Source: an uncultured Granulosicoccaceae bacterium
GTDB taxonomy: Bacteria > Pseudomonadota > Gammaproteobacteria > Granulosicoccales > Granulosicoccaceae
DNA: 64,000 nucleotides
Direction: 5' to 3'
Assembly (NCBI GenBank): GCA_937957915.1
Contig: CALGNZ010000047.1
Coordinates: 211,106-275,105, forward strand
Part shown: positions 1-64,000 of the stretch, piece after piece
How the letters are laid out: the number at the start of each line of letters is the position of its first letter
How positions within the stretch are numbered: position 1 is the first letter of the stretch
The notes under the pieces: generated by a model
Seen by the model: only the letters and a program-made list of their open reading frames with translations
What the model was told of the DNA's origin: nothing
Database searches by the model: none
Position numbers and translations under genes: made by a program

Positions 1-1165
1 ATTCATCGTCATTGCCCGACAGATAAATGCCAACGGCGCCGGTGACGCGGGTGTACTTAATCGCATTGTCGAGCAGGTTGGTGATCGCCTGTGCAAGCAA
101 GTGGCGGTTGCCGTAAAACAGCGGGTTGGAATTGATTTGTTCAATGAAATTCAGATTGGCATCCTCGGCAACCGCACCGTACAACTCGGCTATCTCGGCT
201 GTCAGATCACCCATCTTTACGTATTCCCATTCAGTTTTATCCAGGCCAGCCTCAAGCCGCGCAATACTGAGCATAGCGTTGAAGGTGTGGATCATACCGT
301 CGGTTTCGTTGATTGATGACTCGATGGTGTCGCGATATTCGTCGTCGCTGCGATTTTCCAGTAACGTGACTTCAAGACGGTTACGCAAACGGGTTAACGG
401 GCTGCGCAGATCGTGTGCGACGTTGTTGGTGACCTGCTGCATGCTCTCCATCAGATCTTCAATTCGGGTGAGCATCTGATTGATCTTAACAGCGATGGCA
501 TCGAATTCGTCGCGGCGTTCGGTAACCGGAATGCGTCTGGACATGGCGCCACTCATGATTTCACCGGCGGTTTTATTGACCGACGCAATGCGACGCAGCA
601 CGCTCATACTCATCCAGATACCACCGAGTACGGCGAAAATCAGAGTAATAACCGTTGCCCCTACGACCAACGCAAAGGTGTAGTCAAGCAGTGCTTTTTC
701 GTCGCTGACCTCGTGTCCGATAGTCAGCTTCAGTCCGTTTGAAAACTGAGTTTGTGCAACCCGGACTGGCAGTAGCGTGCGCGGGCTGTCGGCGGGCAGG
801 TCAACGACGTCGCCCATTGGTTTGGTGCTGTGAGTGCGAACCGATTTGATGCGCAACGGCCATTCCTGATCACCGCCGTCGGTGATGTCGCTGCCCTCGC
901 TTTCGAGATAGTAGAAACGGCCATAGGTATCGACCTGATTGCGCTGTTGTATGGCATCGAGCAACTCGGTTAGCGCGCCGGATTTATAGAGGTTGACCAG
1001 AAAGTCGGTTTCAAGCCGGAGACGTGCGTCGACCTGAGATTCAATCTCGTCACGCAAAGACCAGTAGATAAAACCGAGGGTAACTGCGGAGAACAGGCTG
1101 AACAGTGCCGCATAGATTATGGTTAAGCGAAAAGCTGTGGTACTAAACAGGCGTATGTCCATCAT
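1..1165 (-). CDS. Sensor histidine kinase, C-terminus cut by window edge
   Basis: Membrane sensor kinase of a two-component system. The frame is open from a double ATG at 1165/1162 to the window edge. Visible in order: an N-terminal membrane helix (about residues 9-30), a periplasmic sensor region of about 120 residues, a second helix, a HAMP-like linker, and a HisKA domain with the H-box VAHDLRSP (phospho-acceptor His251, codon 413-415). The N-box (LLAQAITNLLDNAIKY) follows; the G boxes lie outside the window. A purine-rich GGATGG lies 6 bases before the start. It follows the response regulator gene at 1318-1992 in the same direction and is its obvious partner. The signal sensed cannot be read from the sequence, but the divergent Do protease suggests envelope stress. 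Confidence 0.93.
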   Translation of the reverse strand, partial: MMDIRLFSTTAFRLTIIYAALFSLFSAVTLGFIYWSLRDEIESQVDARLRLETDFLVNLYKSGALTELLDAIQQRNQVDTYGRFYYLESEGSDITDGGDQEWPLRIKSVRTHSTKPMGDVVDLPADSPRTLLPVRVAQTQFSNGLKLTIGHEVSDEKALLDYTFALVVGATVITLIFAVLGGIWMSMSVLRRIASVNKTAGEIMSGAMSRRIPVTERRDEFDAIAVKINQMLTRIEDLMESMQQVTNNVAHDLRSPLTRLRNRLEVTLLENRSDDEYRDTIESSINETDGMIHTFNAMLSIARLEAGLDKTEWEYVKMGDLTAEIAELYGAVAEDANLNFIEQINSNPLFYGNRHLLAQAITNLLDNAIKYTRVTGAVGIYLSGNDDE

Positions 1166-1317
1166 GACCAGCCATCCGGACTTGGCGGCAGGCTAACATG
1201 GCAGGGCCTGGTTTTGTTCAAGCGCAAAGTGTCACCGTAAAAAGTACTGTGGCCCGCAAACACGAGCCACTTTGTCGATATCCTGATATGAAAGTCAGGA
1301 CTGTCATCGGTGCGGAA

Positions 1318-1992
1318 CTAGCCTTCGACTAGCTTGTATCCGGCGCCTCTGACGGTATGCAGCAACGGTTGCTCGAAGTCCTTGTCGATTTTACTTCTGA
1401 GTCGACTGATCTGGACATCGATCACATTGGTCTGCGGATCAAAGTGATAGTCCCATACATTTTCCAGCAACATGCTGCGGGTGACAACCTGGCCAGCATG
1501 ACGCATCAGATACTCAAGCAGGCGAAATTCGCGAGGTTGCAGATTAATGTTGGCGCCGGCCCGGGTTACTTTGTGCTTCAGCAGGTCCAGAGTCAGGTCT
1601 GCCACTCGCAACGTAGTGACTGCGTTTTCCGGCTGTGCCCGTCTGGCCAGCGCCTGTAGCCGGGCGCTTAGTTCCGACAATTGATAGGGCTTGGTCAGAT
1701 AGTCGTCACCACCGGCACGCAGGCCGGTGACGCGCTCATCGACATCGTCGAGTGCGCTCAGAATCAGGACCGGAGTGTTGTCACCACCACGGCGCAGATC
1801 CTCGATCATGGATATACCGTCTTTCCTGGGCATCATGCGGTCGATCACCATCGCGTCATATGCGTTGGTTTTAGCGTAGCTAAGGCCAGATTCCCCGTCG
1901 TCTGCGTGATCGACCGCGTGGCCAATCTCGTTTAGACCCTTGACGAGATAACTCGCCGCCTCCATATCGTCTTCAACTAGTAGTATGCGCAT
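1318..1992 (-). CDS. OmpR-family response regulator
   Basis: DNA-binding response regulator of 224 residues, the usual length for the OmpR/PhoB family. The receiver domain shows the acidic pair D8-D9, the phosphorylation site D51 (in VIDRMMP), S79 and the conserved K101 (TKPY). The C-terminal winged helix (about 128-222) ends in the typical HTVRGAGYKL. It is cotranscribed with the histidine kinase downstream (153-base gap) and diverges from the Do protease at 2207, which is therefore a likely target. Other members of this family placed beside a DegP-like protease (CpxR, MprA) control envelope stress; assigning that role here is inference. Confidence 0.95.
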   Translation of the reverse strand: MRILLVEDDMEAASYLVKGLNEIGHAVDHADDGESGLSYAKTNAYDAMVIDRMMPRKDGISMIEDLRRGGDNTPVLILSALDDVDERVTGLRAGGDDYLTKPYQLSELSARLQALARRAQPENAVTTLRVADLTLDLLKHKVTRAGANINLQPREFRLLEYLMRHAGQVVTRSMLLENVWDYHFDPQTNVIDVQISRLRSKIDKDFEQPLLHTVRGAGYKLVEG

Positions 1993-2206
1993 GTATTAAA
2001 CTCTTACCGAAGCGGTGCATCGACGCTGCATGGGCGCCGTGAAAAAACCTCAGAGATGACGGCGGAGATCCAATGTGACCTCCAAATCGTTACTCTCTGG
2101 ATGAAATCCGAATGTATCAACCCGAGTGCTGATTGCAGCGACGGTTAAGTCTGCTATTACCAACCCCATGGTTTCCACTCGTCGTCCCTTGACGCAGGAG
2201 TCTGAA

Positions 2207-3703
2207 ATGACTGTAGGTTTCAAACACCCGACTAGAGCATTGGTATCATCCCATATTGCGACGCGGTCTGCCACGGTCAGCAGTGTGGCATTTCGCGGTG
2301 GATTATTTTCCTGCGCACTGGCGCTCATGATGCTGGTTGGCGGTAAAACTGGTGCTGTTCAGGCCATTGACCTACCAGATTTTGAGGGATTGGTCGCGGA
2401 CAAAGGCAAAGCGGTAGTGAAAGTTACTGTCAAAGCGACACGAGAATCGTCGCCTGGGCTGGATAACTTGCCAAACTTTAATGAAGAAGAGATGCCTGAA
2501 TTCTTCAAAAAGTTTTTTGAAAATCTGCCTGATTCCCAGAACATTCCGCGAGATAACAGTCCAACGGCCGGATTCGGATCCGGATTTATCATCAGTGAAG
2601 ATGGTTATATCGTCACCAATGCGCACGTCGTCAATGACGCAACGGAGATAGCCATTGGCTTGCCGGACCGCCGTGAGTTCGACGCGGAGCTGGTCGGCTC
2701 CGATAAACGGACTGATGTAGCGTTGCTCAAGGTTGACGCGAGCGGCCTGCCGACCCTGTCTCTCGGCGATTCAGACAAATTGAAGGTAGGCCAGTGGGTG
2801 CTTGCGATTGGATCGCCTTTCGGATTTGAGTACACCGCAACTCAGGGGATTGTGTCGGCACTGTCGCGCAGCTTGCCAAACGAGAATTACGTGCCCTTCA
2901 TCCAGACTGATGTGGCTGTCAATCCTGGCAACTCCGGTGGGCCGCTGTTCGATCTCGATGGCAATGTGGTCGGGGTTAACTCGCAGATCTATTCCCGCTC
3001 TGGTGGCTATATGGGGCTTTCCTTCGCCATTCCGGTCAATGTAGTGCAATCGGTGGTAGAGCAGCTTCAGGAACAAGGCTTTGTCAGCCGTGGCTGGCTT
3101 GGCGTGGTGATTCAGGACGTTAATCGCGATCTGGCCAAATCATTTGGCCTGGACAGCCCTGCGGGCGCGTTAATCGCCCAGGTTAATCGGGGCAGTCCCG
3201 CCGCTGATGCCGGATTGAAGACCGGCGACGTCATCTTGTCTTTTAACGGTCAGCCGGTTGCGGAGTCGTCAGACCTGCCGGCATTGGTTGGCAGTACACG
3301 GCCCGGTAATACGGTCGATGTTGAATTACTGCGCAGTCGTAAAACAATGACGCTGCCGGTGACGATACGCGAACTCCGGGAAAATCGCGCCGAGGCAGAT
3401 TCAACAGAAGAGTCTACTGCAAAAACAAAAATGCTCGGTCTCAGCCTGCGCTCAATGACAGAAGACGAAATGGCTGAGCGTGGCGTTGAAAGTGGTTTAT
3501 TGGTGACAGATGTCGACACCAACGGCGTGGCGGCAGCGGCCGGAGTGGCGGTGGGCGACGTGGTGATTTCCTACAACAATGCGACGCTCTCTGCGCCTGC
3601 AGATTTGCGACAGCTTATTGATGACAGCAGCAGTGGCGAGTCAGTGGCCCTGTTGATCAGTCGCAATAAAAATCCACAGTTTGTAGCGCTGACGCTACCG
3701 TGA
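2207..3703 (+). CDS. Do family serine protease (DegP/MucD-like)
   Basis: Periplasmic trypsin-like protease/chaperone of about 498 residues. I chose ATG 2207 because AGGAG lies 6 bases upstream; the frame stays open to 2126 but without a ribosome site. A signal peptide (hydrophobic core SCALALMMLVGG) ends near AVQA. The catalytic triad is H140 (TNAHVV), D170 (RTDVAL) and S243 (NPGNSGGP), followed by two PDZ domains (about 260-355 and 380-495). The segment with EEEMPEFFKKFFENLP before the protease domain matches the LA-loop region of MucD/DegP proteins. It diverges from a two-component system, so it is probably stress-induced. A second Do protease lies at 8592. Confidence 0.95.
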   Translation: MTVGFKHPTRALVSSHIATRSATVSSVAFRGGLFSCALALMMLVGGKTGAVQAIDLPDFEGLVADKGKAVVKVTVKATRESSPGLDNLPNFNEEEMPEFFKKFFENLPDSQNIPRDNSPTAGFGSGFIISEDGYIVTNAHVVNDATEIAIGLPDRREFDAELVGSDKRTDVALLKVDASGLPTLSLGDSDKLKVGQWVLAIGSPFGFEYTATQGIVSALSRSLPNENYVPFIQTDVAVNPGNSGGPLFDLDGNVVGVNSQIYSRSGGYMGLSFAIPVNVVQSVVEQLQEQGFVSRGWLGVVIQDVNRDLAKSFGLDSPAGALIAQVNRGSPAADAGLKTGDVILSFNGQPVAESSDLPALVGSTRPGNTVDVELLRSRKTMTLPVTIRELRENRAEADSTEESTAKTKMLGLSLRSMTEDEMAERGVESGLLVTDVDTNGVAAAAGVAVGDVVISYNNATLSAPADLRQLIDDSSSGESVALLISRNKNPQFVALTLP

Positions 3704-3734
3704 GCGCCTGCAGCCTGCACGATTGTTTTGCACA

Positions 3735-4376
3735 ATGAGTTTGCCGTTTTCGCCGTCAGCTGACCGCAATAAAGAAGTGATTGGTAATGCACTGGAAAGA
3801 TGGCTTTGCAAGGCCAGCACCGTATTTGAGTTTGGCAGTGGCACTGGCCAACATGCGGTATATCTGAGTCTGCGGTTTCCTCATCTTCAATGGCAACCGA
3901 GTGAACTGAAAGCAAACATTGAGACGATCAGATTGCTGATCCAGCAAGCGGGCGTGAGCAATATACTTGCACCTATCGAGTGCGATGTGCTGGCACAACT
4001 GATACCAGGCAGAGATGCCGATGCCAGTCAGGTATCGAGTGACAACGTGCTTCAATATAGCTTTGCCTACTCTGCCAATACCGCGCACATTATGAGTATG
4101 CCAGCGGTAGAGCGGATGTTATCGATTGCGGCGGCGCTGCTGCAGCCAGCTGGATACTTCGCGCTGTATGGACCATTTAAATACGGATCAAAGCACACGG
4201 CTGAAGGCAACAGTCAGTTTGATGCCATGCTGCGTGAACAGGACGCTGTGATGGGAGTTCGCGATAAATTTGAGCTCGATCAGATAGCAGTCGAGTGTGG
4301 CTTGACGCCAGTCGAAGATCTGGCGATGCCATCCAATAATCGAATACTGATGTGGCAACGCGTCGGAGAAATTTAG
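3735..4376 (+). CDS. DUF938 family SAM-dependent methyltransferase
   Basis: Small class I methyltransferase-like protein of 213 residues, the usual size of the DUF938 (METTL26-like) family. The N-terminus has the family signature SPSADRNKEVI and then the SAM-binding VFEFGSGTGQHAVY; WQPSEL follows the second strand, and GPFKYGSKHTAEGN is the conserved block near the C-terminus. ATG 3735 is preferred over the TTG 3723 upstream. It lies 31 bases after the protease gene and may be read from the same transcript. The substrate of this family is not established, so no reaction is assigned. Confidence 0.9.
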   Translation: MSLPFSPSADRNKEVIGNALERWLCKASTVFEFGSGTGQHAVYLSLRFPHLQWQPSELKANIETIRLLIQQAGVSNILAPIECDVLAQLIPGRDADASQVSSDNVLQYSFAYSANTAHIMSMPAVERMLSIAAALLQPAGYFALYGPFKYGSKHTAEGNSQFDAMLREQDAVMGVRDKFELDQIAVECGLTPVEDLAMPSNNRILMWQRVGEI

Positions 4377-4448
4377 TACAGGGTCTGCCGGGCTGCATTG
4401 CAGTGCTGCTACAAATTAAAGATGTATTGCGTCAGTCAGGCATGCAAA

Positions 4449-5486
4449 TCATCGCAATGTAGAAAGCGAGTTAATTACTTTTTTTGCAATGTCTGCTGAC
4501 ACCCATGGCTTCCACACTTCGGTGTGTTGAAGCAGAAATACCGATGCTGTTTCTGCTGCATTTAATTGCTGGTCAAACTGCAATGCTAACAGAGCACTCA
4601 TCAGCGCTCCCGGAAATTCACGTGCAGAGAGATAATCGATAGCCTCACCTGGCACTGCAGCGTCAAAGCTGTCTGTGACCACGGTTTGCAATTGCAATGG
4701 TCTCCAGGCGGATGGCTTTGGGTCGTCGCAATCTGCAACGGGCTTTGCAATGCAGCCATCCCAGTTTTTGGCGCCCGCAAACTCAATGCCGAAGTCTAGT
4801 TTGATCATGGTATGTCGGCCCATCATCGCAGAGGGAGACCCGTAGGAGCCAAACCAGTTGTGCCCCTTTTTAATGGCATCGGTTAGTGAGTGTTCAAGAT
4901 CTGCCCAACTGTCGGGAGTAACCAGCATCCAGTTCTTTTCTTCCATCTCGAAAGCGCGAAAAAGGTTCGCAGTTATATGATGGCAATCTGAATCCGCCGG
5001 ACAACCGAAAAATACACCCTCGGTTGTATCATCACTCACCGCGAACAATTCCGGGTGCTCGAGCACATCCAGTACGGTTTTTAACTCCGGGTGTTTTTTA
5101 ACCGCTTCAGGTGATATCCACCAGCTTTGCCCCACTCCGGTGATCGGGTTATCGCTTATCGTGCGAAGTGTATTCGTGTCGGTAGTTGATTTAATCGCTA
5201 AGCCAAAGTGATTGACCGGAATTGCACTCACAAGCACGGGTTCTGCAGATTCAAGGATGGCTGTCAATTCATTATCGGTTGCAATCCCTTCGATAGAGCA
5301 ATCGAAACCGCCCTTCAGGATCAGTTCGTCGATGTTGGCTAACAGTTCGGTGGATGCATTTGTGCCGCTTGCCAGCTGTATGGATCCGCAATCATCAGCT
5401 GCACCGGCGCCGGGTGTCTGTAACAGCGCCAGCGCGGCAGCTATGGCGAGCCAGCTATGACGAAGTCGTTGAGTGTTTATTCGCAC
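4449..5486 (-). CDS. Glycine betaine/proline-type ABC substrate-binding protein
   Basis: Periplasmic binding protein of the OpuAC/ProX family, about 345 residues. A GTG at 5486 gives a clean signal peptide (SWLAIAAALALLQTPGAGA) followed by the mature start AADDCGSIQLASGTN; the frame continues to 5693 without a plausible leader. The conserved run GQSWWISPEAVKKHPELKT and the CPADSDCHH cysteine pair are visible. No ATPase or permease gene lies beside it, so it is an orphan binding protein that must work with a transporter encoded elsewhere or act as a sensor. No clear ribosome site precedes GTG 5486, so the start is uncertain. Confidence 0.82.
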   Translation of the reverse strand: MRINTQRLRHSWLAIAAALALLQTPGAGAADDCGSIQLASGTNASTELLANIDELILKGGFDCSIEGIATDNELTAILESAEPVLVSAIPVNHFGLAIKSTTDTNTLRTISDNPITGVGQSWWISPEAVKKHPELKTVLDVLEHPELFAVSDDTTEGVFFGCPADSDCHHITANLFRAFEMEEKNWMLVTPDSWADLEHSLTDAIKKGHNWFGSYGSPSAMMGRHTMIKLDFGIEFAGAKNWDGCIAKPVADCDDPKPSAWRPLQLQTVVTDSFDAAVPGEAIDYLSAREFPGALMSALLALQFDQQLNAAETASVFLLQHTEVWKPWVSADIAKKVINSLSTLR

Positions 5487-5776
5487 GAGTTTGATAAGCA
5501 GTATGGGGGAGAATTTAACAGGCAAAATCGACTGGGTAACCCTGGTAGCAAATAGTAGAAGAAATGTTTGCGAGAAGAGAATTGTTCGTTGAGCGATGGC
5601 CGTAGCACTTGTGCTTACGCTTTGCCTCGATCGTTGTGTACACAATAACAAATGCTGGCATCGGCAGGTTGCTGACTGCGACTTGTTCCACACGTTTCGG
5701 GTGTGAACTGAACTCGCTTCTGTTGAACCTGTCTATACTAAATCAATTTTGCGTTTCAAACCGAGGAAACAAGCCA

Positions 5777-6577
5777 ATGAGAATGAGTATTCGGCCAGCA
5801 CTGGTGTTGCTGTTAATGTTCGGCGTCGCTGCTTGCTCATCTGATAGCGCGACCACCATCACCCAAATCGACACAGACCAGACTGATGGTCAGGGTAATG
5901 AGACCGACGGTGAAACGTCTGAGGGCGACGGTGACTCGACCGAAAACAATGAGCAGGGGTCACCAGATGATTCGGCGCAACAAAGCGCAGATGCAATGTA
6001 TCGCGTTACCTTTAATGCAAGCTGGAGTCAGGCGACACATCCGACTAACTTCCCGGCTGACCCGCATTTCTCCGGATTGGTGGGCGCCGTGCATAGTGAG
6101 CAGGCAATTCTGTGGGAGCCCGGTCAAATTGCTACTGATGGCATTGAGTTGATGGCTGAAACCGGCGGCAAAAGTATCTTGCTGGAAGAGGTTGCGTCTG
6201 TCGTCAGTGAAGGGCGTGCGTTGAGCGAAATATCTGGTAGTGGTGTTGGTACCTCACCTGGTACAGCCGTAGTTGAATTCACTGTCACGCGTGACAACCC
6301 GCTGGTCACTCTGGTGTCGATGGTGGCGCCGAGCCCGGACTGGTTTGTCGGTGTGCACGGTCTTAACATGCTCGACGACAGTGGTCAGTTCCGTCAGTCA
6401 TTAACCGTTGATTTAGCGGTCTATGATTCCGGCACTGATAGCGGTTTGCAGTATGCATCAGGTGATCAGGATACCCAGCCACGCGAGCCAATAGCACTGG
6501 TGAATTCAGATAGCGCTGACAGCGACCTGACTGACGGTCAGCCATTCGCGGGTCAGTTTGTATTTGAACGACTGTAA
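5777..6577 (+). CDS. Spondin-domain lipoprotein
   Basis: Predicted secreted lipoprotein of 267 residues. ATG 5777 begins a short signal peptide with lipobox GVAAC; GAGG lies about 10 bases upstream. Residues about 28-72 are an acidic Gly/Asp/Glu/Thr linker. Then follows a spondin_N-type domain: YRVTFNASWS, PHFSGLVGAVHS, SGSGVGTSPGTA and SPDWFVGVHGLNM are the blocks typical of that family. In animals the domain is found in extracellular-matrix proteins; in bacteria its role is unknown. It stands alone, divergent from the binding-protein gene and convergent with glpK. An attachment or surface role is only a guess. Confidence 0.85.
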   Translation: MRMSIRPALVLLLMFGVAACSSDSATTITQIDTDQTDGQGNETDGETSEGDGDSTENNEQGSPDDSAQQSADAMYRVTFNASWSQATHPTNFPADPHFSGLVGAVHSEQAILWEPGQIATDGIELMAETGGKSILLEEVASVVSEGRALSEISGSGVGTSPGTAVVEFTVTRDNPLVTLVSMVAPSPDWFVGVHGLNMLDDSGQFRQSLTVDLAVYDSGTDSGLQYASGDQDTQPREPIALVNSDSADSDLTDGQPFAGQFVFERL

Positions 6578-6596
6578 GTATGTGTAGTGGTGTCGC

Positions 6597-6633
6597 TGCC
6601 TGACCCGACTCTCTTCATTTATCGGGTCAGGCA
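6597..6633. terminator. Hairpin between convergent genes
   Basis: A perfect 12-bp stem (6597-6608 with 6622-6633, TGCCTGACCCGA and its complement) around a 13-base loop sits between the stops of the spondin lipoprotein and glpK. No T-run follows on either strand, so it may act by RNA stability or as a weak bidirectional terminator. Confidence 0.55.
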
Positions 6634-6645
6634 TCCAGTTGTAAA

Positions 6646-8142
6646 TCAGCCAGCAGGCAACTGGCTTTTTACACCATCGATAGCTCTTGCCCAGCCTGCC
6701 AGTAGATCATCTCGTTCGGTGGCCTGCAACGTGGGTTGAAATTCCCGGTCGAGTTGCCAGTTGGCGATTAAATCATCGTGATTTTTGTAGTACCCGCAGT
6801 GCAAGCCTGCGAGGTAGGCTGCACCCAGCGCTGTGGTTTCAGTTTGTACCGGTCGCTGTACCGGAATGTTCAGTACATTAGCTAAAAATTGACAGAGCCA
6901 GTCATTGCGCACCATACCGCCATCGACCCTGACGGTTGTCGGTGTAACACCGTCTTCAGCCATCGCATTAAACAGATCGTTTGTTTGAAATGCCACAGAT
7001 TCCAGTGTGGCACGAACAATATGGCTGACCCCGCTATCGCGTGTCAGGCCAAATAAAGCGCCGCGTGCATCAGGATTCCAGTGCGGTGCGCCGAGCCCGG
7101 TGAAGGCAGGTACCAGATAGACTCCGTCATTGCCTTTCATCTCACTGGCAATCTGTTGTGTTTCTTCCGCTGATTTAATAACACCGAGTCCGTCGCGTAA
7201 CCACTGCACGGCAGCACCGGCGACAAAGATAGATCCTTCGATAGCATAGGTTGGTTTGCCGTTGAGCTGGTAGGCTGTAGTCGTCAGTAACTTATTGTCT
7301 GACGAGAGTGCTTCACCACCCGTGTTTAATAGTACAAAGCATCCGGTGCCGTAGGTGCTTTTAATCATTCCAGGTTCCAGGCAGACCTGTCCGAAAGTGG
7401 CTGCCTGCTGATCACCGGCAACCCCGCAAATGGGCACGGACGCGCCAAGTTCTTTTTCACTGGTAACGCCAAAATCATCACTGCTGTCTTTGACCGACGG
7501 CAACATTGATTTTGGAATATTTAAAATTTTAAGGAGCTCTTCATCCCATTCGCGAGTATGGATATTGTAGATAAGCGTACGCGATGCATTGGTAGCATCG
7601 GTGGCGAATACCTTGCCTTCTGTTAATCGCCAGATTAAAAATGTATCCATGGTTCCGAACAGCAAATCGCCGTCTTCGGCTTTGCGCCGGGCGCCGTCGA
7701 CGTTGTCGAGTAGCCAGCTTATTTTGGTACCGGAGAAATACGGGTCGAGCAACAGGCCGGTTTTTGCAGTGAAGGTCTGTTCGTAGCCCGCGTTCTTTAG
7801 TTCCGTGCAGCGCTGTGCTGTGCGCCTGTCCTGCCACACAATGGCATGGTGAATCGGAGTGCCGGTTTGTCTGTCCCAGACAACCGTGGTTTCTCGTTGA
7901 TTGGTAATACCGGCAGCTACCAGGGTGGCGCTCTTGTCGTCAGCCGCCCTGATCGCGTCTTTGCATACTTCGATCGTGGTTTGCCAGATCTCTTCGGCGT
8001 CGTGCTCAACCCAACCCGGCTGGGGGAAATGCTGGGTAAATTCCTTTTGTGCGGTATGGACCGACTGCCCGTCCTTTGCAAACAACATGGCCCGTGAGCT
8101 GGTAGTGCCTTGATCGATACTGAGAAGCAGTTGTTCCGCCAT
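6646..8142 (-). CDS. glpK: Glycerol kinase
   Basis: ATP-dependent phosphorylation of glycerol to glycerol 3-phosphate in the cytoplasm. Length 498 residues, the FGGY-kinase norm. Visible: N-terminal phosphate-binding [11 protein letters not shown], the W-QD substrate block IVWQDRRTA, the [13 protein letters not shown] block, [14 protein letters not shown], the ATP-site STYGTGCF, and the C-terminal signature [18 protein letters not shown] followed by [12 protein letters not shown]. No glpF or glpD lies beside it, and the aquaporin at 26635 is not a nearby partner. A GlpR operator was not recognised upstream. Confidence 0.97.
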
Positions 8143-8591
8143 AAGTGAGATTGCCCAATGTGTGATGTTTGTTGTCCGTCAATGTAACGTGAACTGGCTC
8201 TGGATGCCAAGCCAACAGGTCAGTGTTCAGGGGGCCTAAAGCCCTAAAGTATGCGGTGCCCGGAGAGAATTGCTGAGGTGTTACAGCGAAAGTCTGCCGG
8301 CCTGATCTGCACCGGTTGACTGGCAGGTGTGTCGGCTTGTGGGGGGTGGCACGCACGGGTAGTTGCGCTGTCAGAGTTGTCTGCACATCGGTTGCAGCAG
8401 CCATTGAAGAAGCCTGTAGCGATCGATATATTTAGGCGTCGAGTGTTTTACTGTGAGCGTACGCCACCTGGGCAAAGAGCGAATCCACGGCATGGGAGTG
8501 TGGCTGGCAACGTTGTTAAGTTGCCATCAGGCATTGCGCTGGCAAAACCTCGATTCGTATTGTTGCAATCGCTGACCGGAACTATCACCTG
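8143..8591. other. Intergenic region between glpK and degQ-like gene
   Basis: About 450 bases between divergently read genes, expected to hold both promoters. Small open frames (for example 8329-8592) have no ribosome site and no recognisable protein character. I see no convincing operator or RNA structure. Confidence 0.5.
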
Positions 8592-9947
8592 ATGAAATCA
8601 CTGCTGTCACAAGGCCTGCTGTTACTGACGATTCTGTTGCTCGCGATAGCTCGTGCAAATGCGACCGGACTGCCTGCCAGTGTCGATGGCGAGCCCTTGC
8701 CCAGCCTGGCGCCGATGCTTGAACGTACAACTGCTGCGGTGGTGAATATCGCCACTCGTGGCTCTGTACCGGTGCAATCCAACCCGCTTTTTGAAGACCC
8801 CTTTTTTCGCCACTTCTTTGATCTGCCACAACGCTCGCAGCGCAAACAAACACAGAGCCTGGGTTCCGGGGTCATAGTCGATGCCGAAGCCGGGCTGGTC
8901 ATCACCAACCATCATGTGATTGATAACGCCAATGAAATCTTGGTCACGCTTACAGATGGGCGCGAGCTTGACGCTGAAATTATCGGTCAGGATCCCGAGG
9001 CCGACGTGGCGGTGATCAGTATCGACGCTGACAACCTGACCGAGCTCAGCTGGGCCGATTCCGATAAATTGCGTGTCGGTGATTTTGTCGTCGCCATTGG
9101 TAACCCGTTTGGTCTCGGTCAGACAGTGACATCCGGCATTGTGTCGGCACTGGGTCGAAGCGGACTGGGTATTGAAGAGATTGAAGATTTCATTCAAACC
9201 GATGCATCGATTAACCCGGGTAACTCAGGGGGGGCACTGGTTAACTTACGTGGTGAACTGGTTGGTATCAATACCGCAATTGTGGGTCCCTCAGGCGGCA
9301 ATGTAGGTATAGGCTTCGCGATACCGTCGAATATGGCGCGCAGCCTGATGCAACAACTGGTCGATGCCGGCGAGGTGCGGCGCGGCAAGCTGGGTATAGC
9401 GCTGCAGGAACTCACTGAAGATCTGCAGGATGTATTCGGGGTGAAGTACGGGGTTGTCATCGCTGCTGTTGAAAAAGATAGCTCGGCTGAACTGGCGGGG
9501 TTAAAAAGTGCTGATGTCATCACCCAGATTGACGGGCGGCGTGTGCGGCGCATAAGCGACCTGCGCAACACAATCGGACTGCTGCAGGTTGGTGCCGAAG
9601 TAAAAATTCGCTTTTATCGCGACCGTGAGCTCTATGAAACCAGCATTCGAGTTGGCGAATCGGAAGACTCAACCGTACGCGGAGAGGAGCTGGCCGATCA
9701 ATTAAGCGGAGCCGTATTCGAGAATGCTGTTACCGCTCGTGGACAGCGACACGTTCGCATCGCTGAAGTGGAGTCTGGCAGTCTGATGGCAGAGTATGGA
9801 TTTCGTAGCGGTGACATCGTTCTCTCAGCCAACAGGCTGAGTGTGAAGTCAGTGAAAGATCTGATCAGTGCAGTTGCCACCAGAGGTGCTTCAACCCTGC
9901 TCAATATTCAGCGTGGAGCCTACACCCAGTTCGTGTTGGTTGAGTAA
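8592..9947 (+). CDS. Do family serine protease (DegQ/DegS-like)
   Basis: Second periplasmic Do protease in the window, 451 residues. The signal peptide (LLLLTILLLAIARANA) is followed by the protease domain with H108 (TNHHVI), D138 (EADVAV) and S212 (NPGNSGGA) and then two PDZ domains (about 260-350 and 365-450). It is shorter than the copy at 2207 and lacks the long acidic segment before the protease domain, closer to DegQ. Phe-rich EDPFFRHFFDLP resembles the LA-loop start of DegP/DegQ. It is a single-gene unit convergent with moaE. Whether the two copies have distinct jobs cannot be decided from sequence. Confidence 0.95.
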   Translation: MKSLLSQGLLLLTILLLAIARANATGLPASVDGEPLPSLAPMLERTTAAVVNIATRGSVPVQSNPLFEDPFFRHFFDLPQRSQRKQTQSLGSGVIVDAEAGLVITNHHVIDNANEILVTLTDGRELDAEIIGQDPEADVAVISIDADNLTELSWADSDKLRVGDFVVAIGNPFGLGQTVTSGIVSALGRSGLGIEEIEDFIQTDASINPGNSGGALVNLRGELVGINTAIVGPSGGNVGIGFAIPSNMARSLMQQLVDAGEVRRGKLGIALQELTEDLQDVFGVKYGVVIAAVEKDSSAELAGLKSADVITQIDGRRVRRISDLRNTIGLLQVGAEVKIRFYRDRELYETSIRVGESEDSTVRGEELADQLSGAVFENAVTARGQRHVRIAEVESGSLMAEYGFRSGDIVLSANRLSVKSVKDLISAVATRGASTLLNIQRGAYTQFVLVE

Positions 9948-9971
9948 TACCGCGTCGTGACAAGAGCCCGC

Positions 9972-10562
9972 TCAGTTTGCAGCCGGTGAGTGACCATCGG
10001 TGTTTTTTTCCACCCAGCGCTGGCTGTTGTCGGTCAGTGTTTCTTTTTTCCAGAATGGTGCTCGAGACTTAAGTGCCTCCATCAGAAAGCGGCAGGCATC
10101 GAAGGCGGCAGCGCGATGAGCGGACCAGCAAACGACCAGCACTATCGGATCACCAGGGGTTATGTCGCCAACCCGATGTACGATCAATGACTGCAGCAAT
10201 GGCCATTGCTGTTGCGCATCGTCGATAATCGCCTGCAACTGTGATTCGGTCATACCCGGATAGTGTTCCAGTGTCATGGCCTGAACATCATCGTTTTCAT
10301 TGAAGTCACGCATTGTGCCGACAAAACTGGCCGTTGCGCCAAACTCGCCACTGGTTAATCTGCTTTCCTGAAACTGCTGTGTTAGCTGCCACGGATCAAA
10401 CGGGCCTGGCCTGATCTGAACGTTGTCGGTGGGCTCAGGGACGGTGTTTTTGTCGGCGGCAGGGCTGTTGCTGTCCGCGTTGTCGATTGCCACCCGGGTT
10501 TGTGCCAGCGATGGATCATTACGCTTTTTTGCAAGTGAACGGCTGACGGGTCCACGGTTCAT
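9972..10562 (-). CDS. moaE: Molybdopterin synthase catalytic subunit, N-terminally extended
   Basis: MoaE inserts the dithiolene sulfurs into precursor Z (cPMP) with sulfur delivered by MoaD. The family core starts near residue 47 (IRPGPFDPWQLTQQF) and includes GATASFVGTMRDFN, LEHYPGMTE, IVHRVGDITPGD, SAHRAAAFDACR and the active-site lysine region RAPFWKKE. At 196 residues it is about 45 longer than usual because of a low-complexity N-terminal extension. The start ATG at 10562 has GGAGGA 6 bases upstream; those bases are also the last two glycine codons of moaD. An internal start for a standard-length MoaE was not found at the domain border. Confidence 0.93.
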   Translation of the reverse strand: MNRGPVSRSLAKKRNDPSLAQTRVAIDNADSNSPAADKNTVPEPTDNVQIRPGPFDPWQLTQQFQESRLTSGEFGATASFVGTMRDFNENDDVQAMTLEHYPGMTESQLQAIIDDAQQQWPLLQSLIVHRVGDITPGDPIVLVVCWSAHRAAAFDACRFLMEALKSRAPFWKKETLTDNSQRWVEKNTDGHSPAAN

Positions 10563-10565
10563 GAT

Positions 10566-10799
10566 TTATCCTCCGGTCACCGGTGGAAAGAACGCCACCT
10601 CGTCGCCGTCAGCTACCGGATGCGTCAAGCCGGCATGGGTTTGATTGACAGCGCACACCGTGTTCTCCGGCATTGGCAAATCCCCTGCGGCGATTTGCCA
10701 GACGTCGGCTACAGTTGACGCTTGTGAACTGTCGATATCCAGCTCACTTTGGTTGAGAGTTTCGCGCATACTGGCGAAAAATTTCACTTTGACGGTCAT
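10566..10799 (-). CDS. moaD: Molybdopterin synthase sulfur carrier subunit
   Basis: Ubiquitin-fold sulfur carrier of 77 residues ending in the required Gly-Gly (PPVTGG), which is adenylylated and thiocarboxylated. [12 protein letters not shown] at the start and [12 protein letters not shown] at the end are family hallmarks. It is directly upstream of moaE with only 3 bases between stop and start, so the 1:1 subunits are translationally coupled. Divergent moaC lies 72 bases away, so one short region carries both promoters. No moaA or moaB in the window. Confidence 0.95.
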
Positions 10800-10871
10800 G
10801 GGTGCATTATGCCTTGCGCTCGGGACGGTGCAATCACCGGGGCCACATTTAATTGTTATCGGGAACGACTC

Positions 10872-11351
10872 ATGTCAGATCTTACTCACTTTAACCAGCA
10901 TGGTGATGCACACATGGTCGATGTTGGTGACAAGCAGGTGACCCACCGTGTTGCCGTCGCAGCCGGCCATATCAGTATGAAGAGCGACACTCTGGCAATG
11001 ATAATCAAAGGAGATCATCGAAAGGGAGATGTGCTCGGCATCGCCCGCATTGCCGGAATCATGGCCAGCAAGCGTACCAGTGACCTGATCCCGCTGTGTC
11101 ATCCGATCGGGCTGACGCACGTTGAAGTCAATTTCGATATTGATGAGTCATCCGGTAGTGTCGCCTGTCAGGCCCGAACCGAAACGCGCTCCCAAACCGG
11201 GGTCGAAATGGAGGCGTTGACCGCCGTACAGGTCGCGTTGCTGACCATTTATGATATGTGCAAGGCCATCGATCGGGGTATGGAAATGAGCGGAATCCGG
11301 CTGCTCGAGAAATCTGGTGGCAAATCCGGTGACTGGAAAGCAGTAAATTAA
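10872..11351 (+). CDS. moaC: Cyclic pyranopterin monophosphate synthase
   Basis: MoaC converts the MoaA product to cyclic pyranopterin monophosphate. ATG 10872 gives 160 residues, the family length; an upstream GTG-type frame to 10749 overlaps moaD and is not needed. Visible: [15 protein letters not shown], the conserved [19 protein letters not shown] block, and the C-terminal [13 protein letters not shown] with MCKAID. It is divergent from moaDE. The other biosynthetic genes must be elsewhere. Confidence 0.97.
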
Positions 11352-11481
11352 GTAAACACTGCGAGTTTGATGTTTCCACCGGAGTCAAGCTGATGCACAA
11401 TAGCGTGGGTTACAAATGATCCACATTCACGCACATTTGGCGACGCCGCACCGCAACGGCGTTGTCACTTTTACAGGTTAG

Positions 11482-14220
11482 ATGAAACTGATTACACGCT
11501 TGCTGTTAGGACTGATTGCCGTGGTGGCGACCCTGTTCATTGCAGCGGCGTTTATTGTCAGCACAATCGACCCTGCGCAACATAAAGATCGTATCCAGCA
11601 ATTTGTGTTTGATCAGACCGGTCGCACGCTGGAAATTCGTGGTCGCGTCGAGGCGCAGTTATTCCCGTGGGCCGGATTTTCCCTGCGAGATGTCACCCTG
11701 TCTGGTGCGGAAGGCTTCTTCACAGAAAATTTCGCACAGATCAGACAGGTCGATGCGCGTCTGCGCTTCCTGCCACTGATTGTGGGTAGCGTCAGTATAA
11801 GACATGTCCATTTGCAGGGGCTTGAACTCGACCTGCAGCGCAATCTTGAGGGTCGAACAAACTGGGATGACCTGATGTCCAATACATCGGTTGTCACCAC
11901 CGATGTATCAAACGACGATGTTCTGCAGGAGATCGAGGCTGGTACGCCGGTCGTAGCAGCGCTGTCGGTCGGTCAACTTGTTGTGTCAGACAGTATCGTT
12001 CACTGGCGCGACGAAATGGCTGACAAAAAATTCCTCCTGTCTGATTTTCGCTTATCAGCCGGCGAGGTTACATTGACCGAGCCCTTTCGTTTTGACACCG
12101 GCTTTGTGGTTAACGGGGTGGCCGGGTTCCCCATCACACAATTGAGCGCGTCTGGCCTGGCAGGCATCGATCTGGCCGAGAATATCTACCGTGTCGATTC
12201 GTTTCAGGTGGACTCGGTGCTTACCTTCGCCAGCAACGATAGCCCGGCAGACGCTAGTTCAATTGAAACGGAGGCTGGTAAGTCCCCTGAACAGGAGATC
12301 GCTGATCCGAAACTCACAGCGCGATACACTGGATCGGTGGTCGCTGACCTGAGCGCGCAGCGTGTGGATTTTTCCCCGTTGACGCTGGCTGTAGAGGGTG
12401 TTGTTCTCAGTGGCGAGCTGCACATGACAGATTTGCTGCAAAACCCGGGTGTATTCGGGCACATTGCCAGTGATGCCAGTGACGTTGCTACCCTGCTGGA
12501 AACGCGGGGTGTTGTGTTGCCCGACACCTTTGATCGAACGCTGTTGCAAGACTTCAAACTGTCAGCAAATTTTCAGCGCGCTGACGAAAACTTTCTGATC
12601 AGCGATGTCAGTTTAGGCAATCAGCACGCGGCGTTAACCGGTAATTTTCAGATTGCCAACTTCCAGCGTGCGCCAGTGTTAACCGGAACGATCACCAGCA
12701 ATAACATCAACCCCGCTCTGTGGGCCGACGCAATCGGATATACCCCGTTCGACAAGACGGCGCTGACCAAGGCCCATATCAGTGCAGACGTTCGTCAGTC
12801 AGGTCAGTTACTGGTACTCAATGACATTGCGTTAAAACTGGATGACAGTACGGTCAGCGGTGATATCGAGTTGGTAAAAACCGACGATGGCCAGTATCCG
12901 GTGCGCTTTGAGCTACAGGCAGACAGCCTTAATTTTGATCGGTATTTTCGCGGTGGCATTGATATCGATGGGCTGGCGGCTTTAGCTGATCGTGCTGATC
13001 TGGATCTGCCGGTAGAGACGATTCGTGCATTGGATATACAGGGAAAGCTGACGGCTGCACAACTGCAATGGTCAGGGATGCAGTTCACCGAAGTGGCTTT
13101 GCCGATACGCGTTGCTGAAGGGCGGGTCGAGGGGCTGGAAATCAAGGCGACAACCTATAAGGGTACATTGTTCACTTCTACGGTTCTTGATGTGACACCC
13201 GATGAACCCCTGTTAACTGCAACAGTAAGTCTTAATGCCGTAGATCTGAACCCAATGTTGGATGCCGCATTGCAGGGCGAGGCTGCCTTGTCCGGTACCG
13301 GTATTGTTAACGTCGACTTGTTAAGTCGTGGCAGCACAGTGGCCGAAATGGCTGATCGCGCAGGTGGCGCTTTAAATGTACGAATCACCGATGGCGCTAT
13401 TGATAACGTTAATCTCGCTCATGAATGGGTTACCTTGTTATCTGCCTACCTGTTGCCGGAAACTAATGATCAGACCGTCGTTGAAGCTGAACCTGGACAG
13501 TCATCAGAGCGTAATGCGGCGTCTGGGGCGTCGCCCGGTTCAACTGCCTTAACCGCTAATCAAAAAACCCTTATCAATGAGTTGAGTATGTCGTGGGAGC
13601 TTGCTGATGGTCGTCTGTACAGTAACGATCTGGATTTGCGTTCTGTCGGTATGAACCTGTCAGGGCAGGGCAGTATTGCTCTTGCAGAGCAGTCCATTGA
13701 TTATCTGTTGCAGGTGGCTTTTACAGAAGACGCGGTCGATGCAGCGGCCGATACCATCGATTCTGTATTAGCGCCAACACATAACCGAATGGTCGGTATG
13801 ACAGTGCCCCTGGTTATTCGCGGGTCGGTAAAACCATTGCTAATTGACTTTATTGCTCGCCTCAATGAGTCACTGCAGGCGGAGTTGCAAAAGCCGGATA
13901 TCTTCGGGTCGACGATCTCTGATTCAGAAACCACGGGTGCCGACGTCAGCACTGACACACCACTCGATATCGCCGTAGTGAAGGATCGACTGCTGCAACA
14001 TAATGCAGAGGCTGAGACCGCGCTGAATGCGCGTCTGGAAGCGGTGCGTGATGCAGAGCAACAGCAGCAAAACCGGGTAACGCCGGTAGAAGAAGATGTA
14101 GAGGCGTCGAATAGCATCAATGAACAGATTCAGCGCGAAACAGATGAGCTAAAAAACCGCCTGCAAAATAACCTGCAGAAAGATCTACAAAGAAAACTCT
14201 CCAATCTCACTGAAGATTAG
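11482..14220 (+). CDS. AsmA family protein
   Basis: Inner-membrane-anchored periplasmic AsmA-like protein of 912 residues. An N-terminal transmembrane helix (about 5-27) is followed by the AsmA N-domain (TGRTLEIRGRVEAQLFPWAGFSLRDV), a long middle region of beta-strand character and the AsmA_2 C-terminal domain (LNVRITDGAIDNVNLAHEWV, then YSNDLDLRSVGMNLSGQGSI). The last 100 residues are a Glu/Gln-rich coiled coil. The family is linked to phospholipid transport and outer-membrane integrity. It precedes mutY and yggX, an order common in gammaproteobacteria. ATG 11482 has a weak ribosome site. Confidence 0.93.
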   Translation: MKLITRLLLGLIAVVATLFIAAAFIVSTIDPAQHKDRIQQFVFDQTGRTLEIRGRVEAQLFPWAGFSLRDVTLSGAEGFFTENFAQIRQVDARLRFLPLIVGSVSIRHVHLQGLELDLQRNLEGRTNWDDLMSNTSVVTTDVSNDDVLQEIEAGTPVVAALSVGQLVVSDSIVHWRDEMADKKFLLSDFRLSAGEVTLTEPFRFDTGFVVNGVAGFPITQLSASGLAGIDLAENIYRVDSFQVDSVLTFASNDSPADASSIETEAGKSPEQEIADPKLTARYTGSVVADLSAQRVDFSPLTLAVEGVVLSGELHMTDLLQNPGVFGHIASDASDVATLLETRGVVLPDTFDRTLLQDFKLSANFQRADENFLISDVSLGNQHAALTGNFQIANFQRAPVLTGTITSNNINPALWADAIGYTPFDKTALTKAHISADVRQSGQLLVLNDIALKLDDSTVSGDIELVKTDDGQYPVRFELQADSLNFDRYFRGGIDIDGLAALADRADLDLPVETIRALDIQGKLTAAQLQWSGMQFTEVALPIRVAEGRVEGLEIKATTYKGTLFTSTVLDVTPDEPLLTATVSLNAVDLNPMLDAALQGEAALSGTGIVNVDLLSRGSTVAEMADRAGGALNVRITDGAIDNVNLAHEWVTLLSAYLLPETNDQTVVEAEPGQSSERNAASGASPGSTALTANQKTLINELSMSWELADGRLYSNDLDLRSVGMNLSGQGSIALAEQSIDYLLQVAFTEDAVDAAADTIDSVLAPTHNRMVGMTVPLVIRGSVKPLLIDFIARLNESLQAELQKPDIFGSTISDSETTGADVSTDTPLDIAVVKDRLLQHNAEAETALNARLEAVRDAEQQQQNRVTPVEEDVEASNSINEQIQRETDELKNRLQNNLQKDLQRKLSNLTED

Positions 14221-14236
14221 AGCAGCAGACCTACCC

Positions 14237-15430
14237 ATGTCACCAACCGTAAAAAACCAGCCGACCCGTCGATCGCCCGCGCCTGCAAAGGAGGTGCCTG
14301 CAAAGGAGGCGCCTGCACAGATAGGGAATGCACAGATTGAAGACAATCGTGTGTTGCCTGCACTGTCTGCAGCACAGCGAAAACGATTTGCCAAAGCAGT
14401 GCTGAGCTGGTTCGATGATTTTGGTCGTAAAAATCTGCCGTGGCAGCAAGATGCATCGCCCTACCGGGTTTGGATTTCCGAGATCATGCTGCAACAGACG
14501 CAGGTAACAACCGTTATTCCCTACTACCAGCGCTTTATGCAGTCGTTTCCGACAGTGGCCGTACTCGCAAAAGCCAGTCAGGACGATGTGCTGGACCACT
14601 GGACAGGCCTCGGCTATTACGCCCGTGGTCGTAATCTGCACAATTCAGCTCAGGTCATTGTTGAACAATACGGTGGCGAGTTGCCAACAACAGTTGACGA
14701 ACTGGAACGGTTGCCCGGCATTGGCCGATCAACCGCTGGTGCGATAGTCAGTCTTGGTGTTGGAAACTGGGCGCCCATTCTTGATGGCAACGTCAAGCGA
14801 GTGCTTTGCCGTCACTACACAGTTGATGGCTGGTACGGACAAACAGCCGTACAAAAGCAGTTATGGCAACTGTCAGAACAACTGACTCCGGCCAACCGGG
14901 CCGGCAATTTTAATCAGGCAATGATGGATGTGGGTGCCACGGTTTGCACACGCAGTAATCCGAACTGCAGCGCCTGCCCGGTCAGTAAAACCTGCCGAGC
15001 GCTTGCCCGGGGCAAGCCCACCGACTGGCCTCATCGCAAACCGTCCAAAGAAAAGCCCAAACGACAGTGCTGGATGCTGGTCGCAATTGACAAGTCCAGC
15101 GGTGAAGTATTGCTCGAAAAAAGACCACAAACGGGTATCTGGGGCGGTCTGTGGAGTTTGCCCCAGTACGATTCAGTGGGTGAGTTGGGTGACGCTGCCA
15201 ACCTGCTTGACGGTAACGTTGTACCACTCGAAAAACTCGGCCCGATCGAACACACGTTTACCCACTTTCACCTGACTATCCATCCGTTAATTGCACGTAT
15301 CAGCAGGCAGAGCCGCGATGCAATCATGGATACCGAACAGCTGGTTTGGTATAAACACGGAGATACGCCCGGTGGCTTTGCAGCGCCTGTTGCCAAATTG
15401 CTTGATAAGCTAATGCAATCGCTGGTGTAG
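14237..15430 (+). CDS. mutY: A/G-specific adenine DNA glycosylase
   Basis: Removes adenine mispaired with 8-oxoguanine. After an unusual N-terminal extension of about 40 residues, the catalytic domain shows ISEIMLQQTQVTTVIPYY, the helix-hairpin-helix LPGIGRSTAGAI with the catalytic Asp in ILDGNVKRVLCR, and the iron-sulfur cluster Cys pattern C-X6-C-X2-C-X5-C (CTRSNPNCSACPVSKTC). A C-terminal NUDIX-like 8-oxoG recognition domain follows (FTHFHLTIHPL). 397 residues against about 350 in E. coli. It lies 16 bases after asmA and 44 before yggX, so one transcript is likely. Confidence 0.97.
   Translation: MSPTVKNQPTRRSPAPAKEVPAKEAPAQIGNAQIEDNRVLPALSAAQRKRFAKAVLSWFDDFGRKNLPWQQDASPYRVWISEIMLQQTQVTTVIPYYQRFMQSFPTVAVLAKASQDDVLDHWTGLGYYARGRNLHNSAQVIVEQYGGELPTTVDELERLPGIGRSTAGAIVSLGVGNWAPILDGNVKRVLCRHYTVDGWYGQTAVQKQLWQLSEQLTPANRAGNFNQAMMDVGATVCTRSNPNCSACPVSKTCRALARGKPTDWPHRKPSKEKPKRQCWMLVAIDKSSGEVLLEKRPQTGIWGGLWSLPQYDSVGELGDAANLLDGNVVPLEKLGPIEHTFTHFHLTIHPLIARISRQSRDAIMDTEQLVWYKHGDTPGGFAAPVAKLLDKLMQSLV
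14281..14310 (+). repeat. 15-bp tandem repeat in mutY 5' end
   Basis: Two copies of GCCTGCAAAGGAGG(T/C), followed by a partial third. They encode the PAKE(V/A) run of the MutY extension, and each copy contains the full consensus ribosome-binding sequence AAAGGAGG inside the reading frame. No in-frame start codon sits at proper spacing downstream. Confidence 0.7.
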
Positions 15431-15474
15431 TGGCTTCGGTAACCTCTTAATGAATTCAAACACTTGGAAAAGTA

Positions 15475-15747
15475 ATGGCTAGAATGGTTCAGTGCGTCAA
15501 GCTCGATAAAGAGGCAGAAGGCCTCGATCGACCCACTTACCCGGGAGATCTCGGCAAGCGGGTTTATCAAAATGTTTCAAAAGAAGCATGGCAGGGCTGG
15601 CTCGGCCATCAAACCATGTTGATCAACGAGTATCGCCTCACGCCGGTTGATCCAAAAGCGCGAAAATTTCTTGAAGAAGAGATGGAAAAGTACTTTTTTG
15701 GTGGCGGTTCGGACATGCCGGACGGATTTGTGCCGCAAAATGACTGA
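15475..15747 (+). CDS. yggX: Fe(2+)-trafficking / oxidative damage protection protein
   Basis: Small cytoplasmic YggX-family protein of 90 residues, full length. [21 protein letters not shown] and the C-terminal [20 protein letters not shown] are almost the standard YggX sequence. The protein protects Fe-S clusters and supports iron trafficking; its neighbour MutY is itself an Fe-S enzyme and the mutY-yggX pairing is conserved in E. coli. It is the last gene of the asmA-mutY-yggX run. A nested hairpin follows after 60 bases. Confidence 0.97.
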
Positions 15748-15764
15748 AGACTGCTGCGGCGGGC

Positions 15765-15793
15765 TTGACTACAGCCACGCCAATAGGTCTAAT
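15765..15793 (+). promoter_or_regulatory. Probable sigma-70 promoter of tRNA-Phe
   Basis: TTGACT (15765-15770), a 17-base spacer, and TCTAAT (15788-15793). A GC-rich discriminator (ACGCCGC) follows, as in stringently controlled stable-RNA promoters. The tRNA begins about 105 bases after the expected start point, so a leader of that length would be removed in processing. Confidence 0.6.
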
Positions 15794-15807
15794 ACGCCGC
15801 TTGGTTA

Positions 15808-15860
15808 GACGTTGTTGGCTCTGGAGCCGAAACCCGATCGGGTTTGCCCGCAACAACGTC
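15808..15860 (+). repeat. Nested inverted repeat in tRNA-Phe leader
   Basis: An outer 10-bp perfect stem (GACGTTGTTG at 15808-15817 with its complement at 15851-15860) encloses a 16-base perfect palindrome (AAACCCGATCGGGTTT, 15830-15845). There is no T-run after it. It lies between the tRNA promoter and the tRNA, or can serve as the 3' end of the yggX message. Confidence 0.65.
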
Positions 15861-15904
15861 AGGTAAAACCAAACCCTCAGCCTGTATCGATTCAATCTGT
15901 ATAT

Positions 15905-15980
15905 GGCCAGGTAGCTCAGTCGGTAGAGCAGGGGACTGAAAATCCCCGTGTCGGCGGTTCGATTCCGTCCCTGGCCACCA
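15905..15980 (+). tRNA. tRNA-Phe (GAA)
   Basis: 76 bases with the CCA end encoded. Acceptor stem GGCCAGG (15905-15911) pairs with 15970-15976; the anticodon stem GGGGA/TCCCC encloses the loop CTGAAAA with anticodon GAA at 15938-15940. The T-arm GGTTCGATTCC is intact. Confidence 0.97.
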
Positions 15981-16283
15981 TTGTTAATTCCCTACTTATC
16001 CCTGGCGATTTCAAAGCGACAGGAATTCGCAGCTGTATTCCTGCGAACTCCCTATATTGGTAGCGCTTTGCTACTTAGTGCTTTGCTACAAGTCGGTATC
16101 CGCTTCTTCGCTGAACACCTGGTTCAATAGTCGTATTCTCTCGTCGAACCAGCGCTTTGCGATTGCTACCATATTGTCCATCCTTGGAGGGGAGCGCCGT
16201 GTTACGGCAGATGCTCGGAGAACTTTAGGGGTTAGTCGCTAATGGCGGGGCGGTACAAAGCTAAAAACATGCTCAATAAAAGC
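15981..16283. other. Gene-poor stretch after tRNA-Phe
   Basis: About 300 bases with no convincing gene. It has a short hairpin (TTCGCAG/CTGCGAA near 16027) and a repeated GCTTTGCTAC (near 16070 and 16080). A 31-codon minus-strand frame (16086-16181) has a purine-rich leader but no recognisable protein. No copy of the tRNA 3' end was seen downstream, so there is no direct evidence for integration. Confidence 0.4.
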
Positions 16284-17159
16284 TCACAGACTCGCGCGAA
16301 GATGATCCGCCGCGGCTTCAACCGCTTCTGAGGGATTGGCCATGATGGTCAGTGCCAGTGCGTATTGACTTAGCTTGGGTAAGCCGTGTTGTTTACCCAG
16401 CTGAATTATTCCCTCGCCGCAACTTGAAAGTGGTATCGGGGCGATGGCGAGGTCTGCCAGCATTGCTGCTCTTTGTCCGGAAATATGTGCGCTCATAAAT
16501 GCTATTCGATAATCACGCTTGTGTTTTTTCAGACTTTCGATAGCTGTCGCGCGCCACGAACAGCCTTCCTCCCAAACTGATATTGGCACCGGGTTCTGCT
16601 CCCAGGCAACACCGTTGCGTGCGCCTGCCCAGACCAGGGGTTCTTTGAGTAAAACTTCCGCGCCCTCAGCTTTTGCGGCTTCCGGGCTGGTGGCATAGAG
16701 ACACATATCCAGCTGTCCCTTTTTGACTTTGGCAGTGAGGTTGGTCGAGCTGTCGACAACAACATCAACGGTCACACAGCAATGGGTTGAAGCAAAGCGT
16801 TGCAGCATGGATGGCAGCCATCGTTCGGCGACATCGTCGGGTGCACCCAGCCTGACAACACCGCTAATCCCGGGTGTGACGAACTGGGCCATCATGTCCC
16901 GATTGAGTGCCAGCAAGCGACGACCATGCTCGAGTAGTCTGTCGCCATCCGCTGTCGGGGTAACTGATCTTGAATCGCGAGTAAACAGAGGTTTGCCAAC
17001 GAGTTCTTCGAGTCGCTTAACCTGCATTGATACAGCGGACGGAGTACGAAATACCGTTTCGGCCGCGGCCGAGAAATTACCGGTATCCGCAATGGCCACC
17101 AGCGTTTTCAGTAAATCGAGCTCCAGAAGCGGTGTTTGCTCGGCTCCGTTTGCACTCAT
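16284..17159 (-). CDS. LysR family transcriptional regulator
   Basis: LysR-type regulator of 291 residues. The start is ATG 17159, preceded by AAGGAAA; the frame also opens at TTG 17177. The N-terminal winged helix is clear (ETVFRTPSAVSMQVKRLEELVGKPLF, split here as the usual two helices) followed by DSRSVTPTADG. The effector domain covers about 90-291. It resembles the HdfR/YhjC-like group that binds small ligands. It is divergent from a DUF1127 gene at 17296, a likely regulated neighbour. The ligand is not identifiable. Confidence 0.92.
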   Translation of the reverse strand: MSANGAEQTPLLELDLLKTLVAIADTGNFSAAAETVFRTPSAVSMQVKRLEELVGKPLFTRDSRSVTPTADGDRLLEHGRRLLALNRDMMAQFVTPGISGVVRLGAPDDVAERWLPSMLQRFASTHCCVTVDVVVDSSTNLTAKVKKGQLDMCLYATSPEAAKAEGAEVLLKEPLVWAGARNGVAWEQNPVPISVWEEGCSWRATAIESLKKHKRDYRIAFMSAHISGQRAAMLADLAIAPIPLSSCGEGIIQLGKQHGLPKLSQYALALTIMANPSEAVEAAADHLRASL

Positions 17160-17295
17160 CTGCTTTCCTTCTATCAATAAAACTCAAAGATGGTGTCAAT
17201 ACTATTCGTTTGATTGAATCACTAATCGGGCCGATAGTCCAGTTGCGCCAACAAAACCGGCGAAAAAAACTTATTGCACCCAAAAGGAGAGCAAC

Positions 17296-17586
17296 ATGAC
17301 GACGAACTGCATCGCGACCGAACTCAACCCTTGCGCAAGCACTGCTGATAGACGACAGTCCGCGCTGCGGAAGCTGTGGGCGACAGTTAATGGCTGGTGG
17401 TTAGAGACCAGGCGGCGCTGTACCGATCGTCAGGCAATCCGGTACCTTTCAACACTGGATGATGCCGTGTTAAGAGATATTGGTGTTAACCGGGGTGATG
17501 TGGAATGGGCGGGCAGGTTGCCGAGTTCGGTGGACGCGTCAGTTCAGTTGGAAATTATTGCAAGGGGAGGAGGTCGCAGGCGGTAA
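17296..17586 (+). CDS. DUF1127 small protein
   Basis: Small protein of 96 residues. Its middle (YLSTLDDAVLRDIGVNRGDVEWA) is the DUF1127 signature, an Arg-rich helix pair found in many proteobacterial small proteins that bind RNA or affect phosphate/nitrogen regulation in alphaproteobacteria. The N-terminal 30 residues and the Arg/Gly-rich tail are not conserved. Ribosome site AGGAG lies 6-8 bases before ATG 17296. It is divergent from a LysR gene. The function here is unknown. Confidence 0.85.
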   Translation: MTTNCIATELNPCASTADRRQSALRKLWATVNGWWLETRRRCTDRQAIRYLSTLDDAVLRDIGVNRGDVEWAGRLPSSVDASVQLEIIARGGGRRR

Positions 17587-17647
17587 CGATAGATTGGACC
17601 GCATACTTTGTCACACCGCCTGATCAGAGCGGGTTACCTTTTTTCGA

Positions 17648-18793
17648 TTATTTACTTGTGAAAAAACTGACCAGTTGTCTGGTATCGATAGATTGGCATA
17701 TCTGATCAGGTGGTCTTAGTGTTGTCATAGTTTCGGCAGCGACCATGGCGTTGATTATAGATTCTTCGATCGCTTCAGTCGCTGCCAGATAGATCGGGTC
17801 GAACAGTCCGTCATTGATGGTTTCGAGTGTGCGACGAGGCCCAGCAAGTTGCGGTATCGGACCTCGGTTGGCGGTACTGAAGGCCATGAAGATGTCACCG
17901 GAACTGTTGCCACCGGGTGTGCCACCTCTGCCAATACCTATAGCGGCTCGCTTTGCCAGACGCCTGAGTTGATGTGGTGCCATTGGAATATCAGTGGCCA
18001 GAATAACAATGATCGAACCCCGTTCGCTTTCGAACAGACGGTTATCTGTCATTACTTCTCCCACCCGTTTTCCCAATGCAGTAAACCAGGGCCGGGTTCC
18101 GTGGTTGGCTTGTACAAGTGCACCAACAGTGAAGGCTTCGTTATCGATAGCAAGCTGTCTTGATGATGTGCCGGTGCCACCCTTGAACTCATAACAGATC
18201 ATGCCGGTACCACCACCAACATTGCCTTCGGCTATGGGGCCATCGGCTGCGGCATTAAGTGCTGACAACGCATCGGCTTCAGTGATATGCAGGCCATTGA
18301 TATCGTTTAGTACACCATCATAGGTTTCTGCTACAACCGGCATGGCCCAAAGGTGCTCGGACTGCCATGCAGATTTATAGGTGTCGATCATCCATTTGAC
18401 GGCAGCGTGATGCACCATGCCAACACTGTGGGTGTTGGTGAGACAGACTGGCCCGACAAAATATCCACCATCTTCTATCCAGTGAGTACCGGTCATCTCA
18501 CCGTTGCCGTTAAGCGCGTACATGCCAGCCCATACAGGTTGCGGCTCAGTGTTATGGCCGAGCGGCAGAATTGCGGTTACGCCGCTGCGTACCGGTCCAT
18601 TGCCTTGACGCAGTGGTGGTTCACCTTCAATGCGTGTGCAGTAACCAACCTCTACGCCGGGTACATCGGTTATCGCATTGTGCTGGCCGGTCTGCCCTGG
18701 AAAGGGCAGACCCAGTTCACGACCACGAGGTTTCATCATAGGTATCGGAGACCAAAGAAGTATTGGGTCTGGCTGTGCCTGGCGCATAGCCAT
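17648..18793 (-). CDS. P1 family (DmpA/BapA-type) aminopeptidase
   Basis: Self-processing Ntn-type aminopeptidase, MEROPS S58, 381 residues. The pattern is ITDVPGVEVGYC at the start, EGNVGGGTGMICYEFKGG in the middle, then ERG-SIIVILATDIP where the chain is expected to be cut between G259 and S260 to expose the nucleophile, as in DmpA (249/250). GGNSSGDIFMAF at 294-305 carries the further active-site serine. Members release N-terminal residues or beta-peptides. The ATG at 18793 lacks a good ribosome site; MMKPRG at about 18736 is an alternative. No signal peptide, so cytoplasmic. Confidence 0.92.
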   Translation of the reverse strand: MAMRQAQPDPILLWSPIPMMKPRGRELGLPFPGQTGQHNAITDVPGVEVGYCTRIEGEPPLRQGNGPVRSGVTAILPLGHNTEPQPVWAGMYALNGNGEMTGTHWIEDGGYFVGPVCLTNTHSVGMVHHAAVKWMIDTYKSAWQSEHLWAMPVVAETYDGVLNDINGLHITEADALSALNAAADGPIAEGNVGGGTGMICYEFKGGTGTSSRQLAIDNEAFTVGALVQANHGTRPWFTALGKRVGEVMTDNRLFESERGSIIVILATDIPMAPHQLRRLAKRAAIGIGRGGTPGGNSSGDIFMAFSTANRGPIPQLAGPRRTLETINDGLFDPIYLAATEAIEESIINAMVAAETMTTLRPPDQICQSIDTRQLVSFFTSK

Positions 18794-18876
18794 GTGCAGA
18801 GCAGGTTGTGCAAGGCTGCATGAGTCAGGCGTGTGCGCAATCGAAATTTGGGCTGCACACGTCGAGGTGCAGGTGA

Positions 18877-19341
18877 TCAGGGTCGTATGTATGCATAACC
18901 TTGTTCCTGCAAGGTGATCAGCTGCACAACACCGGAAGGCACCATGCTGGCTTCATCGAGCAGCTTGATTGCCTCGCCTGCTTTTTTACTCATTGCTGCG
19001 TGAGTATTGCCACAAGCGGAAAAGGTAAGATCTTCTATTTCCAGTGACATAACACTGATGCGCTCGGCTACCGGTGAGGTGTCGGCGCGCAACATATGCA
19101 GGCCCGGGCCATAGGCGACCAGCTCGATCTGAACTTTCTCTCCCACCGAGTCATAGTATTTGCGCAAATTTTTAATATTGTTAAGCGCCATGTTCATACG
19201 TTTTGGGTCGTTGTCATCAACATGAATGGCAACCTTATGCACGACATCGTCACCAGCCCAGGTAACGTTTGCGAAAGTAAGACACAACATTAGCGTGGCG
19301 CATACAGTCAGGAATATTTGATTGGTTTTTACACAGATCAT
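18877..19341 (-). CDS. DsrE-like periplasmic protein
   Basis: Small secreted protein of 154 residues. A signal peptide (FLTVCATLMLCLTFANVTWA) is followed by a DsrE/DsrF-like fold pattern: HKVAIHVDDNDPKRMNMALNNIKN, VQIELVAYGPGLHML, and the single-cysteine motif FSACGNTHAAM. Family members take part in sulfur-relay chemistry in the cytoplasm, while the exported COG1416-type relatives are uncharacterised. It lies 83 bases downstream of nothing in its direction and just after the peptidase start, divergent in origin but same strand. Function unknown. Confidence 0.8.
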   Translation of the reverse strand: MICVKTNQIFLTVCATLMLCLTFANVTWAGDDVVHKVAIHVDDNDPKRMNMALNNIKNLRKYYDSVGEKVQIELVAYGPGLHMLRADTSPVAERISVMSLEIEDLTFSACGNTHAAMSKKAGEAIKLLDEASMVPSGVVQLITLQEQGYAYIRP

Positions 19342-19575
19342 GGCTTAGTCCTTTGGGATAGGGGAAGCCAACAATCGCATTGTTAGTTCTGTAAAGTCAA
19401 CTTGATGACACGGATGGCGCGGAGTGATTTGATCCGATGTATAGCCTGTAACCAGCACGGCAAAGGGGGATTGAAATGGCTGTAACAGTGATCGGAGCAG
19501 TGTCGTTGGAGGTCGGAGGGCAAGGAGTTCCTGGAGAGTGTGGAGGATGTGCAGGTTATCGACCTGCCAAGCCGC

Positions 19576-19881
19576 TCAATTTGATTCGTTTGGTCTGGTG
19601 CGGCGCAGCCCGGCACTTATTCGTTCGCCCATTCGATCTTCAACCCAGGTGATGCCACGGTTGAATCGAGGAAGTCGTATTCGACAATTTCGAATGAATC
19701 GCTCAACGGTTTTACTGGCGCGGACCATCAGGCCTCCGCCGGTCGCAATGAACAGCGAACTGCCCGGTAGTGGCGTTACCAGTGAAATCATGCCGAGAAC
19801 CAGAAGAGCTGATCCGGCAATCAAAAGAAGGATTCGCATGAATAGTGCATTCCGCAGTGTCAGTAAGCCCCGTGCTCGCAT
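19576..19881 (-). CDS. Small membrane protein, PGPGW-like
   Basis: Protein of 101 residues with one or two membrane helices (about 15-37 and 42-58) around the motif TPLPGSSLFIATGGG, which resembles PGPGW/TIGR02611-type small membrane proteins. The C-terminal 40 residues are strongly basic and likely cytoplasmic. A second ATG (19839) gives an 87-residue form beginning MRILLL. Its role is unknown. It is the last gene of a same-strand run of membrane proteins (19576-22778). Confidence 0.6.
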   Translation of the reverse strand: MRARGLLTLRNALFMRILLLIAGSALLVLGMISLVTPLPGSSLFIATGGGLMVRASKTVERFIRNCRIRLPRFNRGITWVEDRMGERISAGLRRTRPNESN

Positions 19882-19971
19882 GGCCTCTCGCAGACTACAC
19901 GCCTGTTATCGCGACTTCTCGGTCACCGTTAACGCTTGCGTTTTATTATCGAAAATTAACAGCTTTGCTGT

Positions 19972-20406
19972 TTACTCGATCTCGCAAGCTCTCCTGTACG
20001 GGCCCCAAATGAATAACAACAGAATGCCAATCAGCAAGGCCAGAGAGACATAACACAACGGGATAGCGGCCGATGTGATTGCGCCGCGGATACTGCCACC
20101 ACCGGAAGTCGGGCAAACTCCGCCACCTGCTACCAACTCGGCGACTGAGCCGACCAGGGCGATCGCAGCAGCAATTGACCAGCCAGTAACAAAAAAGTGA
20201 TGTTTGCATCCGTTGTGATTGATAATCACAGACAGCACCATCAGTGTGTAGCCAATGAGTACGGCGTAGCATACTGGTACCAAAAATACGTGAGGGCACG
20301 GGTTCCCTGTCAGGTTTTCGTAGCTGACTTTTATCGCACCGATAAATCCGATTGCCAGTAGTACCCAAAGGGTGTAATCAACCCAGTTTCTCGGTGTTGA
20401 ATTCAT
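19972..20406 (-). CDS. Four-helix membrane protein with paired CP/PxCY motifs
   Basis: Integral membrane protein of 144 residues with four hydrophobic segments (about 12-28, 45-62, 73-94, 115-134). Two similar halves are visible: C37-P38 with P44-V-C46-Y47 in the first, and C98-P99 with P116-L-C118-Y119 in the second. The topology and the C37/C46 spacing are reminiscent of vitamin K epoxide reductase-type thiol oxidases, but the second CXXC cysteine is absent (CPTS). I therefore leave it as unassigned, possibly redox-active. It is 90 bases upstream of the PGPGW-like gene and 35 downstream of the FG-GAP gene. Confidence 0.65.
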   Translation of the reverse strand: MNSTPRNWVDYTLWVLLAIGFIGAIKVSYENLTGNPCPHVFLVPVCYAVLIGYTLMVLSVIINHNGCKHHFFVTGWSIAAAIALVGSVAELVAGGGVCPTSGGGSIRGAITSAAIPLCYVSLALLIGILLLFIWGPYRRACEIE

Positions 20407-20441
20407 TGTGTCGCTCTCGCTCTCTCTCAGTATCGGGTGAT

Positions 20442-22058
20442 TTAAAAACTAAGCGTTTCGTTGCGAAAACTACCGTTGCGTTCGGCGTTGTTGCCGTCCA
20501 GTCTGACAACGGAGACGCTGGTCGCCTGTTGCGACGAGAGCCCGAATATCAGCGTGTGTGACTGGTCTGAAAGCAGCCCTTCGCCAACAACAAAGGTTTG
20601 TACGATCTGATTGCCGTCGTCGAGTGTTACGGTTACTTCGGCGCCGACTGACTCAATGACATTGGGTAATTTGACTTTCAGATATCCCTGGTCTCCTGCC
20701 TCGCTCAGGAATACTTTTTGTTCACCAAGTAAGTTAATGTGGATGAGATCCGGGTAACCATCCTGGTTAAAGTCTGCGGTTAGCGGGGTAATGCCGTACT
20801 CGCGGTTCTGTACACCCGCGGCCTTACCGGCATCCATGAATATCGTATTCTCCGCCTGCAGGAAAAAGCGCCCGTCCAGTCTCCACATTGGCAGCTTGTG
20901 CAATGGCCAGCCCTCATAGTTTTCAGATACCACCAGGTCGTCACGGCCGTCGAGATTGAAGTCTTCGAATACTGCGCCCCAGGAAAACTCATAACTTGCA
21001 ACCTGAGCATCTTCTGCAGAGTCTTTAAAGGAAAAGTCGCCCGTGTTTTCGAATAGCAACCAGTCGGTATGGAGTGTTTGGTCGTCTCGAAGGTCGCCGC
21101 GCACCAGTGACATTGGGACCGTGCTGCCGACATTGGAGAAAAAGAAATCGGGCAGACCATCGTTTTTTAAATCAGTGACTGCAATACCCATCGGGTAGGC
21201 AAATTCATCACTGCGCGGATTAGAGATATTTTCAAATTTCAATCCACCTAGGTTTTTCCAGGTGCGTACCTGACCGGTGTCGTGGGCTACGATCAAGTCT
21301 TCCCGTTGATCGTTATCGACATCGATAAATACGCCCATGAAGGTGTTGTGATGATAGTAAAGCCCGGCTTCTTTAGTGATATTGCGAAACTGCCCATCGC
21401 CCTCGTTCAGGAACAGTGCGCTGACGCCACCGTAGTCGCGATTGAAGATGGTTTCTCCCTCTACGTGTTTGCGCGCGATATAGCCTGATACGTACATGTC
21501 GAACAATCCGTCGCGATTAAGATCGGCAACGGCCACTGACAACGGTACTGTTCGTGGGTCGAGTTCGAGTTCGAGTTTTGCCCCGGTGAATGAGCCGTTA
21601 TCGTTGTCGTAGAGAAAAACCCCGGACTGTCTGGTTACCAGTAAATCGTTGTCGCCATCGTGATCAAAATCGAGTGAAGACGCGCTGAAGGTTTTATCGG
21701 GTGTAGTCTTGCTCCAGCCTGTGTCTGAAGTGATATCTGTAAATTTATTATCGACGAATCGGTAGATCGCATCTTGCTGGTTGATGCCGCCGCCAAGGAA
21801 CAGTTCCTCTGTGCCGTCGCCGTCAATATCGATGATTGCACCTGCGGTAAACGGAAGTGTTTTTTCGCCATCGTAGGTGGGTATGAATGCAATGGTTTGA
21901 TTGGTGAACGTTGGCACTATCAGTGAGCCAAGGTCACTCTGATAATCACTGGTCCGGTCGTTTGATGCCATGTAGGTGAGTGCTACAAACAAAGCAGTGA
22001 TTAAAAAAAGCAGGAAGAACGCTATTGACCGCAATAGTCCTTTGATACTCATCGGCAA
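20442..22058 (-). CDS. FG-GAP/VCBS repeat protein, CRTAC1-like
   Basis: Membrane-anchored extracytoplasmic protein of 538 residues. An N-terminal helix (about 10-28) is followed by several FG-GAP beta-propeller blades, each with a calcium-type loop: DIDGDGTEE, DFDHDGDND, DLNRDGLFD, DVDNDQRED, DFNLDGRDD and DFNQDGYPD. The last 75 residues match the ASPIC/UnbV domain (SVGAEVTVTLDDG). Such CRTAC1-type proteins are common in marine bacteria and may bind polymers or metal; no enzymatic role is known. It is read with its neighbours at 19972 and 22107. Confidence 0.88.
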   Translation of the reverse strand: MPMSIKGLLRSIAFFLLFLITALFVALTYMASNDRTSDYQSDLGSLIVPTFTNQTIAFIPTYDGEKTLPFTAGAIIDIDGDGTEELFLGGGINQQDAIYRFVDNKFTDITSDTGWSKTTPDKTFSASSLDFDHDGDNDLLVTRQSGVFLYDNDNGSFTGAKLELELDPRTVPLSVAVADLNRDGLFDMYVSGYIARKHVEGETIFNRDYGGVSALFLNEGDGQFRNITKEAGLYYHHNTFMGVFIDVDNDQREDLIVAHDTGQVRTWKNLGGLKFENISNPRSDEFAYPMGIAVTDLKNDGLPDFFFSNVGSTVPMSLVRGDLRDDQTLHTDWLLFENTGDFSFKDSAEDAQVASYEFSWGAVFEDFNLDGRDDLVVSENYEGWPLHKLPMWRLDGRFFLQAENTIFMDAGKAAGVQNREYGITPLTADFNQDGYPDLIHINLLGEQKVFLSEAGDQGYLKVKLPNVIESVGAEVTVTLDDGNQIVQTFVVGEGLLSDQSHTLIFGLSSQQATSVSVVRLDGNNAERNGSFRNETLSF

Positions 22059-22106
22059 GAACCTGGTTGGTGGGACGGACTTTCAATGGCTATGGTGAAG
22101 CGAGGG

Positions 22107-22778
22107 TCAGACATCAGTGGAATCTAAAGGTTCGTCGCTACGAACCCGCGTTGCAATCAGTACCGAAAGCAGAAAAAAGATGAAAAAGGCCACATTGAGT
22201 GCTATCGGCATGGTGTGCTTGCCAATCGCTGGTACCGCGATGAACAATACAAAATTAGCAACGATCAATAATATCGGGTTAAAAATGGCAATCCAGCGTG
22301 GATAGTGTGAGCGCCCGCCAATGGCCAGCCAGACAATAATTCCAGATAAAACGAGGGTGGTTAGCCGTGTCACCTGAAGCAATGTTTCGTAGCGTGTTTG
22401 ATACAGCGCGATCAAATGATCGGTCAGGTCAGAAGGTGGCATTTGCACCAGTGCCGACACACTGGCCCGTGAACCAATCCACACTGTGCCGACAATAAAA
22501 CCAAAACTCCCGATCAGAAACGCGATAGATGCCCAACGTCGGCTGGCCGGCTTCAGCATTAGATAGATATGGAAACAACCGACCGGGTAAAGAGTCGCCC
22601 CGAAAACACCAAAGAAGTGTCCAACGGTTGAGTGGTTGTCACCCGTGCCCAGCATGAAGTCATAGCTGGTTTCGCTGTATCGCGCCAATTCGTCGTAGTG
22701 CAGCAGGTATTCGCCAATACCAACAAGTATGGCTGCCAGAATGCCCGCCAGTCCGGTAACCACCAGATATTTTTGCAA
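22107..22778 (-). CDS. Multi-pass membrane protein of unknown function
   Basis: Hydrophobic protein of about 223 residues with six or seven predicted helices. Histidine- and charge-bearing loops are at YLLHYDELARYSETSYDF and GDNHSTVGHFFG; PVGCFHIYLMLKP follows. I prefer TTG 22778, preceded by AAGAGA, because the frame upstream to 22946 is not membrane-like and lacks a ribosome site; both starts are TTG. It is 48 bases upstream of the FG-GAP gene and is likely its operon partner. I do not recognise the family with certainty (DUF6796-like is possible). Confidence 0.65.
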   Translation of the reverse strand: MQKYLVVTGLAGILAAILVGIGEYLLHYDELARYSETSYDFMLGTGDNHSTVGHFFGVFGATLYPVGCFHIYLMLKPASRRWASIAFLIGSFGFIVGTVWIGSRASVSALVQMPPSDLTDHLIALYQTRYETLLQVTRLTTLVLSGIIVWLAIGGRSHYPRWIAIFNPILLIVANFVLFIAVPAIGKHTMPIALNVAFFIFFLLSVLIATRVRSDEPLDSTDV

Positions 22779-23069
22779 AGGTGAGTCTCTTTTGGTTTTG
22801 TTCAGTATAGTGATTAAGAGGGTTGCAACTAGCGGAAGCAGTCCACTATTATTGCTCAATCGTCCAGCCAGAGAGCGTGAGTAGCAGCGCCTTTGCTGTT
22901 GCCAGGACACCAGGACACCGCCGCAGGACAGGCCCGTTTCAACCAATGATTTTCGCTACCTATGAATAACTATGTACCCTAAGCCACCTTCAAGGTGTTC
23001 TCGCGGTGGTTCGCTCTTGCTACATGGGCTCCTGCTGTGCACGCTTCGCGATGCCTGTGACTATCAGAC

Positions 23070-24035
23070 ATGTCGTACCTGAACCTTAGAATACTCGGGG
23101 CGCAAGTAGTTCCGGTCACCAGTGATTTTTTGGGTAGCGTAGCACTCCACAGTGCCGATACTGATAGATCCGATAGCGGGTTTTTAGTTCTACCGCTGCA
23201 GAATGGCTTATACGGATCTGATAACCAGCATCAAATGTTAAGCCTGAGTCGGGGAGATCTGCTTGTGTTTCCAGGTAAGCGCACAGGCTATCTGAGCACG
23301 ACACTCAATCCGCCGGCGGAGTTGTTAAATGGTGCCCCTGGCTCTGCCTGTGCAGACCAACGAAACCCGCGCGGGAGTTCACCTGACAATGTAATCAGTG
23401 TTGATCAATTAACCGGAACCGCGGGTGCTGTCATAGAGCAGTTGCAGGCGGTTATCCTGAAGGTTCAGTTGTGTGAAATTGTAAAAGGAGGTGTCGGTGA
23501 CTTTCTGCCTGACTGCTTGCTGCTGACACCGCCCGACAGTAGAAGATCCTATATTATTTCTATTGGCGAACAACTGGCAAAAATTGCCAACCACTCAGAA
23601 GATATTAACAAGGCAAAAGTAGTGAGGTTCACAGAACTTTTGTTAATCGAGGCGCTGGATTTATTTCTTAATCAGGATTCGACAACGAGTCGATTGATGG
23701 CAGGCAGCAAAAACCCGCGCATCGGTGAGGCTATAAGAGCTGTTCATGATAATCCTGAGCAAAACTGGACGGTGTCGCGGCTCGCTGCAATTGCGAATAT
23801 GTCTCGTTCTCTGTTTGCCATTCAGTTTAAGGAAGCCTGTGGGGAAACACCATTGAGGTATGTCAGGCAATGTCGAATTCATCGAGCGAAGCTTTTACTG
23901 ACGGAATCAGTCGCACCCTTAGAACAGATTGCTGATCAGTGTGGATATGCCTCGCAGTCTGCGTTTATAAAAGCGTTCAGCGAAGCGATTGGCTATTCGC
24001 CCGGGCGTTGGCGAAATCTGCAAAAAAGCAATTGA
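23070..24035 (+). CDS. AraC family transcriptional regulator
   Basis: Regulator of 321 residues. The N-terminal two thirds is an AraC-type cupin_6 ligand domain (LSRGDLLVFPGK). The C-terminal 100 residues are the double helix-turn-helix: DNPEQNWTVSRLAAIANMSRS, FKEACGETPLRYVRQCRIHRA, LLTESVAPLEQIADQCGYAS and SEAIGYSPGRWR. It lies next to the divergent membrane-protein genes, so these are candidate targets. The ATG at 23070 has no strong ribosome site. No inducer is evident. Confidence 0.92.
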   Translation: MSYLNLRILGAQVVPVTSDFLGSVALHSADTDRSDSGFLVLPLQNGLYGSDNQHQMLSLSRGDLLVFPGKRTGYLSTTLNPPAELLNGAPGSACADQRNPRGSSPDNVISVDQLTGTAGAVIEQLQAVILKVQLCEIVKGGVGDFLPDCLLLTPPDSRRSYIISIGEQLAKIANHSEDINKAKVVRFTELLLIEALDLFLNQDSTTSRLMAGSKNPRIGEAIRAVHDNPEQNWTVSRLAAIANMSRSLFAIQFKEACGETPLRYVRQCRIHRAKLLLTESVAPLEQIADQCGYASQSAFIKAFSEAIGYSPGRWRNLQKSN

Positions 24036-24105
24036 TGACACCGAACGACCGCGTTCAGATGTGGGTTCCTGATTCACGCCTCGCCGATTTTCAAATGTAA
24101 TAATA

Positions 24106-24125
24106 TACTGTATATAAAAACAGTA
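24106..24125. promoter_or_regulatory. LexA/SOS box
   Basis: TACTGTATATAAAAACAGTA: the core CTGT-N8-ACAG (24108-24123) with flanking TA on both sides. From memory it is the same 20 bases as the E. coli umuDC operator. The last two bases overlap a perfect -10 element TATAAT (24124-24129), so bound LexA would block the promoter of the gene at 24171. Confidence 0.85.
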
Positions 24126-24129
24126 TAAT
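24124..24129 (+). promoter_or_regulatory. -10 element of SOS-controlled gene
   Basis: Perfect TATAAT. The expected start point is near 24136, which gives a leader of about 35 bases before ATG 24171 and excludes the shorter upstream ATG at 24131. The -35 region (around 24101) is weak. Confidence 0.65.
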
Positions 24130-24170
24130 AATGCCGATCTTCATCAACTTGCTGAGAATACGGGAGCCGC

Positions 24171-24485
24171 ATGAGCCTGACAGAGTCGCAAGAGAAGTTC
24201 ATCGAAAAGGTGTTGTTGTCTATTCCCAGAGTTATTAAGGCCTGTGCTGAGCAGGGAGGTAAGGCGTCACTGATTCTGGGCCGAAAACAAGTAGGTAAAC
24301 ACATCATAAAGGTGAGTGTTGTTGCGGAGCGTGAGCAGAGTTTTAAAGCGCCGCTGCAAAGCTATTCAGATAAAACACCTGCCGACTCGGTTTTAAAAGT
24401 GACCGTCGCCGGAGATACCAGTAAGGCTCAAACTGTACACAAAAATCATCGGCGCAGCAGTCGATGGCAAAAGCCCGTATTTTAG
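24171..24485 (+). CDS. SOS-box controlled small protein, unknown
   Basis: Protein of 104 residues of no recognised family. ATG 24171 has GGGAG at 5 bases. The first 45 residues look helical (ESQEKFIEKVLLSIPRVIKACAEQ, shown in two parts by the Pro), with one Cys; the last 25 are basic and low-complexity (HKNHRRSSRWQK). There is no signal peptide or membrane segment, so it is cytoplasmic. It is a single-gene unit 46 bases behind a near-perfect LexA box. It does not resemble SulA, YebG, DinI, ImuA or UmuD in motif or length. The SOS control is read directly from sequence; the function is unknown. Confidence 0.75.
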   Translation: MSLTESQEKFIEKVLLSIPRVIKACAEQGGKASLILGRKQVGKHIIKVSVVAEREQSFKAPLQSYSDKTPADSVLKVTVAGDTSKAQTVHKNHRRSSRWQKPVF

Positions 24486-24524
24486 ATCTGCTCTGTAATA
24501 TGCGCTGTATCTTTAGCCCGATTC

Positions 24525-25265
24525 TTAGTCAGTAGTAACAGGGCGGCAAAAGTATTCTGCATCAGTGGCAGCCTGCCATTGCCAGGCAGGTTCGTTAAGC
24601 ACTCGTAAAAACTGTGTGTCATTGACCGGAGCGGTAATTGTCACAGCCTGACTGGAACCCGGTTCTGTCAGGCAGATAGAGTGTGCGTGTAGCAGCAGGC
24701 GCCTGCATTGATAGTGACTGGCAAAAAATTTGTTGTGTGGAGTTTTGCCATAGTTGGTGTCTCCGACTATCGGGTGGCTGATATGCTTCATATGCAGCCT
24801 GATCTGATGGCGGCGTCCGGTTTGCGGCTGAACCTGCAGCAGGCTGTAGCGCGTCGTCGGATATCGATCGACGTAATATGGCAACTCAATTGTCGCAGCT
24901 ACTGTGTAGCGAGTAATTGCATCTGCCGGTTTTTTATCTTTTGCGTCACGGTCGCGCACAGCGTGGTCTATTATGCCGCCGTCTTCGCAATGGCCTCGAA
25001 CCACAGCCAAATAGTTTTTCTGTACCTGTGCGTTTTCAAACTGGGCTGACAGACTGGTAGCGGCCGCTTTAGACAACGCGAACACCAGCACGCCCGAGGT
25101 TGGTTTATCGAGCCGATGAACCGGGTATAGATAATGCCCGGTTTGGTCACGCAGGCTGCGCAGTGCGTTGTTCTGCTCGTGCCGATCTAGTGCACTACGA
25201 TGGACCAGCAAACCAGAGGGTTTGTCTATCGCAATCAGGTGCTCGCTTTCGTACAGAATCTTCAG
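24525..25265 (-). CDS. tRNA pseudouridine synthase, TruC-like, non-canonical start
   Basis: RluA-family pseudouridine synthase; TruC converts U65 of tRNA. The active-site motif YPVHRLDKPTSG with the catalytic Asp is intact, as are VQPQTGRRHQIRLHMKHI and HAHSICL. A conserved N-terminal block KILYESEHLIAIDKPSGLLVH precedes the first ATG/GTG/TTG: TTG 25211 would remove it. The family starts exactly at the CTG at 25265 (LKILYE, matching the M-L-E-I-L-Y of TruC). So either CTG is used or the start was lost. It overlaps no other gene but lies 42 bases beyond the isomerase stop. Confidence 0.85.
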   Translation of the reverse strand: MKILYESEHLIAIDKPSGLLVHRSALDRHEQNNALRSLRDQTGHYLYPVHRLDKPTSGVLVFALSKAAATSLSAQFENAQVQKNYLAVVRGHCEDGGIIDHAVRDRDAKDKKPADAITRYTVAATIELPYYVDRYPTTRYSLLQVQPQTGRRHQIRLHMKHISHPIVGDTNYGKTPHNKFFASHYQCRRLLLHAHSICLTEPGSSQAVTITAPVNDTQFLRVLNEPAWQWQAATDAEYFCRPVTTD

Positions 25266-25306
25266 TGGCGAGGCAGGCTGCTCCGCCGGTACGGCCGGAG
25301 ATTCGG

Positions 25307-26203
25307 TCAGCTGACTGTCTCGCTGGGCTGGCGGCTGCTGACAGAGACGGCCTGTTCAATCACTTCGTTTTCCAGCCGTGTCCAGATATCTTCAATCCAT
25401 CCTTTCATGATTAAAGACTCCTGCCATCGGTCAGACATTTCCATGCCGTCCGGGCCCGTCATGGCATAGTCAGGTGGCGCAAGCTCGGTTTGAAAGATCA
25501 GACTGTCGTCGTCGCCGGCGCGTTTTCTCCAGTAGCGAAAGCCCGCTTCCCACCAGTCGAGAAACTGGACTACCCACTTTTGGTGTTGCGGAAACTCGAG
25601 TTGCAGTTGTATCTGCTGTGCCGATGCTACGCGCCCCTGAAATGCATTTGCACGCCTCAGGATTTTGTCGATGAGCTCCTGCTCTTCTTTTCGCAGCGGA
25701 AGTGCGAGTTCGCGATCAACGACGTAGTGCGACAAATCAACGCTGAGCTTCATGTCAGGCACAGCTTCAAGTAGCTGGGTGGTGTAGCTGAGGTCGTTGG
25801 TCACAGAGTTGCGGTGGGTTTCAAATTCAATATTGATTCCCTCTTTTTCTGCTTCCTCCATCCAGTCCTGAACCATGAGCGACGCTTCGTCGACGCTGCT
25901 GGGTATTACCTGGGCGATGATATTGACTACCTTTGCGTCAAACTCACGTGCCATTTCGAGTACCGGCAACATATCTTCCATGCTATGTGGAAATGCGTTG
26001 ATAACGCAGCCGAGTTCGAACTGCTTGAACATCGGCAGTGTTTTGTAGGCAGTGTCCCGATCTGCGGCAGCCAGATTAATCGCCATACCGGTATAACCGG
26101 CATTTCTGACGAGTTCAAATGCCTTCTCAGTCGAGAAAGCTTCATGGCTGCCCCTGCCGGCATCCATGGCCCACAGTGATTGGTAAAGTTCTAGTCGTGG
26201 CAC
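25307..26203 (-). CDS. Sugar phosphate isomerase/epimerase (TIM barrel)
   Basis: Xylose isomerase-like TIM barrel protein of 298 residues. The pattern of alternating strands and the metal-type acidic/His residues are visible: INIEFETHRNSVT, SVDLSHYVVDR and FQTELAPPDY. The family includes 2-keto-myo-inositol dehydratase, hydroxypyruvate isomerase and epimerases, so the exact substrate cannot be given. It shares the strand with the TruC-like gene and is a two-gene run with it. The start ATG 26203 has the sequence GGCATTGT upstream and no strong ribosome site. Confidence 0.85.
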   Translation of the reverse strand: MPRLELYQSLWAMDAGRGSHEAFSTEKAFELVRNAGYTGMAINLAAADRDTAYKTLPMFKQFELGCVINAFPHSMEDMLPVLEMAREFDAKVVNIIAQVIPSSVDEASLMVQDWMEEAEKEGINIEFETHRNSVTNDLSYTTQLLEAVPDMKLSVDLSHYVVDRELALPLRKEEQELIDKILRRANAFQGRVASAQQIQLQLEFPQHQKWVVQFLDWWEAGFRYWRKRAGDDDSLIFQTELAPPDYAMTGPDGMEMSDRWQESLIMKGWIEDIWTRLENEVIEQAVSVSSRQPSETVS

Positions 26204-26634
26204 AATGCCTCCGTTTGGGCATACCGCAAGGCCCGATCATATCAATGCGCACACCGCTCATGGCGTGCAGGTCGCGATTATAACTAATTGGGGCATTTAC
26301 AACCGAATCAATGACAATTAAGCGAACTTGGTCAACAGCCGATCCTGGCGTGTTACCATCGGCCCGCTTACACCAGTCGAGGGTAGTCGGTGCGGTGCTC
26401 CGATCGCGGGCGCAGCGGTTTCTGCCTGACATTGTCACACTTTATTAATACTCGGTTAACAATGGTTTACCAAATGGGCCTTGTGCTTGGGTATCCGCTA
26501 GACGAGAATTCAGCGAAGGGTCAGGCGTGAGTTGCTTGCCTGCGGTTTGGGTAGACTAGCAAACTCGGGGATTCCCGCCTTTCAGTACACGTTGTTAATT
26601 TCAGAGCCTGATTTTCAAAAAAGGAAATTCACTT
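26204..26634. other. Intergenic region upstream of aquaporin
   Basis: About 430 bases between divergent genes, carrying the aqpZ-like promoter. Nothing else convincing; a run TTAATACTCGGTTAACAATG (near 26443) is AT-rich and could be part of a promoter, but I cannot assign the -35 and -10 elements. Confidence 0.4.
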
Positions 26635-27531
26635 ATGCATTTTCACAATAAATATCTTGCCGAGATGTTCGGCACTTTCTGGCTGGTGCTGGGCGGCTGT
26701 GGCAGTGCCATCTTCGCTGCCACTTTTGCCGGTGACGCTGGTATCAATATCGGTCTGGTGGGGGTTTCACTCGCATTCGGTTTAACTGTAATGACTATGG
26801 CCTACGCGGTAGGACACGTGTCCGGTGGACACTTTAATCCTGCCGTATCAATTGGCTTATGGGTCGGTGGTCGTTTTGGTTTTGCACACCTGATTCCCTA
26901 TATCGTTTTCCAGGTGCTGGGTGCAATCGCGGCTGCTTTCGTTCTGCAGTGGTTGGTTACCGAGGCGGGCACTACCGCTGCTGCTGAGGCATTGAATGCC
27001 GGTGCAGCGCCTACTCTGGCATCAAACGGCTACGCTGAAGCATCTCCTGGCAAGTACTCAATGGAAGCTGTCATCGTCATGGAAGTAATCATGACTGCCT
27101 TTTTCCTGATCATCATCATGGGTGCCACAGATGAGCGTGCTCCAGCTGGTTTCGCACCGATTGCAATTGGATTAGGTCTTACCCTGATTCACCTGATTTC
27201 TATTCCAGTTTCTAATACTTCTGTTAACCCTGCTCGAAGCACGGGTCCTGCACTGATATCCAAGTTTTTCGGTGATGGCGACAGCACAGCATTGACTCAG
27301 TTGCCAGTATTCTGGGCAGCGCCAATCGTCGGTGCAGTATTAGGTGCCATTTTGTATCGATTGATCGTTTCAGGTGCCAGCCCGGTTGAAAAAACGGCTG
27401 AGCGAGTAGAAGTACGTGAGCCTGAGTATCGCGAGCGTGTTGAGTATCGTGACCGTGGCGACTACCGTGATGATCATCGCAGTGAGTATCGTGACGAGTA
27501 CCGTACTGAGTATCGTGACGAGCGCTACTAA
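26635..27531 (+). CDS. Aquaporin with tyrosine/arginine-rich C-terminal tail
   Basis: Membrane water channel (AqpZ type) of 298 residues with six helices and both NPA motifs, [10 protein letters not shown] and [10 protein letters not shown]. The selectivity-filter region (R after the second NPA) is present, consistent with a water channel rather than a glycerol facilitator. The body ends near residue 255 where E. coli AqpZ ends. The extra residues 256-298 form a degenerate repeat of E-Y-R-D/E ([17 protein letters not shown] then [15 protein letters not shown]), highly charged with seven Tyr. It is followed by a strong terminator. ATG 26635 has AAAAAGGAAA 6-10 bases before. Confidence 0.93.
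27400..27528 (+). repeat. Degenerate 12-bp repeat encoding EYRD tail
   Basis: The DNA of the aquaporin tail repeats GAGTATCGTGAC-like units (for example GAGTATCGCGAG, GAGTATCGTGAC, GAGTACCGTACT). It ends at the stop codon, so the tail probably grew by tandem duplication at the gene's 3' end. Confidence 0.7.
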
Positions 27532-27562
27532 GCCTCGCTACACAACTCCAGCTACACAAAGA

Positions 27563-27590
27563 AGCGGCGCCATCGGCGCCGCTTTTTTTT
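27563..27590 (+). terminator. Rho-independent terminator of aquaporin gene
   Basis: Stem AGCGGCGCC / GGCGCCGCT (27563-27583) with a 3-base loop, followed by eight T (to 27590). On the minus strand a weaker TTCTTTG follows, so it may also end ghrA transcription. Confidence 0.92.
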
Positions 27591-27604
27591 GCCTCCACTT
27601 ATTC

Positions 27605-28543
27605 CTAATAACCGTCAGACCGATTGACCAGGCCGGCTGGCCATTTACCACTTTCTATCAGTTGGATTGACTCGGCAATTTGCTGTGCAGACTGGGCAAT
27701 CTGAGTTGGGCCTGCCACATGCGGGGTCAGGGTAATTGCGTCATGTGTCCAGAATGGATGGGAGTCTGGGAGGGGTTCAGTTTCGCATACGTCCAGCACT
27801 GCCGCTGTAAGCTGTCCACTGTCCAATGCGGCCAGCAGATCGCTTTCGTTTACTTGTTTGCCGCGACCAACATTTACAAACCTCGCGCCTGCCGGTAGCT
27901 GCGCGAATATTCGCTTGTCGATCAACCCGTGTGTCTGGTCAGTCAGCGGCAATACGGCGACGAGCAGGTCCAGATCCTTCAGAAATGCACCGAGCTCTGT
28001 ATCACCGGCGAAGAGCGGGTAAGCGCATTCAACCGTTGATCTTTTCCAACCACTGACCTGGTAACCGGAGTGATGCAGGCGATCGGCGATAATGGTGCCA
28101 ATGACCCCGAGGCCCATAATGCCTACGCGGTAATTTGCCGCATCGATGTCGGCGAGTGGTTGCCATAACTGCTGCTGCTGTTGCTTTCTGTATAGATCAA
28201 ACTGCCGATGACCCTGTAGCGCTGCGTACAACACGTACTCGGCGATTTTGTCACCCATACCCGCGTCGCTTAGCCGAATTATCGGCACGTCTGCCGGTAA
28301 GCCTGGATTGCTCGTCAAATGATCAACGCCGGCGCCGAGTGACAATGCGGCACGCAGGTTTTTCATGCCATTAAAGAAATTGTCCGGAGCGCCCCAGCTG
28401 ATGCTGTAGACGACGGACGCCGGGTCGGTGTTGTCTGACCAGGGCTCAATGATGTGAGTAACGCTGGTGCTTGCGAGTTGCCGGTGCAATGCCTCGAGCA
28501 GGTCACTATCGTTGTCGGATGCCGAATAAAAACTGATGACCAT
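27605..28543 (-). CDS. ghrA: Glyoxylate/hydroxypyruvate reductase A
   Basis: NAD(P)H-dependent 2-hydroxyacid dehydrogenase of 312 residues, the GhrA length. The Rossmann motif is VGIMGLGVIGTIIADRL; active-site positions are NVGRGKQVNESDLL (Arg), VLDVCETEPLPDSHPFW (Glu) and LTPHVAGPT (His). Reaction: glyoxylate to glycolate or hydroxypyruvate to glycerate. Polyglutamine QQQQQ near residue 120 is a small oddity. It is divergent from the ABC remnant and convergent with the aquaporin. Confidence 0.93.
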   Translation of the reverse strand: MVISFYSASDNDSDLLEALHRQLASTSVTHIIEPWSDNTDPASVVYSISWGAPDNFFNGMKNLRAALSLGAGVDHLTSNPGLPADVPIIRLSDAGMGDKIAEYVLYAALQGHRQFDLYRKQQQQQLWQPLADIDAANYRVGIMGLGVIGTIIADRLHHSGYQVSGWKRSTVECAYPLFAGDTELGAFLKDLDLLVAVLPLTDQTHGLIDKRIFAQLPAGARFVNVGRGKQVNESDLLAALDSGQLTAAVLDVCETEPLPDSHPFWTHDAITLTPHVAGPTQIAQSAQQIAESIQLIESGKWPAGLVNRSDGY

Positions 28544-28640
28544 GGTTGCTCTCGGTTAGTGGGCGAAAAATGGTGTGCCGCAGGGTAAGAATACGAGCGA
28601 AAATACACTCCGACAAGCTGTATTATGCATGGGGGTTCGG

Positions 28641-28793
28641 CATCAGATTGTTGTCATGGACGATGGTGTGGTCGTTGAGACAGGCACGCTTGATCAACTA
28701 TTGCAGCGCGATGGTTTGTATCAACGCTTGTGGGAGCTGCAGCAAAGCGAAGAAAGCGAACCTGGTTCCGCGGCCAGCCACAACAATAAGTAA
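28641..28793 (+). pseudogene. Remnant of an ABC exporter (C-terminal 50 residues)
   Basis: In-frame fragment HQIVVMDDGVVVETGTLDQLLQRDG, split here as IVVMDDGVVVE and GTLDQLL and followed by LYQRLWELQQ, is the standard 3' end of an MsbA-type ABC ATPase after the H-loop. The homology begins at about 28641; upstream codons do not match any ABC domain, so the rest of the gene has been lost. A 72-codon frame from 28575 stays open through it, but that start gives a nonsense N-terminus. A strong 10-bp hairpin follows the stop. Confidence 0.8.
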
Positions 28794-28801
28794 ACGGCTG
28801 T

Positions 28802-28829
28802 GGCAGCCCGCTGATTAACGCGGGCTGCC
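28802..28829. terminator. Hairpin after ABC remnant
   Basis: GGCAGCCCGC (28802-28811) pairs with GCGGGCTGCC (28820-28829), 10 perfect base pairs, loop TGATTAAC. No T-run follows on either strand. It is the likely former terminator of the lost ABC gene, or it acts between the convergent DUF1501 gene and the fragment. Confidence 0.65.
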
Positions 28830-28838
28830 GGGCAGCAG

Positions 28839-30188
28839 TTACCCCAGAAACCCAAGGTCGCGCTGATCAAAATTGCGCAGCGTCGGCAGTAGATCGTCAA
28901 GTTCCGTTTCGCTCATACCCAACCAGCGCAGTGAGGTTGCGGCATATTGACTGGCTGCGGTGGTTGGAACGATACGGCCATTGCGAGAGTCGTCTGGTCC
29001 ATCAACGGCGATGCGTGGCAGTGTGCCATAGATATCTGCACCGGCTACTGAGCCGCCCATAACAATATGGTGGTTGCCCCAGCCATGGTCCGTGCCATCA
29101 CCGTTGCTGGTGACGGTGCGACCAAAGTCTGAGGTGGTAAAGCTGGTGACATTGTTCAGCTGTCCGATTTCACCAAGTGCCTCATGGAAGAATGCGAGAG
29201 CCGAAGACAGTTTGCTGAAGAGCTCCGGTTGTTCTTTTAGTTGGTTGTCGTGAGTATCAAAGCCGCTGAGGCTTACGTAGTAAAGCTGGCGAGTCATACG
29301 AAACTCGTCTTTTATCGCAATGAGTTTTGCAACCATCGCGAGCTGCGCTGCCAGTTTGTTATCTTCCGGTACCGGAGTTTGCAGCTCACCCAGTTTGTCC
29401 AGTGCGGCACCAACATTGGCTGATAACACCAGCGCTCTGGCTTGCAGATCTGCGTATTCCTGAGCAAACAGATTGCTATAGCGCTGGTGTAGGAGCTCGA
29501 TAAATGCCTGGCGGCGTGGCTGTTGCCAGTTGGAGTCCATTTTATCCATACCGGAGTAGTTTTTAATGCCGTTGGCACTCACATTAAATGGTGATTGCTC
29601 GCCGCCGTTAAGCCAGTCATTGTTGCCGTCGAGGCTTATGGCAGTCAGGTTAGGGTAAGCCTGCAGGCCAGCGAGCAGGTCGGTGGTTCTCGCTCCCCAG
29701 CCCGAATAGGCATCACTCAAATGATCGAGCTGTTGCCACTGACGCGCCTGGTCGTGATGTGAAAACAACTGCTGTGGCAGCTTTGCAGTTTTATTGCGAA
29801 CTTCTTCAGCGGTGACTGGCTCAACCAGTGTGCCGACGTTCGCCTGAAAACCCAGATGCCCCTGGTTAAACAGGGGTTTTAGCGCCGCCATACCGGGGTG
29901 CAGGCCCGCGGGTGTGGTGTTGGCGGAGATGGGGTCCAGCGCAATCAGATCGCCCGAGTTGATGGCCAGATGGCCGCGATCGTTTGCGTATTCCTGATAG
30001 GCAGCACCGCTTCTGGGAACCAGCATATTAAAGCCGTCATTGCCGCCTTTAAGGTTGATACAGACCAGTGCTCGATAGTCGTCACTCGCCGCATGCGAGA
30101 GGCGAGCGGATGTTGTCGCAGCGAGTCCGGCTGCAGCAATAGTCTGACAACCCAGTTGCAGAAATCTTCTTCGATTAAATTGATGCAA
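28839..30188 (-). CDS. DUF1501 family protein, Tat signal
   Basis: Secreted protein of 449 residues. The N-terminus has a twin-arginine motif RRRFLQLG and a hydrophobic run ending in SHAA, so it is exported folded by Tat. The body carries the DUF1501 hallmarks NLKGGNDGFNMLVP near the start and FTTSDFGRTVTSNGDGTDHGWGNHHIVMGG in the C-terminal part (sulfatase-like fold; the metal-type DHGWG is visible). It lies 25 bases after the DUF1800 gene in the same direction; this pair is conserved in many bacteria. Function not established. Confidence 0.9.
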   Translation of the reverse strand: MHQFNRRRFLQLGCQTIAAAGLAATTSARLSHAASDDYRALVCINLKGGNDGFNMLVPRSGAAYQEYANDRGHLAINSGDLIALDPISANTTPAGLHPGMAALKPLFNQGHLGFQANVGTLVEPVTAEEVRNKTAKLPQQLFSHHDQARQWQQLDHLSDAYSGWGARTTDLLAGLQAYPNLTAISLDGNNDWLNGGEQSPFNVSANGIKNYSGMDKMDSNWQQPRRQAFIELLHQRYSNLFAQEYADLQARALVLSANVGAALDKLGELQTPVPEDNKLAAQLAMVAKLIAIKDEFRMTRQLYYVSLSGFDTHDNQLKEQPELFSKLSSALAFFHEALGEIGQLNNVTSFTTSDFGRTVTSNGDGTDHGWGNHHIVMGGSVAGADIYGTLPRIAVDGPDDSRNGRIVPTTAASQYAATSLRWLGMSETELDDLLPTLRNFDQRDLGFLG

Positions 30189-30213
30189 AACTGTTCCCTC
30201 GTGGGTGTACGTG

Positions 30214-31923
30214 CTAGCGCTGAATGGATGCTTCTGGCGAGCTTGCGAAAAGGAACAACAATTCCTCGGCGCGTACTTCCGCTTCAGCAGTATCGCGTTT
30301 ATCGACCAGGTAACCGGCCTGCTCCAGCAGGCCGGGGCTGGCAGGTTGCCCCAGCGTGAGTCGCGACAGGTAATTCAATTGTTCGGTGAGGTTGCCATCG
30401 AGTTCAATCAGCGGTCGCAGTTCAATCGGTGCGTTGGCGTAGTCTGACTCGGAGTTCGTGTTTATCCAGACGGTGTGGGCCAACAGCGCGCTGGTAAGAT
30501 CTATAATGCTGCTCTCATTCATTAACTGAAATTCCGGTGACAGCAAACCCGCGTCACGAATAGCGCCGCTCTGGCTAAAATCCGGTGAGAAAAAATTAAA
30601 CACACTGGGTGATTGCAGCGGACCCTGCGACAGGCGATTGGCTATCCAGCCATAGTCAAACTGAGGATGAGCGGGGTTGGCATCGAATGCGCGCCACAGG
30701 CCGACCATTCGAATCAGCGGCTCTCGTAATTTGCCGAACGATTCCGGGTTGGCCTGATGCCCCTGTAGTGCTTCCTCGTCCAGCAGCACTGCGTTGACTA
30801 CTGCAGCGATATTGCCACGCTGGCCGTTGCTGTCTGCATTGAACACGCTGGCTACACGTTCGACATAGAGGTCAGACGGATTGCTGGTGACCAGCTGCCG
30901 AATCATATGCCTGCTGAAAAACGGCCCGACGTTGCGATGGTTAAAAATATTGTCGAGGGCGTCCTGTAAATCCTTTTCAATGGACTGACCGGCGGGCAGC
31001 AATACGCCATCCAGCAGCAGCTTTTCACCGCTATCGTGTCGCTCAGGGTACGGCTGCATCGGCGTAAACCAGTCTTTTACCGATGGATAGTTCCAGTTGT
31101 CGACATCTTTGAAGTGCCATCCGGTGAACGCTTTGGCAAAGCCTTCCACGACTTCCTGGTCATAGGTTGGAATGGCTATGCCGTCGGCGTCGCGTTGCAC
31201 CGTACCATTGGCATTGAGTTGCACCAGGCCGATGGTAAAAAGCTGCAACACTTCACGCGCGAAATTCTCATCGGGCCGGATATTCTTCTCTACGTCAGCC
31301 TTTTGGTTGCCCTTCATGCTCAGATAGTCGCCCATCACCGGACTCAGGGTTACCTGCTCGAGCAGATCGCGGAAATTGCCAAAGCTGTTTGCGATCAGCA
31401 GATCGTAGTAGTTGGCCAGTGCCACTTGCTGCTGGCCAAGCCCGTCCTGATCGGAAACAACAAATAGCTGTGACAAGGCAAAAGCGACCCGCTGACGCAA
31501 CTGGTCGTTGGCCAGCACGCTAAGTTCCAGCCAGTTGGTCACGTGTTCGCCCCAGCGCGGGTCTGCCCGCTCGCGTGTCAGCGGCATCAGGAACGTTGGC
31601 GGTAATTGCATTTGCTGGCTGATCCAGTTTGCGTACCCTGTGTCTTTGAGTTTATTGATGTCTTCGTCGCGAGGGCCGAAGCTTGTGCGATGTAGAAACC
31701 GTACGGCTTCAAAATCGTCGTTGAGCGGGGCTGAGGCCAGTGCCGCACCGATAGCCGGGATACCCGAAGGGCTCGGTGCAGAGGTCCCCTGGGTCTGGCT
31801 GCTGACGCTGCCAGTGTCGATGCCGGGTGCGGAAAATTGATCATCGCCACCTCCGCCGCCACCACAGGCGCTGATTGTTACGGCAATCGCTATCCCTAAT
31901 GACAATTGTCTAAACTGTGACAT
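30214..31923 (-). CDS. DUF1800 family lipoprotein
   Basis: Protein of 569 residues, first gene of the DUF1800-DUF1501 pair. The N-terminus is a lipoprotein signal (TISAC) followed by a Gly-rich GGGGGG spacer. The DUF1800 region shows RFLHRTSFGPRDEDI, QQMQLPPTF, REVLQLFTIGLVQLN, EVVEGFAKAFTGWHF and RHMIRQLV, all family blocks. The family has no known reaction; with its Tat partner it may act at the cell surface. The ATG 31923 is supported by the lipobox context. Confidence 0.9.
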   Translation of the reverse strand: MSQFRQLSLGIAIAVTISACGGGGGGDDQFSAPGIDTGSVSSQTQGTSAPSPSGIPAIGAALASAPLNDDFEAVRFLHRTSFGPRDEDINKLKDTGYANWISQQMQLPPTFLMPLTRERADPRWGEHVTNWLELSVLANDQLRQRVAFALSQLFVVSDQDGLGQQQVALANYYDLLIANSFGNFRDLLEQVTLSPVMGDYLSMKGNQKADVEKNIRPDENFAREVLQLFTIGLVQLNANGTVQRDADGIAIPTYDQEVVEGFAKAFTGWHFKDVDNWNYPSVKDWFTPMQPYPERHDSGEKLLLDGVLLPAGQSIEKDLQDALDNIFNHRNVGPFFSRHMIRQLVTSNPSDLYVERVASVFNADSNGQRGNIAAVVNAVLLDEEALQGHQANPESFGKLREPLIRMVGLWRAFDANPAHPQFDYGWIANRLSQGPLQSPSVFNFFSPDFSQSGAIRDAGLLSPEFQLMNESSIIDLTSALLAHTVWINTNSESDYANAPIELRPLIELDGNLTEQLNYLSRLTLGQPASPGLLEQAGYLVDKRDTAEAEVRAEELLFLFASSPEASIQR

Positions 31924-32056
31924 TCAATCCCTCTAAGCTGGCCCGCGGTCGGAAGGCGTTATTTATTCGAAGTCATAACGCGTGAGCAGATACAATCGGG
32001 GGTGTGCATTTCCGCGCGTATTCTGCTGCGGGTGTAGCGACAGTTAGATTGATAAC

Positions 32057-34222
32057 TTGAACGGAGAAATTTCGATTAACGCGGTCAACCGATCACTTGA
32101 GTGTTTGCAAACCTATTTCGGATATGAGTGCTTTCGAGGCGAGCAGGAGAAGATCATTGATCGGGTCTGTCGCGGCGGCCATGCCCTGGTATTGATGCCG
32201 ACAGGCGGTGGCAAAAGTCTGTGTTTTCAGATACCGGCGATTCTGCGTCAGGGGACTGGTGTGGTTGTCTCCCCGTTAATCGCATTAATGCAGGATCAGG
32301 TTCAGCAGCTACGGCAAAACGGTGTTAAAGCCGCATTTATAAACTCAAGCCTGTCGATGGATGAGTTGCGGGCTGTTGAACATCAGGCGGTGCAGGGCGA
32401 GCTCGATTTACTGTATATGGCGCCGGAACGGCTACTGACCGACTACGGTGAGCGGTTGCTGTCGCGCATGCAGATAGCACTGTTTGCGATTGATGAGGCG
32501 CACTGCGTGTCTCAGTGGGGGCATGACTTTCGGCCCGAGTACACGCAATTGTCGATGTTTGCTGATAGGTATCCTGATGTGCCGCGCATCGCTCTGACAG
32601 CCACAGCCGACGAAAACACACGCGCAGACATCAGTGTGCATTTGCAGTTGCAACATGCCGAAACGTTTATCAGCAGCTTTGACAGACCCAACATTCGCTA
32701 TCGAATTGAGGCGAAGAATAGTCCACGTACTCAGTTACTGCAGTTCATACACTCCGAGTATCCAAAGGCGTCAGGCATTGTGTATTGCATGTCGCGAAAA
32801 AAGACCGAAGACACAGCACATTTTCTAAGTCAAAAAGACATAGTAGCGTTGCCCTACCATGCAGGCATGCCGGCGGCGCAGAGATCGGCCAACATGGCTC
32901 GCTTTATTGCCGAGGAAAACATAGTGATGGTCGCCACCATTGCTTTTGGTATGGGCATAGACAAGCCGGATGTCCGCTTTGTTGCACATCTCGATATGCC
33001 AAAGAGCATCGAATCGTATTATCAGGAAACAGGCCGCGCCGGTCGCGATGGATTACCGTCAACAGCGTGGATGGTGTACGGGTTGCAGGACGCTATCACC
33101 TTCCAGCAGATGCTAAACGACTCTCAGGCAGCGCAAGAGGTTGTTCAGATTGAACGACATAAACTCACCGCCATACTTGGCCTGTGTGAGGCGACCGACT
33201 GTCGCAGACAAACACTGCTGCGTTACTTTGGTGAAGACCTGCAAAGTGCGTGTGGTAATTGTGATACCTGTTCGTCGCCGCCAGAGACGTGGGATGCCAC
33301 CGACGCTGTGCGTAAAGCGTTGTCTGCGGTCTACCGCACCGGTCAACGGTTCGGCACCAATTACTTAATAACGGTACTGCGTGGCGAGGCCGATGAACGA
33401 GTGCAGCGCCTTGGACATGACAAGCTATCTGTGTACGGCATAGGTGCCGAGCACGATGCCAATACCTGGCGAAGTATATTCAGGCAAATTATTGCGCGTT
33501 CCTTCCTGACCACAGACATGGACAGTAAGGGTGGCCTGCGTCTAACCGAAGCTGCTCGACCGGTACTAAAAGGGCAGGTGGATGTGTCGTTTCGCGTTGA
33601 GGAAAAGCCCGCAACACGAAAGAAATCTGCAGCATCAGCACCGCGAGGCGTGTCATCAGAACACAGTAAAATGTGGGAGAAACTTCGCGAGTGTCGTCGT
33701 CGACTGGCCAGCGAACAAGGCCTACCGGCCTACGTTATTTTTCATGATGCCACTTTAATGGATATGGCTGAAAAGCGACCCGCCACACTATCGGCGATGG
33801 CTTCAATTTCCGGCGTCGGTGCGGCAAAGCTTGAAAAGTACGGGCAGACTTTTCTCGACGAAATTAACTCAGCTGAAAGTGCAGCCAGTGAAGTGGAATC
33901 ACCAGATGCAGTAAGAGCACGAATTCTGGCGCGTGCGTTGGATGGTGTATCGGTCGATGAAATAGCACAACAATATGACCTGGGAGAGGATGAACTGCAC
34001 CAGCATCTGGCAGCTCTCGTTCGTCAGGGAGAGTTGGTGCTGGAGCAACTAAACCTTGAATTCGACTCTGCGGATATAGAAGAGCTGCAAAGTGAAATGC
34101 TCAATGCAATGGACAGAGATGACTTTTCTACACAGGCGTTTTTTCAGTCTTTGGATCAGGCTTATCCTCTGTCGTTACTTAAGCTGATTCACGCTTCTAT
34201 TCTTGTGGAACTGGGCGGGTAG
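32057..34222 (+). CDS. recQ: ATP-dependent DNA helicase RecQ
   Basis: 3'-5' DNA helicase of 721 residues, longer than E. coli RecQ (609). Motifs: [13 protein letters not shown] (Walker A), [20 protein letters not shown] (DEAH box) and [13 protein letters not shown]. The zinc cysteines are in [15 protein letters not shown] and [15 protein letters not shown] (about 540-610) and a C-terminal winged-helix-like extension (about 625-721) follow. Start TTG 32057 is the only start compatible with the family N-terminus; an ATG is absent and no ribosome site is clear. It stands alone. Confidence 0.95.
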
Positions 34223-34239
34223 CTGTAACCGGTACCAGA

Positions 34240-34263
34240 GCACCCCCGAAAGCTCGAGGGTGC
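34240..34263. terminator. Hairpin between recQ and the ComEA-like gene
   Basis: GCACCC (34240-34245) pairs with GGGTGC (34258-34263) between two convergent stops. The stem is short and no T-run follows, so confidence is low. Confidence 0.35.
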
Positions 34264-34273
34264 ATGAGCACGA

Positions 34274-34849
34274 TTAAGTGTTCGGCTTCTGTTTCTTGCT
34301 CGATTTCTTGCTCGACTTCTTGTCGTTTTTGGACTTTTTCGAGGTAGATTTTTTACTGGTTGTTTTAGATTTCTTTTTACTTGTCTTGCTTGTTGTTGAG
34401 GATGCAGAGCTGGATGCATTGGATTTTTTACTGCTGTTAGACGACGCTTGCTGATTGGCAGATGATTTCTTGGCAGTCGATTTTTTCTTGTCAGTTTTGC
34501 TGGTGGTAGATTTTTTTGAAGACTGCCCGGCGCTTGCCTTCGCCTTGCCGGTCGGCTTTACCGCACCTCGGCTGGTTGACATTAGTTTGCGATTGTTTTT
34601 CAGTAATCCTTCTCCGATTCCCTTGACGTTAGCCAGCTCGTCAACGGATTTGAACGGGCCGTTTTTCTTTCTATAGGCAACGATAGCCTTTGCTTTTACT
34701 TCTCCAATGCCTTTCCAGTTTTCAATCATGGTTGCAGCGTCGGCGCGATTGATGTTGACAGTTTCAGCCGCAGCCAGTGTCAGACTCGTTGTAAGACAGC
34801 AAAGAAGGACGAAGACTTTCAGTGTATTGCTAAATAGGTTTGGGCGCAT
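34274..34849 (-). CDS. ComEA-like HhH protein with histone-H1-like tail
   Basis: Secreted protein of 191 residues. A signal peptide (VFVLLCCLTTSLTLAAA) leads to a helix-hairpin-helix domain of the ComEA/competence type: VNINRADAATMIENWKGIGEVKAKAIVAYR and FKSVDELANVKGIG. The last 97 residues (34277-34567) are almost only Lys, Ser, Ala and Thr, with repeated SKKS/TSKK units, like the C-terminus of histone H1 or AlgP. Such a tail binds DNA or other polyanions. Together it suggests a periplasmic DNA-binding protein for DNA uptake or retention. Whether it works as competence ComEA is inference. Confidence 0.85.
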   Translation of the reverse strand: MRPNLFSNTLKVFVLLCCLTTSLTLAAAETVNINRADAATMIENWKGIGEVKAKAIVAYRKKNGPFKSVDELANVKGIGEGLLKNNRKLMSTSRGAVKPTGKAKASAGQSSKKSTTSKTDKKKSTAKKSSANQQASSNSSKKSNASSSASSTTSKTSKKKSKTTSKKSTSKKSKNDKKSSKKSSKKQKPNT

Positions 34850-35295
34850 AGTGGATCCCCGATTATTGTAAGTGTCGCGACTCAGGCACCGCTTGTTCTA
34901 TGCAGTGATTTAAGTCTATTTAATGTTATACGACCAATGTAGCAACATTTAGCTTAACGGCTGCGAGGATTCACTTTGTTTTTCATTCCGGCCATTTTAT
35001 GGCTCGGATACGCGCACCTGCCACTACACAATTCGATGGCTGGTATCGTCAATAGCTCACTGACCACAGTCTTCCTGCCGGTACTGCCTGTGAACCAGAG
35101 TTTTTACCTGTTACCGAGGTCAGATCTAGCTGGCAAGTGGCGGGTGGGGGTTATGTTCAAAAAGGATAGTTGCTGATAAACCGAGAAGTGGCGCAGGTCG
35201 GTGAGTCGGGCGCCATAGTGCGGTAAGCGCCAGGTTTACAGCCAGGTGATCAAGCAGTGGTCGGCTGCTGCCGTTGCAGTGATATATGACGCGCT
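34850..35295. other. Intergenic region upstream of large lipoprotein
   Basis: About 445 bases carrying the divergent promoters of the ComEA-like gene and the large lipoprotein gene. The first 100 bases are AT-rich (TTATACGACC, TTTAATGTT). A 66-codon frame at 34976 has no ribosome site. I see no operator that can be named. Confidence 0.4.
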
Positions 35296-38200
35296 GTGGA
35301 TTTACCTAAAAAAGTGAACACGTTCAAAGTTCTTCGCATCCTGTTGACCAGTGTCGCCTTGCTGGTTACCGTTAGCTGCGCTCAGGAAAACTCATCGACG
35401 CACAACGTTGGGGTGACTACCGGGCCTGATATTGCCTCTGCACTGGTGCAATTGCCGGTTGAGGAGCGTCGCATCGCGATTGTGCACTCGGCCGCATCTC
35501 GCGATCAGTTTTACGATCCTTTTGCCTATGATCAATTGTTTGCATCGCTTCAGGGGCAAGCGACTCACGCTGGATTTCCGTTTGACCTGTTGACTGAGGA
35601 CGGTCTGGCGGATGTGAATGCGTTGTTGCAGTACGACGCGATCGTAATACCATCTCTGCAAAATGTTAAGAACGCAAATCGAACTGCTATTGCCAGTGCG
35701 CTGATGCAGGCGCAGGCCGCAGGGGTAGCGTTGGCGGTATCAGGTGAGCTGATGACCTACGACGAAAATGGCGTGTATGTCGGCTCGACTGCGCTTGCCG
35801 ACCTGATGGGGCTTGAGGTCGCAAGCTTCCTGAACGAGGTGGTTGCTACTGTGAAGATTGCCACCAATGATCACCCGGTTACCGATACCTACTCAGTGGC
35901 TGAGACGATAACGGAATATGACCCGTTTTGGTTCCCGAGCTTTGTGCCGGTAAACGGTGAGCAATCTACGGTACTGCTGGACATTGAAGTTAACGGTACT
36001 AAATATCCCGGTGCCCAGGTGGTAGATCGATCGAGTCGGGCTCTGCATTTTGCCAACGAGCAGGTTATGGCAGATAACCAGGTTATCTGGAAAGCACTGC
36101 AATGGCTGGTATACGGCGATGTCGCACCGGTGACGCTGCAGATGTCACGCGAGGGCAGCATATTCATCGCGCGAAATGATATGGATCAGGCAATGATTGC
36201 AGCGGAGATGGATCAAACTGAAATTCCGCTGCTGGATATCATCAAAGACTGGAAGAGAGACTACAACTTTGTCGGATCCTACTATATCGACATTGGTAAC
36301 AACCCCGCCGGTGGTCAATACACCGACTGGTCTGTGTCTGCACCTTTGTATCAGGAGTACATTGCACTGGGCAGCGAGATTGGCACTCACTCATGGACTC
36401 ATCCTCATCACACCAGCCTCCTGACAGATGACGAGCTGGAGTTTGAGTTTAATCAAAGCCGACAGGAAATCGGTGATCGTATTGGTGTGCCTGTACTTGG
36501 CGGTGCTGTACCGGGTAATCCTGAGTCATTGAGCGTTGTTGAAAATCTAAACCAGTGGTTTACCTATTTTAGCGGTCGAAGTGGTGAGGTTGGATCAGGA
36601 TACCCGCGGGCAATTGGCTTCATGGAGCCACACCATGACATGATGTATTTCAGTTTAAATATGGCGCCTGATTTTACCTTAATAGATGTTTGGAACCTGA
36701 CGCCGGAACAGGCAACCAACCTGTGGATCAACGAAATAGACGGGCTGTGGAAACATGCGCAGCAACCGATCATGCACTGGCTGTGGCATGACTACGGACC
36801 AACGACCGCAACACAGGCTGGCACCTACAGCAGGGAGATGTTCGAAGATACATTGGCATACGCCAATAGCAAAGGTACAGAATTTTTAACGCTGGCGGAT
36901 TTGCAGTCACGTATTAGAGCACTTAAATCGGCTACTTACACCGTTGGGTCCGGAACTGTTATTGATGCTACTGTTAGCGCTGCTGATGTTGGACAGTTTG
37001 CGTTGAAGGTAGGAGCGGGCAATAACATCTCGTCGGTGGCCAACTGGTATGCCTACGATGAGGATCAGGTTTTTCTGGCGAACGAAGGCGGGCGTTATGA
37101 AATTAGCGTTGGCACCGAGGTGGCTGATGTAACCCGTATCAGTCAATTGCCTATGCGCGCTAAGTTGATGACGCTCTCGGGCGACGGCAATCAATTGCAA
37201 TTTACTGTGCAGGGCGAGGGAGAAGTTGCAGTCACTCTGAGCCAGGCAATGCTGGGTAATGTCAGTGTTAGCGGTGCTGACTCTTTTAGCGAGACCGATG
37301 GTGTCCTGAAACTCGTGTTTAATTCGAATGGAGAGCATCAGGTAACTATTGAGCCAACAACACCGATTAACACCGCTCCGGTATTGTCTCCGGTGAGTGT
37401 GACCGTGGCAAGCGGTGAGTCTATTGACATTGTACTTGCGGCCACAGATGCAGAAGGTGATTCACTGACCTTTGAATTGCTGTCTGGTCCGCGTACAGGC
37501 ACACTGACGGGTGCGGCTCCAGCGCTAACTTATGTGTCGACAGCAAATTTCACTGGAAACGATTCATTTACCTATCGAGTGAGTGATGGCGGGCTCGAAA
37601 GTGCGGTGGGTACAGCACAAATTACTGTTACACCTGCCGTGGCGATTAACAGAGTGCCGGTGGCCAACCGTCAGGTACTGACAACTCTGGTCGATCAGCC
37701 ACTGGCGATACTGTTGTCAGGTAGTGATACTGAAAACCAGGTGCTCACTTATACGGTAAGCGCGCAGCCCGTAAATGGAACGTTAACCGGAACCGCTCCG
37801 AATCTTGTGTACACACCAACTGCAGGGTATGTCGGTGAGGATCAGCTGGAGTTCACTGTCAGTGACGGTACCAGCAACAGTGTGCCCGCCGCAGTGGTGG
37901 TTAACATCACCGCGCAAGCGATCGAAACTGGTGGCACAATATCACACGAGGTGTTGAATATTTTGCTTGATGGCGGGTTAACCGAGTGGCCCGGTAATGC
38001 CTCCTTTGGACTGGATGCTGATGATGTCACCGGGGTAATCGATTGGAGCGAGGCCTGGATGGGGCACGATTCAACGAACTTCTATTTAGCCTATCGAGCC
38101 TACAGTCCAATAGCTTTGTCCTGGGGCTATGCGGTCTACCTCGACACCGATACCAGTGATGCCAGCGGGTTCAAAGGGTTTTCCAATGAGTTCCCACTAG

Positions 38201-40176
38201 GAGCTGATTATCTTCTCGAAGGTGATAGCCTGTACCGATTCAATGCTGCCTCGCAAACCAGTTGGGGTTGGGAGTACCTTGGTAGTATGACCGCAGCCAT
38301 ACAAAATGACAGTGTAGAGCTCGAACTGCCACGCGCGTTGTTGGGTAATCCGACAAATATCAATTTACTATTGAAGGGTAACAGTGCCGCAAACGGTGGT
38401 ACCGATATTGATCTATATCCGGATACTGCCGCGTCGGCGAATTCCATTTTAAAGGCCAGAAGGTTCAGTTACTCGGTCAACGAAAACACAACGCTAGAGA
38501 ACGTCGCACCGGTTGCTAACTCACAGACACTGAATACTCAAAACAATGCGCAGTTGCAACTGGTATTGACAGGGTCTGATCTAAACCGGGACACCTTGAC
38601 TTATAGTGTGGCATCCAGCCCTGTACATGGCAGCGTTACCGGCACACCACCGAATCTGACCTATCAGCCCGATGAAAACTATGTTGGCAGTGACGAGTTT
38701 ACCTTCGTTGTTTCTGATGGTGCGCTGAATAGCAACGAGGCAAAAGTGACCTTTAGCGTACAGGCCACACCAGAGACAAACAGTCCGCCGGTGGCTAATA
38801 ATCAGGCGCTCTCAACGATAGTGGATATAGTGCTCCCGGTAGAGCTGACTGCCAGTGATGCCGATGGAGATGCACTTGGCTATACACTTGTTAATCAACC
38901 GTCTAACGGTCAGCTGACTGGCCAGCCGCCATCAATGCAATACACGCCGACGACTGGTTTTACAGGGGTAGACAACTTTACCTTTAGAGTTAACGATGGA
39001 GTTATTGACAGTGCTGTTGCAACCATAGAGGTTACCGTGTCTCCGGACGCACCTGTCAATACCGCACCTGTTGCAAATGAGCAAAGTGTATCGACAGCGT
39101 TTGAAACTGCCATCGGAATCGAATTGCTTGGTTCCGATGCAGAGAGTGACACGCTCACTTACACTATCGTCGATCAGCCTTCACTGGGTGCTTTGCAGGG
39201 TACCGCACCATTGCTGACATACGTGCCTAACGGTACAGTAAGCGGGGATGATACGTTTACCTTTACCGTAAGCGACGGGACGGTGGACAGTGAACCTGCG
39301 ACAGTGAGTGTTACTATTCTGGCTGCAGTGCCGGTGAATCGTGCACCGATTGCGAACGGACAAGCGCTTGATACCAACTTTGGCCAGCCGCTGGCGGTTG
39401 TGCTGGGTGCGATAGATCCTGATGGAGATGTATTGGGCTACACAGTTGCAGAGCAACCCGTTAATGGAACGCTCAGCGGCACAGTGCCGAACCTGGTTTA
39501 TACACCTGAAAACAATTTTTCCGGCTTAGACAGTTTCCGTTTTGTCGCCACTGATGGTGTGCTGGACAGTGCGGTCACCACCGTTACCATCAATGTAGGT
39601 ACACAAAGCGATGGTGCGCTAAGTAATCTGGTTGATAGCCTGACAATAGACGGGTCTCTGAATGACTGGAGTGGCGTGCAATCATATCCGGCTGACCCGG
39701 ATGATGTAGCCGGAGTAAATAACCCGCTTGACTGGATAGAGGCGTGGGTTGCACACGATGCCGATAATTTTTACTTCGCCTACCGCAATGACGGGGTGTT
39801 TTCACTGAGCTGGGGTCAGGGTATTTTCATTGATACAGACGGCAATCCGGATACCGGGTTTCGCGGCTTCAGCGGAGAGTTTCCGATTGGTGCGGATTAC
39901 CTGATTGAATCTGACGATATTCATGTCTACAACGGGTCAGGACAGAATTGGTCCTGGAGCGCTGGTGGGTCCTCAACCATTGCCGCCAGTGGCGATGTGG
40001 CAGAGTTGTCGATACCGAGATCAGCGCTGGGTAACCCTGCTGATCTGAGAATATATTTCCGCGCAAGTAATCTGGCCTTTCAGGGGTCCGCTGTCGATCA
40101 TTACCCGGATGTCGCTTTGGATGCCTCCGCTGCGGAAGCGGATCGTTCGCTTTGGTACACGACTGCTGCGCCCTAG
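35296..40176 (+). CDS. Large lipoprotein: NodB-like deacetylase with duplicated repeat modules
   Basis: Protein of 1,626 residues with GTG start and lipobox VTVSC near residue 28. Residues about 50-280 resemble a GATase/Rossmann-type domain (IAIVHSAASRDQFYD). Residues about 285-560 have a NodB-type deacetylase signature: metal Asp pair ND-M-D (D295, D297) and THSWTHPHH (H365, H369), with MHWLWHDYG later. From residue 692 a repeat of exactly 93 residues (N-x-x-P-V-A-N ... LTGT-P-x-Y-P-x-F-x-G-D-F-V-SDG) occurs at 692, 785, 1069, 1162, 1255 and 1348. A DOMON/CBM9-like domain (LDGGLTEW, DWSEAWMGHD) sits at about 878-1068 and again at 1441-1626 (IDGSLNDW, DWIEAWVAHD). PelA-like surface polysaccharide modification is the best guess. 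Confidence 0.85.
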   Translation: MDLPKKVNTFKVLRILLTSVALLVTVSCAQENSSTHNVGVTTGPDIASALVQLPVEERRIAIVHSAASRDQFYDPFAYDQLFASLQGQATHAGFPFDLLTEDGLADVNALLQYDAIVIPSLQNVKNANRTAIASALMQAQAAGVALAVSGELMTYDENGVYVGSTALADLMGLEVASFLNEVVATVKIATNDHPVTDTYSVAETITEYDPFWFPSFVPVNGEQSTVLLDIEVNGTKYPGAQVVDRSSRALHFANEQVMADNQVIWKALQWLVYGDVAPVTLQMSREGSIFIARNDMDQAMIAAEMDQTEIPLLDIIKDWKRDYNFVGSYYIDIGNNPAGGQYTDWSVSAPLYQEYIALGSEIGTHSWTHPHHTSLLTDDELEFEFNQSRQEIGDRIGVPVLGGAVPGNPESLSVVENLNQWFTYFSGRSGEVGSGYPRAIGFMEPHHDMMYFSLNMAPDFTLIDVWNLTPEQATNLWINEIDGLWKHAQQPIMHWLWHDYGPTTATQAGTYSREMFEDTLAYANSKGTEFLTLADLQSRIRALKSATYTVGSGTVIDATVSAADVGQFALKVGAGNNISSVANWYAYDEDQVFLANEGGRYEISVGTEVADVTRISQLPMRAKLMTLSGDGNQLQFTVQGEGEVAVTLSQAMLGNVSVSGADSFSETDGVLKLVFNSNGEHQVTIEPTTPINTAPVLSPVSVTVASGESIDIVLAATDAEGDSLTFELLSGPRTGTLTGAAPALTYVSTANFTGNDSFTYRVSDGGLESAVGTAQITVTPAVAINRVPVANRQVLTTLVDQPLAILLSGSDTENQVLTYTVSAQPVNGTLTGTAPNLVYTPTAGYVGEDQLEFTVSDGTSNSVPAAVVVNITAQAIETGGTISHEVLNILLDGGLTEWPGNASFGLDADDVTGVIDWSEAWMGHDSTNFYLAYRAYSPIALSWGYAVYLDTDTSDASGFKGFSNEFPLGADYLLEGDSLYRFNAASQTSWGWEYLGSMTAAIQNDSVELELPRALLGNPTNINLLLKGNSAANGGTDIDLYPDTAASANSILKARRFSYSVNENTTLENVAPVANSQTLNTQNNAQLQLVLTGSDLNRDTLTYSVASSPVHGSVTGTPPNLTYQPDENYVGSDEFTFVVSDGALNSNEAKVTFSVQATPETNSPPVANNQALSTIVDIVLPVELTASDADGDALGYTLVNQPSNGQLTGQPPSMQYTPTTGFTGVDNFTFRVNDGVIDSAVATIEVTVSPDAPVNTAPVANEQSVSTAFETAIGIELLGSDAESDTLTYTIVDQPSLGALQGTAPLLTYVPNGTVSGDDTFTFTVSDGTVDSEPATVSVTILAAVPVNRAPIANGQALDTNFGQPLAVVLGAIDPDGDVLGYTVAEQPVNGTLSGTVPNLVYTPENNFSGLDSFRFVATDGVLDSAVTTVTINVGTQSDGALSNLVDSLTIDGSLNDWSGVQSYPADPDDVAGVNNPLDWIEAWVAHDADNFYFAYRNDGVFSLSWGQGIFIDTDGNPDTGFRGFSGEFPIGADYLIESDDIHVYNGSGQNWSWSAGGSSTIAASGDVAELSIPRSALGNPADLRIYFRASNLAFQGSAVDHYPDVALDASAAEADRSLWYTTAAP

Positions 40177-40507
40177 GAGGTAACGCCCTGGCGAGTGGTG
40201 CGCAGTCGCGTGACAGACATGGTTGAGCCCTGTTTTGTTGAACACGGTTTGGCGTGTCGGTTTTCTGCGCAGAGCTTGGTGACGGAGCGAACCGCACCAA
40301 ACTATCCGCTAAACGACACTTCAACGGCGCTGCTCGGGCGCCGTTTTGTGCCGATCCTGAGCCTGGTGCGCTTCGCGCCGCTCGGCACACCCTACGTTAG
40401 AACCCGCTTTACCGTTTACGATATTGTTGGTGTTCTACGCAGGGTGTGGTTGGGGAAACGAACCGCACCAATCCGCCCCCCGAGGCCCGCTCCCGAGGCC
40501 TGATCTC
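40177..40507. other. Intergenic region with structured elements
   Basis: Between the large lipoprotein gene and terC. It holds a hairpin terminator (40324-40347), a 17-base imperfect inverted repeat (arms 40387-40403 and 40432-40447, loop 28), and a 13-bp direct repeat CGAACCGCACCAA at 40288-40300 and 40459-40471. A 102-codon frame spans it but looks non-coding. Confidence 0.6.
40324..40347 (+). terminator. Terminator after large lipoprotein gene
   Basis: ACGGCGC (40324-40330) pairs with GCGCCGT (40338-40344), loop TGCTCGG, then a short T-run (40344-40347). It is 150 bases after the stop. Confidence 0.7.
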
Positions 40508-41305
40508 CTAGCTCGACGATCGCGCTGCGGCCATCAGCGCTTCTTTCTCTCGCAACAGTTTGCGTTGGTAGCGACTCTGCACTACATCTGAAAGCGCCAT
40601 CACTACGATGACGAAGTAGAACGTCGCTTTAGTCATTTGCTCGACTTCGGTGCCGAGTATCTTCATATGCGCAAGGTGGCCGCCTTCTGATATCAGCATA
40701 ATGCCAACGACAAACAGGATGAATAGTCCAAGTACCTCGTACATTCTGTTTTTCTGCAAAAAGTCTGATACCCGGTCTGCCAGCAAGATCATCATGATGC
40801 CACTAAGAATGATTGCAATCGCCATCACTGGAATCACTTTGGTCAGTGCCATCGCACTGAGTATCGAGTCGAAAGAAAACACCAGGTTCATCATTACAAT
40901 CCAGACGATGACCATTGCTGCCGAGCTTCGACTCTTCTCGGAAGCGTCGTGCTCCTCCAGCGACATCATATGCATGATTTCTTTCATTGCCGTGTAGATG
41001 ATAAATATTCCACCGAACAACACGATAATTGAGTGCAGGTTGAAGTCGAACTCAATAATTCCTTCCCATTTGGCAGCAAAAACAGAGTTTTGAAATTTAT
41101 CGACAAGTTGTACCAGTAAAACGAGCAATACCAGGCGTAACGCAACAGCGATCCCAATGCCCCATTTACGGACTTGCGCCTGCTTTTCAACAGGTGCTCG
41201 TTTCGACTCCAGGGAAATGTACAGGAGGTTGTCAAAGCCAAGGACTGCCTGTAGCAGAATTAGTAAAAACAGTGTGACCAGATTGTCTAGCGTAAATAGA
41301 TCCAT
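40508..41305 (-). CDS. TerC family integral membrane protein
   Basis: Membrane protein of 265 residues with seven helices in the TerC/YkoY pattern. The metal-binding acidic residues are in LGFDNLLYI (first half) and FSFDSILSAMAL (second half). TerC-family proteins export Mn(II) and help metalation of secreted enzymes; the conserved D residues support a metal transport role here. ATG 41305 follows GAGAGG. It diverges from the kinase gene at 41640. Confidence 0.93.
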   Translation of the reverse strand: MDLFTLDNLVTLFLLILLQAVLGFDNLLYISLESKRAPVEKQAQVRKWGIGIAVALRLVLLVLLVQLVDKFQNSVFAAKWEGIIEFDFNLHSIIVLFGGIFIIYTAMKEIMHMMSLEEHDASEKSRSSAAMVIVWIVMMNLVFSFDSILSAMALTKVIPVMAIAIILSGIMMILLADRVSDFLQKNRMYEVLGLFILFVVGIMLISEGGHLAHMKILGTEVEQMTKATFYFVIVVMALSDVVQSRYQRKLLREKEALMAAARSSS

Positions 41306-41639
41306 TGCCTCTCTCGGTGTTAGTGTTAATTCTTAAGCAGCATTCGTCATGGGTTGAAATGTCGAGGATTGCCGTGGGTTTTGAAGATAGATTTCTTTGC
41401 GGTAATCTCGCTGCGAGCGAACAGTGCGGGTGAAGTGTCTCATTGTTTGTAGCTCATGGCGATTGGTGTATCAATATTTAAAGATGCTGAGTGGCGGCTT
41501 TCGGTAAGATTCCGCTGACAAAAAAATAAAAAACATCACGCTTTTGCGCGAATGGCACGCTGTCATGCGCTGTCATAGGTAAAATTGAGTAGCGATTGAT
41601 AACTCATTGCAGAACCGTGAGAATCCCTTCCGTACCAAC
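41306..41639. other. Promoter region of terC and kinase genes
   Basis: About 330 bases between divergent genes. It contains a tandem direct repeat of CGCTGTCAT at 41558 and 41568 (see the separate entry). The sequence around 41520-41535 is A-rich. Confidence 0.5.
41558..41576 (+). promoter_or_regulatory. Tandem operator-like repeat before kinase gene
   Basis: CGCTGTCATG followed at once by CGCTGTCATA. The 10-base spacing places both copies on the same face of DNA, as for a dimeric activator, and about 65 bases before the kinase start. The regulator is unknown. Confidence 0.5.
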
Positions 41640-43835
41640 ATGGTCTCCCCGCGCATCCCGATGAACGACAGCACCTCCACACGACGCTCCCTGGCCAAGG
41701 GGGATTTTGTCACCTGGTACCGTATCGAGCGGGTGCTGGGGCAGGGAGGCTTTGGTATCACCTACCTGGCGACTGACACCAATCTTGATCATCTGGTCGC
41801 GCTGAAGGAGTACCTGCCATCCAGCCTGGTAAGGCGCACGCCCGAAAAGACGATCTCACCGATTACAGCCAGATCTCGCGTCGAATACGAGCAAGGGCTC
41901 GAAAGCTTTCTGCGTGAGGCGCGCACCCTGGTCAAATTCACACATCCGAATATCGTTCGTGTGATGTCTGTCTTCGAGGCCAATAGCTCGGCGTATCTGG
42001 TGATGGAATATGAGCGAGGAGTGGAGTTTCGCGACTACGTGAAGCAACGCCGCGCGATAAACGAAATTGAGCTGATTGATCTGTTTCTGGGCATTATCGA
42101 CGGACTCGATCAGGTGCATCAAACCGGCTATCTGCATCGTGATATCAAGCCGGTGAATCTGATAATTCGTGACAATGGCAGCCCGGTGTTACTCGATTTT
42201 GGCTCTTCACGACGGGTTGATGGTGATGGTGAAAACACGTCGTTCGTATCAGCAGGATACACCGCACTTGAGCAGTATCGAGCGGGAGCCGGGCTCGAGG
42301 TCGGGCCATGGACCGATATCTATGCGCTAGGCGGTACCCTGTACTACGCGATTACAGGGGAGTCTCCGGTCAATCCAGTGAGCCGTCTCGCCGCGCATGT
42401 CAGAGGAGCCGCCGATCCGCTGCGGTCAGCTACTGATGCAGGCGCCGGTCGCTACAGCGAGAGGTTTCTGCAAGCAATTGACTGGGCGCTGTCATTCCAG
42501 ACTGGCGATCGGCCTGCAACGCTTGCCGAATGGCGAGAAAGTCTGCAACTGGCACGAGATCAAAGCTCTGGCAATCCGGTAGAAATCCCTCAGTCAACTG
42601 CGACACAGGCGGTGGTGGATGAGGGTATTACCGGGCAAACGCCTCATGTCGGTGGCAGCAAGTTGCTGGTTCGCCAGCGTGCGCAGAGCAGTGGGCAACC
42701 CCGACAAAAGCCGGGTAACAGAAGAACAGGTCTTTGGGTCGGTTCGATAGTGCTGCTTGGCCTGCTGCCCATAGCGGCGAATATTGGCTATCGCTCTGTA
42801 GAAAAAAAGCAGGCACTACATAATGAGTTAAGTCGATTTGAAGCGGATCTCGCTGCCACTGATGTGCCGCTTTCAGCAATCAGTGGCTTTCGTGCAGTGC
42901 TGGAAAAACAACCGGATAATCAACGCGCGCTGGACGGGGTCGAGAAGGGTATCGCCAGCATACACGAGCGAGCATCACAACAAATTGATACCTGGCAGAT
43001 AGAGGCGGCAGCGAAAACGATTGAGTCGTTGCAATCTTTAGGTGTGCAAACAGACGACCTCGTTGATCAGCTTGAAGCCGCAAAGGTCCACCAGTCCGTT
43101 GAGGCGCAAATTAACGAGATCAGAAGCTTTAATTCAGCTGGCCGATACGACGAATCATTGCAGCAGATTGAAGCCACACGAGCTCTTCGTGCCGACACCC
43201 GTCTGGACAAGCTGGAGCAGGATGCGCAGGCGGGGATCGAGCGCGCAGAAACAGAAAAGCGCGATATCGAAAAGCAGCGCCGACAGTCGCTCGATCGTAT
43301 CGCTGAGGCCAACAAAAGGCAACGTGCTCGACGGCAAAGCTATAACAACTATTTGTCCAGTGTTGAATCGGCGCTTGCCCGTGGTGACAACCAATCTGCA
43401 CGACGCTGGCTTGAGAGTGCCAAAGCGCTACAGATTGACGATCAGGCGCTCGCCAGTCTGGATCGTCAGGTGGTGCAGGCCGAAGAATTCGCCGGCAAGC
43501 CATTGACCGAGTACGAGATAAGGTATGCAGCCAATCGCTTCAACGCGTTGAAAGACGCAATAGAAGTTAAAAACAATTCGCTGATCTCGCAGCTCTCTGC
43601 AGGCACTCCGTCGAAAAAGAGTTTTCTGGAAAATCTGTTTACCCGCTACCGTCAAATTACACTGGAAGTGGTAGATGTGCAGGCGGCAGTTAATCCCAAG
43701 CGAGTCACCGCCATCCTTCGTATTGAAACACTGGCGCTGGCCAACGGCGATATTGTGTATCCTGCTAAATCGTACCGGGATTTCCCGGTGTCTCTGCGCC
43801 GCGAGCGATACCACTGGTCAAAAATAGAATGGTAA
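41640..43835 (+). CDS. Transmembrane serine/threonine protein kinase
   Basis: Eukaryotic-like protein kinase of about 731 residues. The N-terminal kinase domain is complete: glycine loop LGQGGFGITYLA, VALKEYLP (K56), YLHRDIKPVNLI (catalytic D168, N173) and LLDFGSS (D186). A single helix (about 364-384) anchors it; the C-terminal 350 residues are outside the membrane and form long coiled coils (ETEKRDIEKQRRQSLDRI) and a compact end (VNPKRVTAILRIETLAL). The start is uncertain: TTG 41607, ATG 41640 or ATG 41661, none with a ribosome site. It is followed 112 bases on by a secreted/anchored protein, a likely partner. Confidence 0.92.
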   Translation: MVSPRIPMNDSTSTRRSLAKGDFVTWYRIERVLGQGGFGITYLATDTNLDHLVALKEYLPSSLVRRTPEKTISPITARSRVEYEQGLESFLREARTLVKFTHPNIVRVMSVFEANSSAYLVMEYERGVEFRDYVKQRRAINEIELIDLFLGIIDGLDQVHQTGYLHRDIKPVNLIIRDNGSPVLLDFGSSRRVDGDGENTSFVSAGYTALEQYRAGAGLEVGPWTDIYALGGTLYYAITGESPVNPVSRLAAHVRGAADPLRSATDAGAGRYSERFLQAIDWALSFQTGDRPATLAEWRESLQLARDQSSGNPVEIPQSTATQAVVDEGITGQTPHVGGSKLLVRQRAQSSGQPRQKPGNRRTGLWVGSIVLLGLLPIAANIGYRSVEKKQALHNELSRFEADLAATDVPLSAISGFRAVLEKQPDNQRALDGVEKGIASIHERASQQIDTWQIEAAAKTIESLQSLGVQTDDLVDQLEAAKVHQSVEAQINEIRSFNSAGRYDESLQQIEATRALRADTRLDKLEQDAQAGIERAETEKRDIEKQRRQSLDRIAEANKRQRARRQSYNNYLSSVESALARGDNQSARRWLESAKALQIDDQALASLDRQVVQAEEFAGKPLTEYEIRYAANRFNALKDAIEVKNNSLISQLSAGTPSKKSFLENLFTRYRQITLEVVDVQAAVNPKRVTAILRIETLALANGDIVYPAKSYRDFPVSLRRERYHWSKIEW

Positions 43836-43947
43836 CAAGCAGCAATGATTGCTCTCGGCTCTTTTGCTGAAACATCATTGTTATTGTTTTAGCGGTGCGA
43901 ATACTGGTAATTTGTGGCGACGAATTATCTATTGGTGGGGTCCAAGT

Positions 43948-44652
43948 ATGAAATGTCGCGCAGAGACTTATTTGCCGTCGACAGTTGTTTCATTGTTCCA
44001 GGCAGTAAATATAACCAGAACTCTAACACTGCTGCTGCGTAAACTGGGTTTGTCCCTATTGGCGCTGGCGCTGGCGCTTAGTCAGATCGCTTTCTCGGTA
44101 GCGCAGGCGCAAACGATTTCTGATGACATCGACTTCGATCCACCGGTGATCGATCACGAGTCGCTTGTTAGTGGTGTCAGCGGTGAAATACAGGTATTCA
44201 GTGCATTGGTAGTCGATGACCGGGGGTTGGAAAGGGTCACCCTGTACTACCGTAGTACAACGGGTCAGGAGTATCAGCAGGTGCCGATGCAGAGGCTGTC
44301 GGCTACGGATAACTACACTGCATCGGTGGATTCTGCCGTTGATCAGAAAAAAATCGAATACTATATCGAAGCGCTGGATAGCGGCGGCAATCGTGTTCTA
44401 AAGGGCTTTCCTTTTTTCCCCCTTGTGCGTGGACTTGAAGCACCTCGCCAGGTGCCAGTTGCCGAGCAAGCCGTTACACCGCCGCCAGCCGAAGCTAAAA
44501 GTAACAACGCCCTCTACATTGTTCTTGGGGTTTTGGCTGTTGGCCTGATTGTGGGGCTGGCCGGTGGTTCCAGTGACAATGGTGGTGGCGGAGGCGGTGT
44601 ACCGCCTGACGACAACACCGTACCATTGACCATTAACGTTAGCCCGCCGTGA
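43948..44652 (+). CDS. Signal-anchored Ig-like protein downstream of kinase
   Basis: Protein of 234 residues from ATG 43948 (GGGG 8 bases upstream). An N-terminal helix/signal (LGLSLLALALALSQIAFSVAQA) is followed by an Ig-like or fibronectin-like domain (FDPPVIDHESLVSGVSGEIQV, DDRGLERVTLYYRST, KKIEYYIEALDSGGN), a Pro/Ala linker, a second hydrophobic helix (YIVLGVLAVGLIVGLAGG) and a Gly-rich tail (SDNGGGGGGVPP). It lies directly behind the kinase. It may be the kinase's periplasmic ligand or substrate; that is inference. Confidence 0.7.
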   Translation: MKCRAETYLPSTVVSLFQAVNITRTLTLLLRKLGLSLLALALALSQIAFSVAQAQTISDDIDFDPPVIDHESLVSGVSGEIQVFSALVVDDRGLERVTLYYRSTTGQEYQQVPMQRLSATDNYTASVDSAVDQKKIEYYIEALDSGGNRVLKGFPFFPLVRGLEAPRQVPVAEQAVTPPPAEAKSNNALYIVLGVLAVGLIVGLAGGSSDNGGGGGGVPPDDNTVPLTINVSPP

Positions 44653-44661
44653 TATGGGGCG

Positions 44662-45600
44662 TTAGCTATGCAGCGATATACTCCACTCGTAGCTGAATAA
44701 ATCACCGGCGCGGAGCGATTTCATCTCGGGCTTGTCTGCGATAGCGCCACCACCATCTTCACTGTCGCTAAATCCAAACCACGGTTCAATGCAGACAAAA
44801 CGGGCTGCGGGTTTGGCCCAGATGCCGAGGTGTGGTGCACCACCGGTGTCGACAGTGATAAGCGGTTTGTCCTGATGAAACAAACTGACAGTATCTGACT
44901 GAATGTTTTTGAAGATAAGCGCATCATCATCAAACAAAGATTCGCTCAGAGGCAGTCTGTCGCTGTTTTGCAGGTAGTTGACCCCCGGCTTTAAAAGACC
45001 GTCTGCGGTCAGCGGATGGTGTTTAAGGGTTTCGGCTTTTGAAAAGTGAATCGCATATTCACTCGGCGCGTGCTGCAATGCGAAAGCAGGATGAGATCCG
45101 ATGGTAAACAGCATCGGTGTTGTATCCTGATTCGCGACGGTGTAACCCACAATGAGTGTTGACTGACGCATTGAAAAGCGGATTGTCAGTTCAAACTGCC
45201 ACGGGTAGACGCTGAGAGACTCGCTGTCAGCCTGCAGTTTTAGCGTAACACTGTCAGCGGTTTGTTCCGCGCAGCAGAAGCGGGCTTTTCGTGCAAACCC
45301 GTGCCGAGCCAAAGTGAAGCTCTTGCCCTCATGCGTATATTGATTGTTTTTAAGCGCGCCGACGATAGGGAACAAGACAGGCGCGCGGCCAGACCATACG
45401 GCGGGATCCCCCTGCCACAATGTTTCTTCGCCCTGATCTGTATTGTCGGCCAGGTTTTGGGTGCTGCCTGCACTGGTACCCGGAGCCAGGTTTTTAGCAT
45501 TGCTCTGCGGCTTACGCGGGCTGTGGCACAGCGACTGTAATTCCGCGCCGAGGCTGCTTATTGTTGCTGTGGCATCTGCTGATTTGATCGTGTAGAGCAA
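44662..45600 (-). CDS. Aldose 1-epimerase family protein
   Basis: Galactose mutarotase-like (GalM/YeaD fold) protein of about 312 residues. I choose TTG 45600 (GGAG 7 bases upstream); the frame opens to 45687 but then overlaps the next gene. Visible blocks: TISSLGAELQSL, APVLFPIVGALKN, RHGFARKARF (catalytic His), IGSHPAFAL and the C-terminal CIEPWFGFSD (Glu). The active His/Glu residues are present, so the enzyme is likely active on hexose anomers or as a hexose-6-phosphate epimerase. It ends 9 bases from the stop of the Ig-like gene (convergent). Confidence 0.88.
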   Translation of the reverse strand: MLYTIKSADATATISSLGAELQSLCHSPRKPQSNAKNLAPGTSAGSTQNLADNTDQGEETLWQGDPAVWSGRAPVLFPIVGALKNNQYTHEGKSFTLARHGFARKARFCCAEQTADSVTLKLQADSESLSVYPWQFELTIRFSMRQSTLIVGYTVANQDTTPMLFTIGSHPAFALQHAPSEYAIHFSKAETLKHHPLTADGLLKPGVNYLQNSDRLPLSESLFDDDALIFKNIQSDTVSLFHQDKPLITVDTGGAPHLGIWAKPAARFVCIEPWFGFSDSEDGGGAIADKPEMKSLRAGDLFSYEWSISLHS

Positions 45601-45620
45601 GGCATCACTCCGTGTGTGCG

Positions 45621-46982
45621 CTATCTCGCTGAAATAGCCAGGGCGACAGGTTGGCGAAAAAAGGCCAAAGTTACCAGCAAGAGCCAAAACGCAGCACCGC
45701 CACCGCTGGTTGTTGCGGCATTGGTTGTGGCTGGATCGTTTTGCGGGAAGGTGACTCCTCTTTCCTCTGAGTCAGATTCTACCAGTACCGGGTCCAATGC
45801 TGCAGGTTCCGGCAGCAGATCCGGACCCGTGGCGGGTTGATCATTGCTCAGAACCTGAAGTAACCGTGACGCTGGGGGGTTGGCTTCAAACTCGTCTTGT
45901 TGTTGTGGACTCCAGTGGACAGCGGGCAGCGATACTAATCCGGTCTGTTGCCAGTCTTGCAACGTGCCTGGCTGCTCGCTAAGCCCGAGTAGTTTCCCGA
46001 AGCTGTGCGCAGTCGCGAACTGGTGGTCAGAGCTGTGTGGCTGCAGAATGATTGCATTATCTGCCACAACCGAAGCGTCGTTGGTCTTTTGATTCGCTGC
46101 GGTGTCATTGGATTGCTGGCCAGTGAAAAAGAGCGTTGCAAGCTTGTCATCCGTTCCAAACAGACTCTGTTGTTGCTGTTTCCAATCGATGGCCTTGTCC
46201 TGATCTGCATCAGGGCTGGCATTCAGGTCAGTTGAGTTGAATACGTTGTCCAGAACAATCTGCTCCACATTCAGCGTCAGGCCCAGTGAGTCGGATAGCA
46301 GCCCGTCGAGAACATGAATAGATTCGAGCGCTGCTACCTGCTTGTTCTGTATGCTGCGGCTTTGTTCGGAGCCTGTGTCATCAAGAAAATATCCAGTGTT
46401 GAGCACAGCGCTGACTCTGGCGCGAAGTGACGGGTTAAAGCTTACGGCATCTGACAGTGTGGATCTGACTTCAACAACGTCTGAGGCGTTTTCCCGATTC
46501 AGTGAATAAACCTGGTTGCCCACACGAAACACACCACTCCAGATTCCCTCGTGATGCGTAAGTCGAAACCAGTTCGGCGGCACACTGCCAGTGTCATGGG
46601 TCAACTCACCGGTGTAGAAGTCAACGTCGTGAAGATCTGACAATTGCAGGCTGACAAACGACGCGTCAGTTGATGCGTAGACCTGTGTCTGCCCACTCAG
46701 TACTGCGGAGGGCCTTGCTGTCAGGGTGAATACAGAACTCAGGCCGGCTGCGCCAAAATAGGAAATCTGCCCGATGTCTGCAGCCCCGACTGCAGTGCCG
46801 ATGGTATCGGTCAGGGACAGGCTGGTTACGGTGCCTGCCGGTGCGCCGGGCACACCGACAAAGAGGAAATTGTCGAAGGTTTGTGACAGTGAAGTGTTGG
46901 CGAGCAATAGCAGCCCGAAGACGCCTGCAACGCTACTCCTGGCTAAAGACAAAATCACTGTGCCTACCGATTTCCTCTGCAT
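45621..46982 (-). CDS. Reprolysin-like secreted protein with lost zinc motif
   Basis: Protein of 453 residues with signal peptide (VAGVFGLLLLANTSLS) and a C-terminal SGGG plus hydrophobic helix and basic end (GGGAAFWLLLVTLAFFRQ), like GlyGly-CTERM/rhombosortase substrates. The middle has the shape of an M12B (reprolysin) protease: AVHWSPQQQDEF resembles the family's substrate strand. Where HExxHxxGxxH should be it reads H326-SFG-K330-LLGL, so the catalytic Glu and second His are gone. It is therefore probably a non-catalytic relative. It has few Cys. The start ATG 46982 is clear. It is read before the epimerase, 20 bases apart. Confidence 0.75.
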   Translation of the reverse strand: MQRKSVGTVILSLARSSVAGVFGLLLLANTSLSQTFDNFLFVGVPGAPAGTVTSLSLTDTIGTAVGAADIGQISYFGAAGLSSVFTLTARPSAVLSGQTQVYASTDASFVSLQLSDLHDVDFYTGELTHDTGSVPPNWFRLTHHEGIWSGVFRVGNQVYSLNRENASDVVEVRSTLSDAVSFNPSLRARVSAVLNTGYFLDDTGSEQSRSIQNKQVAALESIHVLDGLLSDSLGLTLNVEQIVLDNVFNSTDLNASPDADQDKAIDWKQQQQSLFGTDDKLATLFFTGQQSNDTAANQKTNDASVVADNAIILQPHSSDHQFATAHSFGKLLGLSEQPGTLQDWQQTGLVSLPAVHWSPQQQDEFEANPPASRLLQVLSNDQPATGPDLLPEPAALDPVLVESDSEERGVTFPQNDPATTNAATTSGGGAAFWLLLVTLAFFRQPVALAISAR

Positions 46983-47402
46983 TTATTCGAATCTTGTGTG
47001 TCTGCAATACAAGCGACCCAAACCGGGGTTTGCCGGTCGTTTGCACCAGGTGTTTATCGGGTGTAAAGAGGTTAGCGCCGTCTTTGGTGGTTCACTTGAG
47101 TCGGTAAAGCTTTAGCGATTTGACGGTAAAGTTGTGTAAACCGAGGTAATGGACCGATGGTCGCAAACTGCCTGAAAGTGTTGTGCTAACACTCGTTTGT
47201 GGTGCAGAGATCCTGCCGTGCCCGGCGGCGATTAGCGCTGTTGTGTGCCGGGATTATCGGAGTGTGATGCAGTTCAGGTAACCGTCTTCACACTCCGGGT
47301 CAGTTTGATCTCAAACTCAGCTTTGAGTAGTCCGGATCCGGGGGGCAGATCCGAACCATTAGTGCCGATACGCCGGCACTAAACCATTAACGCAGAGTTG
47401 GA
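46983..47402. other. Intergenic region downstream of gltA with inverted repeats
   Basis: About 420 bases, mostly 3' of gltA. Inverted repeats are at 47258-47267/47288-47297 (10 bp) and 47361-47367/47374-47380 (7 bp), without T-runs. They may be a rho-dependent or processing region. The promoter of the reprolysin-like gene must lie near 46990-47100. Confidence 0.5.
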
Positions 47403-48683
47403 TCAGGAGGGGTAGTCGCGCTTTGCATGGCCGGTATAGATTTGGCGTGGGCGCCCGATTCTGAATTCCGGATCTTCGTTCATCTCAAGCCAGTGAGATA
47501 TCCAGCCGACGGTCCGTGCCATTGCAAACATAACGGTGAACATGTTCATTGGAATGTCCAGCGCACGCAAGATAATGCCAGAGTAAAAATCCACGTTAGG
47601 ATACAGTCTGCGCTCTTTGAAATACTCATCCTTAAGTGTTGCTTCCTCGAGCTCAAGCGCCAGCTTAAACATCGGCTGATCGCCACCGAGGTCGTCAAGC
47701 AGCTCATGACAGAGCTTTGCAATTATCTGGGCTCTCGGGTCGAAGTTTTTATAGACCCGATGTCCAAAGCCCATCAGACGGAAGGGATCGTTTTTATCTT
47801 TAGCACGAGCGATAGTCGTTTCGATGGTCTCGCCAGAGTTATAGATAGAATCGAGCATGTTAATAACCGCTTCATTAGCGCCACCATGCGCAGGTCCCCA
47901 GAGGCTTGCAATACCTGCAGCGATAGACGCAAACGGGTTAGCGCCAGAGCTGCCAGCGAGTCTGACTGTCGATGTACTTGCGTTTTGCTCGTGATCGGCG
48001 TGCAGTATCATCATCACTTCAAGTGCTTTAGCCGCGATCGGATTTTGTTCGTACTTTTGCGCTGGTACGGCAAACATCATCTGCAAAAAGTTTTCAACAT
48101 AGCTGAGGTCATTGTCTGGATACATAAACGGCAGGCCACGATGATGCCGGTAACAGTAAGAGGCAATCGTTGGCAGCTTGGCGATAAGCCGATGGGCCGA
48201 GATAACCCGGTGCTCGGGATTATTGATATCGAGCGAGTCATGGTAGAACGATGACAGCGCACCGACAGTTCCAACCAGCATTGCCATCGGGTGGGCGTCG
48301 TAGCGAAAGCCATTGATAAAATCGCGAATGTTCTCATGCACCATCGTGTGGTTTTTAATGGTGGAACTGAATTCGGTGAACTCTGCTTTTGATGGCAGTT
48401 CACCGTTAAGCAGCAGATAACAGATTTCGAGGTATGAGCTCTTTTCTGCCAGTTGATCAATCGGGTAGCCGCGATGTAAGAGAATTCCCTCCTCTCCGTT
48501 GATAAATGTAATTGAACTTTTACAGCTACCAGTCATGCCGTAGCCAGGGTCGTAGGTAAAGTACCCTGTTTGCTTGTAAAGATCGCTGATTGATATGCAA
48601 TCAGGTCCGTGTGTACCGGACAGGAGTTCAAATTCCGCAGATTTTCCGTTCGCGTCGGTTAGCGTTACCGTTTTTTTGGTCAT
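47403..48683 (-). CDS. gltA: Citrate synthase (type II, hexameric)
   Basis: Condenses acetyl-CoA and oxaloacetate at the entry of the TCA cycle. 426 residues, close to E. coli GltA (427). Active-site blocks are present: [13 protein letters not shown] (His), [12 protein letters not shown] (His) and NVDFYSGI (Asp). The N-terminal domain ([24 protein letters not shown]) is of the type that binds NADH in Gram-negative bacteria. It is transcribed alone and diverges from argG. Confidence 0.98.
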
Positions 48684-49096
48684 AAAGTTATTTCCGCATC
48701 ACTTTAGGGTAAGGCGCCCGGTCGTTGGGGGCCTGTTGATCACTGCGAGATAATTTTGGATTCGCATAAGCCAAGAAATGGTGTCACCGTTGTCTCCGGT
48801 GCACGGCTGGCTTTTATCACCCGTCAGATTATATGCCATCTTCAGCTTAAGGTTGGCAATAGTAACTATAGCTACAGGTAATAGAGTCGGATTCTGTCAG
48901 TTTCCCGACAGAACGGCATGTGTTGGTGTCAGACGTTGATTTTGACCATTTGCACGCCTGTTAGTGCCGAACTTATTCGCTGTAGTGATGGGTTGGTGTG
49001 TAAAATACCGGGTTGAATCCGCCAATATTTGCAATCGGCCACAACCAATTGCAAGATCGTGTCAATTAACTAACGTCAATGGAAAACAACATAGCT
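48684..49096. other. Divergent promoter region gltA / argG
   Basis: About 410 bases between the two starts. A hairpin (TTCTGTC/GACAGAA, 48892-48913) lies in it. I could not recognise an ArgR box or a CRP site by eye. Confidence 0.4.
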
Positions 49097-50305
49097 ATGT
49101 CGACTGTCAAAAAGGTTGTGCTCGCCTATTCCGGAGGCCTTGACACCTCGGTCATTCTGCGTTGGTTGCAAGATACCTACAACTGCGAAGTGGTGACCTT
49201 TACCGCCGATCTGGGGCAGGGTGAGGAGGTTGAGCCCGCGCGCGAGAAAGCGAAGTTGCTGGGTGTCGATGAAATCTACATTGAAGACTTACGCGAAGAG
49301 TTTGTCAGAGATTTCGTTTATCCAATGATGCGTTGCAACACGATTTATGAAGGTGAGTACTTACTCGGAACGTCAATCGCACGCCCGCTGATAGCGAAAC
49401 GTCTGGTTGAAATCGCCGCTGAAGTTGGTGCTGATGCTATCTCTCATGGTGCCACTGGCAAAGGCAATGATCAGGTTCGATTTGAGTTAGGAGCGTATGC
49501 GCTGTCGCCGGATGTTACCGTTATTGCTCCATGGCGCGAGTGGGATCTAAACTCACGCGAAAAACTGCTCGAGTACGCTCAGTCGCGACAGATTCCGATC
49601 GAAATGAAACGCGGTGGCAAGTCACCCTATTCGATGGATGCGAATCTGTTACATATTTCTTATGAGGGTGATCAATTAGAAGATCCGTGGATTGAAGCGG
49701 AAACCGATATGTGGCGCTGGACGGTGGCACCTGAAGATGCGCCTGACACAGCAGTCGAGATTACACTTTCATTCAAGGCAGGCGACATCGTAGCGATTGA
49801 TGGCAACAAGATGTCCCCTGCAGAAGTATTAACCGAACTCAATCGTATCGGAGGCGAGCACGCCATTGGTCGCGACGATATTGTTGAAAACCGCTACGTT
49901 GGCATGAAGTCGAGAGGGTGTTACGAGACCCCCGGCGGGACAATAATGCTGAAAGCGCATCGAGCCATCGAGTCGATTACGCTTGATCGTGAAGTTGCAC
50001 ACCTGAAAGACGAGCTAATGCCTCGCTATGCCAGTGTTATCTACAACGGTTACTGGTGGAGCCCGGAGCGTGAGATGCTGCAAGCGGCCATCGATCACTC
50101 ACAAACCTATGTCAATGGTGACGTTCGATTGAAACTGTACAAGGGCGGTATCAGTGTCACTGGACGTCAGTCCGCGGACAGCCTGTTCGATGAAAAAATT
50201 GCGACCTTCGAAGATGACGGCGGTGCCTATCACCAGAGCGATGCAGAAGGCTTTATCAAGCTCAACGCGCTGCGTATGCGTATTGCCGCCAGACGCAGAA
50301 GTTGA
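49097..50305 (+). CDS. argG: Argininosuccinate synthase
   Basis: Penultimate step of arginine synthesis: citrulline plus aspartate and ATP to argininosuccinate. Starting at ATG 49097 the protein begins in the standard way ([18 protein letters not shown]), with the ATP-site [10 protein letters not shown]. Later blocks: [28 protein letters not shown] and [11 protein letters not shown]. About 402 residues, full length; an upstream ATG at 49079 would add six residues. Single gene. DNA in this gene looks like its neighbours. Confidence 0.97.
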
Positions 50306-50628
50306 ACTAAAAGCGGGTAGTGCTGTCGCAAGCGGTGTCACTGCGCGCGTTTAATCCACAAACAGTGCGCGTGCTGATTGCGAAACGACTTGTGTGATTT
50401 CGCCGATTGCCTGGTAAATCAAGGTGTCATGACAGAAAATGAAGTTTTCCAGTCATTCAATGCCACCATTACTTCGCCGCCGGTGCGTGGCGAATCTTAA
50501 ATTATGGTGAACAAATTAGGTGTCATGTCTGAAAACGTTTAAAATTGGCGTAATTGGAGAGTGGCTTCAGTCAACTTAACTATTTACAGCGGCGCCTGTA
50601 GCGCTGCTGAACTTGTCAGGAGAGCAAG
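50306..50628. other. Intergenic region between argG and DUF2892 gene
   Basis: About 320 bases. No terminator of argG is apparent. The sequence near 50500-50570 is AT-rich and likely holds the promoter of the next gene. Nothing else seen. Confidence 0.35.
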
Positions 50629-50871
50629 ATGGAAGAATCATCGAACGTAAAGAAAGTAAATTCTGGTGGTGGTAAAGGTTTTACCATGCCTGAAATGGTT
50701 AAAAACATGGGGTCAGTCGACAAGAATGTCCGTGTTGGTGCCGGTGGCGCGTTGTTTTTGGTAGGTCTGTTCGGTTCCAAGCTGTGGTTGGTGCTGGGTC
50801 TGATTATCCTGGCTACTGTGTATTTTGGCATCTGCCCGATTTACTCTTTTCTCAAGCACGACACGCTGTAA
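50629..50871 (+). CDS. DUF2892 (YgaP-like) membrane protein
   Basis: Protein of 80 residues with the DUF2892 signature NMGSVDKNVRVGAGGALFLVGL, two membrane helices (about 39-53 and 54-70) and CPIYSFL at the end. YgaP of E. coli links a rhodanese domain to the same membrane domain; here only the membrane domain is present. ATG 50629 has CAGGAGAG 6 bases before. The N-terminal 20 residues are basic and Gly-rich. Function unknown. Confidence 0.88.
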   Translation: MEESSNVKKVNSGGGKGFTMPEMVKNMGSVDKNVRVGAGGALFLVGLFGSKLWLVLGLIILATVYFGICPIYSFLKHDTL

Positions 50872-51216
50872 AGCCATTTGCCACTGCCTGCTGACCAGCG
50901 GGCGCGGTGTAAAATCGCAGATGTTGTACTAATGTCCGAGAATGCTTCGGATCGCGCCGCAGGTGCCAGTCAGGTGCCTGCGGACATAGTTTCCTGGCCT
51001 GTTTACCCCTGCCGCTTAACCTCCCTCCCCAAAATCACCACTCACAGTTTGCACAAGAAAACGTCTTCTTAAATCTGCAGGCCCGGTAGTGATCGTCACT
51101 CTATTTGCAGAAATGAGCCGTTGGCAAGCCGCCTGAAAGCTCGGTGACACCAATTTTTACTGTGCTGATGGTAATTTTAATGGTTTTGACTCCGCAAATA
51201 GTCTAGTCTTTGAGAC
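50872..51216. other. Intergenic region with inverted repeat
   Basis: About 345 bases. CCGCAGG (near 50959) and CCTGCGG (near 50979) form a 7-bp inverted repeat that could end the DUF2892 message. No gene visible. Confidence 0.35.
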
Positions 51217-52038
51217 ATGATGTTTCAAAATAGGCACAAATTGATACGAAAACTGTCCGGTGTTGGGCTGGTTTTGTCTGCTTGTGTGATCTCTGCCTGT
51301 GGCGTTCGCCCGGATGGGCCAGCACCAGCTTACCGGCATTCGTCGTACACCGCGGAGGCACTGGCAAAAGATGGGCTGGCGATTGGCTTTGTTGTCAGGT
51401 CGCACGGGTCTCCAGCGCTGAAAGCCTACGAGCGATCGAATCACGCCTATGATATTGCGCAAAATATACTGTCGGCTAATCCGAGGTTGCGCGGAAATCT
51501 GAGCGGTTATCGCTACGTATCCCAGCGAATGGGCAAGAATTTTAAATCGTTCGTTGATCGCTACCGACTCGAGGGAGGATTAAGCGGCAGCGCGCTTGTT
51601 GATCTGAAACGGGCGAAATTGCAACGGCGCTTTTTGTTGCTGGCGACTATCGCTCCACTCGACGAAATCATTGAGTTGCCGCCGGAAGTAGAGCCGATGA
51701 CTGGTGCGGCCAACCCGCAGACTGCAGATTACGAGCGTGTACGCTTGCAGACGATGAGGTTAAACGCAGTGCTGGTTCAGGTGTATGACACCTGGCAGGG
51801 GCGTAAAGTACTTGAGCAGATCGTTCGCAGTGATGATAAAAATCGCATGTTTGCTACCGAGCGCTCAGGGGTACGTTACAAAGGGAACTCATTGATAGGG
51901 GCGCTGGCAAACAGCATGTCGAACCGCATTGCCCACACCAGTGATATTCGCCATCCGCCACCCCCCAACAAGCGCGATGCGCTTAATTTTCTGTGGCGAC
52001 GGATTGCGCAGTCTGTACCCGGTTCTTTGACTTCCTAG
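51217..52038 (+). CDS. Lipoprotein of unknown function
   Basis: Predicted lipoprotein of 273 residues with signal peptide and lipobox VISAC at about residue 28. The rest is charged and helical, with the block NMSNRIAHTSDIRHPPP near the end and an Arg/Lys-rich middle (YRYVSQRMGKNFKSFVDRYR, split by its Phe). No family is recognised. It may be an outer-membrane-associated factor. The ATG start at 51217/51220 is weak in ribosome site. It stands alone between intergenic stretches. Confidence 0.75.
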   Translation: MMFQNRHKLIRKLSGVGLVLSACVISACGVRPDGPAPAYRHSSYTAEALAKDGLAIGFVVRSHGSPALKAYERSNHAYDIAQNILSANPRLRGNLSGYRYVSQRMGKNFKSFVDRYRLEGGLSGSALVDLKRAKLQRRFLLLATIAPLDEIIELPPEVEPMTGAANPQTADYERVRLQTMRLNAVLVQVYDTWQGRKVLEQIVRSDDKNRMFATERSGVRYKGNSLIGALANSMSNRIAHTSDIRHPPPPNKRDALNFLWRRIAQSVPGSLTS

Positions 52039-52434
52039 AGCCGGACCCTCGGCTTGTGCGCTGCCGCGCGACGAGCAAGTCGACCATCACTAGTGCGCTG
52101 ACTTCTGGCTTGCAGGTATGTTGGCAAAGCTGAACGTGCTCGGCCAATCCTCTGCGAAATCCATCGATTAAACGAGCCGTCCCTGCCGCATTTCCGGTAG
52201 CAGGTTTTGTCCCGTAGCCTGCCGGTCAGTACCGAAAAATCTTTGCTACTGCGTTGGCCTTTTTCATCGCCTGGCTACCAATGCGTTTGCAGGTTTTGAG
52301 TGTGGCGTGCACACTTGTGGGCAAACACACACCAACTGGCCAATGGCCTGTCTCTCAATCCAACGACACTTGCCTGTGCATTATTACTACCGATTGATTA
52401 TCCAGAAATGTGTTGCACTTGCCGGTGCTTCGCT
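52039..52434. other. Intergenic region upstream of DadA-like gene
   Basis: About 395 bases. An open frame from GTG 52300 runs into the DadA-like gene but is not family-like. I see no clear promoter or operator. Confidence 0.35.
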
Positions 52435-53670
52435 ATGAGTCAACACATCGTGGTTTGTGGTGCCGGTATTGTTGGCATCTGCAGTGCAATTCAGCTACTT
52501 AAACGTGGCTACCGGGTTACGCTGCTCGACCGCCGTGGACCTGCGCAGGAAACCTCTTATGGCAATGCTGGTGTTATTAGTCGCGGATCAGTGTTCCCTG
52601 AAGCCGCACCTGGTATCTGGAGAAAAATACCGGGTTACCTGTCCAATCGTAAAATCGAGGCGCGTGTTCACTACCGCTATTTGAAAGCACTGTCACCCTG
52701 GGGTATCGGGGTATTGCGCAACTCGAAACCCGAGTCTTACCGATCCAATCTGCAGGCGCTGAATATCATTGTATCTGCATGTCTCGATGAGCATAAAAAA
52801 TTACTGCTGGCCAGCGGTGCGCAAAACTATTTGCGAGAAAATGGCTGGATGAAATTGTTTCGACGTACAAACTCTTTTGAAGCCAGCGCAGGTGAACAAC
52901 GTCAACTGGCTGAGTATGGAATTCCGTTTGATACGGTATCAGCCAGTGATCTGCGCGCTCTGGAGCCTTCGCTGCAAGACATTTTTTGTGGTGGTCTGCT
53001 TATCAACAATACCGCATCTGTCAGCGACCCCGGTGCGGTTGGTCAGCACTATGCGGATTACTTTGTTGCCGAAGGAGGCACCGTTGTCATTGATGATATC
53101 GTTCGTCTTCAACAGCAGTCCGGTGAGTGGACAGTACATACCAGTAATGCATCGCTGCAGTGTGACCACGTGCTGGTGAGTATGGGCGCGTGGTCCAGGC
53201 CTCTGCTGGAAGGTATGGGCTATCGTGTACCGTTAGCGGTAGAGCGTGGTTACCATATGCACTATCAGTGCGATTCGCCAATCAACCGACCTGTTTATGA
53301 TGTGGATGCCGGTTATGTGATGTCGCCAATGCGGCGAGGTATTCGTGTGACTACCGGCGTTGAGTGGGCCGCTGAGGATGCACGACCGACACCGGTGCAG
53401 TTACGTCAGGTTGAGCCGTTGGTAAAACAGGCGCTATCGATCAGGCAACAGGTTGATAACGAACCATGGCTTGGGCGCAGGCCGTGCATGCCTGATTCAC
53501 TGCCGGTTATAGGTATGGCAACGCGTCATTCAAACCTGTGGCTGGCATTCGGTCACGGTCATATGGGTTTCAGTATGGGGCCGATTACCGGTCGACTTAT
53601 TGCCGAGATGATCACTGGTGCTCGGCCAATCATTGATACAGCACCCTTTGGGCTGGCAAGGTTTTCCTGA
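52435..53670 (+). CDS. D-amino acid dehydrogenase-type FAD oxidoreductase
   Basis: DadA-type FAD-dependent oxidase of about 411 residues. The Rossmann GAGIVGICSAIQLLKRGYRVTLLDRR region starts right at ATG 52435, and further family blocks are ETSYGNAGVISRGSVFP, GAWSRPLLEGMGYRVPL, ERGYHMHY and GHGHMGFSMGPITGRLIAEM at the C-terminus. It likely oxidises D-amino acids and passes electrons to the membrane chain. It is followed 21 bases later by a sirtuin, so the two are probably one operon. Whether D-amino acids or another imino-producing substrate is used cannot be told. Confidence 0.9.
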   Translation: MSQHIVVCGAGIVGICSAIQLLKRGYRVTLLDRRGPAQETSYGNAGVISRGSVFPEAAPGIWRKIPGYLSNRKIEARVHYRYLKALSPWGIGVLRNSKPESYRSNLQALNIIVSACLDEHKKLLLASGAQNYLRENGWMKLFRRTNSFEASAGEQRQLAEYGIPFDTVSASDLRALEPSLQDIFCGGLLINNTASVSDPGAVGQHYADYFVAEGGTVVIDDIVRLQQQSGEWTVHTSNASLQCDHVLVSMGAWSRPLLEGMGYRVPLAVERGYHMHYQCDSPINRPVYDVDAGYVMSPMRRGIRVTTGVEWAAEDARPTPVQLRQVEPLVKQALSIRQQVDNEPWLGRRPCMPDSLPVIGMATRHSNLWLAFGHGHMGFSMGPITGRLIAEMITGARPIIDTAPFGLARFS

Positions 53671-53691
53671 CTTTCTGAGGAGCGTAGAGCA

Positions 53692-54396
53692 ATGGTGTCG
53701 AAAGTGGTCATTTTAACCGGTGCCGGGGTATCGGCAGAGTCGGGGATACAAACGTTTCGCGCAGCCGATGGTCTTTGGCACAATCATCGAATCGAAGAGG
53801 TAGCGTCGCCGGAGGGCTTTACTAAAGACCCTGCACTGGTGCACCAGTTTTACAATGACCGTCGGCGACAGTTACTGTCAGCGGACATTAACGAAAACGC
53901 GGCCCATGTGGCGCTGGCGAAACTCGAACAACATTTTGCTGGTGAAGTTCTGCTGGTTACACAAAATATTGATGATCTGCACGAACGTGCGGGCAGCACT
54001 CAGTTAGTCCATATGCATGGTGAGTTACTGAAAAAACGCTGCCTGGGTTGTGAGCAAATTACCGCTGTAACGGATGACTTAAGCGTTGAAAGCGTATGCG
54101 AATATTGCAACAGCACCGCGCAATTGCGCCCGCATATTGTCTGGTTTGGTGAAATGCCCTTGCAGATGCCGCGTATAGAAAAAGCGCTGCTTCAGTGCGA
54201 TCTGTTTGTCTCTATTGGTACCTCTGGTAATGTGTATCCGGCAGCGGGGTATGTCCAGTTGGCTGCTGGCAACGGGGCAGAAACGCTCGAGCTCAATCTC
54301 GAAGCCTCGGCTACCAATTCGCTGTTTGATCAGTGCCGGCTGGGTCTGGCTTCAAAGCTGGTGCCAGAATGGGTTGAGGAATTGCTCAGTCAGTAG
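53692..54396 (+). CDS. cobB: NAD-dependent protein deacylase (sirtuin)
   Basis: Class III sirtuin of 234 residues. NAD-binding LTGAGVSAESGIQTFRA, TQNIDDLHERAG, active-site histidine in VHMHGEL, zinc cysteines CLGC ... CEYC, IVWFGEMP and SIGTSGNVYPAAG are all in place. It removes acetyl or succinyl groups from lysines using NAD. Class III members usually have Tyr/Arg in the substrate pocket, as here (the ARG-Y-like region HNHRIEEV is where the class-specific residues lie). ATG 53692 has GAGGAG upstream. It follows the DadA-like gene, 21 bases apart. Confidence 0.95.
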   Translation: MVSKVVILTGAGVSAESGIQTFRAADGLWHNHRIEEVASPEGFTKDPALVHQFYNDRRRQLLSADINENAAHVALAKLEQHFAGEVLLVTQNIDDLHERAGSTQLVHMHGELLKKRCLGCEQITAVTDDLSVESVCEYCNSTAQLRPHIVWFGEMPLQMPRIEKALLQCDLFVSIGTSGNVYPAAGYVQLAAGNGAETLELNLEASATNSLFDQCRLGLASKLVPEWVEELLSQ

Positions 54397-54444
54397 CGGG
54401 CTATGACAATTGCCTTGCAACTATTGTCAGGGTTGCCAGCACAG

Positions 54445-57400
54445 TCACAGGGTTCGCTGACCGATAGCTTCATTAACGTCATTGCCTGCACCCTCCGGGT
54501 ATTTACCGTTGGTTTTCTCTCGACTAAAAAGTGCTTTCAGGTCTTCGAGAATCATATAGTTTGTTGGTATCAATACCAGAGTAACCAGTGTGGCGAACAG
54601 TATGCCGAAACCTAGTGACACCGCCATCGGTATAAGAAACTGAGCCTGGGTGCTTTTTTCGAATATCAGTGGCATCAGACCGAAGAACGTGGTTAACGAG
54701 GTTAACAGGATAGCGCGAAACCGGGCGACGCCGGCGTTGCGTACAGCGTCAAATATGGCTTGCCCGTCCGCTCGTCTTTTATTGACGTAATCAACCAGCA
54801 CCAGGCTATCGTTAATAACCACACCGGACAGTGCCAGCATACCCATATAACTCATTATGCTCAGATTCATACCCATGATGACATGACCGAGTATGCCTCC
54901 GACAACGCCAAACGGTATGACCAGCATAACCATTATCGGTTGTGCGTAAGATCGTAACGGTATCGCCAGTAGCGCATAGATAACGGCGAGTACAAAATAG
55001 ATCCCGGTTCGCAAACTGCCAAACGAGTCGCGCTGCTCGCGGGCTTCACCTTCAAGTGAGTAGTTAACACCGGGGAACTTCTCCAGAATACCTGGCAGAT
55101 CTTCTGTGAGTTCCTGCTTAATACCTTCGAGGTCTGTGTTCTCTTTGTCGGCATCAGCCGTGATATTAATTGTGCGTCGTCTGTCTACGCGCTTTATCGT
55201 AGAGAAACCTCTGCCCATGGTCGCTTCGGCAACCTCTGAGAATGGCACATCGATACCGGTAGCAGTCTGGATTCTCATGGTCTGAAGATTTTCCAGTGAT
55301 TGTCTTTCACTGGCGGGGTATCTGACGACGACGCGAACATCATCACGATCACGTTGTATCGTTTGAACTTCAAAACCAAAAAATGCCTGTCGCACCTGTT
55401 CAGCCAGATCAGCCAGTGACAGCCCGAGCTGTTCGGCAGCAGGTTTAATGTCTAGCTTTATTTCCTGTTTGCCACTCTCGAAACTATCGGTGATATCTTC
55501 GATACCCGGATAGGTGGCGAGGCGATCTTTTATAAGGGCTGCGGCTCCCCGTAGCTGATCAAAGTTTTGTCCGGACAATTGAATGTCAACAGGTGAACCG
55601 CCACGGCCGATTTCTGCGCGATAGTTTATCTCTTTAGCGCCCGGTATATCACCGATGGAGCGCCGCCATTCCATAATGAGCTGACGACTGGTGACATTGA
55701 GACTGCGCTCCTCGGGCGGCGTAATTTCAAACATAACGCGACCACGGTTCGATACCGGGCCTGCGTCGCCGGCCGACCCGGCAGTAGACATAATACTTTC
55801 AATAATGCTTTCGTTTGTTGACTCATCGATGTACTTTTTCTGCAATGCCACAGCAGCATTGTTTATCGTTTCAATGTGCCTGAGAGTGACGTCAAACGGT
55901 GTGCCGGTAGGCATTGTCAGACTGGCCGATGCAACCTCGCTTTGTATCCGCGGGAAAAAAATAAAACGCACATGTCCGGCCGATACCAGGCTGAACACAA
56001 TCATCGCGGTGCCAATAAAAATCGACACGGTCAGATACCTCTGTCTCAGGCAGGCGGCGAGTGCTGGCTGATAAAGTGTGCGAATAGCCCACTCCAGTCC
56101 GTCTGCTATTTTGTGTTGCATACGGGCAAACAGATTGGGCTTTTTCTCTTTGTGGAAATTCAGATGCTTCATGTGCGCAGGCAGCACGAATTTAGTTTCA
56201 ATGAGTGAAAATAGCAGCACGGGTATAACTATCATTGGTATCTGGGCAAAGATTTTACCGCGGACCCCTTCAATCATTAACAGTGGCATAAAAGCCGCGA
56301 CCGTTGTGAGTACACCAAACGTCACTGGTATCGCCACCTCCTGTGTACCATCGATGGCGGCCTGCACGCGATCAGGGTTGCGCCGCATGTGGGTATAGAT
56401 ATTCTCTCCGGTCACGATAGCGTCATCGACAACGATGCCAAGTACCAGAATAAACGCAAAAAGACTGATCAAATTAATGGTGACGCCAATTTCGGGCATC
56501 ACCGCAAGCCCACCCATAAAGGATACCGGTACGCCAATAAACACCCAAAACGCTACCCACGATCTCAGAAACAAAGCCAGTAACAAAATGACCAACAGGC
56601 CCCCTTGTAGTGCGCTTTTATTAAGCGTGGCCAATCTGGCTTTGACGATACGTGATCGATCGCGCCAGTAGCCGATGGTCACGTTCTCAGGCATTTTTGC
56701 CTGTGCCTGCTCGAGGTAGGCTTTTACTTCATTGGCAACGGTGATGGCGCTTTGATTACCTGAGCGGAAGACATCTATCTCTATGCTGCGCTGGCTATTA
56801 AAACGCTGTTGCAGAGAGTCTTCCTCGAATCCATCGTTGATTGAGGCTATATCAGCGAGGGTGACACGGGTGCCATCATCTCTGCTGACAATAACAATAT
56901 CGGCAAAGTCAGCTGCGTTGTATCCCTGTCCCTTGGTGCGAATCAGCACTTCGCCGCCAGCGGTCTTTATGGCGCCTGCCGACAGGTCAAGCGACGACTC
57001 CTTTATAGCGTTGGCAACCTGCGCAAAGCTCAGGTTATATTCGAGCAGGGTTTGCTCGCTTATCTCGATAGCCAGTTCAAAGTCTCTGACGCCAGACAAT
57101 TTTACCTGCGATACATTGGGCAGGTTTTCCAGGTCATTTCTGGTTTGCGTAGCCAGTGCTCGCAATGCTCTTTCAGACTGATTGCCTGCAATGATGACGC
57201 TGATCACTTCACGTGTGCGCTCTGATCGATATACAGAAGGGCGCTCGGCGTCGGCGGGAAACGTCGAGATCTGATCGACGCGTTGATTAATATCGTCGAG
57301 CAGTTTTTCAATATCGGCATTGCTTTTGGCACTGACCCTGATCGTGCCCAGGCCCTCAGATGCATCCGAGGTTATTGACTTGATGCCGGTGACATCCTGT

Positions 57401-57618
57401 ATCGCCTCCTCAACTTTGATATTGATCGCCTCTTCAACTTCGGCAGGGGAGGCGCCGCGAAAGGGTACGCGAACATTAACAACGTCGAGCTCAAACGATG
57501 GAAACACTTCAATCGGAATGCGGCTATTCAGCGAGTACAGCCCCCACATGACAATGGTTACCATCATCAGGTTGGCGGCGACACCGTTGCGGGTAAACCA
57601 GTTAATCATGGCGTGCAT
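54445..57618 (-). CDS. RND efflux permease
   Basis: AcrB/HAE1-type inner-membrane proton-driven pump of 1,057 residues with twelve helices and two large periplasmic loops. TM4 carries the proton-relay Asp pair in VVDDAIVTGENIYTHMRR, and the first helix is followed by IPIEVFPSFELDVVNVRVPFRGASPAEVEE, typical of the family. It is the second gene of an operon with the adaptor at 57643 (24-base gap). The substrate, drugs or metabolite, cannot be deduced. ATG 57618 or the internal ATG 57609 are alternative starts. Confidence 0.95.
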   Translation of the reverse strand: MHAMINWFTRNGVAANLMMVTIVMWGLYSLNSRIPIEVFPSFELDVVNVRVPFRGASPAEVEEAINIKVEEAIQDVTGIKSITSDASEGLGTIRVSAKSNADIEKLLDDINQRVDQISTFPADAERPSVYRSERTREVISVIIAGNQSERALRALATQTRNDLENLPNVSQVKLSGVRDFELAIEISEQTLLEYNLSFAQVANAIKESSLDLSAGAIKTAGGEVLIRTKGQGYNAADFADIVIVSRDDGTRVTLADIASINDGFEEDSLQQRFNSQRSIEIDVFRSGNQSAITVANEVKAYLEQAQAKMPENVTIGYWRDRSRIVKARLATLNKSALQGGLLVILLLALFLRSWVAFWVFIGVPVSFMGGLAVMPEIGVTINLISLFAFILVLGIVVDDAIVTGENIYTHMRRNPDRVQAAIDGTQEVAIPVTFGVLTTVAAFMPLLMIEGVRGKIFAQIPMIVIPVLLFSLIETKFVLPAHMKHLNFHKEKKPNLFARMQHKIADGLEWAIRTLYQPALAACLRQRYLTVSIFIGTAMIVFSLVSAGHVRFIFFPRIQSEVASASLTMPTGTPFDVTLRHIETINNAAVALQKKYIDESTNESIIESIMSTAGSAGDAGPVSNRGRVMFEITPPEERSLNVTSRQLIMEWRRSIGDIPGAKEINYRAEIGRGGSPVDIQLSGQNFDQLRGAAALIKDRLATYPGIEDITDSFESGKQEIKLDIKPAAEQLGLSLADLAEQVRQAFFGFEVQTIQRDRDDVRVVVRYPASERQSLENLQTMRIQTATGIDVPFSEVAEATMGRGFSTIKRVDRRRTINITADADKENTDLEGIKQELTEDLPGILEKFPGVNYSLEGEAREQRDSFGSLRTGIYFVLAVIYALLAIPLRSYAQPIMVMLVIPFGVVGGILGHVIMGMNLSIMSYMGMLALSGVVINDSLVLVDYVNKRRADGQAIFDAVRNAGVARFRAILLTSLTTFFGLMPLIFEKSTQAQFLIPMAVSLGFGILFATLVTLVLIPTNYMILEDLKALFSREKTNGKYPEGAGNDVNEAIGQRTL

Positions 57619-57642
57619 GCGTAAACTCCGTCTGGCTGATGG

Positions 57643-59001
57643 TTACTTTGCGTTTTTTTCGACGTGAGCACGTAACCAGTCGGGGACTGGTTTGCCATCA
57701 GCTATTCTGCCGTTGATGCGCTGCAGCACCTCTGCGGGCAGTTCTTCACCGGCATCGATCATGGCCTTAAGTTTTTGCATCCGCTCCTGCAAGCCAGGTG
57801 GCATTCCTCCTGCGCCGTTGTTACCCGCCTGATTACCGGTTTCAGATGAGGCGGGTTCGCCATCTATCGTGGCCTTAACGCGAGATCCGTTAGTGACTGT
57901 GCCCAGCGAGGTGAGGCTGATAACATCGCCTGCGTTTAGCCCCTCTTTGATCACCGCGACTGCAGCGTCTTTCCAGATGACCTGCACGTCGCGTTTTTGC
58001 AGCGTGCCCAGTTCGTCCACTAAAAGCACCTCGCGGTCTTCACGCAGGGCCGACCGAGGGATAACGATAACGTCTTTAAGTGTTACCCCGCTAACGTCAG
58101 CTTTGACGTACTGGCCAACCCGCAGAGGCGATTGACTGGCCTGATACGGGTTGTCAATTTCTGCAATCGCGAACAACTGCCTGCTGTCGGGGTCGATAGC
58201 GCCTTCGGTCCTGACAATTCGCCCCTGCCATTGCTGCTGCTCTCCACCGATGTTTGCGTGTAGTGTCACTTTGCGCTGATTGATGGTCGATGGTGTGTTG
58301 GGCAGGTCGATGAAGCCAAGTTGATTGTTGGTAAGTGGTAATCGAATCTCGGCTGAATCGGTAGAATAGAGTTGTGCTATCTGGCTGCCCTTGTTCACGA
58401 ACTGACCGAGATCTACTGATTTCGATCGTAATCTGCCGTTGTAGGGTGCGACAATTTTTGTTCGATCAAGGTCAAGCTGTGCACGTTGTACCTGAGCACG
58501 CGATCCTTCCAGTGCCGCCCTTGCCGCTGCCAGCTGTGGTTTTCTGAGTGTCAGAGCTGAAGGCTTACCTGATCGGCCAAGCCGTTTCCAGTCATCAGCT
58601 GCCTGGGCCGAGCGTGCTTTTTCTTCTTCAAGCGTGGCCGCTGACTGTGCAAAAGTAGCCTCCGCTAGTGTCAAAGCGATCTGATAGTCACGATCATCAA
58701 TTTCAATCAGTGTTTCACCGGCCTCGAATGCACCACCAACGACAAAGTTGGGTGATACTTTTATGATTGTACCGGCAACCTCAGGCACCAGAGAGCCCTC
58801 GCGCGCGGCCCCGACCAGTCCCTGTGTGCGAATAATCACCGGGTAGTCGCTGGTGGCTACTCGCGTGGCATCGATACTGGTTGTGCTTTTAAATTGCGGC
58901 CGCTTTTGTGGTTCAGGCCGGTTGGCGATCACGGCTCGGGCAGCGATGAAGCACACGGCCAGCACCAGAACAGGCAAGATAATTTTTACCAGAAGTTTCA
59001 T
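57643..59001 (-). CDS. RND periplasmic adaptor (membrane fusion) protein
   Basis: HlyD/MFP-family adaptor of 452 residues: an N-terminal membrane helix (VLVLAVCFIAARAVI), a lipoyl/barrel-sandwich domain (EVAGTIIKVSPNFVVGGAFEAGETLIEID), an alpha-hairpin with coiled coil (ATLEEEKARSAQAADDWKRLG) and a beta-barrel domain (IVAPYNGRLRSKSVDLGQFV). The last 60 residues are an Asn/Gly-rich linker and a short charged helix. It precedes the pump gene and links it to an outer-membrane channel not encoded here. ATG 59001 is probable. Confidence 0.94.
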   Translation of the reverse strand: MKLLVKIILPVLVLAVCFIAARAVIANRPEPQKRPQFKSTTSIDATRVATSDYPVIIRTQGLVGAAREGSLVPEVAGTIIKVSPNFVVGGAFEAGETLIEIDDRDYQIALTLAEATFAQSAATLEEEKARSAQAADDWKRLGRSGKPSALTLRKPQLAAARAALEGSRAQVQRAQLDLDRTKIVAPYNGRLRSKSVDLGQFVNKGSQIAQLYSTDSAEIRLPLTNNQLGFIDLPNTPSTINQRKVTLHANIGGEQQQWQGRIVRTEGAIDPDSRQLFAIAEIDNPYQASQSPLRVGQYVKADVSGVTLKDVIVIPRSALREDREVLLVDELGTLQKRDVQVIWKDAAVAVIKEGLNAGDVISLTSLGTVTNGSRVKATIDGEPASSETGNQAGNNGAGGMPPGLQERMQKLKAMIDAGEELPAEVLQRINGRIADGKPVPDWLRAHVEKNAK

Positions 59002-59414
59002 TTACCGGATATCCAGATGTCGCTACACCAGCAAAACAGGCTGGTTTGTCTGCAATTATAGTTCAGCACGCAGCACGCGCGCGCTCAATACCTATGGCAG
59101 CAGGGTGCCCGGTTAGTTCTACGCAGGTGGCGAGTGCCCGGGTCAGTGTGGTTATAGTAGCGGCTGTTAATGCGTTACTGAGTAAGCATGCGTTGCTATA
59201 TGTAACAACTTGTATCTGTGCAGGCATGCGAAGTCTGCGAGCGCCGTGCACAAGCTCTTTCGAATCGGAAGGCAGGTTGCCCGGTGCCTGGTTTTATTGT
59301 GCTTTCACAGATATTCGTTGAGAGATAAATCTAAAAGTTCAATGTGCAAATAATAAGGCAAATCAATGCTGGGACCGAATGTCGGGCAGGCTCAGTACAC
59401 GCGGTGTTATTGCA
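59002..59414. other. Intergenic region upstream of RND operon
   Basis: About 410 bases with the RND promoter expected near 59010-59120. Small frames on both strands lack ribosome sites. Nothing else recognised. Confidence 0.35.
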
Positions 59415-59582
59415 TTAGAGCAGATCCAGTCCGGACGCGATCGCAAAGATTAGTATCCATAAGAGCAGGTTAACCAGAATAAGCGCTGTGACTTTACCGG
59501 GATAAAAGCGTCGGTCTCTGGATTCCCGATTTCGCTCCAGGTCTCGTGCGATGGCTTTGGAAGAAATTACATATCTGGACAC
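59415..59582 (-). CDS. Small single-helix membrane protein
   Basis: Predicted protein of 55 residues starting at GTG 59582 (AGGA about 11 bases upstream), with a charged N-half (SSKAIARDLERNRESRDRRFY) and one membrane helix (KVTALILVNLLLWILIFAIASG). An upstream TTG (59609) is an alternative start. No family recognised. The strong charge/helix asymmetry makes it a credible small membrane protein, but it lacks comparative support. Confidence 0.45.
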   Translation of the reverse strand: MSRYVISSKAIARDLERNRESRDRRFYPGKVTALILVNLLLWILIFAIASGLDLL

Positions 59583-59713
59583 TTGGTTCAATCCTGGATT
59601 GATGAGCAAGCGGCAAATTCCATCTCGTGCCTGATCTGAGGTTTCGGGTATTGGTGGAAACGGAAACTCTGCTGGTGATAGTCAGTAACGCTATAGGCAA
59701 ATTGACAGTGGCG

Positions 59714-59989
59714 CTACATCCCGATTGAAAACATAGATTGCAAGTCATGCCGCGAGTACGTGCGAAATGCGAGCATAGTTTCGCTGTGAGCGATATCGTC
59801 GACTTCCGCCAGTTCACTCGTCACAAGATCTGCCAGGGCGTCATTATTTTCAACTCGCGCAATAGCGACCAGATCGAAATTGCCACTCACTGAATACACT
59901 TCGGAAATGCCAGGTCGTTCGGCCAGGTTTTCAGCCAGCCGCTTAACGGCGCCACGCCTGGCCTTAAGAAGAATAATCGAAGTAACCAT
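59714..59989 (-). CDS. Stand-alone Lrp/AsnC ligand-binding domain
   Basis: Protein of 91 residues that is only the RAM (Lrp ligand-binding) domain: MVTSIILLKARRGAVKRLAENLAERPG, VYSVSGNFDLVAIARVE and ETMLAFRTYS. The DNA-binding helix-turn-helix is absent. Such short forms act as metabolite-binding regulators or partners of full Lrp proteins. It is read on its own; the nearest genes are a small membrane protein and a lipoprotein. Ligand unknown. Confidence 0.88.
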   Translation of the reverse strand: MVTSIILLKARRGAVKRLAENLAERPGISEVYSVSGNFDLVAIARVENNDALADLVTSELAEVDDIAHSETMLAFRTYSRHDLQSMFSIGM

Positions 59990-60169
59990 CTCTGTCGTTG
60001 CCTGCTCTGTCGTTGCCTGTCAATTGAGTTGCTGGCTCTCTAGCCAGATCCACCAAAGCAGGCCGGGCTTCGCAAAGAATGGGTCGACCAGTTCGCAAAG
60101 CGCGCCTGCTGGCATGCATATTAACAGGATTGAACTACGCTCAAATGACGATACGAACGGGTTTGCCCA

Positions 60170-60721
60170 GTGAATAACTACAGAATGCACTCGCTGTTCA
60201 CAGCTTTTATGTCGCTGACTTTCCTGGTACTACTCGCAGGCTGCAGCGGGCAGTCGGACAGAACCGATGATGGTATGGATTCCATTGTTGGAAACGCCAC
60301 CCAGAATCAAAACCCGGCCAGCGAGGCGGAACCCGGTGACAGATCAGATCAGTCACAAGCCGACCCTTTGGCCAATGACGATCAAACAGAGACGGATCGA
60401 TTTGATAGTGCCGAGTACTTCTTCACCGAGGTTGATCGGCAGTGGTTTTGTACTGTTACGACCCCGGTATCTGTGTTTACCGATCAGCTCTATCTGGCTC
60501 GCATGGGTGACGCCTGGTTTGAGCGTTTCGGGCTGGTTGAGTGGAGCAGAAACGAGACGCTCGATCAGCTTGAATTAGTGACAGGTGTTGATAGCAGATT
60601 CTCCTTAAGAGAGATCTTTGCAACAAACACCCTGCTTGAGTTTCAGCGTCACAATGAAGAAGGCGGGGTGTCGGAACTCTATGAATGCGTTTTGACTGCG
60701 CGTAACGTAGCAATACTATAG
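60170..60721 (+). CDS. Small lipoprotein of unknown function
   Basis: Predicted lipoprotein of 183 residues (GTG 60170, or ATG 60185). The lipobox LLAGC is at about residue 25; a Gly/Asp/Gln-rich linker of about 55 residues leads to a compact domain (RQWFCTVTTPVSVFTDQLYLARMGDAWFERF) with two Cys (one in WFCT and one in YECV). No family is recognised. It resembles the other acidic-linker lipoprotein at 5777 in layout but not in domain. Convergent with the GMC gene. Confidence 0.7.
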   Translation: MNNYRMHSLFTAFMSLTFLVLLAGCSGQSDRTDDGMDSIVGNATQNQNPASEAEPGDRSDQSQADPLANDDQTETDRFDSAEYFFTEVDRQWFCTVTTPVSVFTDQLYLARMGDAWFERFGLVEWSRNETLDQLELVTGVDSRFSLREIFATNTLLEFQRHNEEGGVSELYECVLTARNVAIL

Positions 60722-60785
60722 CCATAGTGTTGCTTTAGTATGTAGTCGCCTGCCTGCAGGTTATTGTTTAACCGTTATGGCAAAG

Positions 60786-62399
60786 TCAGTCGCCTGTGGC
60801 AAGAATCATGTCCGCGGCCTTTTCTGCAATCATAATGGTCGGTGCGTTGGTATTTCCGGACACTATTTCCGGCATCACTGATGCATCCGCAACCCTGAGC
60901 TTGTCAATGCCAATTACGCGCAGCTGATCGTCAACAACGGCCGCCGCATCGCTTCCCATTTTGCAGGTACCCGCCGGGTGATAGATGGTCTGGCTGTATT
61001 GACGCACGGCAAGTTCCAGCTCTTCATCTGATTCATAAGCGTAGCCTGGCACGTATTCATCCAGGATATGCGGTGCCATTGACGGTGCAGAGGTAATTCG
61101 CCGAGCGACTTTGAGTCCGTTGATGGAGGTTTGCAGGTCAAGGTCTGTGGACAGATAGTTTGGCTTAATTGACGGATAGTCCATCGAGTCCGGCGTTTTA
61201 ATATTTATTTCGCCACGGCTCTCTGGCCGCAACTGGCAAACCGAGGCAGTAAATGCCGAAAACGGGTGTACGCCGTCACCGGGCTTGTCCGCGCTCAGTG
61301 GCTGCATATGAAACTGAATGTCGGGTCGCGATACCTCGGGTGAGGAGCGGGTGAAAATAGTAACCTGGCTCGCCGCCAGCGTTAGCGCGCCGGTTCGGAA
61401 CAACGCGTATTGCATGCCGACTTTTAATCGCTTTAACGGGCTGTTTAGTTCGTCGTTAAGGGTTTGCTCCCGCGTTTTATAGACCGCTCTTATTTGCAGG
61501 TGATCTTGCAGGTTTTTGCCGACGCCGCGCAGTGAATGAACCAGCGGAATGCCCAGGTTTTGTAAATGAGTGCCATCGCCAACGCCGGAACATTGCAACA
61601 GTTGCGGCGAGCCAATGGCGCCTGCCGATAACACCACTTCACGCGCCGCGCTGGCCTGCTTTTTTTCACCGTTGTGCAGGTACTCAATGCCGGTTGCGGT
61701 GCGTCCTTCGAACAGTACCCGGCTGGTGTGCGCCCTGGTCACTACAGTCAGGTTTGGTCGCTTCATTGCGGGCTTAAGAAAGCCCTTGGCTGTGCTCCAG
61801 CGAAAGCCGTTGTGCGCGGTTTGCTGAAAATAACCGATGCCTTCCTGGCTCTCGCCGTTGTAGTCGTCGTTTATTGGAATCTGGCACTCGGATGCGCCGG
61901 TAATAAAGTGATCGGCAATAGGTCTGCGCAATCGCAGGTCCGACACCTTCAACGGCCCATCGGCGCCATGGTATTCACTCGCACCGCGAGACTGGTCCTC
62001 GGATTTCTTAAAGTAGGGCAACACGCTGTCATAATCCCAGCCCTGATTGCCAAGCTCTGCCCAGCGGTCGTAATCTTCGCGCTGCCCCCGTACATATAAC
62101 AAGCCGTTGATAGAACTTGATCCGCCGAGCACCTTGCCACGTGGCCATTGCAGGCGTCGACCGGCAATGCCCGGATCAGGATCGGTCAGGTAGCACCAGT
62201 CGAACTTCGGGTTGTGCATGGTCTTAAAATAACCGACCGGCACGTGAATCCACGGGTTGCTGTCCGGGTTTCCGGCTTCGAGTAAAAGCACCCGGTTTTG
62301 CGGATCTGCCGATAGTCGATTCGCCAGTACACATCCGGCGGAGCCAGCGCCGACGATGATAAAATCAAATTGTTGGTCTGCCGAAGAGTGCGGGGGCAT
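60786..62399 (-). CDS. GMC family FAD-dependent oxidoreductase (choline dehydrogenase-like)
   Basis: Flavin enzyme of 537 residues from ATG 62399 (GGAA 7 bases upstream; the frame opens to 62468). FAD-binding FDFIIVGAGSAGCVLANRL, GGSSSINGLLYVRG, and the active-site C-terminal block YHPAGTCKMG with SGNTNAPTIMIAEKAADM are all present. Choline or alcohol dehydrogenase is the usual activity; the substrate cannot be fixed here. It could supply betaine for the binding protein at 4449, but they are far apart, so that is speculation. Confidence 0.93.
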   Translation of the reverse strand: MPPHSSADQQFDFIIVGAGSAGCVLANRLSADPQNRVLLLEAGNPDSNPWIHVPVGYFKTMHNPKFDWCYLTDPDPGIAGRRLQWPRGKVLGGSSSINGLLYVRGQREDYDRWAELGNQGWDYDSVLPYFKKSEDQSRGASEYHGADGPLKVSDLRLRRPIADHFITGASECQIPINDDYNGESQEGIGYFQQTAHNGFRWSTAKGFLKPAMKRPNLTVVTRAHTSRVLFEGRTATGIEYLHNGEKKQASAAREVVLSAGAIGSPQLLQCSGVGDGTHLQNLGIPLVHSLRGVGKNLQDHLQIRAVYKTREQTLNDELNSPLKRLKVGMQYALFRTGALTLAASQVTIFTRSSPEVSRPDIQFHMQPLSADKPGDGVHPFSAFTASVCQLRPESRGEINIKTPDSMDYPSIKPNYLSTDLDLQTSINGLKVARRITSAPSMAPHILDEYVPGYAYESDEELELAVRQYSQTIYHPAGTCKMGSDAAAVVDDQLRVIGIDKLRVADASVMPEIVSGNTNAPTIMIAEKAADMILATGD

Positions 62400-62577
62400 C
62401 GCAGGTTCCGTTGAAGTCTGAAGAGCGAAGGATAGCCTGACACGGACACAAATTCCTGTACCAGCCATTGGCGATAGAGAAACCCAGCAGGCCCTGAGCG
62501 TCGAAGTTCGGTTGCGGACTGGTTGCGCTTGGCCTTAAACTCGTCGGCCACGGGGAAATTGTTCGATAGAGGACTGA

Positions 62578-63423
62578 ATGAAACTACTGCGTTATGGTAC
62601 CGCTGGTCAGGAAAAGCCGGGAATACTCGATTCAGAGGGTAAGGTTCGAGATCTGTCCGCACATGTGGCGGACATTAACGGCAAAAGCCTTGCCGAGTCC
62701 GAGCTCAAAAAGATTGCTGCACTGGATCTGACATCGTTGCCAGAGGTTAGCTCGTCCGAGCGCCTGGGCCCCTGCGTAGGGAGCGTGGGCAAGCTGGTGT
62801 GCATCGGACTCAACTACTCCGATCACGCGGAGGAGTCGGGCCTTGAGGTTCCGCCCGAGCCAGTGGTGTTTTTCAAGGCAACTTCATCGATCTGTGGCGC
62901 GAATGACAGTATCGAAGTGCCCAGAGATTCAACCGCACTCGATTGGGAGGTCGAGCTTGCGATCGTAATCGGCAAGGACGGCAAATACATCGACGAGGCC
63001 AACGCCAGCGACCATATTGCCGGATATTGCGTAGTCAATGATGTCTCGGAGCGTGATTTTCAGATTAATCGCTCCGGTCAGTGGGTAAAAGGTAAGTCTG
63101 CCGACACCTTTGGCCCAACCGGCCCGTGGATGGTAACTAAAGATGAAATCCCCGATCCACAGCAACTTGCCATGTACCTTGATGTGAACGGCGAATCCCG
63201 ACAAAAGGGCAACACCTCCACTATGGTGTACCAGGTCAACTTTCTGGTGGCCTACGTGTCGAAATTCATGAGCCTGCAGGCCGGTGACATAATCTCTACC
63301 GGAACACCCCCGGGCGTCGGCATGGGCATGAAGCCACCGCAGTACCTAAAGGCCGGCGATGTCGTGACGCTCGGTATTGAAGGGCTTGGAGATCAGCGAC
63401 AGGAAGTGGTAGCCCCGACTTAA
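62578..63423 (+). CDS. Fumarylacetoacetate hydrolase family protein
   Basis: FAH-superfamily protein of 281 residues. The metal-site acidic residues lie in ALDWEVELAIVIGK and VVNDVSERDFQ; KSADTFGPTGPWMVT and GDIISTGTPPGVGMG are standard. Members cleave C-C bonds in keto-acids (2-keto-3-deoxy-sugar acids, homoprotocatechuate or ureidoglycolate pathways), so the exact reaction is not set. It has GAGG 6 bases before ATG 62578. It diverges from the GMC gene; the pair may belong to one sugar or aromatic-acid route. Confidence 0.93.
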   Translation: MKLLRYGTAGQEKPGILDSEGKVRDLSAHVADINGKSLAESELKKIAALDLTSLPEVSSSERLGPCVGSVGKLVCIGLNYSDHAEESGLEVPPEPVVFFKATSSICGANDSIEVPRDSTALDWEVELAIVIGKDGKYIDEANASDHIAGYCVVNDVSERDFQINRSGQWVKGKSADTFGPTGPWMVTKDEIPDPQQLAMYLDVNGESRQKGNTSTMVYQVNFLVAYVSKFMSLQAGDIISTGTPPGVGMGMKPPQYLKAGDVVTLGIEGLGDQRQEVVAPT

Positions 63424-63512
63424 CAGACAACGCACTGTTAATCCGAGGCAACACCAACTACAATAGTGATTGTCGGGCGGCGCAACGCCACATCTGACAG
63501 AAAAACGAAAGA

Positions 63513-63589
63513 GCGCCCGTAGCTCAGCTGGATAGAGTACCTGGCTTCGAACCAGGTGGTCGGAGGTTCGAATCCTTCCGGGCGCGCCA
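63513..63589 (+). tRNA. tRNA-Arg (UCG)
   Basis: 77 bases with encoded CCA. Acceptor stem GCGCCCG (63513-63519) pairs with CGGGCGC (63579-63585). The anticodon stem CCTGG/CCAGG encloses CTTCGAA, so the anticodon is TCG (63547-63549). The T-arm GGTTCGAATCC is standard. It follows the FAH gene by 90 bases and is ended by the terminator below. Confidence 0.95.
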
Positions 63590-63597
63590 AATATCAA

Positions 63598-63631
63598 GGG
63601 CCTGGTGATTTTGTCACCAGGCCCTTTTTTT
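63598..63631 (+). terminator. Terminator after tRNA-Arg
   Basis: GGGCCTGGTGA (63598-63608) pairs perfectly with TCACCAGGCCC (63614-63624), loop TTTTG, then seven T. A strong rho-independent terminator. Confidence 0.95.
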
Positions 63632-63934
63632 GTTTCCGGTTTCGTGGGCTGACCGTGCCGGCTATTAGCCTCCCGCTCGCGGTGACTGTTTGGGTTACAC
63701 GCGAGGGTAGTTCTGCATTTGTGCTCCCACTTTGCCTCGGATTGATTTAATCATTGAGTCGTTACTAGCCAGTCCCCTTGAGCACCACGCTCCCATTTCG
63801 CTCTGTAGATGCCGCTGGAGTTGCGGTGGAAAAATTGCCTCTTTTATCGATTGGGTTTGACGGGGTCCGCGTGACGAACTGGTGGTTGTTTGGAGTTCTG
63901 TGTCTGTTGATGGTTTTTGGCATCGTTACGCGAC
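63632..63934. other. Intergenic stretch before the terminal promoter
   Basis: About 300 bases. A 64-codon frame ends within it, but no gene is convincing. Confidence 0.4.
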
Positions 63935-63983
63935 TAGTGTGACTTTATACAGTATTACTATTATACTGTATGGATGAACACTA
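63935..63983. promoter_or_regulatory. Paired inverted LexA-like operators over a promoter
   Basis: Left site TAGTGTGACTTTATACAGTA (63935-63954) and right site TACTGTATGGATGAACACTA (63964-63983) are inverted copies of TAGTGT-N6-ATACAGTA (14 of 20 matching). Each is one base from the LexA core CTGT-N8-ACAG. A promoter is inside: GTGACT (63939-63944), 17 bases, TATACT (63962-63967). The gene it controls runs out of the window. Confidence 0.6.
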
Positions 63984-64000
63984 TAGAGAAGTTGGCAATA
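63974..64000 (+). CDS. Start of an unidentified gene, cut by window edge
   Basis: An ATG at 63974 (or 63970 in another frame) lies directly after the promoter/operator pair; only nine codons are visible (MNTIEKLAI). No ribosome site precedes it, so a leaderless message or a later start is possible. Included only because the promoter points to it. Confidence 0.25.

Follow-up and report, generated by a model that had tools for sequence, protein, structure and literature searches.

Most knowledge of SOS effectors comes from a small number of model bacteria. In Escherichia coli, a LexA box lies ahead of the first gene of the umuDC operon, and LexA also controls the short genes for DinI and YebG, whose products have 81 and 96 aa, respectively. 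SulA is a small, soluble, SOS-controlled inhibitor of cell division, and SOS toxins such as TisB are under translational control. DdrR, described as an SOS corepressor of Acinetobacter (PMC11332147), is a small, lineage-restricted SOS protein, and the protein treated here is likened to it by description only.

The window analyzed here is a stretch of 64,000 nucleotides in which a 104-aa gene follows a 20-base operator (Table 1). As the original prediction had stated, this operator is letter for letter that of umuDC: the same 20 letters were found 5′ of umuD in E. coli K-12 MG1655 (L234:229-248). The product, however, differs: the window protein is neither UmuD nor UmuC and matches nothing in Pfam or NCBIfam. 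It is similar in size to DinI and YebG but has no detectable relation to either, with no Pfam match and hhalign probabilities of 0.1% and 0.5%, respectively, and no relation to SulA was detected (no Pfam match up to E 10; hhalign probability, 0.3%). More broadly, Pfam and NCBIfam gave no convincing family match for the window protein, and the libraries searched gave no convincing known fold or family for the proteins related to it, in agreement with the earlier view that it belongs to no known family (not SulA, YebG, DinI, or UmuD). The titles and abstract openings that we consulted in the literature do not name the family, which is a weak negative.

Table 1. Features of the window gene and its immediate surroundings
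Feature	Position	Strand	Basis and remarks
AraC-type regulator (HTH_18), upstream, outside the unit	23070..24035	+	Pfam; ends 70 bases 5′ of the operator
LexA operator (SOS box) TACTGTATATAAAAACAGTA	24106..24125	+	Sequence; letter-identical to the E. coli umuDC box
TATAAT, possible -10 element	24124..24129	+	Two bases in common with the operator; without a good -35
GGGAG, probable ribosome binding site	24162..24166	+	Read from the sequence; the ATG (24171) is four bases on
104-aa gene of the new LexA-boxed family	24171..24485	+	ORF with ATG start; homologues
Predicted helix (5-28) and hairpin (31-41/44-53), codons 5-53	24183..24329	+	AlphaFold2
APLQSY motif, codons 60-65	24348..24365	+	[ANS]PLx[STN][HY] in 126 of 132 aligned members
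RWQKPVF tail, codons 98-104	24462..24482	+	Common to the window clade and the L002-L006 branch
RNA pseudouridylate synthase, downstream, convergent	24525..25211	-	ORF list, Pfam

Results

The window gene belongs to a family nearly confined to Granulosicoccaceae in the genomes sampled

A protein search with the window sequence by itself recovered 15 clusters, one of which is the window protein; the other 14 align with it from end to end and are 61-88% identical, and on this ground we regard the ORF as real. The original prediction had called for such a search and had counted a complete lack of conserved homologues toward its own refutation, a possibility that these clusters refute. The gene appears to stand alone, with the AraC-type regulator upstream and the pseudouridine synthase downstream, since the latter is convergent with it. 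A second SOS gene beside it was considered and rejected, the neighbors being the two genes just named.

Across 48 genomes of Granulosicoccaceae, a profile search found 51 family genes, the window gene included, in 36 genomes, and 10 of these 36 carry two or three copies, three being the maximum. In the 12 genomes without a match, a larger profile gave a single match at E 0.25, which is not credible. A class-wide sample yielded profile matches in 3 of 369 genomes, two of the three being Granulosicoccaceae. L092, the sole class-level match outside that group, was rejected: it is weak (E 1.2e-4) and has no box in the stretch read. In the genomes sampled, the gene family is nearly confined to Granulosicoccaceae. 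Homologues had been expected in gammaproteobacteria at large; they were indeed found, but that scope was too wide, as nearly all of those in the sample come from Granulosicoccaceae.

A protein search with a 33-row profile matched 221 proteins at E ≤0.001 (120 of the 221 listed), and a second profile matched 168 at E ≤0.01 (120 of the 168 listed). The names among the matches listed are forms of "hypothetical protein," several of them from Granulosicoccus, and one record is assigned to Porticoccaceae. All 20 named loci are titled Granulosicoccus or Granulosicoccaceae, and Granulosicoccus antarcticus is the source's name for member P0046. The aligned members referred to below are those of the 132-row alignment A3 (P0002-P0120, 12 loci, and the window protein), which leans to high-scoring members. 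Start codons of relatives were chosen by script, mostly as the ATG nearest the match, and L001-L030 were scored on this basis; the start of L015 was set by hand.

LexA boxes are conserved ahead of most family genes

In the window operator, the CTGT-N8-ACAG core is perfect, and its TA flanks are symmetric. Such a core taken alone is weak evidence, as it is common in the 5.38-Mb assembly: CTGTN8ACAG was counted 142 times and the reversed pattern 68 times, and for ACTGTN8ACAGT the counts were 11 and 6. A perfect -10 element overlapping the operator had also been proposed, and TATAAT does lie there; the promoter is less clear than this implied, however, and a sigma-70-type consensus scan of positions 23900-24700 returned 0 promoters at the threshold used. 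The common core and the lack of a good -35 would both suit a box that is fortuitous or serves another purpose, with the small gene outside LexA control. We consider this very improbable. The operator is not the promoter of the AraC-type gene, because that gene ends before it and points toward it, and the site stands above chance level because it is conserved family-wide: a good box was found ahead of 42 of the 51 family genes, against 1 of 140 neighboring genes.

These counts take the best CTGT-N8-ACAG site within 300 bp upstream of each of the 51 family genes, a good box having at least 7 of 8 core letters and an AT-rich center (at least 6 of 8); they cover the 51 genome loci and leave aside the upstream DNA of the closest relatives, P0002-P0015. 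A perfect core was present upstream of 35 of the 51 genes. In random 300-bp stretches of the same loci, 93 of 9102 held a perfect core and 120 of 9102 a good box. The 140 control genes are neighbors whose ORF recurs in at least two loci, excluding those whose upstream region overlapped a family promoter or was shorter than 150 bp, and two of them had a perfect core. At least one boxed member was found in 29 of the 36 family-bearing genomes. Nine genes lacked a good box: L012 and L096 have a good core with a less AT-rich center, and the other seven have 6 of 8 letters. In six of these seven, the site is a degenerate, AT-rich likeness of a box; in L099, it is not.

The window's genome (G000) has one lexA gene, and upstream of it lies TATTGTATATAAACACAGTA, a 7/8 site, which falls short of the window operator by one core letter. 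Among the Granulosicoccaceae lexA loci, a site with at least 7 of 8 letters was found in 16 of the 19 parsed (30 were given; 11 were dropped at the ORF filter, and two of the 19 kept, L208 and L223, look like wrong ORFs). The corresponding count for recA loci was 16 of 30. An operator at the promoter, conservation beyond background, and a like site at the genome's own lexA, as expected for a LexA (SOS) regulon, were all found. This comparison, which includes the boxes ahead of homologues that the original prediction had told us to look for, gives good support to its central claim, and the window gene is very probably under LexA control.

Several further sites and ORFs came to light in the same survey. 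A very good LexA-like site, ACTGTTATTATATACAGT, lies at L039:1501-1518 (G000:C90:18348-18365) beside an ORF of 103-114 aa without a Pfam match. In many genomes of genus g5 (Granulosicoccus), the usual LexA-like protein is joined by another, encoded in a frame of ~240-260 aa, and genus g1, the window's genus, mostly has a single strong LexA match. In the window's genome, lexA is followed by a 267-aa, ImuA-like ORF (L042:1501-3356).

A folded core and a basic tail are predicted

For the window protein, AlphaFold2 with 132 sequences gave ten-residue block means of 85-93 for residues 1-50 and 45-78 beyond, with a pTM of 0.43; a 61-aa relative was modeled with the same helix and hairpin fold at a mean pLDDT of 87.8. 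The predicted architecture is a helix and a beta-hairpin, followed by a PL-containing motif and then by a disordered tail. The motif [ANS]PLx[STN][HY] is missing in 6 of the 132 aligned members, and all four of the aligned members from a short, FAN1-linked branch are among these six. Tails vary by branch: RW[QH]K[PS][IV]F occurs near the end of 19 of the 132, and many others have basic ends. Of all 132 aligned members, 83 carry at least five K/R in their final 12 residues. The aligned members have a median pI of 10.5 (at least 9 in 119 of 132), and the window protein has a pI of 10.1 and a charge of +9.8.

Our preferred reading, which we hold tentatively and at somewhat less than an even chance, is that the product is a small, basic, nucleic-acid-associated repair accessory of a new family, that its gene is likely repressed by LexA, and that it is probably produced in a burst once DNA is damaged. 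With LexA control taken as given, the repair-accessory role comes slightly nearer to even.

A strong operator ahead of a small, soluble product would also suit a LexA-controlled cell-division checkpoint that acts like SulA without being a SulA relative. This is the main rival to the repair-accessory reading, and we think it unlikely. The SulA profile matched 29 of the 48 genomes, always in open frames that are probably the related ImuA; these have 227-318 aa, compared with 169 aa for E. coli SulA. It had no match in G000. No short SulA was detected, a point in favor of this rival, but absence by profile is no proof. The window protein itself lacks similarity to SulA, and the patchy occurrence of the family, with up to three copies per genome, is unusual for a checkpoint.

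A leader element marks two branches

The leaders of L002-L007 and L102-L107 carry GTCAGYGCAGCYRC-N4-18-GTGG directly 5′ of the start codon, L002 and L006 having near variants of it. In seven whole genomes, the exact element was found at nine sites, each ahead of a family gene, and the reversed pattern was found at one. Pairing of its arms could hide the start codon; 11 leaders folded singly gave z-scores of -1.60 to 0.08, not convincingly better than shuffled sequences, and folding energy alone is no proof of a hairpin. The element does not occur in the window's genome and is lacking ahead of the window gene, whose leader folds no better than shuffled sequences, and an Rfam search of positions 22000-27000 found no RNA gene at gathering scores.

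In the genomes searched, this element of two branches was seen nowhere but ahead of family genes, which resembles the translational control of SOS toxins, and the operator looks tight. Both would fit a toxin or growth-arrest peptide that is SOS induced, with LexA as its silencer and, in those two branches, a leader hairpin as a second one. Such a function nevertheless seems improbable, more so than any alternative considered here except a fortuitous box: the protein is charged and soluble with a folded core and is not a membrane peptide, no toxin family gave a convincing match, and the window gene is without the element and has a leader that folds no better than shuffles.

Gene neighborhoods differ between paralogous branches

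A tree of 55 members resolved several branches, with 26 of 52 inner branches well supported from few columns. They are the window clade, L002-L006 (with a similar tail), L102-L107 (N-terminally extended), the divergent pair L017/L024 with L105, a short branch of 11 genes, and a Granulosicoccus branch with G004 and G005.

Ten loci of the short branch share one downstream ORF cluster, encoded on the strand of the small gene and once lying behind an opposing ORF, and in nine loci the cluster ORF begins 223-369 bp from the start of the small gene. The cluster member checked is FAN1 (VRR_NUC and FAN1_HTH), a crosslink-repair nuclease, and in five loci a PD-(D/E)XK-type ORF comes after the FAN1-type ORF. 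The short members lying 5′ of a FAN1-type ORF are those of L093, L094, L096, L098, L101, L012, L020, L021, L023, and L095. An operon with FAN1 as a general rule was rejected, as a family gene is absent upstream of FAN1 in 32 of 37 loci; for 5 of the 37, the upstream sequence was shorter than 420 bp.

A FleQ-type ORF lies downstream in 20 of 49 loci, namely, 19 of the 20 named Granulosicoccaceae loci and G004. FlgM and a MinD/ParA-like ATPase are often found in these loci, and a sigma factor is found in five; we presume the ATPase and the sigma factor to be FleN and FliA. The neighbor clusters were identified by Pfam in one member each (FleQ, MinD/ParA-like, FlgM, sigma-70 regions 2-3, and HSP20). 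Many loci (L016, L072-L090) show the order HSP20, family gene, FlgM, FleQ, MinD/ParA-like ATPase, sigma factor. These neighbors raise the possibility of a damage-induced motility regulator that couples the SOS response to flagellar control through FlgM, FleQ, FleN, and FliA. We hold this to be quite improbable, as synteny within one genus may reflect inheritance only, and the genes next to the window gene and to members of the other branches are unrelated to these. Motility control and a toxin are both less likely than a repair accessory or a checkpoint.

Discussion

The repair-accessory reading can be set out as a series of steps. LexA would bind the operator and keep the gene off; we infer this binding because the single lexA gene has a similar site upstream of itself and the lexA and recA genes of relatives have similar sites. 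RecA-driven cleavage of LexA after damage would then free the promoter. The product is predicted to be a helix with a beta-hairpin, possibly pairing through its sheet, and the APLxSY/H motif and the basic tail are predicted docking elements. Our guess is that, where DNA is damaged, these elements attach to nucleic acid or to a repair complex. The charge, the FAN1 neighbor of one branch, and SOS control all point to a role in repair, but no single branch supplies all three, and the step from them to a function is likewise a guess.

SOS effector genes are a known kind; in the libraries searched, there is no counterpart to this protein family, to its copy number, or to the leader element of two branches. 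A broader and more doubtful proposal is that Granulosicoccaceae evolved an SOS effector family of their own, in which helix-hairpin mini-proteins multiplied into paralogous branches, with as many as three per genome. Most would be LexA controlled, two branches would have a second, family-specific leader switch at the start codon, and each branch would have its own damage-response output: crosslink repair with FAN1, flagellar control, and a third via the RWxKPxF tail.

The window gene thus leads to a family of small, LexA-boxed proteins that had not been classified before. A LexA-boxed family with no known relative detected suggests that part of what the SOS response puts out is yet to be mapped. 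The family also provides a short list of directly testable genes and operators in a lineage from which genomes have been sequenced, Granulosicoccus antarcticus among them.
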